Origin: an alpha proteobacterium MED-G10 | GTDB lineage: Bacteria; Pseudomonadota; Alphaproteobacteria; Methylaequorales; Methylaequoraceae | Reading direction: 5' to 3' | Assembly: GCA_002457065.1 (NCBI GenBank) | Contig: NTKR01000005.1 | Coordinates: 1-39,473, forward strand | DNA length: 39,473 nt | Part shown: piece after piece, positions 1-39,473 of the stretch | How the letters are laid out: each line of letters begins with the position of its first letter | How positions within the stretch are numbered: position 1 is the stretch's first letter | Position numbers and translations under genes: made by a program | Notes under the pieces: generated by a model | What the model was told of the DNA's origin: nothing | Databases searched by the model: none | The model's input: only the letters and a program-made list of their open reading frames with translations

Positions 1-207
1 ACTTATTGGAACTCCAACTTTTCCAACCTCTCCTTTTGCAAGTATGTGGTCAGAGTCATAACCAGTTTGTGTTGGCAGGTCAAATGCAACAGATAGTCCT
101 GTTTGACCTTTTTTAAGATTTTTTTTATAGAGCGTGTTTGATGCTTCAGCTGACGAATGGCCGGCATAAGTTCTGATCAACCAAGGTTTTTGTTTTTCAA
201 TAATCAT
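1..207 (-). CDS. ecm: Ethylmalonyl-CoA mutase, N-terminal fragment (cut by window edge)
   Basis: The first 69 codons of an adenosylcobalamin-dependent acyl-CoA mutase run off the left edge. The reading frame is open from an ATG at 207 to base 1. Visible motifs are [17 protein letters not shown] (residues 8-24), [20 protein letters not shown] (34-53) and [11 protein letters not shown] (59-69), which are typical of the substrate-binding barrel of methylmalonyl-CoA mutase relatives. The start of the protein directly at the PWLIRTYAG segment, and the divergent ccr next door, favour ethylmalonyl-CoA mutase (also called MeaA) over methylmalonyl-CoA mutase; that choice is inference. Ecm converts (2R)-ethylmalonyl-CoA to (2S)-methylsuccinyl-CoA in the ethylmalonyl-CoA pathway. 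No Shine-Dalgarno sequence is evident upstream of the ATG. Confidence 0.87.
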
Positions 208-307
208 TAATAAACAAAAATAATATTTATTTGGGTAATGAACAAGAAATTTTATGTATTTTCTGCAAATAAGTGTTATAAAGTTAAAAAATTAAACAAG
301 AGGTTTT
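208..307. promoter_or_regulatory. Divergent control region between ecm and ccr
   Basis: This 100-base gap must hold the promoters of both divergent EMC genes. On the plus strand an extended -10-like TGTTATAAA lies at 274-282, and an AAGAGG ribosome binding site at 298-303 precedes the ccr ATG by 4 bases. On the minus strand a weak -10-like TATTAT is read at 225-220. A CTGCAAAT octamer at 263-270 resembles one half-site of the TTTGCAAA repeats described for ScfR/RamB/PccR-type short-chain acyl-CoA regulators. Only one clear half is present, so regulator binding is speculative. Confidence 0.4.
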
Positions 308-1540
308 ATGTCTGCAAAAAGAATTTATGAAATTGGTGAGATTCCTGAAATAGGTGATGTACCTGAAGAAATGTTCGCTTGGGTAATAAGAGAAGATAGA
401 TTAGGGGTTCCCGAGAAGGCTATGCAAATTGAAAAAATGCCTGTTCAGAAGCCTGGGCAAGATGAAGTTTTAGTTATGGTTATGGCAGTAGGTATTAATT
501 ATAACAATGTCTGGGCGTCGCAAGGAATACCAATTTCAGTTATAGGTAAAGATACGGGTTATCATATTGGTGGATCAGATGCATCTGGAATTGTTTGGGC
601 TGTTGGAGACAATGTTAAAAGGTGGAAAGTTGGTGATGAAGTTATAATTCATTGTAATCGTGATGATGGTGATGACGAGGAATGTAATGGGGGCGAGCCA
701 ATGTATTCAAAATCTCAGAGAATTTGGGGATATGAAACAAATGATGGTTCATTTGCCCAGTTTACTACTGTTCAATCCAGACAATTGCTAAAAAAACCTG
801 GTCATTTGTCTTGGGAGGAAAGTGGTTGTTACACTTTGACGTTAGCTACAGCATACAGGATGTTATTTGGTCATCCACCTCATGCTTTAAAACCAGGAAT
901 GAATGTTCTTATTTGGGGAGCTTCAGGTGGGATTGGAAGTATGGCAGTTCAGATTTGTAAGGCAGTTGGAGCTAATGCTATAGGAATTATCTCGGATGAC
1001 GAAAAAATTCCTTTTGTTAAAAATTTAGGTGCTGTTGGAGTTTTAAATAGGAAGAATTATGATTGTTTCGGTCAACTTCCTGATGTCTCTAAGCAAGAGG
1101 AATACCGAGATTTCATAAAAAAATGTAGAGCGCTTGGGAAGGATATATGGGAAATTACAGGGAAGAAAGATGTTGATATAGTTTTTGAGCATCCAGGAGA
1201 ATCTACCTTTCCAGTTTCGACTTATTTGGTTAAAACTGGAGGAATGGTTGTTATTTGTGCAGGTACATCAGGATATAACTTGACTATGGATGCAAGATAC
1301 ATCTGGATGAGACAAAAAAGAATTCAAGGCAGTCACTTCGCTAATTTATATCAAGCTAACCAAGCTAATGATATGATGATTCATAAATTGATCAATCCTC
1401 TAATGTCTGAATGCTTTAATTGGAGTGAAATTCCATCTGCTCATACAAAGATGATGGAAAATAAACATCTTCCTGGTAATATGGCAGCATTAGTACAAGC
1501 GAAAAAAACTGGAATGAAAACACTTAATGATTTAAAGTAA
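308..1540 (+). CDS. ccr: Crotonyl-CoA carboxylase/reductase
   Basis: Ccr carries out the NADPH-dependent reductive carboxylation of crotonyl-CoA to (2S)-ethylmalonyl-CoA, the key step of the ethylmalonyl-CoA pathway. The 410-residue protein is a zinc-independent medium-chain reductase. It has an N-terminal GroES-like part with GINYNNVWASQG (62-73), the nucleotide-binding GASGGIGSMAVQ (204-215), LSWEESGCYTLTLATAYRM (167-185) and GSHFANLYQAN (341-351). The Asn of the NYNN segment, a Glu of WEES and the His of GSHF match positions reported to hold CO2 in characterised carboxylating reductases, which supports a true carboxylase rather than a simple crotonyl-CoA reductase; the alignment is from memory. 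The start is supported by AAGAGG 4 bases upstream. It is divergent from ecm and 45 bases before mcd. Confidence 0.95.
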   Translation: MSAKRIYEIGEIPEIGDVPEEMFAWVIREDRLGVPEKAMQIEKMPVQKPGQDEVLVMVMAVGINYNNVWASQGIPISVIGKDTGYHIGGSDASGIVWAVGDNVKRWKVGDEVIIHCNRDDGDDEECNGGEPMYSKSQRIWGYETNDGSFAQFTTVQSRQLLKKPGHLSWEESGCYTLTLATAYRMLFGHPPHALKPGMNVLIWGASGGIGSMAVQICKAVGANAIGIISDDEKIPFVKNLGAVGVLNRKNYDCFGQLPDVSKQEEYRDFIKKCRALGKDIWEITGKKDVDIVFEHPGESTFPVSTYLVKTGGMVVICAGTSGYNLTMDARYIWMRQKRIQGSHFANLYQANQANDMMIHKLINPLMSECFNWSEIPSAHTKMMENKHLPGNMAALVQAKKTGMKTLNDLK

Positions 1541-1585
1541 TTATAACTTGATTAATTAATGACAAATAACTAAATTATTATATCT

Positions 1586-3271
1586 ATGGACAGTTCGTTA
1601 AATAATGCTATCAAAATCGATGATATTCAATCCTATGTGGATGAAAATCTTGATCTTTTTTCAAAAGTCCTAAATTCACTGGAATCCGTGTCAGGCGAAG
1701 CTAAGTCTTACCTCGTCGAAAAAACGTCAAAAGATGGAAGGATCGATAATGCGCTTCTTGAGAAATATCAATATGAAGGTCATGGATTTGCTTGGTTTGA
1801 AACATATAGAATTAGTTTACGAGAAACTTTAAATTGGTATAAAAGCCTTAAAAATATTAATAAGTCTTCAAAGTTAGAATCTGGGATCCTAATCTTTGCA
1901 TTTTCAGAATATTTAACTCAAATGAGAAACGGTATAATGATGAGTCAAACCGAGGTGGTGCGCCCAAGCATACTTGGTATTTCCCATGAGAGTTTTAGTT
2001 TTTATGAGTCTCCAGATGTAGCTAACCTGATAAAAATTGGTTCCTCTGATTCAGTTAAGGACGAAATTGTTTCTTCACTAGAAAACGGAATCTTTCCTAA
2101 CCTAGGATTAAATGATGAGACTCTAGAAATGATTCAAGATCAGTTTAAGAAATTTACTGATGAAGAAATTATTCCAGAGGCAAACGAATGGCATCTTAAA
2201 GACGACTTAATCCCCGACGAAATCTTAAAAAAAATGTCGGAACTTGGTGTTTTTAGCATTGCTATACCGGAAAATTATGGTGGTTTAGGAATGGGAAAGG
2301 TAGCAATGTGTGTTGTTACTGAAGAACTTTCTAGAGGGTTCCTAGCAGCCGGTTCATTGGGTACTCGAGCAGAAATTGCTGGCGAGCTCATTCGTCTTGG
2401 TGGAACAGAAGAACAGAAAAATAAATATCTCCCTGAGATTGCCGCAGGCAACATACTAACAACAGCAGTTTTCACAGAACCTAACACTGGCTCTGATCTT
2501 GGTAGCTTGTCAACAAGAGCACAAGTTGATGGTGATGATTACGTTATAAATGGAAATAAAACTTGGATTACTCATGGGGCCAGATCCGACTTAATGACAG
2601 TTTTAGCAAGAACAGATTCTAGTCAAAAAGGTTATAAAGGACTAAGTATGTTCTTGGTTGAAAAACCAAGAGGAAATTGTAAGAATCCTTTTCCTATGGA
2701 TGGTATGTCTGGCAGTGAAATAGAGGTTCTTGGATACAGAGGAATGAAGGAATACGAGATTGCACTGGATTCAATAAGAGTTAGTAAAAAAAACCTCTTA
2801 GGAGAAGAAGAGGGTAAGGGTTTCAAACAGCTAATGGAAACCTTCGAATCTGCAAGGATACAGACGGCTGCAAGGGCTGTAGGCGTGGCTCAAAATGCAC
2901 TTGAGCTGGGGCTACAATATGCTAAAGACAGAAGTCAGTTTGGTAAGCAAATCTTAAAATTTTCGAGAATTTCAAGTAAGATAGCTTGGATGGCTATGGA
3001 AACAACTGTTGCTCGACAAATAACTCTTTTTTCTGCGAGGGAAAAAGATAATGATATAAGATGTGATATTGAAGCAGGTATGGCTAAGTTACTAGCAGCC
3101 AGAGTTGCTTGGAGTAATGCCGATAGCGCTTTACAGATTCACGGAGGAAATGGGTATGCCCTTGAATACCCAGTAAGCAGAGTGTTGTGTGATTCAAGAA
3201 TTCTTAACATATTTGAAGGTGCTGCAGAAATCCAAGCCCAAATAGTCATAAAGGGTCTTCTAGGAAGGTAA
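1586..3271 (+). CDS. mcd: (2S)-methylsuccinyl-CoA dehydrogenase
   Basis: This FAD enzyme of the acyl-CoA dehydrogenase family is predicted to oxidise methylsuccinyl-CoA to mesaconyl-CoA and pass electrons to ETF. At 561 residues it is about 170-180 longer than an ordinary acyl-CoA dehydrogenase; the extra length is an N-terminal helical extension (about 1-180, with GHGFAWFETYRISLRETLNW at 66-85), as known for Mcd. The core shows AVFTEPNTGSDLGSLSTRA (294-312), QIHGGNGYALEYPVSRVLCD near residue 520, and the C-terminal IFEGAAEIQ, whose Glu (about E544) is in the usual catalytic-base position. Context (ecm, ccr, cobalamin adenosyltransferase, etfBA) agrees. No clear Shine-Dalgarno precedes the ATG, so the exact start is less certain than the identity. 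Confidence 0.92.
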   Translation: MDSSLNNAIKIDDIQSYVDENLDLFSKVLNSLESVSGEAKSYLVEKTSKDGRIDNALLEKYQYEGHGFAWFETYRISLRETLNWYKSLKNINKSSKLESGILIFAFSEYLTQMRNGIMMSQTEVVRPSILGISHESFSFYESPDVANLIKIGSSDSVKDEIVSSLENGIFPNLGLNDETLEMIQDQFKKFTDEEIIPEANEWHLKDDLIPDEILKKMSELGVFSIAIPENYGGLGMGKVAMCVVTEELSRGFLAAGSLGTRAEIAGELIRLGGTEEQKNKYLPEIAAGNILTTAVFTEPNTGSDLGSLSTRAQVDGDDYVINGNKTWITHGARSDLMTVLARTDSSQKGYKGLSMFLVEKPRGNCKNPFPMDGMSGSEIEVLGYRGMKEYEIALDSIRVSKKNLLGEEEGKGFKQLMETFESARIQTAARAVGVAQNALELGLQYAKDRSQFGKQILKFSRISSKIAWMAMETTVARQITLFSAREKDNDIRCDIEAGMAKLLAARVAWSNADSALQIHGGNGYALEYPVSRVLCDSRILNIFEGAAEIQAQIVIKGLLGR

Positions 3272-3466
3272 ATGAACCTTCTTTTAAACGTACTTATAAT
3301 AATCTGTCTAATCACCACCTTTTTAGTCTTAATGTTAGGTCTGTTTCATTCGGCAAAATCAGGACACAAAAAAGAAAACAAAATCAATCAGTTTATGAAG
3401 TATAGAGTTGCAATACAGTTTGTCAGTCTTCTTATATTGACATTAGCCCTATATTATAAAACATAA
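3272..3466 (+). CDS. Small twin-transmembrane (HIG1-like) protein
   Basis: This is a 64-residue protein with two predicted membrane helices: about residues 3-26 (hydrophobic, rich in L, I and V) and about 46-62. They are joined by a short basic loop, SAKSGHKKENKINQFMKYR. The pattern matches the small HIG1-type twin-transmembrane proteins found next to PduO-type adenosyltransferase and etfBA genes in many Alphaproteobacteria. HIG1-family proteins in mitochondria are linked to cytochrome oxidase; a similar role here is only inference. The ATG follows the mcd stop codon with no gap, and the AGGAAGG at the end of mcd (3262-3268) serves as its ribosome binding site, so translation is likely coupled to mcd. 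Confidence 0.75.
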   Translation: MNLLLNVLIIICLITTFLVLMLGLFHSAKSGHKKENKINQFMKYRVAIQFVSLLILTLALYYKT

Positions 3467-3473
3467 ACTGTTC

Positions 3474-3477
3474 GAGG
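3474..3477 (+). promoter_or_regulatory. Ribosome binding site for TTG-initiated adenosyltransferase
   Basis: A GAGG core sits 5 bases before the TTG at 3483. No in-frame ATG lies near the conserved N-terminus, so this site supports TTG as the start codon. Confidence 0.55.
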
Positions 3478-3482
3478 TTTTT

Positions 3483-4034
3483 TTGGTAAAACTAGATAAA
3501 ATTTATACCAAGGGAGGCGATAAGGGGCTCACAAGTCTGGGTGATGGTAAAAGAGTTAGTAAAAATTCATTGAGAGTTAAAAGTTACGGAGAAGTGGATG
3601 AAGTTAATGCAACCATAGGAGTAGTTATTTGCTATTGTTCTGACCAGCTCAAAAAAAATTTAAAAAACATACAAAATCATCTTTTTGATATTGGAGCTGA
3701 TTTATGTATCCCCGATAAAAACAAAAAAGCAAAATCTTTGAACGAGGGTATAAATATGTTAGAAAAGGAGATAGATAAAATGAATACTAAGTTATCTCCA
3801 TTAAAATCTTTTATATTACCTGGAGGGACAAAGAGCTCATCATTTCTTCATTTAGCAAGAACAATAACAAGAAGATGTGAAAGATCTTTAGTAGAATTAG
3901 ATTCGAAAGAAAAAATAAACTCAGAGATTATTATCTATATTAATAGGCTATCAGATTTTCTTTTTGTAGCTGCAAGGATTGAGAATATGAAAGATGGTGA
4001 TATACTTTGGGTTCCAAATAAAATTAATTTGTAA
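3483..4034 (+). CDS. pduO: Cob(I)alamin adenosyltransferase, PduO type
   Basis: The enzyme transfers the adenosyl group of ATP to cob(I)alamin, making the adenosylcobalamin required by Ecm and other acyl-CoA mutases. The 183-residue length fits the family. Diagnostic segments are the N-terminal ATP-binding KIYTKGGDKGLTSLGDGKRV (residues 5-24), RTITRRCERSL and YINRLSDFLFVAAR in the C-terminal helical bundle, and the terminal DGDILWVPN. The start is TTG at 3483, which places the conserved KIYTKGGD at the usual distance from the N-terminus and follows GAGG at 3474-3477. It sits between the twin-membrane protein gene and etfB, 10 bases before the latter, probably in one operon with mcd. Gene naming varies (PduO, MMAB, CobO-like); the enzyme class is secure. 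Confidence 0.92.
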   Translation: MVKLDKIYTKGGDKGLTSLGDGKRVSKNSLRVKSYGEVDEVNATIGVVICYCSDQLKKNLKNIQNHLFDIGADLCIPDKNKKAKSLNEGINMLEKEIDKMNTKLSPLKSFILPGGTKSSSFLHLARTITRRCERSLVELDSKEKINSEIIIYINRLSDFLFVAARIENMKDGDILWVPNKINL

Positions 4035-4044
4035 GGAAAATGAG

Positions 4045-4800
4045 ATGAAAGCTTTAGTATGTGTCAAGAGAGTTATTGATTATAACGTAAAAATTAGAGT
4101 GAAGATGGACAAGTCAGGGGTTGAGACTGATAATGTAAAGATGTCCATGAACCCTTTCGATGAAATTGCAGTTGAGGAGGCTGTAAAGATGAAAGAAAGT
4201 GGAATAATTAACGAAATAATTATTTTATCTATAGGTGCAGATACTTCTCAAGAAACTATCAGAACTGGCTTAGCTATGGGAGGCGATAGAGGAATTTTGA
4301 TTAAAACCGACGGACAAGATTTAGATCCACTTAACATAGGAAAAATAATTAAAGTTGTATCTGAAAAAGAGAATCCCGATTTGATAATTCTTGGTAAGCA
4401 GGCTATCGACGATGACTGCAATCAAACCGGCCAAATATTAGCAACTTTACTAAATTGCCATCAGGCAACATTTGCATCAAAGGTTGAGGTCAATTCAGAT
4501 AAATCTATCAATGTAACCAGAGAGGTAGATGGTGGGCTCGAAACTATTAAAGTGTCTCTACCTTGCGTAATAACAACTGATTTAAGACTTAATGAGCCCA
4601 GATACGCTTCTCTTCCAAACATTATGAAGGCTAAACAAAAGAAAATAGAAACACTTGATGTTAATGATTTATCTATTAAGTTAGATAAGAGAGTTCAAAC
4701 AATAGAGGTGAATGATCCTCCATCTAGAAAACCAGGTGTTATGGTAAACGATGTAGATTCACTAATAGAAAAACTAAGAAATGAGGCAAAAGTAATATGA
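4045..4800 (+). CDS. etfB: Electron transfer flavoprotein subunit beta
   Basis: EtfB pairs with EtfA to accept electrons from acyl-CoA dehydrogenases, here presumably including Mcd, and pass them to ETF:ubiquinone oxidoreductase. The 251-residue protein begins MKALVCVKRVIDYNVKIRV. It carries the mid-protein DLIILGKQAIDDDCNQTGQ and the family signature around VTREVDGGLETIKVSLPCV followed by ITTDLRLNEPRYASLPNIMKA. The open frame extends 17 codons further upstream into pduO, but the ATG at 4045 is chosen because it gives the conserved N-terminus and has AAGGA at 4033-4037. It overlaps etfA by 4 bases (ATGA), indicating coupled translation. Confidence 0.96.
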   Translation: MKALVCVKRVIDYNVKIRVKMDKSGVETDNVKMSMNPFDEIAVEEAVKMKESGIINEIIILSIGADTSQETIRTGLAMGGDRGILIKTDGQDLDPLNIGKIIKVVSEKENPDLIILGKQAIDDDCNQTGQILATLLNCHQATFASKVEVNSDKSINVTREVDGGLETIKVSLPCVITTDLRLNEPRYASLPNIMKAKQKKIETLDVNDLSIKLDKRVQTIEVNDPPSRKPGVMVNDVDSLIEKLRNEAKVI

Positions 4801-5732
4801 AAACTCTGATTATTGTCGAACATAATAATGATTCTGTAAAACCATCAACCTATTCAACCATAACAGCAGCATCAAAGATAAGTGATAAAATAGATGCTTT
4901 AATGATAGGATATAATAATGACTCAGCAATTGATGAGTTGAAAAAATCTGATCACTTAAACAAAATATTTAATATAAATAAAAAAGGATTGGAAAATCCG
5001 ATTGCAGAAAATTTCTCAAATCATATTTTAGATTTTTTAAAAAATAATGATTATTCTCATATTCTTTCACCATCAAGCACTTTTGGAAAAAACTTATCTC
5101 CAAAAATAGCAACAGAACTCGATGTTCAACAAATTTCTGATATTATCTCTATTATAGATAGTGATACTTTTGAAAGACCAATCTATGCAGGAAATGCCAT
5201 TGCTAAAGTTAAATCTCTAGATAAAATCAAAGTTTTAACTGTAAGGCCGACATGTTTTGAACCCTGTGGCTTATCTTCCAATGTAGAAGTTGAAACTGTA
5301 ATGTTTGATAATACAGAGGTTAGCTCAGTTTCCTATGTAGGTTTAGATGAATCTAAATCAGATCGACCAGAACTAACATCAGCAAAGGTTATCATTTCCG
5401 GTGGAAGAGGAATGCAAAATGGAGACAACTTCAAACTTCTTGAAGGAATAGCTGACAAACTCGGAGCAGCAATGGGTGCAAGTCGGGCAGCAGTAGATGC
5501 AGGTTTTGTCCCTAACGACTGGCAAGTGGGTCAGACAGGTAAAATAGTTGCACCTGACCTATATGTTGCTGTTGGAATTTCAGGCGCAACCCAGCATATC
5601 GCGGGAATTAAAGATTCTAAATTTATTGCAAGTATAAACAAAGACGAAGAAGCTCCAATTTTTAACTTTTCAGATTATGGATTAGTTGCTGATTTGTTTG
5701 AAATTTTGCCAGAACTTGAAAAAAAATTATAG
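4797..5732 (+). CDS. etfA: Electron transfer flavoprotein subunit alpha
   Basis: EtfA is the FAD-binding subunit of the ETF heterodimer. In the 311-residue protein the C-terminal FAD domain shows [12 protein letters not shown] (201-212), [16 protein letters not shown] (224-239), [20 protein letters not shown] (243-262) and [19 protein letters not shown] (263-281), covering the classic alpha-subunit signature. The ATG overlaps the etfB stop as ATGA. Its stop lies inside the end of the convergent thioredoxin-like gene, and the two reading frames share 6 bases (5727-5732), leaving no terminator between them. Confidence 0.96.
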
Positions 5733-6233
5733 AAGACTTTTAATTAACCCTCTATATTTTTGAGTGGACCATTCGACATAACCTGTTACCCTATGAGATT
5801 CCTTAAAATTTTTATTAATAATTATAGTCGTAGGCATAATTTTTACATTGAACTTTTTTGAGATTAAGAGCTTCTCGTCATTGAAAACTTTTAACCCAGA
5901 AAATTTATTTTTTTTTAAAAATTTTGGTACTGTTTTTTTAAAGTTTGCATCAACTGAAATAAAAAAAATTTCTACATCTTTTTGAAAATCACTTTGTAAC
6001 TTTTGTAAATCTGGAATTTCTTTGATACATGGAGGGCACCAAGTTGCCCAAAAATTTAAAACTAATATTTTATTTTTTGAATCAGATACCTCTATTTTTT
6101 CGCCATTTAGGTTTTCAATGTTGAATGAATCAACAATCTTAGCCGGTTTATTTATTAATAGTTGATTGTTATCATCTGAATAAGATAAATTTGAAAAAAT
6201 AATTATTAAAAAAAAAAGTAATAAACGCATCAT
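5727..6233 (-). CDS. TlpA-like periplasmic thioredoxin-family protein
   Basis: This 168-residue protein has a hydrophobic N-terminal signal or anchor (about 1-19, LLLFFLIIIFSNLSYS) and a thioredoxin fold with the redox motif FWATWCPPCIKEIP (61-74; C66 and C69). ISVDAN and the cis-proline-like KIMPTTIII follow. It is most like the TlpA/ResA group that handles disulfides or cytochrome c maturation outside the cytoplasm; the substrate cannot be told from sequence. The start is MM, so 6233 or 6230 is equally possible. It is divergent from argH with only 22 bases between, an arrangement common in Alphaproteobacteria. A TTGACT -35-like element for it may lie inside argH at 6268-6263 with TAATAA at 6245-6240, but that would leave almost no leader. 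Confidence 0.88.
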   Translation of the reverse strand: MMRLLLFFLIIIFSNLSYSDDNNQLLINKPAKIVDSFNIENLNGEKIEVSDSKNKILVLNFWATWCPPCIKEIPDLQKLQSDFQKDVEIFFISVDANFKKTVPKFLKKNKFSGLKVFNDEKLLISKKFNVKIMPTTIIINKNFKESHRVTGYVEWSTQKYRGLIKSLL

Positions 6234-6255
6234 AATACTTTATTAGAGTTAATTA

Positions 6256-7650
6256 ATGAAAAAGTCAATAAATCCATTGTGGGGAGCTAGATTTAAACAG
6301 CAGTCTTCTGATCTGCTTGAAAAAATAAACAATTCAATAGGTTTTGATTATAAATTAGTTTTTCAGGATATCAGGCTTAATTCTATTTATTCAAAATCAC
6401 TCTACCAAGCTAAAATTATTACAAGAAAAGAATACGAGAAGATTTCAAAAGCACTTAAACAGATAAGCGAAGACTTAAACAAAGGTAACTTTGATTTTAA
6501 TCCAAAATATGAAGATATTCATATGAATATAGAAATGGCATTGAGAGAGAAAATTGGAAATTTGGCTGGAAAAATTCATACAGGTAAATCAAGAAATGAT
6601 CAGGTAGCTACTGATTTGAAATTGTGGGTTAAGGAGAAAATACAGAAAATAGTTACCAAAATAATAGATATACAAAAAACAATTATCAATAAAGCTGAAA
6701 AAAATTTAGACGTTATAATGCCTGGTTTTACACATCTCCAGAATGCACAACCAATTTTGTTTTCTCACTATATAATGTCTTTTTTTGAAATGCTTGAAAG
6801 AGATAAGTCTAGAGCTATCTATTTTAAAAAAAATCTGAATGAATGTCCCCTAGGAAGTGGAGCATTGGCGGGAACAAATTTTTATGAAATTGACAGGGTT
6901 TCTCTAGCTAAAAACCTTGGATTTAGTAAGCCAACAGAAAATTCACTAGATGGGGTTTCAGATAGAGATTTTGTTGTCGAGTTTTTATTTATTATTTCAA
7001 CTTTGAGTATGCATCTGTCAAGATTATGCGAAGACTTTATTATATGGAGCAGTAGCTCATATAATTTTTTAGACTTTCCAGATTCTTTAAGTACAGGTTC
7101 TTCAATTATGCCCCAAAAAAAAAACCCAGATTCAGCTGAACTAATCAGAGCAAAAACTGGAAGAATTTATTCATCACTAATGAACATTCTAATTGTATTA
7201 AAGGGTTTGCCTAGTGGATATAGTAAAGATTTGCAAGAGGATAAAGAGGCAGTTTTTGATTCATATTCATCTATTGAAATGATTTTAGATGTAACAGATG
7301 AAATGATAAGATCTGTGAAAATTAATAAAGCTCAGATGTTAAGCGCTTCTTTTCAAGGTTATTCAACTGCAACTGATTTGGCTGATTGGATTGTAAAAAA
7401 ACTAGATAGAACATTTAGAGAGGCCCATCATATTACGGGAAAAATTGTATTAATTGCTGAGGAAAACAAAAAAAGTTTAGATAAATTAGATTTAACACTT
7501 ATGCAATCAGTTGAACCTAAAATCACTAAAGATGTATATAATTATTTATCCCCAAAATGTTCAGTTGATCAAAAAAAATCTTTTGGAGGTACAGCTACAT
7601 CTCAAGTCAAGTCTGCTATAACTAGGGCAAAAAAAAAACTCAAAATATAA
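6256..7650 (+). CDS. argH: Argininosuccinate lyase
   Basis: ArgH cleaves argininosuccinate to arginine and fumarate, the last step of arginine biosynthesis, in the cytoplasm. The 464-residue length is normal. Motifs of the fumarase/aspartase superfamily are clear: HTGKSRNDQVATD (108-120), PGFTHLQNAQP (156-166, with the TH pair), and the flexible signature loop GSSIMPQKKNPD (281-292) carrying the catalytic serine. LPSGYSKDLQEDKEAVFDS follows. It is the first gene of argH-lptM-lysA, with the lipoprotein gene starting 1 base after its stop. Two amino-acid biosynthesis genes (Arg, Lys) are therefore co-transcribed with an envelope lipoprotein. Confidence 0.97.
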   Translation: MKKSINPLWGARFKQQSSDLLEKINNSIGFDYKLVFQDIRLNSIYSKSLYQAKIITRKEYEKISKALKQISEDLNKGNFDFNPKYEDIHMNIEMALREKIGNLAGKIHTGKSRNDQVATDLKLWVKEKIQKIVTKIIDIQKTIINKAEKNLDVIMPGFTHLQNAQPILFSHYIMSFFEMLERDKSRAIYFKKNLNECPLGSGALAGTNFYEIDRVSLAKNLGFSKPTENSLDGVSDRDFVVEFLFIISTLSMHLSRLCEDFIIWSSSSYNFLDFPDSLSTGSSIMPQKKNPDSAELIRAKTGRIYSSLMNILIVLKGLPSGYSKDLQEDKEAVFDSYSSIEMILDVTDEMIRSVKINKAQMLSASFQGYSTATDLADWIVKKLDRTFREAHHITGKIVLIAEENKKSLDKLDLTLMQSVEPKITKDVYNYLSPKCSVDQKKSFGGTATSQVKSAITRAKKKLKI

Positions 7651-7651
7651 G

Positions 7652-7774
7652 ATGAAACACCTTAAATATTTATTTATAATTGTAATTTTATCACTTTATG
7701 GATGCGGAAAAAAGACTAGTCTTGATAGATATCCAGATAGTGATTATCCCAAACAATATCCTAAAGAAAAATGA
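7652..7774 (+). CDS. lptM: LptM-like small lipoprotein
   Basis: This short gene encodes 40 residues: an N-terminal signal MKHLKYLFIIVILSLYGC with a lipobox (LYGC, lipid-anchored Cys18), then CGKKTSLDRYPDSDYPKQYP. The CGKK...L start and the YP...YPKQYP tail match the tiny lipoproteins (YifL/LptM, LPS-translocon maturation type) that precede lysA or dapF in many proteobacteria. LptM is reported to help the outer-membrane LPS translocon LptDE mature. The gene begins 1 base after argH and its stop overlaps the lysA start by 4 bases (ATGA at 7771-7774), so all three are probably translated from one message. The family assignment rests on the lipobox, tail and position; the function is inferred from the family. 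Confidence 0.8.
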   Translation: MKHLKYLFIIVILSLYGCGKKTSLDRYPDSDYPKQYPKEK

Positions 7775-8991
7775 AAAATGTGACTAAATATAATAAATAC
7801 TTAGAATACAAAAAAGATATTTTATTCTTTGATAAAATAAATCTTGAAGAGTTATCTAAAAAAATAAAGACACCAGCCTATTGTTATTCTGTTTTACAAA
7901 TAAAAGATAATTTTGAGCAACTGAGAAAATCTTTCAAAAAAATCAATCCATTAATTTGTTACGCTGTTAAAGCTAATTTTAATCATAATATTATAAATAC
8001 ATTATCGAAACTTGGAGCAGGAGCTGATGTTGTTTCAAAAGGTGAATTAAAACAATCTATAAATAACGGTGTTAGAGCAAATAAAATTGTATTTTCAGGT
8101 GTAGGTAAAACTATTGATGAATTAGAATTTGCTATTTTTAAAAATATTAAACAAATAAATGTTGAAAGTGAAGAAGAGCTCAATGATATTGAAGAAATTT
8201 GTAAAAAAAAAAACAAAAAAATAGATATTGGTCTAAGAGTAAACCCTAATGTTGATGCCAAGACACACTCTAAGATATCAACAGGAAGATATGAAGATAA
8301 ATTTGGGATACCAGAAAATAGAATTATAAAAATTTTTGAAAAGTTTAAAGGTAATAACTTTCTTAAGGTAAATAGCTTATCAATACATATTGGCTCGCAA
8401 ATAACAACTTTAGAACCTTTTAGTCAAGCATTTAAAAAATTAAGAAAACTTACTATAGAACTAAAAAAAAAAAATTTTTTTATAAAATCTTTAGATATTG
8501 GTGGAGGAATAGGGGTAACATATAATGAAAAAAAAGATAAAATTTTCAAAATATCTAGTTATGTAAAACTTGTTGAAAGAAACTTTTCAGACTTAGATGC
8601 AGAGATAATTCTTGAGCCAGGAAGGTATTTAGTTGGCGAGTCAGGAATACTTTTGTCCAAGGTAGTCAGACTAAAAAAAGGAGAAGAAAAAACTTTTCTA
8701 ATAATAGATGCAGGAATGAATAATCTTATCAGACCATCACTGTACAACGCCGAGCATCAGATTTTCCCAGTAAGGAAAAAAAAAATTAAAAAGAAATTTG
8801 ATATAGTTGGCCCAGTTTGCGAAAGTAGCGATGTTTTTAGAAAAGACTTTGTAACTTCAGAGCTTAAACAAAATAATTTAATTATTATATCTTCCGTCGG
8901 TGCATACGGATCTTGTATGTCGTCAGGTTACAATCTTAGAGAAAATGCAATGGAAATACTAATAGAGGGAAAAAAAATAATTGGAATTTAA
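7771..8991 (+). CDS. lysA: Diaminopimelate decarboxylase
   Basis: LysA is a PLP enzyme that decarboxylates meso-diaminopimelate to lysine. The 406-residue protein has the PLP-lysine motif ICYAVKANFN (62-71, K67), SIHIGSQI, the glycine-rich LDIGGGIGVTY, the phosphate-binding EPGRYLVGESG, and the substrate/catalytic CESSDVF near residue 350, followed by GAYGSCMSSGYN. These are all the expected alanine-racemase-fold decarboxylase landmarks. The ATG overlaps the lipoprotein stop by 4 bases. A run of 12 A then 7 T at 8463-8481 and an 11-A run at 8203-8213 lie inside the gene and encode Lys/Phe-rich stretches. Confidence 0.97.
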   Translation: MKNVTKYNKYLEYKKDILFFDKINLEELSKKIKTPAYCYSVLQIKDNFEQLRKSFKKINPLICYAVKANFNHNIINTLSKLGAGADVVSKGELKQSINNGVRANKIVFSGVGKTIDELEFAIFKNIKQINVESEEELNDIEEICKKKNKKIDIGLRVNPNVDAKTHSKISTGRYEDKFGIPENRIIKIFEKFKGNNFLKVNSLSIHIGSQITTLEPFSQAFKKLRKLTIELKKKNFFIKSLDIGGGIGVTYNEKKDKIFKISSYVKLVERNFSDLDAEIILEPGRYLVGESGILLSKVVRLKKGEEKTFLIIDAGMNNLIRPSLYNAEHQIFPVRKKKIKKKFDIVGPVCESSDVFRKDFVTSELKQNNLIIISSVGAYGSCMSSGYNLRENAMEILIEGKKIIGI

Positions 8992-8996
8992 TTATT

Positions 8997-9632
8997 ATGA
9001 ATGAAATACTCCGACTTGATAATGTGTCTTTGAGTATAAATAAGAAAAAAATTTTCAACTTATCTTTTCAAATTAATAAAGGAGATTTTTTTCTGATCAA
9101 AGGTGACAACGCAGTAGGCAAATCACTTCTTTTAAAATTACTATTCTTAAAAGTTATGCCCTCCTCTGGAAATATTTATCTTCTCGGGAAAAAGATTAAT
9201 CAAGAAAATAAAGACTATATTTTATCATATCGTAAAAGAACAGGTGTGATATTACAAAATGATTATTTAATTCCATTCTTTTCAGTTTATCAAAATATTG
9301 AGATAGCCAGTGAAATTCAAAGTAAGAAAGAAAATTTCAAAAAAAAGATTGTTGAATTAATTGAATGGTTTAACCTTAATAATATAGAAAATAAAATTGT
9401 AAATAATCTGTCAAATGGTGAGAAACAAAGAGTAGTAATAGCTAGAGCATTAATTAATAACCCTAAAATAGTGATTGCTGATTATCCAGAGAATAGTTTA
9501 GATTTGTCAACTACAAAAAAGTTATTTTTTCTTTTAGAGTCATTGAATAAACTTGGTGCTACAGTAATAATGACTTCAAAAAACCCGGAACTCTTAAGTA
9601 TAAACTATAAATCAATTATTTTGGGAGAATGA
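8997..9632 (+). CDS. ftsE: FtsE-like ABC ATPase with degenerate catalytic motifs
   Basis: This is the cytoplasmic ATPase partner of FtsX in the cell-division complex that controls septal peptidoglycan amidases through EnvC-type factors. The 211-residue protein has an intact Walker A (GDNAVGKS, 36-43), Q-loop (VILQND, Q87) and ABC signature (LSNGEKQ, 138-144). The Walker B region reads VIADYPENSLD, so the catalytic Glu that normally follows the Asp (ADEPTGNLD in relatives) is Tyr163. The switch histidine (ATHD in relatives) is Lys195 in MTSKNPEL. ATP binding may be kept while hydrolysis is weak or lost. Identity as FtsE rests on the adjoining ftsX and the alphaproteobacterial order ftsE-ftsX-DUF218-plsC. 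A LolD-like or generic ABC ATPase is the alternative. Confidence 0.85.
   Translation: MNEILRLDNVSLSINKKKIFNLSFQINKGDFFLIKGDNAVGKSLLLKLLFLKVMPSSGNIYLLGKKINQENKDYILSYRKRTGVILQNDYLIPFFSVYQNIEIASEIQSKKENFKKKIVELIEWFNLNNIENKIVNNLSNGEKQRVVIARALINNPKIVIADYPENSLDLSTTKKLFFLLESLNKLGATVIMTSKNPELLSINYKSIILGE
9623..9627 (+). promoter_or_regulatory. Ribosome binding site for TTG-initiated ftsX
   Basis: A GGGAG core lies 6 bases before the TTG at 9634, inside the end of ftsE. It supports the TTG start and translational coupling of ftsE and ftsX. Confidence 0.6.
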
Positions 9633-9633
9633 T

Positions 9634-10533
9634 TTGATTTCTTACCAGCAAATATTAAAGAAAATATTATTAAAAGATGAGGAGAAGTTTTTTTATGGTT
9701 TATCATTTGTTATAATTAGTTTGATTGCTATTCATGTAATTCTTTATTTTAATTTTTATAAATTTTCTAGTAATTGGATTGATCTAGAATCTAAAAAAAC
9801 AACTTTTATTCTTAGCAACAATGCTGATGAAAAAGAAATACCTATTTCTGTGAGCGAAAATATAAAGGATTTCTTAATTAATAACACAAGTATAGATTCG
9901 TATAAAATAATTGATTCAGTTACAATAAAAGATAGTTTAGGTCTTGAAAGTATAGATGAATTATCGGGTCTTGAATTACCAATGATTTTTCAAGTAGTTT
10001 CAAATAAAAAAGAGGTAGTTGACTCAATTTATAAGAATATTATCGATATTTCTCAAAATAGATTTGTTGAAAAATACTCTCACGAGGACCAACTTTTTGA
10101 AATTAGTATTATAGTTAATAGAATAAAAGTAATTATATTTATTATGTTTTTACTTGTTTTTATTTTATTCTCTTTTTTAGTTATGAACATAGTCAAAGCA
10201 GCTTTAGTGTCAAATTTTAAATTGTTAGAAATGCTTCAAATAATGGGAGCAAGTAGTATTGAATTAGCTAAAAATATCTCTCAAAGTATCATAAAAAAGA
10301 TCCTTCCTGGAGCATTGCTGAGTCTAGTATTTGTTTTCCTTGTTAGTATTTTGTTAATCAATTTATTTGGAGCAAATTTTCAGTTTTTTGATTCTTCCTT
10401 TTTTGTAGAACTAGTATTTTCAAGTTTATTTTTGTTACTTTTGTTTATGATTTTATTTTTGCTATTTCTTTTAATTTTTTTAACCACTTATTTGTATCAT
10501 TTTTTTGAGAATAGATTTTTTGATAAACTTTAG
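9634..10533 (+). CDS. ftsX: FtsX-like cell-division permease
   Basis: This 299-residue membrane protein has the FtsX topology: a cytoplasmic N-terminus, one helix (about 22-42), a large periplasmic domain of about 120 residues, then three helices (about 163-190, 222-247 and 258-290). FtsX passes the state of FtsE across the membrane to an EnvC-like activator of septal amidases. Sequence conservation is weak, as is usual for FtsX; the call depends on topology, length and the neighbouring ATPase. The start is TTG at 9634 with GGGAG upstream. The C-terminal end is overlapped by the next gene. Confidence 0.8.
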   Translation: MISYQQILKKILLKDEEKFFYGLSFVIISLIAIHVILYFNFYKFSSNWIDLESKKTTFILSNNADEKEIPISVSENIKDFLINNTSIDSYKIIDSVTIKDSLGLESIDELSGLELPMIFQVVSNKKEVVDSIYKNIIDISQNRFVEKYSHEDQLFEISIIVNRIKVIIFIMFLLVFILFSFLVMNIVKAALVSNFKLLEMLQIMGASSIELAKNISQSIIKKILPGALLSLVFVFLVSILLINLFGANFQFFDSSFFVELVFSSLFLLLLFMILFLLFLLIFLTTYLYHFFENRFFDKL

Positions 10534-11101
10534 AAAAATTTTTTTTGTTATTTTAACTCTCATCATTTCAGGCTTTATTTGGTGGTTAATTCTTTTATTT
10601 AATACTTTGCCAAAGAAATACTATTCAACAAAGTTTCCAGATACCTCAGACGATGTTGGGATAATTGTCTTAACTGGTGGCAAAATGAGAATTGAAAAAG
10701 GTATTGAAATTCTTCAAAAAGGATACGCAACAAAAATGTTTATATCGGGAGTTTTTATGCCCTCAGAAATTCAGGTAAAATTGAATTATGAAAAAAATAA
10801 AAAGGATCTTTTGGAATGTTGTATATTCTTTGGTGAAGAGGCTAGGAATACAATCGAAAATGCAGTTGAAGTTAGAAACTGGCTGATCAAAAATAAGGAA
10901 ATTGACAAGATTATTTTAGTTACCTCTTATTATCATTTACCCAGAAGCATTTTAATTTTTGAAAAAAAACTAAGAAATATTTCAATCCTTGCAAAGCCAG
11001 CGGTTGATGAGGTTAACGTTCTTGACGAACCAACATTTCATTTAAGATTAATAGTTTCAGAATATTTTAAAGTGATTTATTCCCTTATCTTTGTAAGATG
11101 A
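10505..11101 (+). CDS. DUF218 (YdcF-like) membrane-anchored protein
   Basis: This 198-residue protein has one N-terminal membrane anchor (about 10-32, FFVILTLIISGFIWWLILLF). A DUF218 domain follows, with GIIVLTGGKMRIEKGIEILQ, KMFISGV, EEARNTIENAVEVRNWL and ILVTSYYHLPRSI; these are the usual conserved Gly, Glu-Asn and Ser-xx-His segments. The family includes E. coli YdcF and ElyC/SanA, linked to envelope metabolism, but the reaction is unknown. The gene overlaps ftsX by 29 bases using a TTG start at 10505; a second in-frame TTG at 10520 is possible. Its stop overlaps plsC (ATGA). The ftsEX neighbourhood points to an envelope role. Confidence 0.8.
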   Translation: MRIDFLINFRKIFFVILTLIISGFIWWLILLFNTLPKKYYSTKFPDTSDDVGIIVLTGGKMRIEKGIEILQKGYATKMFISGVFMPSEIQVKLNYEKNKKDLLECCIFFGEEARNTIENAVEVRNWLIKNKEIDKIILVTSYYHLPRSILIFEKKLRNISILAKPAVDEVNVLDEPTFHLRLIVSEYFKVIYSLIFVR

Positions 11102-11784
11102 ATTTATTAAGAAACTTAGTCTTTTATTTTATTTTCTACTCGTGGACGGTATTTTTTTTTTTAATATTCTCACCTGTAAAATTATTTCCAAAGAAGTTTC
11201 TTCTTTTTCTCTCCAACTTATGGACAAGTAAAGTTATAAAAATCACACAAAAAATTTTAAAAATTGATTATGAGTTGATTGGCATTAAAAATATTCCTAA
11301 AAACACTTCATTTTTAATAACTAGCAACCATCAATCTGCATGGGAAACTTTTTTCTTAAGTTTTTTTTTTAAAGGTTCAATTTTTATATTAAAAGAAGAA
11401 TTAAAAAGAATACCCTTAATGTCTTTATATTTCAAAGAGCTAGGATTTATTTTTATAAATAGAAATAGTGGATTTAAATCTATAAAAAATATTATTTCAT
11501 CAATTAAGGAATTAGAAAAAAAAGGAGTGAGAAAATTCATAATTTTTCCTGAGGGGACAAGAATACCCGTCAATACTAGGGGGCAAATCAATCCTGGAGT
11601 ATTTGCCATCCACAAAATCTTAAAAATTCCTGTTTTACCAATTAAGCATAATTCAGGAAGATATTGGAAGAATAAAAGATTTATTAAGGAGCCTGGCAAG
11701 ATTAGGGTAGAATTTTATCCAGTCATAAAAAATACATCTAATAAAAAACTATTTATGAAAAAAATTGAAAAAATATTTTACTAA
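11098..11784 (+). CDS. plsC: 1-acyl-sn-glycerol-3-phosphate acyltransferase (PlsC family)
   Basis: This enzyme is predicted to acylate lysophosphatidic acid to phosphatidic acid at the inner membrane. The 228-residue protein has a hydrophobic N-terminus (about 8-27), the acceptor motif SNHQSAWETFF (76-86) and the substrate-binding IIFPEGTRIP (148-157) and GVFAIHKILKIPVLPI. The catalytic block reads H-x4-E (H78, E83) in place of the textbook H-x4-D; I recall KHQSxWET-type variants in alphaproteobacterial homologues, so this may be lineage-normal. The ATG overlaps the DUF218 stop by 4 bases, and the stop overlaps the convergent tyrA end by 4 bases. Confidence 0.9.
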   Translation: MNLLRNLVFYFIFYSWTVFFFLIFSPVKLFPKKFLLFLSNLWTSKVIKITQKILKIDYELIGIKNIPKNTSFLITSNHQSAWETFFLSFFFKGSIFILKEELKRIPLMSLYFKELGFIFINRNSGFKSIKNIISSIKELEKKGVRKFIIFPEGTRIPVNTRGQINPGVFAIHKILKIPVLPIKHNSGRYWKNKRFIKEPGKIRVEFYPVIKNTSNKKLFMKKIEKIFY

Positions 11785-12671
11785 TTTTTAACTTTAGTGG
11801 TTTTTATTACACTCTTTCTAATTTGTTTGTTTCTTCTCAAAAGATCAAAAATCTTGTCAATTTTTTGATTTTTTATAAGTTCTTTTAAATAATCAATATC
11901 ATTAAGGAAGCTATTTAAAGTTTTGATTATATGTTTTTTATTCGCAAGGAAAATATCAGTCCACATTTTTGGATCTGATGAACCAATTCTCGTAAAGTCT
12001 TTGAACCCACCTGCTGAAAAGTTAATAAGATCTCTTTTTTTTTTCAAATCAACTCCAAAAGCTGTCCCTACGATTGTAAATGCTATAAGGTGAGGGAGAT
12101 GAGACGTAATAGACATTATTTTATCATGCTCATCCATTGACATTATTGAGACCTTCATACCAATTTCCTTCCAAATTTTTGCTAGTATAGATAATGATTT
12201 TTTTTGTTTTTGAATGGGTGTAAGAATACACCATTTTTTTTCAAATAAGTTAACTTTGGAATTTTTTGCACCAGAATACTCTGTACCAGCAATAGGGTGT
12301 CCAGGAATTAAATTACATTTCTCTTTTGCTAAATTTATAGTTTTTTTACTGAAACATTTTTTTACGGATCCTACATCTGTTATTATAGTTTCTTTATTCG
12401 TAATAAAAGGTAAAATCTCTGCTACTAATGAATCTATTTTACTGACTGGAGTACATATAAAAATTATTTGGCTTTTTGAAATTCTGTCATCAATCTTATG
12501 TCTTTTTTCATCAATTGCTTTTACCTTTTGCGCATCTATTAGGTTAGATTTTGAATTGTCAATTCCAACTATTTTACTTGAAATTTTTTTTTTTTTAAGA
12601 GCTAGTCCTATTGAGGCGCCAATAAGTCCAGGCCCAATAATCGTAATTTCTTTAATTTTTTTTTGTAACAT
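11781..12671 (-). CDS. tyrA: Prephenate/arogenate dehydrogenase
   Basis: TyrA oxidatively decarboxylates prephenate (or arogenate) with NAD(P)+ in tyrosine biosynthesis. The 296-residue protein has an N-terminal Rossmann motif TIIGPGLIGASIGLALKKK (10-28), IFICTPVSKI, TDVGSVK, the substrate segment GHPIAGTEYSGAKNS, ITSHLPHLIAF and FSAGGFKDFTRIGSSDPKMW. These are typical of monofunctional cyclohexadienyl dehydrogenases; substrate preference cannot be read directly. There is no fused chorismate mutase or ACT domain. The start codon overlaps the hisC stop by one base (TAATG), so it is translationally coupled to hisC, which may supply the aromatic aminotransferase step. Confidence 0.93.
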   Translation of the reverse strand: MLQKKIKEITIIGPGLIGASIGLALKKKKISSKIVGIDNSKSNLIDAQKVKAIDEKRHKIDDRISKSQIIFICTPVSKIDSLVAEILPFITNKETIITDVGSVKKCFSKKTINLAKEKCNLIPGHPIAGTEYSGAKNSKVNLFEKKWCILTPIQKQKKSLSILAKIWKEIGMKVSIMSMDEHDKIMSITSHLPHLIAFTIVGTAFGVDLKKKRDLINFSAGGFKDFTRIGSSDPKMWTDIFLANKKHIIKTLNSFLNDIDYLKELIKNQKIDKIFDLLRRNKQIRKSVIKTTKVKN

Positions 12672-13771
12672 TACTTAAGTATTATTGATTTTATCGTTTT
12701 CATAAATTTTTTCATCTCTAAACTATTCCCGACAGACACTCTTATAAATTCAGGAAGATCATAGTTATCAAGATCTCTAATGATAATATCTTTTTCCGTT
12801 AATTTCTTGATTAACGTTTTTTTTTTAAATTTTGCTTTATCTATCCTAATTAAAACAAAATTTGCATAAGTTTCATATGTTTCTAAACCTAAAGAATTAA
12901 CAAAAGCAGAGAGTTTTTTTTTCCAGACCATATTATGTCTTATAGATTTTTTCAAAAAATTATCCTCTTTTAACATTAATGAGCCAATATTTTGCGCTAC
13001 TATATTTACATTAAACGGACCTCTAATCTTCTCAAGAGTTTCGATAATTTTTTCTGAGCTATACGCCCATCCGAGTCTTAGCCCCGCAAGTGCAAAAATC
13101 TTTGAAAAAGTTCTTGTGATAATTAGGTTTGGAAATTGATTAGTAAGATTTAATCCATCAGAGAATCTAAGATCAGTCACATATTCTGCATAAGCCCCGT
13201 CAACTACCACAAGAATATTTTGAGGAACTTTTTTTAGAAAACTAACCAACTCATTCTTCATTATTATTGTTCCAGTAGGATTATTAGGGTTAGCAATGAA
13301 TATTATTTTTGTTTTTTTTGAAATACTAGCCAAGATATTCTTACAACTAATTGAGTAATCTTTAGATTTGGCAGTAACGACTTTAGCTCCTGATACTTTT
13401 GCAACTATAGGATAATAGATAAAACCGTATTCACTGCAAATAACTTCTCCGCCTTCTCTACTAAAAGCTTGGGTTATTATTGATAAGATGTCATCAGAAC
13501 CATTTCCACAAATAATTCTTTTTTTTTTAATCTTAAATTTTTTTGCAATTGAATCTTTGAGTAAATCAGAATCCCCATCAGGGTAAAGATTTGAATTTTC
13601 GGTAAGTTTATTTGCTTTAATAAAAATTTTTTTGGGAATTTTAAAAGGTGATTCATTTGAAGATAATTTAATCACACTTTTCCTTCCTACTATCGAAGAT
13701 TCTCCAGGTATATATTTCGCAATTTCATTTATTGAAGGTTTTAGGGAGTTAAAAATATTTTTTTTAATCAT
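12671..13771 (-). CDS. hisC: Histidinol-phosphate/aromatic aminotransferase (HisC family)
   Basis: This class I/II PLP aminotransferase has 366 residues. Landmarks are KLSSNESPF (35-43), NLYPDGDSDLL (61-71), CGNGSDDIL (88-96), NPNNPTG (161-167), DGAYAEY (191-197), the PLP lysine in TRTFSKIFALAGLRLGWAYS (219-238, K224), and a C-terminal EFIRVSVGN. It fits HisC, which transaminates imidazole-acetol phosphate. In Alphaproteobacteria the copy next to tyrA often also transaminates phenylpyruvate, 4-hydroxyphenylpyruvate or prephenate. Coupling to tyrA supports a tyrosine/phenylalanine role, but histidine biosynthesis is not excluded. Its promoter probably overlaps that of metX. Confidence 0.92.
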   Translation of the reverse strand: MIKKNIFNSLKPSINEIAKYIPGESSIVGRKSVIKLSSNESPFKIPKKIFIKANKLTENSNLYPDGDSDLLKDSIAKKFKIKKKRIICGNGSDDILSIITQAFSREGGEVICSEYGFIYYPIVAKVSGAKVVTAKSKDYSISCKNILASISKKTKIIFIANPNNPTGTIIMKNELVSFLKKVPQNILVVVDGAYAEYVTDLRFSDGLNLTNQFPNLIITRTFSKIFALAGLRLGWAYSSEKIIETLEKIRGPFNVNIVAQNIGSLMLKEDNFLKKSIRHNMVWKKKLSAFVNSLGLETYETYANFVLIRIDKAKFKKKTLIKKLTEKDIIIRDLDNYDLPEFIRVSVGNSLEMKKFMKTIKSIILK

Positions 13772-13801
13772 TATAAGAGCATACTATCAAATAAAATTAT
13801 T

Positions 13802-13829
13802 TTGACTAGTTTTCCAACATAGTTATGAT
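13802..13829 (+). promoter_or_regulatory. Predicted promoter of metX
   Basis: TTGACT at 13802-13807 and TATGAT at 13824-13829 are separated by 16 bases. Each matches the sigma-70 consensus at five of six positions. Transcription would start near 13836, giving a leader of about 29 bases, too short for a SAM riboswitch. Confidence 0.5.
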
Positions 13830-13843
13830 GCCTTTTAAGTCAA
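13816..13843 (-). promoter_or_regulatory. Predicted promoter of hisC, overlapping the metX promoter
   Basis: Read on the minus strand, TTGACT (13843-13838) and TATGTT (13821-13816) are separated by 16 bases. This element interleaves with the metX promoter on the other strand, so the -10 of each lies in the spacer of the other. Polymerase could hardly occupy both at once. Confidence 0.4.
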
Positions 13844-13864
13844 ATAAATAAATGAATTAAAAAA

Positions 13865-14986
13865 ATGAACAATAAATACTTGTTTGAGCAAATTGATATA
13901 AACGAGCCTTTAAAGCTTGATTGTGGTGATCACTTGAAAAATTACAGTATTGCTTTTAAAACCTTTGGAAAATTAAACAAAAAGAAAAATAATGCAATTT
14001 TGATTTGTCACGCTCTTACTGGTGATCAATTTTGTACTGGAAAAAACTCTGTTACAAAAAAACCCGGATGGTGGAATATTTTGGTTGGACCTGGAAAGGT
14101 TATTGATACAAATATCTTTTATGTGATCTGTAGTAATGTGTTAGGTGGATGTATGGGGACAACTGGTCCGTCTTCAATTAATTCCAAAACAAAAAAACCA
14201 TTCGGTCTTGGTTTTCCTGTTATTACTATTGGAGACATGGTAAGCGTTCAATTTAAATTAATTGAGAAACTAGGTATAGAAAAACTATTTTCTGTTATTG
14301 GTGGATCGATGGGTGGGATGCAAGCTTTGGAATGGGCTTCAAAATATGGACATAAAATAAATTCTGTTATTCCGATAGCTACATCTTATAGACACTCAGC
14401 TCAAAATATAGCTTTTCATGAGATTGGAAGACAGGCAATTATGGCTGATCCTTTCTGGAAAAAAGGAAATTACTACAACTCAAAACAATTCCCAACAAGA
14501 GGTTTAGCAGTTGCAAGAATGATAGCTCATATTACTTATCTATCTGAATCTGCATTACAAAGAAAATTTGGAAGAAACTTACAGAATAGTAAATTCTTTT
14601 CTTTTGGTTTTGATACAGACTTTCAAATAGAAAGTTATTTAAAACATCAAGGTATTTCATTTGTTGAGAGATTTGATGCTAACAGTTATTTGTATATAAC
14701 AAAGGCAATGGATTATTTTGATCTTTCAACAAAAACTACTGGTTTAAGGCTTTCTCTACCAGAAAATAATTTAAAATATTGCTTTTTCTCTTTTTCCTCT
14801 GACTGGCTGTTTCCAACGTCTGAAACAAAAACTATTATCCAGTCACTTAAGGCAAATAATGCGAATGTTAGCTTTGTAGAGATACAGACAGATAAAGGAC
14901 ATGATTCATTTTTGCTTGATGAACCAAAATTTCATTTTGTTTTTAGAAAATTTGTTCGAGGGCAAATTAAAGAAAGTAGATTATGA
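13865..14986 (+). CDS. metX: Homoserine O-acyltransferase (MetX)
   Basis: MetX activates homoserine by acyl transfer from acetyl-CoA or succinyl-CoA, the entry step to methionine. The 373-residue alpha/beta-hydrolase fold protein shows ICHALTGDQFCTG (47-59), NVLGGCMGTTGPSS (91-104), the nucleophile elbow VIGGSMGGMQALEW (144-157, S148), and the acid and His of the triad in SSDWLFPTSE and GHDSFLLD near the C-terminus. It is followed by metW with an ATGA overlap. MetX proteins of either acyl-CoA specificity occur in proteobacteria, and sequence by eye does not settle which applies here. Confidence 0.95.
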   Translation: MNNKYLFEQIDINEPLKLDCGDHLKNYSIAFKTFGKLNKKKNNAILICHALTGDQFCTGKNSVTKKPGWWNILVGPGKVIDTNIFYVICSNVLGGCMGTTGPSSINSKTKKPFGLGFPVITIGDMVSVQFKLIEKLGIEKLFSVIGGSMGGMQALEWASKYGHKINSVIPIATSYRHSAQNIAFHEIGRQAIMADPFWKKGNYYNSKQFPTRGLAVARMIAHITYLSESALQRKFGRNLQNSKFFSFGFDTDFQIESYLKHQGISFVERFDANSYLYITKAMDYFDLSTKTTGLRLSLPENNLKYCFFSFSSDWLFPTSETKTIIQSLKANNANVSFVEIQTDKGHDSFLLDEPKFHFVFRKFVRGQIKESRL

Positions 14987-15582
14987 CTAAGATTTTAAGG
15001 AACGATTTGATAAAAATTTCTAACCTTATTCAAAAAAATGAGAAGGTTTTAGATGTAGGATGTGGCGATGGAAATCTAATTTATTATCTTTCAAAGAATA
15101 AAAATGTGAATTGTCGAGGAATCGAAATTACACTCAAAGGTGTAGGATTATGTTTGGAAAAAGGTTTATCGGTTGTTCAAGGGGATGCAAACTTCGATTT
15201 AGAAGATTATCCAGATAATTCATTCTCAACAGTAATTCTAAGTCAAACTATTCAAGCAATGATTTACCCTGATCGAGTAATAGAAAATCTTATTAGAATA
15301 GGTCGTAGAGCAATTATATCCTTTCCAAACTTTGGTTTTTGGAAAGTGAGAAGAGATTTTTTATTTTCTGGAAAAATGCCAAAGAATAAAATATTGCCAT
15401 TTGAATGGTATAATACTCCAAATATTCACCTTTGTTCATACAAGGACTTTTTAGATTTTTGTGTAAAAAAGAAAATTATAGTTGATAAATTCTTTTGTCT
15501 TGATGAGTATGGCAATGATATAAAAAAAAATATTTTTACAAATCTTTTTACTTTCCAAGTAATATTTTGTGTTTCAAAATAG
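14983..15582 (+). CDS. metW: MetW methionine-biosynthesis protein (methyltransferase-like)
   Basis: This 199-residue SAM-methyltransferase-fold protein has motif I VLDVGCGDGNLIYYLSKN (22-39), then RGIEITLKGVGLCLEKGLSV and VILSQTIQAMIYPDRVIENL. ISFPNFGFWKVRRDFLFSG and PFEWYNTPNIHLCSYKDF follow; all are hallmark MetW segments. MetW is genetically linked to MetX and needed for homoserine acylation in several bacteria, although its own chemistry is unsettled. The ATG overlaps the metX stop by 4 bases, consistent with the two working as a pair. Confidence 0.94.
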   Translation: MTKILRNDLIKISNLIQKNEKVLDVGCGDGNLIYYLSKNKNVNCRGIEITLKGVGLCLEKGLSVVQGDANFDLEDYPDNSFSTVILSQTIQAMIYPDRVIENLIRIGRRAIISFPNFGFWKVRRDFLFSGKMPKNKILPFEWYNTPNIHLCSYKDFLDFCVKKKIIVDKFFCLDEYGNDIKKNIFTNLFTFQVIFCVSK

Positions 15583-15605
15583 AAAAAAAAATATAAGATT
15601 TAATA

Positions 15606-16370
15606 ATGCTTCTTATAAAACAAATACCTGTGTTGAATGATAATTATCTTTTTATGATTTATGATCAAATCACAAGAACATCTGGATGTGTTGATCCAGC
15701 TGTTTCTGAACCTCTTATTAATGAATTAGAAAAAGAAAATCTTGGATTGGATTTTATTTTAAATACTCATCATCATTTTGATCATGTTGGTGCGAATCTT
15801 GATCTAAAAAAGAAATATGGTTGTAAGATTGTGGGAAGCCAAAAAGACTCAAAAAGAATTCCAGGAATTGATATTATGTTAGGCGAAGGAGACATTTTTA
15901 ATTTCGGACGTTCGACTTGTAGAGTTTTAGAAGTCTCAGGTCATACAAATGGACACATTGCTTTTTACTTTAAAGAAGATAACTGTATTTTCTGTGGTGA
16001 TACACTTTTCTCATTAGGTTGTGGCAGGCTTTTTGAAGGAAGTCCAAAACAAATGGTTGAATCTTTATCCAAAATAAGATCTCTTCCTGATCATACTAAA
16101 ATATATTGTGCCCATGAATATACCCTTAACAACGCTGAATTTGCTTTGAGCATTGATCCAAAAAATGGTGTTTTAAAAAGAAAAGTTTTAGAAATAAAAG
16201 AAAAAAGATCTCAGAATATTCCTACGGTCCCGGCGCTCCTTTCTGAGGAGAAAAAATTAAATCCTTTTTTAAATTTTGATAACAAGGAATTTATAAAAAG
16301 GATTGGTATAGAAGATATTTCAAGTACAGACAATTTTCGTGTTATCAGAGAAATGAAAGACAAATTCTAA
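15606..16370 (+). CDS. gloB: Hydroxyacylglutathione hydrolase (glyoxalase II)
   Basis: GloB hydrolyses S-lactoylglutathione to lactate and glutathione in methylglyoxal detoxification. The 254-residue protein has the binuclear metal motif NTHHHFDHVGAN (H55, H57, D59, H60), SGHTNGHIAFYF, the bridging Asp in CGDTLFSLGCGRLFEG, and YCAHEYTLNNAEFA. The C-terminal helical domain ending in FRVIREMKDKF is the glutathione-binding region typical of true glyoxalase II, as opposed to other metallo-beta-lactamase proteins. It lies 23 bases after metW. Its stop abuts the phaB stop with no spacing. Confidence 0.94.
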   Translation: MLLIKQIPVLNDNYLFMIYDQITRTSGCVDPAVSEPLINELEKENLGLDFILNTHHHFDHVGANLDLKKKYGCKIVGSQKDSKRIPGIDIMLGEGDIFNFGRSTCRVLEVSGHTNGHIAFYFKEDNCIFCGDTLFSLGCGRLFEGSPKQMVESLSKIRSLPDHTKIYCAHEYTLNNAEFALSIDPKNGVLKRKVLEIKEKRSQNIPTVPALLSEEKKLNPFLNFDNKEFIKRIGIEDISSTDNFRVIREMKDKF

Positions 16371-17093
16371 TTAATCCATCCATAGTCCCCCATTTATCGA
16401 TAATGTAGCTCCATTTATATACTGAGCTTTCTCAGAAACAAGATATGATACTAACTCAGCTATTTCATTTGACTCTCCCAGCCTTTTAGCAGGTATGGTA
16501 TCAATGATGGACTTTAGAATATCTTCTCTGATAGCTGCTACCATTTCTGTATTAATATACCCAGGACAGACTACATTTGAAGTTATATTTTTTATAGCAC
16601 TTTCAAGAGCAAGCGATTTGGAGAACCCTATGAGCGCAGATTTTGTGGCCGCATAGTTAGTTTGACCGAACTGACCTTTTTGTCCATTTACTGAAGAAAT
16701 ATGAATAATTCTCCCAAACTGAGATTCGCGCATTTTGTTAATTACTAGTGATGTCATATTAAAAACAGAATCTAAGTTAACGTTTATAACCTTTTGCCAT
16801 TTTTCTGGTGTCATTTTATGAAGGGGAGCGTCGCGAGTAATTCCAGCATTGTTAATAAGAACATCAATTGATTTATGTTGATCATAAATTTTATTAATCA
16901 TATCAGAACATGATTCATAATTTCCCACATCACATTTAAAAACATCTATTTGGTTTTCATCAGAAAATTTTTTTGCAGCATCATCATTACTACTGTAGTT
17001 GGCAATTACTGTAAGTCCGTCCTCTTTGAGTTTTTTTGAAATTGATTCCCCTATACCTCTAGTGCCTCCAGTAACAAGAGCAATTTTTGACAT
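16371..17093 (-). CDS. phaB: Acetoacetyl-CoA reductase
   Basis: PhaB reduces acetoacetyl-CoA to (R)-3-hydroxybutyryl-CoA with NADPH. The 240-residue short-chain dehydrogenase has TGGTRGIGES (8-17), NNAG (81-84), and the catalytic S134, Y147 and K151 in SSVNGQKGQFGQTNYAATK, a string specific to the PhaB group. FSKSLALESA and CPGYINTEMV follow. The open frame reaches 17135, but ATG 17093 is chosen because it gives the usual MSKIALVTGG start and has AAAGGA upstream (17105-17100). It is 1 base after the phaA stop. With no phaC in the window, the product may feed the EMC pathway, PHB, or both. Confidence 0.95.
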   Translation of the reverse strand: MSKIALVTGGTRGIGESISKKLKEDGLTVIANYSSNDDAAKKFSDENQIDVFKCDVGNYESCSDMINKIYDQHKSIDVLINNAGITRDAPLHKMTPEKWQKVINVNLDSVFNMTSLVINKMRESQFGRIIHISSVNGQKGQFGQTNYAATKSALIGFSKSLALESAIKNITSNVVCPGYINTEMVAAIREDILKSIIDTIPAKRLGESNEIAELVSYLVSEKAQYINGATLSINGGLWMD

Positions 17094-17094
17094 A

Positions 17095-18270
17095 TTATAT
17101 CCTTTCAATACACATTGCGATCCCTTGCCCACCACCTATGCAAAGAGTTGCGATTCCTTTATTTCTTTTTGATCTTATTAGTTCATGAATAAGTGTTACT
17201 AAGACTCTAGCTCCAGATGCGCCTATAGGATGTCCAAGGGCGATTGCACCACCATTGACATTAACTTTTTCTGGATCCAATTTTAATTCTTTTGCAACTG
17301 CTAGAGATTGCGCAGCAAAAGCCTCATTTGCCTCGATTAGGTCAAGATCATCTAATTTCCATCCGGCAATACCTAATGCCTTCCTAACAGCTGCTACAGG
17401 TCCAATTCCCATTATCGAAGGGTCTACCCCAACGGTTGCCCAAGATCTTACTCTAGCTAATGGTTTCTGCCCAAGTTCTTTAGCTTTTTTTTCATGCATT
17501 ATTAGAACAGCAGCGGCTCCATCGTTAAGACCAGATGCATTACCTGCAGTAACGGTTCCATCTTTTTTAAAGACTGGTTTTAGTGAACTAAGTTTATCGA
17601 GAGTTGATCCGTGTCTAGGAAATTCATCGGCTTTAAAATCAAAACTCTCTTTTTTGGATGTAATTTGAACTGGAGTGATCTCATTTGCAAAGAAATCTTT
17701 TTTTTGAGCATTTTCAGCTTTGTTTTGAGAATTTGTAGCAAATTGGTCTTGCTCATTTTTGGTTATTTTGAACTTTTCTGCAACATTCTCTGCGGTAACC
17801 CCCATATGATAATCTTCCATTGCGCACCATAAACCATCGACAATCATACTATCCTTAATTTTTCCATCCCCCATTTTTAATCCGTTTCTAATATTGATCG
17901 TATGGTGAGCATTACTCATTGATTCTTGTCCGCCGGCGATTACTACATCTGATTGATTTGAAATAATAGATTGAGCAGCCATTGAAATTGCCCGTAATCC
18001 CGAGCCACAGACTTGGTTGACTGTAACAGCACTTTTCTCGTTAGGAATGCCTGCCGCTAATAAGGCTTGTCTTGCAGGATTCTGACCATTTCCACCTGTA
18101 AGTACTTGTCCCATAATGACTTCATCAATCATTCCCTTATCAATCATACTATCATCAACAACTGCATTAAGCACAATTTTCCCGAGATCGATTGCTGAGA
18201 GCCCAGATAAACTTCCTAAAAATTTACCTATCGCTGTTCGCTTAGCTGATGTGATAACTATGTCAGTCAT
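17095..18270 (-). CDS. phaA: Acetyl-CoA C-acetyltransferase (beta-ketothiolase)
   Basis: PhaA condenses two acetyl-CoA to acetoacetyl-CoA. The 391-residue thiolase shows the acyl-accepting cysteine in VNQVCGSGLRAI (C88), GGQESMSNAHH, GTVTAGNASGLNDGAAAVL, EANEAFAAQ, the catalytic His in GGAIALGHPIGASGARVL (H347) and the second cysteine in TLCIGGGQGIAM (C377). All catalytic residues are present, and length and motifs match biosynthetic thiolases. It is the first gene of a two-gene unit with phaB, and together they provide the first two reactions of the ethylmalonyl-CoA pathway. It is divergent from rplU across a 159-base gap. Confidence 0.96.
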   Translation of the reverse strand: MTDIVITSAKRTAIGKFLGSLSGLSAIDLGKIVLNAVVDDSMIDKGMIDEVIMGQVLTGGNGQNPARQALLAAGIPNEKSAVTVNQVCGSGLRAISMAAQSIISNQSDVVIAGGQESMSNAHHTINIRNGLKMGDGKIKDSMIVDGLWCAMEDYHMGVTAENVAEKFKITKNEQDQFATNSQNKAENAQKKDFFANEITPVQITSKKESFDFKADEFPRHGSTLDKLSSLKPVFKKDGTVTAGNASGLNDGAAAVLIMHEKKAKELGQKPLARVRSWATVGVDPSIMGIGPVAAVRKALGIAGWKLDDLDLIEANEAFAAQSLAVAKELKLDPEKVNVNGGAIALGHPIGASGARVLVTLIHELIRSKRNKGIATLCIGGGQGIAMCIERI

Positions 18271-18429
18271 AATTTATGTATTTTAATTAATAAAATTAAG
18301 CGTTTCATAGCACAAATGGTCATTTTTACCAATAGAATTAGAAAAAAAACTTAAAATTTTGGAAAAAAAAGAATTGATATGTAGACACGTAAGTAGTAAA
18401 ACAAAAAATAAATTTGGATTTTTACTAGT
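18271..18429. promoter_or_regulatory. Divergent intergenic region phaA/rplU (longest gap in the window)
   Basis: This AT-rich 159-base gap carries the promoters of phaA (minus) and the rplU operon (plus). I see no stable hairpin, small ORF or RNA gene. For phaA only weak promoter-like boxes are visible. The right part holds the rplU promoter candidate listed separately. No riboswitch-like or L21-leader-like structure is evident by eye. Confidence 0.45.
18374..18402 (+). promoter_or_regulatory. Predicted promoter of rplU-rpmA operon
   Basis: TTGATA at 18374-18379 (five of six consensus bases) and TAAAAC at 18397-18402 (four of six) are separated by 17 bases. The start of transcription would be near 18409, about 20 bases before the rplU ATG. 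Confidence 0.4.
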
Positions 18430-18819
18430 ATGTATGCAATTTTTGAACATAATGACAAACAGTATAAAGTTTCAGTTGGAGATACACTAAAACTTCCTAG
18501 GCAGAATGCGTTAAAAAAAGGTGATACACTTAAATTTGAAAATATATTGTTTTTAAAAAATGATGACGGTGACATCCAAATTGGGTCTCCTAACTTGAAA
18601 GGATGTACTGTAGAGGCGAAGGTTCTTGAGCAAATTAGAGACAAAAAAATTATTGTTTTTAAAAAAAAAAGACGTCATAATTACAGAAGAAAAAATGGAC
18701 ATCGTCAAGACTTAACCTTAGTAAAAATTAATGGTATTTCTTCATCAACCAAGCCAAAAAAAGATCCAATAAAAGAAAATAAAAAAGATATTGTGAAAGA
18801 GGAAAAAGATGGCTCATAA
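18430..18819 (+). CDS. rplU: 50S ribosomal protein L21
   Basis: bL21 is a large-subunit protein that binds 23S rRNA. The N-terminal domain is canonical: [20 protein letters not shown] (1-20), [37 protein letters not shown] and LTLVKINGI. At 129 residues it is longer than the roughly 103 of E. coli because of a Lys/Glu-rich tail (about 103-129), a common alphaproteobacterial extension. It overlaps rpmA by 11 bases; the GAGGAAAAAG inside the L21 tail acts as the rpmA ribosome binding site. It heads the rplU-rpmA-obgE-proBA run. Confidence 0.97.
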
Positions 18820-19066
18820 AAAAGCAGGTGGTAGTACAAGAAATGGAAGGGATAGTGCTGGAAGAAGACTTGGTATTAAAAAATTTGGTGGAGAACTAGT
18901 AATACCTGGAAACATTATTGTAAGGCAACGTGGCACTAAGTTTTATCCTGGTAAAAACGTTTCCATAGGAAAAGACCATACAATATTTGCCGTAAAGGAG
19001 GGTTTTGTTTCTTTTAGCAAAAAATCTTCCGGTAGATCTTTCGTTGATGTCCAACTGAAAAAATAA
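18809..19066 (+). CDS. rpmA: 50S ribosomal protein L27
   Basis: bL27 sits near the peptidyl-transferase centre. The 85-residue protein has the standard [20 protein letters not shown] start and [20 protein letters not shown], with [16 protein letters not shown]. The N-terminal tail begins directly with AHKKAGG and lacks the cleaved extension found in Firmicutes. It overlaps the rplU end by 11 bases and precedes obgE by 16 bases. Confidence 0.98.
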
Positions 19067-19079
19067 AATTCTAAAATAA

Positions 19080-21183
<2,104 letters not shown>

Positions 21184-21184
21184 G

Positions 21185-22447
21185 ATGGGAACGATCGAAA
21201 AAAAAGATATTTTAAAAATCTGCCAAAAAGCAAAAGCAGCTTCAAGGCAGGTTTCATTATTGGACTCAAAGTTAAAAAACGAAATTCTGAAAGATGCTTC
21301 AAAGAATTTACTTAAAAATATGGATGTCATTATAGAGGAAAATAAAAAAGATGTTCAATCTAATAAGAGCAAACTTACTCCTAGCACGCTTGACCGACTG
21401 ATATTAGACAAAAAAAGGATTATATCAATGTGCGAGGGTTTGGTTGAAATCTCTAAATTAAGCGATCCAGTAGGAATTATAATGAAGAAGTGGAGCAGAC
21501 CCAATGGCTTGAAAATTCAAAAAGTCACAATTCCCCTTGGCGTGCTGGGTGTAATTTATGAATCCAGGCCAAATGTCTCAGCTGATGCCGCTGCCTTGTC
21601 TCTTAAATCTGGTAATACTTTAATTTTAAGAGGAGGAAGTGAGAGTTTTAACTCATCATTAAAGATTACAGAACTAATAAATCAAACTTATAAAAGATTT
21701 AATTTACCAGAAGGGGCATTGCAGTATATTCCAACAAAAGATAGATCTGCTGTAGGCCATCTACTTAAAATGGATGACTACGTAGACGTTCTAATACCCA
21801 GAGGAGGAAGATCTTTAATTGAGAGAGTTCTTAAAGATAGCAAGATACACGTAATTAGACATCTAGATGGTATATGCCATACATACATTCACAAAAGTGC
21901 ACAAAGAAAAATAGCAAGTGAAGTTACTGTTAACGCAAAAATGAGAAGACCCGGTATTTGTGGTGCAACCGAAACCATCCTTATTGATAAAGATATTCTT
22001 CAGTCACATTTACCACAAATTATTTCATCATTAGAGAAATATGGATGTTTGATAAAAGGAGACAAAGATGTTTTAAAAATAAGTGATTCTGTAAAAAAAG
22101 CCTTAGAGAAAGATTGGTCTACAGAATATTTAGACAAGATTGTTTCTATTAAAACGATAAACAGAGGAGTTGAAGAGGCTGTTGAACACATTAACAAATA
22201 TGGATCTGGTCATACTGACGCTATCCTTGCAGAAAATAACAGAGTTGTAAGTTATTTTTTAGATAATGTTGATAGCGGAATTGTAATGCATAATACCTCT
22301 ACTCAATTTGCTGATGGTGGTGAATTTGGTATGGGAGCAGAGATTGGGATTTCAACATCAAAGGTGCATGCGCGTGGACCGGTTGGTGTGGCACAACTCA
22401 CAAGCTTTAAGTACAAAGTATCAGGAACTGGTCAAATTCGTCCATAA
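21185..22447 (+). CDS. proA: Gamma-glutamyl phosphate reductase
   Basis: ProA reduces gamma-glutamyl phosphate to glutamate-5-semialdehyde with NADPH. The 420-residue aldehyde-dehydrogenase-fold protein has PLGVLGVIYESRPNVSADAA (118-137), LRGGSESFNSS, DVLIPRGGRSLI (201-212) and the catalytic cysteine in RRPGICGATE (C259). NKYGSGHTDAI and a C-terminal FGMGAEIGISTSKVHARGP complete it. Length and order are canonical. It follows proB directly and precedes nadD by 7 bases. Confidence 0.97.
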   Translation: MGTIEKKDILKICQKAKAASRQVSLLDSKLKNEILKDASKNLLKNMDVIIEENKKDVQSNKSKLTPSTLDRLILDKKRIISMCEGLVEISKLSDPVGIIMKKWSRPNGLKIQKVTIPLGVLGVIYESRPNVSADAAALSLKSGNTLILRGGSESFNSSLKITELINQTYKRFNLPEGALQYIPTKDRSAVGHLLKMDDYVDVLIPRGGRSLIERVLKDSKIHVIRHLDGICHTYIHKSAQRKIASEVTVNAKMRRPGICGATETILIDKDILQSHLPQIISSLEKYGCLIKGDKDVLKISDSVKKALEKDWSTEYLDKIVSIKTINRGVEEAVEHINKYGSGHTDAILAENNRVVSYFLDNVDSGIVMHNTSTQFADGGEFGMGAEIGISTSKVHARGPVGVAQLTSFKYKVSGTGQIRP

Positions 22448-22454
22448 TTTGAGA

Positions 22455-23021
22455 ATGTCAAAAAAAAATTTTATTGGAATCCTCGGAGGAACTTTTGATC
22501 CACCTCACAAAGGACATCTTTTTATTAGTAATTATGCAATGAAACGATTGGACTTAGGAGAAGTTTGGTGGATTGTAACAAAAAAAAATCCCTTAAAATT
22601 TGGGTCGGGTAATTTTAAAAAAAGACTTAAAAGTGTCAAAAGTTTTTTATTAAATAGAAATATCAAAATTGTTGAAATCAACAATGAAAAAAAGAATATT
22701 TATACAATTGACGTTTTGGAGTATTTATTCAGAAAATATCCAAGCAGAAAGTTCGTTTGGATTATGGGAGTAGATAATATGAAGTACTTTCATTTATGGA
22801 AGGATTGGAAAAAGATTTTTTATAATATTCCGATTGCAATTTTTGATCGTCCCTTTTACTCTTTAAGGGTTGCAACTTCAAAGGTAAGTGGTTTATTTAA
22901 AGGAAAGCAAATTAGTATAAAGTCATCAAAAAAATTGAAATACTCTTCCCCACCCAAATGGGTTTTTATCAATGGGCTAACACATCCTCAATCTTCAACT
23001 GGAATAAGAAAAAATATATGA
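22455..23021 (+). CDS. nadD: Nicotinate-nucleotide adenylyltransferase
   Basis: NadD adenylates nicotinate mononucleotide in NAD synthesis. The protein is 188 residues. It carries the nucleotidyltransferase GGTFDPPHKGH (11-21), KFVWIMGVDNMKYFHLWKDW and the C-terminal SSTGIR triphosphate motif. The open frame extends 49 codons upstream into proA, but the ATG at 22455 gives the conserved MSKKNFIGILGG start, and a GAG lies just before it. The stop overlaps the rsfS start (ATGA). Confidence 0.95.
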   Translation: MSKKNFIGILGGTFDPPHKGHLFISNYAMKRLDLGEVWWIVTKKNPLKFGSGNFKKRLKSVKSFLLNRNIKIVEINNEKKNIYTIDVLEYLFRKYPSRKFVWIMGVDNMKYFHLWKDWKKIFYNIPIAIFDRPFYSLRVATSKVSGLFKGKQISIKSSKKLKYSSPPKWVFINGLTHPQSSTGIRKNI

Positions 23022-23371
23022 ACGAAACTACCAATATAAATAAATTTCTTAAGCAAATTTTAATGGAATTAGATGAGCTTAAAGCTGAAAATATCGTAAA
23101 GATTGACATTAAAGACAGAAGTGCACTTGGTGACTATATTATTATAGCAAGTGGAAATTCTTCAAGACATATTAATTCAATTGCCTCTAGAATTATAAAA
23201 AAAAATAAAAGAAAGGTTATCTCAGTCGAAGGTCTAAAAACTACTGAATGGGTAATTGTTGATTTTGGTGATTTAATACTTAATTTGTTCAGACCAGATA
23301 CTAGAGATTATTATTCTCTTGAGAAAATATGGGAGAATGGTGTAGAAGACGAAAAAATGAATTTTGGTTAA
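23018..23371 (+). CDS. rsfS: Ribosomal silencing factor RsfS
   Basis: RsfS binds L14 on the 50S subunit and blocks subunit joining when nutrients are poor. The 117-residue protein shows the DUF143/Iojap core: ENIVKIDIKDRSALGDYIII, ASGNSSRHINSIA, EGLKTTEWVIVDFGDLILNL and FRPDTRDYYSLEKIW. ATG 23018 is chosen over a frame extension to 22958, because it overlaps the nadD stop as ATGA and gives the normal length. It directly abuts rlmH. Confidence 0.96.
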   Translation: MNETTNINKFLKQILMELDELKAENIVKIDIKDRSALGDYIIIASGNSSRHINSIASRIIKKNKRKVISVEGLKTTEWVIVDFGDLILNLFRPDTRDYYSLEKIWENGVEDEKMNFG

Positions 23372-23824
23372 ATGGAAATTAAAATCATAAGCCTTGGTAA
23401 ATTTAAATCTTCAAATGCTCTAAAGGAGATTTTTTCAGATTACAAAAAAAGAATTAATATTGAATTAAAATTGGTAGAAGCCAGGACATATAATTTTGAA
23501 AAAAAGAAAAAACTTCTTTACGAAAAAAATGAGATTGTAAAACATTTATCAAAAGATGACTGTATCGTTACATTAGACAAAAGTGGGAAAGATTTAAGTA
23601 GCCAAAAGTTTTTTGAATTTTTGAGTGCAAAAATGAATAGCGGAATCAAAAGAATTTGTTTTTTAATTGGAAGTGAAGAAGGTATTGATGATTATTTTAA
23701 AAATAATCAATATGTTTTCTCTTTTGGTAATAAGACATGGCCGCATCTTTTAATTAGAATAATGCTTATTGAACAAATTTATAGATCATCTCAAATTATG
23801 AAAGGTACTTCATATCATAAGTAG
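23372..23824 (+). CDS. rlmH: 23S rRNA pseudouridine-1915 N3-methyltransferase
   Basis: RlmH is a SPOUT-class methyltransferase that modifies helix 69 of 23S rRNA. The 150-residue protein has the family's DDCIVTLDKSGKDLSSQKF, the SAM-knot RICFLIGSEEGIDDYF, and the C-terminal HLLIRIMLIEQIYRSSQIM ending in the diagnostic GTSYHK. The ATG follows the rsfS stop without a gap. In the loop usually rich in Ser and Leu it reads FSFGNKTWPH; the Trp here is unusual compared with the LSKMTLPH type I recall, but the terminal motif is intact. Confidence 0.96.
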   Translation: MEIKIISLGKFKSSNALKEIFSDYKKRINIELKLVEARTYNFEKKKKLLYEKNEIVKHLSKDDCIVTLDKSGKDLSSQKFFEFLSAKMNSGIKRICFLIGSEEGIDDYFKNNQYVFSFGNKTWPHLLIRIMLIEQIYRSSQIMKGTSYHK

Positions 23825-23831
23825 ATTAAAT

Positions 23832-25340
23832 ATGTTAAAAAGAAAAGTATTATTGTGTATATTAGACGGCTGGGGAATTGGGGAAAAAAATCCTTTTAAT
23901 GCTATATCAGAGGCAGATAAAAACAATTTCGATAACATTAATAAAACTTATGGCTCTATTAAGCTTAATGCGTCAGAGAAGAAAGTAGGTCTACCAGAAG
24001 GACAATTTGGTAATTCTGAGGTTGGGCATATGAATATTGGTGCTGGAAGAATAATATTACAAGATATTCTAAGAATTGATGAAGGTTTTAAGAATGGATC
24101 AATTGAACAGAATAATTCTCTCGTTGAAATTAAAGAAAAGTGTAAAAGAATTCATATATGTGGACTTCTTTCGGATGGAGGGGTTCATGGGCACCAAGAG
24201 CATTTATTTAAGATGATAGAGATTTTTGAGAAATCAGATAAACAAATTCTTCTTCATTGTTTTCTTGATGGAAGAGATAGTTCACCCCTATCAGGGATAA
24301 AAAATATGAAACTACTTCTTGAAAAGATAAGAAAAAAAAAAAATGTCAAAGTTGTAAGTGTATCTGGCAGATTTTACTCAATGGATCGTGATAATCGATG
24401 GGAAAGGATTAAGAAAGCCTATGAAGCTATAATTGAAGGGTCTGCTTCAGTTAAAAAAGATTGTATTCAAGCAATTCAAGAAAGTTATGATAAAAAAATC
24501 ACAGATGAATTTTTTAGGCCAGTAAATTTTTCTGATTATAGTGGTGTAGAGGAAAACGACGGATTTTTTATTACAAATTACAGGGCAGACAGAGTTAGAG
24601 AATTATTGACAGCAATATTTGATGAGAATTTCTTAGAGTTTGAAAGAAAAAAAATAGCTAAATTTATTAAACCCTTAAGTATGATTCAGTATTCAAAACG
24701 ACTAAAAAAAAAAATACTTCCACTTATTAAACCATTGTTAATTAAGAATAGTCTTGGAGAAGTTTTATCTCAGAACAAGTTAAATCAACTTAGGATCACT
24801 GAGACAGAAAAATATGCTCATATTACCTATTTTTTTAATGGAGGTATTGAGGATTGTTTTCCAGAAGAAGATAGAATTTTAATACCATCCCCGAGAGTAG
24901 AAACTTATGATGAGAAACCTGAAATGTCAGCGTATGAATTAACCAAAGAGCTAGAGAATAAAATTGAAACTAACAAATACAATTTTATTTTAACTAATTT
25001 TGCAAATCCTGATATGGTTGGGCATACAGGTAATCTTAGAGCTACAATAAAAGCGATAGAAGTCGTAGATGAGTGTTTAGGAAGAATTTATAAAAAATGT
25101 TTGGATAATAATTACATATTAATCGTTACCTCTGATCATGGAAATGCAGATGTTATGTACAATAAAGATGATGAAATTAAATGTACAACCCACTCAATTA
25201 ACCCTGTGCCATTTATTATTTGTGAAAATTTTAAGTTTATAAAAAATAAAGGTTCTTTGGCTGATATTGCACCCACAATACTCAAAATTATGAACATAAA
25301 AACCCCTGAAGAAATGCAGGGAAGCTGTTTGATAGAATGA
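23832..25340 (+). CDS. gpmI: 2,3-bisphosphoglycerate-independent phosphoglycerate mutase
   Basis: GpmI interconverts 3- and 2-phosphoglycerate in glycolysis/gluconeogenesis using two Mn ions. The 502-residue protein has VLLCILDGWGIG (6-17), the phosphoserine motif FGNSEVGHMNIGAGR (59-73, S62), DGGVHGHQEH, FLDGRDSSP, SGRFYSMDRDNRWER, NYRADRVREL and the metal-binding NFANPDMVGHTG and TSDHGNADVM. It stands 7 bases after rlmH and overlaps the envC-like gene by 4 bases. A 12-A run at 24332-24343 encodes the KIRKKKNV stretch. Confidence 0.97.
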   Translation: MLKRKVLLCILDGWGIGEKNPFNAISEADKNNFDNINKTYGSIKLNASEKKVGLPEGQFGNSEVGHMNIGAGRIILQDILRIDEGFKNGSIEQNNSLVEIKEKCKRIHICGLLSDGGVHGHQEHLFKMIEIFEKSDKQILLHCFLDGRDSSPLSGIKNMKLLLEKIRKKKNVKVVSVSGRFYSMDRDNRWERIKKAYEAIIEGSASVKKDCIQAIQESYDKKITDEFFRPVNFSDYSGVEENDGFFITNYRADRVRELLTAIFDENFLEFERKKIAKFIKPLSMIQYSKRLKKKILPLIKPLLIKNSLGEVLSQNKLNQLRITETEKYAHITYFFNGGIEDCFPEEDRILIPSPRVETYDEKPEMSAYELTKELENKIETNKYNFILTNFANPDMVGHTGNLRATIKAIEVVDECLGRIYKKCLDNNYILIVTSDHGNADVMYNKDDEIKCTTHSINPVPFIICENFKFIKNKGSLADIAPTILKIMNIKTPEEMQGSCLIE

Positions 25341-26356
25341 GGTTGTTTTTCCTTTTTCTAATTCTTTTGAATTTTTCTGTATTTGCAGAAACTAAAAGTT
25401 TAAAGAAAAATCTAGATAAATTAAAAAAGCAAACAGTGACAATACATAATGATATTATTAAAAATAATTCTGAATTAAAAAAGATAAAAATAGATATTGA
25501 TAGAAATTCACAAAAAAAATTTATTTTTGAGAAACATATAAAGTCAAGAGAATATATAGGAAAAAGATTAATTTTTTTGTTACAAGAAAAAATCTATCTT
25601 TCACCAGTTACAAAGATAATTAACAATCTATTTTTCCAATCAGAGGATTTTCTTACAAAACAGATAGTGAGAGAATTTTTTTTAAAAAAAGTTAGGATTG
25701 GTATTAATGATTTTTTCTTAAGTTTAAGATCAATTTCAGATTTAAAAAATGAGTTAAATGAGAAACTCCTCGTTTATGAAAAAAAGAAAAAAAGTTTAAG
25801 AAAGAAATTAATAAAATTAGAGAAAAAAATTGAAGAAGTTGCCAAGCTTCAAAAGAAAATTAAGGTAGACGTTAATCTAAGAGTAAAAGAAAAAAGATTT
25901 AAGAAAAAAGCAAAAAATTTAAATGAGCTTGTACAAGGTGTAAAAACAAAAAAAGTAAAAAAGATTTTAAAAAAAAAGAAAATAATTGGTGATATAAAAT
26001 CTCCTGTCCAAGGAAGAATTATTTCAAATTATGGAGAAGGTAAAGACTCAAGAAAGTCAAAAAATGGAGTGATTTTTCAAGTCTTAGAGGAATCTTTTGT
26101 TACATCACCAATAAATGGAGTGGTTGTCTATGCTAATCAATTCAGAAGCTATGGAAATTTAGTTATTATAGAAAATGATGAAGGTTATTATTGTATTTTG
26201 TCTGGAATGAAAAAAATTATTATTTCATCAGGTAATGAAGTTTTTATGGGGGAGCCTATAGCAAAATTATCTGCAGATACAAACAATCAATTATATTTTG
26301 AATTAAGGCTTAATGGAAAAATTATTAATCCAAAATCAAAAGTTGAGATTTTATAA
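25337..26356 (+). CDS. envC: EnvC-like amidase activator with degenerate LytM domain
   Basis: This 339-residue exported protein has a signal peptide (1-18, cleavage near VFA-ET), a long Lys/Glu-rich coiled coil (about 22-215) and a C-terminal M23/LytM-like domain (about 220-339) with SPVQGRIISNYG, SPINGVVVYANQFRSYGNL and QLYFELRLNGKIINP. The zinc ligands of active LytM peptidases are absent: the SKNGVIFQ segment lacks the first His and Asp, and GYYCILSG lacks the HxH. It therefore fits EnvC-type factors that activate septal amidases under FtsEX control rather than a hydrolase. The ftsE-ftsX genes are about 15 kb upstream. The gpmI-envC-ctpA order is standard for Alphaproteobacteria. Confidence 0.87.
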   Translation: MRLFFLFLILLNFSVFAETKSLKKNLDKLKKQTVTIHNDIIKNNSELKKIKIDIDRNSQKKFIFEKHIKSREYIGKRLIFLLQEKIYLSPVTKIINNLFFQSEDFLTKQIVREFFLKKVRIGINDFFLSLRSISDLKNELNEKLLVYEKKKKSLRKKLIKLEKKIEEVAKLQKKIKVDVNLRVKEKRFKKKAKNLNELVQGVKTKKVKKILKKKKIIGDIKSPVQGRIISNYGEGKDSRKSKNGVIFQVLEESFVTSPINGVVVYANQFRSYGNLVIIENDEGYYCILSGMKKIIISSGNEVFMGEPIAKLSADTNNQLYFELRLNGKIINPKSKVEIL

Positions 26357-26376
26357 AAAAACTGCATAATCATTAA

Positions 26377-27642
26377 ATGAAAAAATTTTTTTTAACTTGT
26401 TTGTTAATTCTTTGGACTTTTCCTCTATCAGCTGAAGAAGAGAAAAATGTTTACAAATACTTAAATCTTTTTGGGGAGGCATTCGAAAAAATCAAGAATA
26501 ACTATGTAGAAGAAGTATCGTCCAAAGAGTTAATTGAGTCAGCTATTGAAGGAATGTTAAGTTCACTAGATCCACATTCTACTTTCTTGAATAACCAAGA
26601 ATTAAATGAATTAAAAGTTCAAACCAAAGGTGAGTTTGGAGGCTTAGGGATTGAGGTTACTTTAGAGAATGGATTTGTAAAAGTTATTTCCCCCATTGAT
26701 GATACTCCAGCATCGAGAGCTGGAATTCAAGCTGGAGATATGATTACACATTTAGATGATGAGCCAGTTCTAGGAATGACGTTGTCAGAGGCAGTTTCCC
26801 TTATGAGAGGGAAGGTTGGGTCAAAGATAAAATTGACAGTAAGCAGAGAGGAGAACCAGACTTTACAAATAGAAATTACAAGAGCTGTTATACAGTTGAA
26901 AGCAGTTAAAGCAAGAATCGAGAACAACATTGGGTATATCAGAGTTTCTTCTTTTAATCAGAAGGTAGACACGCAAATCATTAAAGCGATAAAAGATTTT
27001 AAAAAATCAAAGGAGAGTGTAATTGGTTATGTCTTAGATCTTAGAAATAACCCTGGTGGATTATTAGATCAAGCGGTAAGCGTAACTGATATTTTTTTAA
27101 ATAGAGGTGAAATTGTTTCAACGCGAGGTAGATTTGAAAGAGAAGGTAGCCGATACAATTCAGTTAAAAAAGATTTAATAGACGGCTTACCAATGGTTGT
27201 CCTTATCAATCAGGGAAGTGCCTCTGCTTCTGAAATAGTTGCAGGTGCACTTCAAGATCACAAGAGAGCTATAATTATGGGAACAAAATCTTTTGGAAAA
27301 GGTTCTGTTCAGACCATTATTCCTTCAGGTGAAGATGTTGCTCTTAAATTAACAACTGCCAAATATTATACTCCTCTCGGAAGATCTATTCAAAAAACTG
27401 GTATAGACCCTGATATCCTTGTTGAGCAGGTAGAACTAAAAAAAGTTGAAGGTCAGAATAGGAGAAAAGAATCAGACCTCAGAGGTGCAATTGAAAATGA
27501 GCAAGAAAAAGATAAAAAGAACTCAGATAATAAAAACAAAGACAAGACTTCTAAAAAAGATACGTCAGAAGATTATCAATTAAGCAGAGCTTTTGATTTG
27601 ATTATGGCTCTGAATTTAATTGATAACAAAGTATTACAGTAA
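26377..27642 (+). CDS. ctpA: C-terminal processing peptidase (S41 family)
   Basis: This periplasmic serine protease cleaves C-termini of envelope proteins. The 421-residue protein has a signal peptide (1-19, LSA-EE), a PDZ domain (about 85-170, starting GGLGIEVTLENG, with AGDMITHLD), then the protease core GYIRVSSFN, VLDLRNNPGGLLDQA, the nucleophile region INQGSASASEIVAGALQDH (S283) and the catalytic Lys in SFGKGSVQTI (K308). A hydrophilic Lys/Asp-rich linker (about 360-400) precedes a conserved C-terminal helix DYQLSRAFDLI. Its location after envC suggests a role in turnover of peptidoglycan enzymes, which is inference. Confidence 0.96.
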   Translation: MKKFFLTCLLILWTFPLSAEEEKNVYKYLNLFGEAFEKIKNNYVEEVSSKELIESAIEGMLSSLDPHSTFLNNQELNELKVQTKGEFGGLGIEVTLENGFVKVISPIDDTPASRAGIQAGDMITHLDDEPVLGMTLSEAVSLMRGKVGSKIKLTVSREENQTLQIEITRAVIQLKAVKARIENNIGYIRVSSFNQKVDTQIIKAIKDFKKSKESVIGYVLDLRNNPGGLLDQAVSVTDIFLNRGEIVSTRGRFEREGSRYNSVKKDLIDGLPMVVLINQGSASASEIVAGALQDHKRAIIMGTKSFGKGSVQTIIPSGEDVALKLTTAKYYTPLGRSIQKTGIDPDILVEQVELKKVEGQNRRKESDLRGAIENEQEKDKKNSDNKNKDKTSKKDTSEDYQLSRAFDLIMALNLIDNKVLQ

Positions 27643-27654
27643 AAGTCTTTGGCA

Positions 27655-28119
27655 ATGTCTAATGATTTCAGAAGAGGCGTTGGTATATTCCTTTTAAATA
27701 GTGAAAAGAAACTTTGGGTTGGAAAAAGATTAGATTACATCTCAGACTTTTGGCAAATGCCACAAGGTGGTATTGATGGTGAAGAAACTCCTTTAGAAGC
27801 TATGATCAGAGAACTTGGAGAAGAAGTCGGATTAAAAAGAAATTTTCAAATTTTAGAGGAATCTGAAGATTGGCTTTATTATAAACTTCCAGATAATCTT
27901 CAAAAGAAAGTTTGGAATGGTAAATATGTTGGCCAAAAACAAAAATGGTTTGTTTGTAAATTTTTTGGTTCAGATTCGGAAATTAAGTTAGACTGTCACA
28001 AACCAGAGTTTCTAGATTGGAAATGGATAGACCCATATGAATCTTTAAATAAAGTGGTTCCTTTTAAAAGGAAAATGTATAAAGAAGTTTTAAGTTTGTT
28101 TAAAAATCACTACATTTAA
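27655..28119 (+). CDS. rppH: RNA pyrophosphohydrolase (Nudix)
   Basis: RppH removes pyrophosphate from the 5' end of triphosphorylated RNA, triggering decay. The 154-residue protein has the Nudix box GGIDGEETPLEAMIRELGEE (residues about 38-57, continuing VGL), preceded by the RppH-type DFWQMPQGG, and WNGKYVGQKQKWFVCKF with FLDWKWID. The start is set at ATG 27655; a TTG at 27649 would add two residues and is less likely. Alphaproteobacterial homologues were earlier annotated as diadenosine polyphosphate hydrolase (IalA). The stop overlaps that of atpC by 4 bases. Confidence 0.93.
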   Translation: MSNDFRRGVGIFLLNSEKKLWVGKRLDYISDFWQMPQGGIDGEETPLEAMIRELGEEVGLKRNFQILEESEDWLYYKLPDNLQKKVWNGKYVGQKQKWFVCKFFGSDSEIKLDCHKPEFLDWKWIDPYESLNKVVPFKRKMYKEVLSLFKNHYI

Positions 28120-28451
28120 GAGTAAAAAAGTTTATTTACAATTTTTTCTTTTTTCTTGTCAATTTCATTTTCTTGATTTGAAGGGATGAATTCATTTGAT
28201 CTAACAATTTCCTCTGTTAAAAGGGTGCACTGATTGTCTGAAACTTCAACAACTCCACCTGATACAAGATAAGTCTCGATAAGTTTTTTTTCTTTGTAAA
28301 TATAGGCGATTCCAAGGCGAAGTGTTGTCAAAAAAGGCGTATGATTTTTTAGGATACCAAAATCACCTTCTATTCCTGGTAAAATACAAAGATCAACATC
28401 ATCGTTAAATATTGTGCTTTGTGGCGATATGATTTCAAGTTTGAAAGACAT
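28116..28451 (-). CDS. atpC: F1 ATP synthase epsilon subunit (short form)
   Basis: The epsilon subunit joins the F1 rotor to the c-ring. The 111-residue protein has the complete N-terminal beta-sandwich: FKLEIISPQSTIFNDDVDLC, ILPGIEGDFGILKNHTPFLT and TYLVSGGVVEVSDNQCTLL. After about residue 85 there are only about 26 residues (EFIPSNQENEIDKKKEKIV...), so most of the usual two-helix C-terminal hairpin is missing compared with the roughly 130-140 residues of other bacteria. That hairpin is the autoinhibitory element in many species. It is the last gene of the operon and its stop overlaps the convergent rppH end. Confidence 0.95.
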   Translation of the reverse strand: MSFKLEIISPQSTIFNDDVDLCILPGIEGDFGILKNHTPFLTTLRLGIAYIYKEKKLIETYLVSGGVVEVSDNQCTLLTEEIVRSNEFIPSNQENEIDKKKEKIVNKLFYS

Positions 28452-28459
28452 AAAAAAAT

Positions 28460-32880
<4,421 letters not shown>

Positions 32881-32887
32881 AAAAAAA

Positions 32888-32890
32888 CCT
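32888..32890 (-). promoter_or_regulatory. Ribosome binding site for TTG-initiated atpH
   Basis: An AGG within AACAGG lies 7 bases before the TTG at 32880 and supports that start. Confidence 0.5.
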
Positions 32891-32916
32891 GTTAAACTTT
32901 ATAAATTATTTGATTG

Positions 32917-32945
32917 TTATTATCATAACCTTTCAATCTATTCAA
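32917..32945 (-). promoter_or_regulatory. Candidate promoter of the atpHAGDC operon
   Basis: On the minus strand TTGAAT (32945-32940) and TAATAA (32922-32917) are 17 bases apart, in the 84-base gap between priA and atpH. A GATAAT overlapping the -10 (32924-32919) is an alternative. The match to consensus is modest, and read-through from priA is possible. Confidence 0.25.
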
Positions 32946-32964
32946 TCCTTGTATTATATTTATT

Positions 32965-34932
32965 TTATATAAAATTGAGTGGATCCACATCTATAAAAAC
33001 CCTTGCTCTATTTGGTAGATTGATGTTTTTTAAGTAGAATTTTATTTTGTTTTGAAAAGAGAAATCTTTTATCAATTTAATAAGAATTTTATACCTGTAT
33101 TGGTTGTTTTTTTTTTCTATAAGAGACGGTGCTGGACCATAAACTATTAAGTTTTTAAACTTTTTTCGCAAGTTTACGTCTATTAATTTTATCAATTTTA
33201 AAGATTCTTTTTTCTGTGAAGATGAGCTTACTATTGAAATAAAATTTGAAAATGGCGGATGGTTTTTTTTTTTTCTGGAATTAATTTCCCATTCATAGAA
33301 TTCATTAATTCTATATTTTTTACAAAAATTTAAAGTTGGATGTTGAGGTTGTAATGTTTGAATAATAACTTCACCTTGAAGGTCTTGCCTTCCCGCTCTA
33401 CCTGAAACCTGCATTATTTGTTGATAGGACTTTTCATTTGATCTAAAGTCAAAATCGTTTAAAAGAAAGTCTACATTTAAAATTCCAACTGTTTTAATCT
33501 TAGGAAAATTATGCCCTTTTGAGACTAGTTGAGTTCCAATTATTATGTCAGCTTTGTTTGTTGATATTTTTTCTAATACTCTCTCATACTCTCCAACTTT
33601 TTTAAATTGATCACTTGATAACATACAGGTTTTTGCTTCAGGGAATAATTTTTTGATTTCCTCATTAATTTTTTCAATTCCTGTTCCTGCGAACTTTAAA
33701 TAGTCACTTTTTTTACAATTTTCACACTTATTAATGAAATTTTCTTTATAATTGCACTGGTGACATAGAAGGTATGGATCATTCATTTTTGAATAATTGT
33801 GTATAACCATAGATGAGCTACAATTTGGACAAAACTTAACGTTGCCACAATAACCACAAATTACAAGAGATGCATATCCTCGCTTGTTTATAAAGATCAT
33901 TGTTTGTAACTTTTTTTTTAAATTATCTTTAATACATTTTTTAAGGTTATCACATATAATATCGGTTTTTCCTCTCATATCAGCTATTTTTATATTTGGT
34001 AAAGGCAAATTATTAATTCTTTTTTTTAGATTAACTTCAATATACTTTCCAAGCCTTGAATTGTATATTGTTTCTACAGAGGGTGTTGCAGAGCTTAAGA
34101 TAATTGGGCAATTAGAATTTTTTGCTCTAACTATAGCAAAATCTCTTGAATTAAAAATTAACTTATCTTCTTGTTTATAAGATTGATCATGTTCCTCGTC
34201 CACAACTACGAAACCTAAATTAGTGAATGGAAGAAAAAGTGCAGAACGTGTTCCAATAACTAATATTCTTTCTCCTAAAATAACAGATTTCCAGATTTGC
34301 AATCTTTTTTTTTTTTTTTCAGATGAATGGTAAATATGAGAAACTATACCAAAATCTTTTTCAATCTCTTTAACCCAATCTTTTGTGAGAATAATTTCAG
34401 GTACTAAAATTAAACATTGAAAGCCCTTTTCTAGTTTTTTTTTTACAATATTCATATAAACTCTTGTTTTTCCAGAACCTGTAACTCCATTTAATGTTAT
34501 GACGTTGAATTTATTTAGACCTAAATTTTGAATTTTCTTTTGGACATCTATTTGATCATATGAATAGAGGATTTTGGATCGTTTTATTGTCTCAAATGAT
34601 TTTTCGAGTTTTTCTGATTTTAAACAAAAGCTGCTCAAAAAATTTTTTAAAATAATTGATATTGGACTACAAGTGTATACCGATAAAAACTCTATGCTTT
34701 TCAAAACTTCTTTCTTGAGAATCAAACCCTCTAATACTTTATTTATTTTAAGGAGCCTGAAAGTTAAATTTAATTCTTTATGTTTTTTAATAACAACACC
34801 AACTTGAGGTTTTTTTCTAAATGTTAAATTTACAAGTTGTCCAATATCAATTTTAGATGAAATGGATGGATTCGTAGTATAGAAAAAAGTTTTGTCTTTT
34901 GATAATGTTGGAAGTAACACTTCTAAAATCAT
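32965..34932 (-). CDS. priA: Primosomal helicase PriA
   Basis: PriA reloads the replisome at stalled forks. The 655-residue protein is somewhat shorter than the about 730 of E. coli, mainly in the N-terminal DNA-binding part. It has Walker A GVTGSGKTRVYM (149-160), a DEEH box (VVVDEEHDQSYKQ, 243-255), LSSATPSVET, RGYASLVICGYCG and four Cys-x2-Cys pairs (CGYC, CPNC, CHQC, CENC) binding two zincs, then GTGIEKINEEI, GTQLVSKGHNFP and QVSGRAGRQDLQGEVIIQT. A 15-base homopolymer at 34305-34319 encodes EKKKKR (205-210). It is divergent from the DUF484 gene. Confidence 0.96.
   Translation of the reverse strand: MILEVLLPTLSKDKTFFYTTNPSISSKIDIGQLVNLTFRKKPQVGVVIKKHKELNLTFRLLKINKVLEGLILKKEVLKSIEFLSVYTCSPISIILKNFLSSFCLKSEKLEKSFETIKRSKILYSYDQIDVQKKIQNLGLNKFNVITLNGVTGSGKTRVYMNIVKKKLEKGFQCLILVPEIILTKDWVKEIEKDFGIVSHIYHSSEKKKKRLQIWKSVILGERILVIGTRSALFLPFTNLGFVVVDEEHDQSYKQEDKLIFNSRDFAIVRAKNSNCPIILSSATPSVETIYNSRLGKYIEVNLKKRINNLPLPNIKIADMRGKTDIICDNLKKCIKDNLKKKLQTMIFINKRGYASLVICGYCGNVKFCPNCSSSMVIHNYSKMNDPYLLCHQCNYKENFINKCENCKKSDYLKFAGTGIEKINEEIKKLFPEAKTCMLSSDQFKKVGEYERVLEKISTNKADIIIGTQLVSKGHNFPKIKTVGILNVDFLLNDFDFRSNEKSYQQIMQVSGRAGRQDLQGEVIIQTLQPQHPTLNFCKKYRINEFYEWEINSRKKKNHPPFSNFISIVSSSSQKKESLKLIKLIDVNLRKKFKNLIVYGPAPSLIEKKNNQYRYKILIKLIKDFSFQNKIKFYLKNINLPNRARVFIDVDPLNFI
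34305..34319. repeat. 15-base A/T homopolymer inside priA
   Basis: An uninterrupted run of 15 T on the plus strand (A on the coding strand) encodes the Lys run of PriA near residues 205-210. It is the longest homopolymer I found in the window. Confidence 0.95.
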
Positions 34933-34994
34933 AATAAATTATAGCTTTATATTTTAAAGAAGACATTGGGAATTTTTATATTAGAATAAAGTAA

Positions 34995-35633
34995 ATGCTT
35001 ACAAAAAAAATTGATAAGAAACAAGTTGAAGATTTCCTGTTAAAGAATCCGGATTTTTTTTGCGATACACCGTCTATACTGTCAAGGCTAAATTTTCCTG
35101 TAAAAGAGGAGAGTGGAGAAAAGAATATAGTATCTTTTAAAGATTGGATGATAAGTAGCTTAAAAAATCAAAAAAAAGAAATTATAGAAAATGCTAAGCA
35201 TAACTATTTTACTCAAAGAAAAATTCATAGCTCTATACTAAACATAATAAAATTTTCAAATTTTAAAAATTTTATGTCTTTCATAAAGAATGATTTTAGA
35301 AAAAGTTTTGATTTAGAAATGGTGAACCTAATCTGTCCTAATGAAAAATTTTGTTCAGAGTTTAACTTGCTTTTTCTAGAAGAAAGTAAAATAGAAAAAA
35401 TTTATAATTGTAAAAACTCTCTTATTATGGACGCCACAGATCAAAAATTGGGAATTGTTGAAGAGCAGAATATTTATTCAAATGCTATTTTTTCACTTGA
35501 TGAAAAGATCTTTGACAATAAAGCTCTGATTTTTTTTGGCAGTAAGGACAATCGCTTTATAACAAACAGAGCTTATGACTTGATTTCATTTCTTTCAAAA
35601 ATAATTGAATATAAATTAAAAGAATTAATGTGA
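34995..35633 (+). CDS. DUF484 family protein
   Basis: This is a 212-residue protein of the DUF484 family, whose genes often precede xerC in proteobacteria. The N-terminal signature VEDFLLKNPDFFCDTPSILS (11-30, continuing RLNFP) matches the usual FLxxxPDFF...L pattern. The middle (about 60-75) is a basic helical segment, and the rest has a GAF-like alternation of strands and helices, as proposed for the family. The biochemical role is unknown. It overlaps xerC by 4 bases (GTGA), so the two proteins are made together and a link to chromosome-dimer resolution or DNA metabolism is plausible but unproven. Confidence 0.85.
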   Translation: MLTKKIDKKQVEDFLLKNPDFFCDTPSILSRLNFPVKEESGEKNIVSFKDWMISSLKNQKKEIIENAKHNYFTQRKIHSSILNIIKFSNFKNFMSFIKNDFRKSFDLEMVNLICPNEKFCSEFNLLFLEESKIEKIYNCKNSLIMDATDQKLGIVEEQNIYSNAIFSLDEKIFDNKALIFFGSKDNRFITNRAYDLISFLSKIIEYKLKELM

Positions 35634-36541
35634 ACGAAATACTTAAAAAGATTTTGAACAATTGGATTGAATGGATTAATTTTGAGAAAAGGTTAAGTGC
35701 GCAAACCTTAAAAGCCTATTGCTCAGATTTAAATTTATTCATTTCTCATCTACAGATTTATAAGAATAAAGAAATCGAATTGTCAGATTTTGAGAGTTTG
35801 CATCAAACAGATCTTACTAGTTGGTTTTTTAGTCGAATAAGAGATGGAAATTCTCATAGAAGTAACGCGCGAGCATTATCATCTATTAAAAGTTTTATAA
35901 ATTTTTTGCTCAAAAAAAAAAAAATAAAAAATTCAACTTTTTTGAACCTAAAAGGACCCAGGTTTGTTGATTCTCTACCAAGACCGTTGACAAGAAATCA
36001 AGTTCACAAATTACTTAAAAGTATTCTTTTAGAAAAAGAAGAATGGATAGGTATGAGAGATCTTTCAATTTTACTTCTAATGTGGGGTTATGGATTAAGA
36101 ATAAGTGAGGTTTTAAATTTAAAGATTATTGATCTACAATCTGAGGATCTAAGAATTTTAGGTAAGGGTGAAAAAATTAGACTGATTCCAATTTCAAAAG
36201 AAATTACTTCTTACATAAAAAAAATGACTCAAAGATGTCCTTTCAATTTTCATAAAAATGAATTTATCTTTATTGGCAAAAGAGGAAAGAAATTAAAGGC
36301 TGAAATTATTCAGAAGGAAATAAGAAAGCTTCGAAATCATTTAATGCTTCCAGAAGAAACAACACCACATTCATTGAGACATAGTTTTGCAACTCAGTTG
36401 CTTGAGAATATGGTTGATCTAAGGTCTATCCAAGAAATATTGGGACATTCATCTTTATCAACTACCCAAAGGTATACAAAAGTAAACTCGGATAGACTTA
36501 AAGCAGTTTTGGAGAAAAATCACCCGAGAGCTAGTGGTTAA
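35630..36541 (+). CDS. xerC: Tyrosine recombinase XerC
   Basis: This chromosome-dimer resolvase acts at dif with XerD. The 303-residue protein has an N-terminal SAM-like core-binding domain (about 5-100, RLSAQTLKAYCSDLNLF at 21-37) and a catalytic domain with all tyrosine-recombinase residues: R157 (GYGLRISEVL), K179 (GKGEKIRLIP), H247 and R250 (HSLRHSFATQLL), H273 (LGHSSLSTTQ) and the nucleophile Y282. The start is GTG at 35630, overlapping the DUF484 stop. The neighbours and normal length argue for the housekeeping recombinase rather than an integrase; XerD cannot be strictly excluded. A 13-A run at 35912-35924 encodes KKKKI near residue 97. Confidence 0.92.
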   Translation: MNEILKKILNNWIEWINFEKRLSAQTLKAYCSDLNLFISHLQIYKNKEIELSDFESLHQTDLTSWFFSRIRDGNSHRSNARALSSIKSFINFLLKKKKIKNSTFLNLKGPRFVDSLPRPLTRNQVHKLLKSILLEKEEWIGMRDLSILLLMWGYGLRISEVLNLKIIDLQSEDLRILGKGEKIRLIPISKEITSYIKKMTQRCPFNFHKNEFIFIGKRGKKLKAEIIQKEIRKLRNHLMLPEETTPHSLRHSFATQLLENMVDLRSIQEILGHSSLSTTQRYTKVNSDRLKAVLEKNHPRASG

Positions 36542-36545
36542 AAAC

Positions 36546-37070
36546 TTATGAGGTTTCGTATCTAAAAGTAAGTTTCATTTCACCAGCAACCTTTACTATC
36601 TGTGATAGACATTCAGGTGCATTTTCTTCCCTAACGGATATTGCAAAACGTGAAATATATTGAGTATTGGTAGGGAATGAAATTTTCTCGGTGTTCATAC
36701 GAACTATTAACGCATTGTTTTCGTCAAGTGTTTTTATAATCCTATTTAGTAAACCTTTTTGATCATCACCTGATAAGACGATTCTATGTGTAATCTTTGA
36801 CGTAGGACCCGTATCGGTTTGGTTGGGAATTGGTTGTATTTGAAGTTGGCCGTTGTTAATACACGATAATTTTTCAAGTTCAGCTTTTAGGTCTTCAATA
36901 TTCTTTTTCCCGCCTGTTTTATAAACCATCGTGAGTTCACAAATCCTTCCAAGAGTTGCGAAAGTTACTCCAGAAAATTCTCCTCCTACCTCAGTTAAAT
37001 ATGATGTGATTTCAGATATTAAATTTGGTTTATTTTCACCAAGATAAGATATTAGAGCATTATCAATCAT
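36546..37070 (-). CDS. Double ACT-domain regulator (GcvR-like)
   Basis: This 174-residue protein is built of two ACT-type domains (about 3-75 and 93-170). The first starts [20 protein letters not shown] followed by LTEVGGEF, the second [20 protein letters not shown] followed by [13 protein letters not shown]. The layout matches GcvR (glycine cleavage system repressor) and related two-ACT regulators that sense amino acids. There is no DNA-binding domain, so it would act through a partner. Its ATG overlaps the sucD stop (ATGA, 37070-37067), putting it in the mdh-sucC-sucD unit as a translationally coupled last gene. Whether it senses glycine or a TCA-linked ligand is unknown. Confidence 0.82.
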
Positions 37071-37942
37071 TTTACACCCATTGCCTTTCTCATTGCATCT
37101 CCAATTCTGGTAATGGTGTCTGAGACCTCAACACCTGCAGAGCGGAGCGCTTCTTTTTTTGCATCCGCTGTTTCTGCCCCACTGTTAACTATTGCTCCAG
37201 CGTGACCTAGTTTTCTTCCCTTCGGTGCCGCTGCTCCTGCCACAAATGCAGCTACAGGTTTTTTTGTTTTATTCCAAGATTTTATAAAGTCTGCACCATC
37301 TATTTCAGCAGTTCCTCCTATTTCTCCGATTAATACAATACCATCTGTATCTGGGTCATCTAAAAATAATTCCAGAGCATCAACAAAGTTAGTTCCATTG
37401 ACAGGGTCACCACCGATTCCAATAATAGTAGATTGTCCTAGTTCTGCAGTCTGTACAGCAGATTCATAAGATAGAGTACCTGATCTTGAAACAACGCCAA
37501 TCCTACCAGGTTTGCATATATGACCTGGTATGATTCCAATTTTTCCAACTCCAGGAGTTAATACACCTGGACAATTTGGTCCTACTAGTCTAGTTTTTGA
37601 ACCTTTCATTTCTCGCCTTACTCTTTGCATGTCACTTGTTGGGATCCCATCAGTGATACAAACCACAAGATCCAACTCAGCTTCAACTGCCTCTAATATT
37701 GCATCGGCAGCAAATGGTGGAGGAACAAAAACTCCACTTGCATTACACCCTGTTTTTTTTTTTGCTTCTGCAACTGTATTGAAAACAGGTATTTTTAAAT
37801 GTTCAGTCCCCCCTTTTTCGGGGGTAACTCCACCAACAATGTTTGTGTTGTATTCAATAGCTCTTTCTGAATGAAAGGTACCTTGAGCTCCAGTAAAACC
37901 TTGACATATGACTTTTGATTCTTTTGTTAATAGTACAGCCAT
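37067..37942 (-). CDS. sucD: Succinyl-CoA synthetase alpha subunit
   Basis: SucD binds CoA and carries the phosphohistidine of succinyl-CoA synthetase. The 291-residue protein has [15 protein letters not shown] (12-26), [52 protein letters not shown], the ATP/partner segment [10 protein letters not shown] (204-213) and the active-site His in [11 protein letters not shown] (H247). It is the third gene of mdh-sucC-sucD. The C4 products of the EMC pathway (succinyl-CoA, malate) enter here. It overlaps the ACT gene by 4 bases. Confidence 0.98.
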
Positions 37943-37945
37943 AGA

Positions 37946-39112
37946 TTATTCTCCTTTCACCATTTCAACGACATTTTTTGCAGCCTCTTCCATTGTATCA
38001 ACGGGTTTTATTGGGAAACCAGAGTTTTTTAGGATATCCATACCCATCTCGACATTTGTTCCTTCTAGTCGAACTACCAATGGTTTATTAAGTCCAACTT
38101 CTTTTGATGCATTAACTAACCCTTCAGCAATATCGTTACAACGCATCATGCCTCCAAATATATTTATAAGAATGCCTTTTACATCTGGATCTTTGTAGAT
38201 AAGCTTAAAGGCAGCAGCTACTCTTTCTGGGGTTGCGGCCCCAGCGACATCCATAAAGTTTGCTGCTTCTCCACCATAATATTTGATTATATCCATTGTT
38301 GCCATTGATAACCCAGCTCCATTAACCATTAGACCAATGTTTCCGTCTAGTTTAACGTAATTTAAATCATGTCGTGCTGCTTCTAATTCTAATGGATCGT
38401 ACTCATTTTCATCTTTCATTTCAGCAACTTGTCTTTGTCTATATAATGCATTGTCGTCAAATGAAGCTTTACAGTCTAGAACTAAGGTTTCTCCTGAATC
38501 AATAACTGCAAATGGGTTAACTTCAATTAAAGCTGCGTCCAGAGACGTAAATGCTTTATAAATCGAGAGAATGTTTTTCTGAGCACTTTTGGCTGTTTTT
38601 CCTTTCAAACCAAGATTATAAACAATCGTTCTAGCATGGTGTGTAAGTAAGTCGCCACCTGGTGCAATGTTCAGTTTATGAATATCTTCTGGATTCTTTT
38701 CTGCAACCTCCTCAATATTAACCCCCCCTTTTTTTGAAGTTATAATAGTGTTACCCCCAGTTTCTCTGTCAACTGTGATACAAAAGTAAAGCTCTTTTTC
38801 AATCTTATATGCTTTCTCTAAATAAACCCTTCTAACCGTTTTTCCTTCGGCGCTTGTTTGAGGTGTGATAATTTTCATACCTATCATTTCATCCACTGTC
38901 TTAATAACTTGATCATCCCCTTCACAGACTTTAACACCTCCAGCTTTTCCTCTTCCGCCAGCATGAACTTGAGCTTTAACAATAATCTTGTCTTCGTTTA
39001 ACCAAGATAAAATATTTTCTGCTTCGTGCGTTTGATAAACAACTTCTCCAGGAGGGATGCTTACTCCATATTTTGACAATAGTTGTTTTGCTTGATACTC
39101 ATGTATATCCAT
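37946..39112 (-). CDS. sucC: Succinyl-CoA synthetase beta subunit
   Basis: SucC is the ATP-grasp, nucleotide- and succinate-binding subunit. The 388-residue protein begins MDIHEYQAKQLLSKYGVSIP (1-20), with VKAQVHAGGRGKAGGVKV (about 41-58), ALIEVNPFAV, VLDCKASFDDNA, VNGAGLSMATMDIIKYYGGE and ILINIFGGMMRCNDIAEG. Length is standard. GAGG at 39124-39121 lies 8 bases upstream of the ATG. It is 3 bases before sucD and 81 bases after mdh. Adenine versus guanine nucleotide preference is not evident. Confidence 0.97.
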   Translation of the reverse strand: MDIHEYQAKQLLSKYGVSIPPGEVVYQTHEAENILSWLNEDKIIVKAQVHAGGRGKAGGVKVCEGDDQVIKTVDEMIGMKIITPQTSAEGKTVRRVYLEKAYKIEKELYFCITVDRETGGNTIITSKKGGVNIEEVAEKNPEDIHKLNIAPGGDLLTHHARTIVYNLGLKGKTAKSAQKNILSIYKAFTSLDAALIEVNPFAVIDSGETLVLDCKASFDDNALYRQRQVAEMKDENEYDPLELEAARHDLNYVKLDGNIGLMVNGAGLSMATMDIIKYYGGEAANFMDVAGAATPERVAAAFKLIYKDPDVKGILINIFGGMMRCNDIAEGLVNASKEVGLNKPLVVRLEGTNVEMGMDILKNSGFPIKPVDTMEEAAKNVVEMVKGE

Positions 39113-39193
39113 TTAATTTTCCTCAATTAAAAAATTTGTTACAATTCTATGACAAATATTTACTAGTGTGAAAATATATATGACTTTAAGATG

Positions 39194-39473
39194 TTAAACT
39201 AGTAGTTTTTTACATTTATCAGTTAAATCTCTTACTGCATTAACTGAATTTTTAAATTGTATTTCTTCATCCTTTGTTAGATTTAATTTTATGATCTCCT
39301 CAACACCATTTGAACCAATTCTTACAGGTACTCCAACACAAAGATCACTTACACCGTATTCTCCATCTAAAAAAGCTGAACAAGGTAAAACCTTTTTTTG
39401 ATCATTTATAAATGATTCTAACATCTCAATAGCACTTAACGCTGGAGAATAAAAAGCTGAACTGTTTTTCATA
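39194..39473 (-). CDS. mdh: Malate dehydrogenase, C-terminal fragment (cut by window edge)
   Basis: The last 92 codons of an NAD-dependent malate dehydrogenase enter from the right edge. The segment has SSAFYSPALSAIEMLESFI, VLPCSAFLDGEYGVSDLCVG and VPVRIGSNGVEEIIKLNLTK, matching the C-terminal domain of the lactate-dehydrogenase-like MDH of Alphaproteobacteria. The Met encoded at 39472 is internal, equivalent to LLKxGSAFY in relatives, so the true start is outside the window. It is upstream of sucC in the usual mdh-sucCD order. Confidence 0.93.
   Translation of the reverse strand, partial: MKNSSAFYSPALSAIEMLESFINDQKKVLPCSAFLDGEYGVSDLCVGVPVRIGSNGVEEIIKLNLTKDEEIQFKNSVNAVRDLTDKCKKLLV

Follow-up and report, generated by a model that had tools for sequence, protein, structure and literature searches.

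A lineage of alphaproteobacterial FtsE proteins without the catalytic glutamate and switch histidine, encoded in conserved ftsEX loci

The window (the whole 39,473-nucleotide stretch of DNA analyzed here) carries an ftsEX gene pair whose FtsE has a tyrosine and a lysine at the positions of the catalytic glutamate and the switch histidine, E163 and H195 in Escherichia coli numbering (PMC11491553). Both residues are lost widely in the order of small-genome marine bacteria to which the organism belongs, while the gene, its locus and the division proteins expected to act with it are preserved. Our best reading of these sequences, to which we give a probability of about 0.58, is that this FtsEX recruits EnvC without hydrolyzing ATP; a catalytic site rebuilt around Glu165 is the main rival.

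Comparison of the predicted protein with NCBIfam gave TIGR02673 (FtsE) as the top match, with a score of 151.5 bits that lies below the curated cut-off of 264.85, a cut-off also missed by several alphaproteobacterial FtsE proteins with intact motifs. FtsE entries ranked first in a PDB sequence search with the family profile, and for an AlphaFold2 model of the protein (mean pLDDT 90) Foldseek ranked E. coli FtsEX highest. An HMM trained on canonical FtsX from 30 alphaproteobacterial loci matched the product of the gene immediately downstream and the corresponding proteins of the relatives, and the model of that product comprises one helix, a ferredoxin-like periplasmic domain, and three helices (four transmembrane helices), with moderate similarity to FtsX (TM ~0.45). 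Together, the matches of the two genes identify the pair as ftsEX, and FtsE is an ortholog by descent according to gene order, FtsX homology, sequence, and fold. The possibility of a paralog or another ABC protein was ruled out by synteny, the FtsX HMM, and the fold. The start codon of ftsX is TTG in the window and ATG in its congeners. As references we used E. coli sequences (FtsE, FtsX, the EnvC LytM domain, and the FtsA tail), whose E163, H195, and G366 numbering matches that in the papers cited.

Table 1. Positions of the ftsEX locus, the FtsE site residues and the envC-like gene in the window
Feature	Positions	Strand	Remarks
argH and lysA, upstream conserved neighbors	6256..8991	+	lysA by NCBIfam; synteny
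ftsE, noncanonical FtsE	8997..9632	+	ATG start, 211 aa (211 codons, no internal stops); open reading frame and family match
Walker A GDNAVGKS	9102..9125	+	Lys42 = E. coli Lys41; Ala in place of the fourth Gly
Q-loop Gln87 (= E. coli Gln86)	9255..9257	+	
ABC signature LSNGE	9408..9422	+	first Gly replaced by Asn
Walker B Asp162, intact	9480..9482	+	
Tyr163 at catalytic Glu position	9483..9485	+	codon TAT; Gln (CAA/CAG) in the other 22 Glu-less relatives
Glu165	9489..9491	+	acid confined to the branch without Glu163
Lys195 at switch His position	9579..9581	+	codon AAA
ftsX	9634..10533	+	299 aa, TTG start, one base after ftsE; FtsX HMM E=5.9e-11; top Foldseek matches FtsX
DUF218 gene and plsC, downstream conserved neighbors	10505..11784	+	synteny
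tyrA-like gene, conserved convergent neighbor	11781..12671	-	synteny
envC-like gene, expected FtsEX partner	25337..26356	+	coiled coil and LytM (M23) domain without zinc ligands

The gene order argH-lysA-ftsE-ftsX-DUF218-plsC-tyrA, with tyrA on the opposite strand, surrounds all 28 orthologs found in the order, an end gene falling outside the fetched stretch or the contig in a few loci. The names argH and tyrA are ones we presume from recognition of the window sequences. In genus g4 (locus L096, G006:C7:40500-53000), the argH, lysA, and ftsX frames are each split in two. Because ftsE is whole there, these breaks are more likely to reflect poor assembly than decay.

Inspection of the codons bore out the replacement of the catalytic glutamate by Tyr163 and of the switch histidine by Lys195 that the sequence-only reading had proposed. 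It had also taken the signature, Walker A, and Q-loop to be intact; this holds for the Q-loop glutamine, but the fourth Walker A glycine and the first signature glycine are changed, and the A-loop aromatic residue is lost as well. Retained in the window protein are the Walker A lysine and serine, the Q-loop glutamine, the serine and second glycine of the signature, the Walker B aspartate, and the D-loop aspartate. Three other ABC proteins from the same genome keep both the Walker B glutamate and the histidine, which argues that the organism has not relaxed its ABC sites generally.

We then compared FtsE across the order, sampled as one family comprising 32 genomes from 12 genera. Of these genomes, 28, from 11 genera, had a clear ortholog, and the four that lacked one are 54-77% complete. 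The alignment established that the window protein is no private oddity, since the switch histidine is missing from all 28 orthologs and Glu163 from 23 of them (six of the 11 genera: g1, g3, g6, g7, g9, and g11). Tyr163 and Lys195 as such are not fixed: position 163 is glutamine in 22 of the glutamate-less sequences and tyrosine only in the window, and residue 195 is asparagine (15), serine (7), or lysine (1) in this group. The remaining five genera (g2, g4, g5, g10, and g12), each represented by one sequence, keep Glu163 and have lysine (4) or asparagine (1) at position 195. Further changes accompany the loss of the glutamate, with the fourth Walker A glycine replaced by serine or alanine in 23 of 23 such sequences, the A-loop aromatic residue lost in 22 of 23, and the second signature glycine lost in 14 of 23 (genera g9 and g11). 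The Walker A lysine and serine/threonine, the Walker B aspartate, the signature serine, and the D-loop aspartate are invariant in all 28 orthologs, and the Q-loop glutamine is present in 27. The exception is the ftsE of genus g7 (locus L092), where this residue, E. coli position 86, is a lysine, which adds one more loss to those already seen in this site.

Outside the order, both the glutamate and the histidine were kept in 45 of 45 alphaproteobacterial FtsE sequences, of which 39 came from other families (lowest-scoring matches included) and six adjoined the most similar FtsX genes. Set against none of 45 elsewhere, the loss of the histidine in 28 of 28 and of the glutamate in 23 of 28 excludes chance. 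Independent losses were also sought in a sample: among the loci fetched from 17 genomes that lacked a good FtsE match, no clear match next to an FtsX gene was seen. A second ftsE that might supply a canonical site was ruled out, as no such gene was found in the genomes of the order, where the next match is at most 39% identical.

A tree built from argH, lysA, plsC, tyrA, and DUF218, that is without ftsE and ftsX, separated the glutamate-keeping genera from the glutamine/tyrosine genera with 100% support; it was midpoint-rooted without an outgroup, and g4 was left out because of its broken frames. Since the lineages outside have both residues, the simplest history would be that the histidine was lost first and the glutamate once, followed by a change from glutamine to tyrosine in the window's line. 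FtsX appears to have been remodeled together with FtsE, because its identity, 81% between the window and its nearest relative, drops to 35-37% across the split, against 57-58% for ArgH. Inside the glutamine branch, FtsX is more conserved than FtsE.

The division proteins expected alongside FtsEX were also found. The envC-like gene of the window lies between two genes that we take to be gpmI (23832-25340) and ctpA (26377-27642). In all 13 EnvC-like sequences compared (the window and 12 relatives, of both FtsE types), the LytM domain lacks zinc ligands, as in E. coli EnvC. One genome, G007, apparently carries two envC-like genes of equal length (382-aa frame), at G007:C48:17396-17671 and G007:C3:52995-53270. 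A protein combining AMIN and Amidase_3 domains is present in 28 of 32 genomes, and its catalytic residues are intact in 5 of 5 examined (motifs DPGHGG, SLHAD, and EMGYLSN in G000:C14 and relatives). In three genomes, representing both types, we identified a DipM/NlpD-like protein that pairs two LysM domains with an M23 domain short of two ligands; most genomes have LysM matches arranged in this way. Given the presence of EnvC, the amidase, and the DipM/NlpD-like protein, the FtsEX-EnvC-amidase pathway looks complete; FtsX would bind EnvC in the periplasm, where its predicted domain lies. M23 matches also fell in open frames of 1308-21569 aa (G014:C6:15348-15635, G028:C2:200372, G015:C13:35137, and G013:C9:26268); the largest (21569 aa) must be an artifact, for instance a run of N, and very long proteins may account for the rest.

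In E. coli, FtsE E163Q supports neither growth, nor resistance, nor amidase activation: it fails to complement (PMC7668044) and blocks activation of the amidases (PMC12505981; see also PMC11491553). A loss of hydrolysis should therefore be costly unless it is compensated. In the same organism, the block of septal synthesis caused by FtsE D162N runs through FtsA, and the ftsA G366D mutation abolishes the contact between FtsEX and FtsA; when the two are combined there is no block, and cells separate by way of EnvC provided that NlpD is present (PMC7343993). We therefore compared the FtsA loop containing G366 between the order (loci L186-L212) and other alphaproteobacterial families (loci L236-L265). 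The column is glycine in 25 of 30 sequences from the other families, with no gaps, and is deleted in 25 of 25 alignable sequences from the order, where the loop is two to three residues shorter. The window's own FtsA ends at the contig end before this loop. The order also has the LysM-M23 protein, which would take the place of NlpD. These findings fit an order that may naturally be in the state permissive for a nonhydrolyzing FtsE. The deletion is also found in the glutamate-keeping genera, and FtsA is generally divergent in the order; its association with the FtsE losses links one order-wide trait to another and counts as a single coincidence only.

In the reading that we favor, an FtsE dimer would sit under FtsX and bind ATP through the retained Walker A lysine and Walker B aspartate, binding being suggested by the invariance of the lysine, the aspartate, and the serine, and would turn ATP over at no useful rate. 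The main role of FtsEX would then be the delivery of EnvC to the septum, with the complex either fixed in one state or reset by release rather than hydrolysis of ATP; conceivably, loss of the A-loop aromatic residue and the Walker A glycine could let ATP leave unhydrolyzed. Two features might make this tolerable: the altered contact with FtsA, otherwise the route of the block that a nonhydrolyzing FtsEX imposes on septal synthesis in E. coli, and a DipM/NlpD-like second activator that would share the work of separation. An FtsE that binds ATP without turnover had already been suggested from the window alone, and the absence of turnover fits the lineage-wide losses, the purifying selection, and the complete FtsEX-EnvC-amidase set well; binding is less certain, given the lost A-loop aromatic residue and Walker A glycine. 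Against our reading, the genera that keep the glutamate without the histidine may still hydrolyze ATP slowly. We hold it to be no more than a tentative extension that the order divides with an FtsEX devoid of ATP hydrolysis, enabled by the loss of the FtsA loop, such that the ATP cycle would act as a dispensable layer of control instead of driving septal splitting.

That the gene is decaying, or that the residue changes are assembly errors, is very improbable. Such a view can draw on Tyr163, which occurs in a single genome, a metagenome assembly of 0.99 Mb and 77.9% completeness, and lies two base changes from the CAA codon for glutamine, the residue found in the closest relatives (67-72% identical). 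Among the 60 columns invariant in the other glutamine-type sequences, however, the window differs at only five, four of them conservatively, so that Q163Y is the sole radical change, and the frame is open. The selection check gave approximate dN/dS values of 0.05-0.08 for ftsE (pairwise YN00/NG86 estimates), similar to those of argH and lysA, indicating purifying selection rather than decay. Codon 163 switches between CAA and CAG within and between genera while the glutamine stays unchanged, and this synonymous variation, together with dN/dS, ruled out a pseudogene or relaxed selection. Moreover, single-cell and metagenome assemblies sequenced independently of one another show the losses of the glutamate and histidine again. 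For the clade, this explanation is already largely refuted.

Two functional alternatives are unlikely in our estimation, to a similar degree, but clearly weightier than decay. One is that the site has been rebuilt, with Glu165 (aspartate in one genus), perhaps together with Gln163 or Tyr163 and residue 195, positioning the attacking water for slow hydrolysis, much as the sequence-only reading had suggested in proposing that Glu165 is used instead. Position 165, a threonine in canonical FtsE, is acidic in all 23 sequences that have lost Glu163 (22 glutamates and one aspartate) and in none of the 45 tabulated sequences that keep it, and it stays acidic through both the exchange of glutamate for aspartate in one genus and that of Gln163 for tyrosine in the window. 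This lends the suggestion some support, but the sequences form one branch and hence record a single evolutionary event, the model places residue 165 past the point where the Walker B strand ends, and the Walker A glycine and the A-loop residue are also gone, as is the second signature glycine in two genera. The other alternative is that FtsE of the glutamine branch uses no nucleotide and would act as a structural clamp, maintaining the fold of FtsX and its attachment to the Z-ring. The losses in the A-loop, Walker A, and signature counted above would follow from this, yet it is difficult to see why the residues listed above, from the Walker A lysine to the D-loop aspartate, should be invariant in all 28 orthologs if no nucleotide is bound.

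Why FtsEX must hydrolyze ATP is an open question in division biology; proposed roles are the resetting of EnvC and relief from a block mediated by FtsA. With a laboratory dead mutation natively fixed, every partner kept and the FtsA contact altered, the lineage is a ready natural experiment on FtsEX hydrolysis. The strict preservation of a gene without its ATP-burning residues suggests that a division step thought to need hydrolysis may run without it. In the open-licence papers searched, we found no published description of an FtsE lineage lacking the catalytic residues.

The FtsEX of E. coli, Pseudomonas, and Vibrio, a type VII ABC system acting through EnvC and an amidase, has the same fold, FtsX partner, gene pair, degenerate-LytM EnvC, and amidase as the system described here, which differs in having neither the catalytic glutamate nor the switch histidine and in its altered Walker A, signature, and A-loop. 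The substitution engineered in ATP-trapped FtsEX (FtsE E163Q; PDB 8i6r/8i6s; PMC11491553) is native in 22 of the 28 relatives; in E. coli it abolishes function, and in the natural proteins it is accompanied by the absence of His195 and by the changes in Walker A, the A-loop, and position 165, with tyrosine instead in the window. The proposed FtsEX can be likened to E. coli FtsE D162N in ftsA G366D cells, where a nonhydrolyzing FtsEX recruits EnvC and supports separation with NlpD (PMC7343993). That combination was engineered in the laboratory. Here the changes in both proteins are native, FtsA has undergone a deletion, and FtsE keeps its Walker B aspartate. Finally, the degenerate sites of asymmetric ABC exporters such as CFTR, MRP1, and TAP likewise lack the Walker B glutamate, often with a deviant H-loop, and bind ATP while hydrolyzing it hardly or not at all (PMC7756269). 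One of the two sites in those exporters is competent; in contrast, FtsE is expected to form a homodimer, and this presumed homodimeric ABC protein would lack the catalytic residues in both of its ATP sites.
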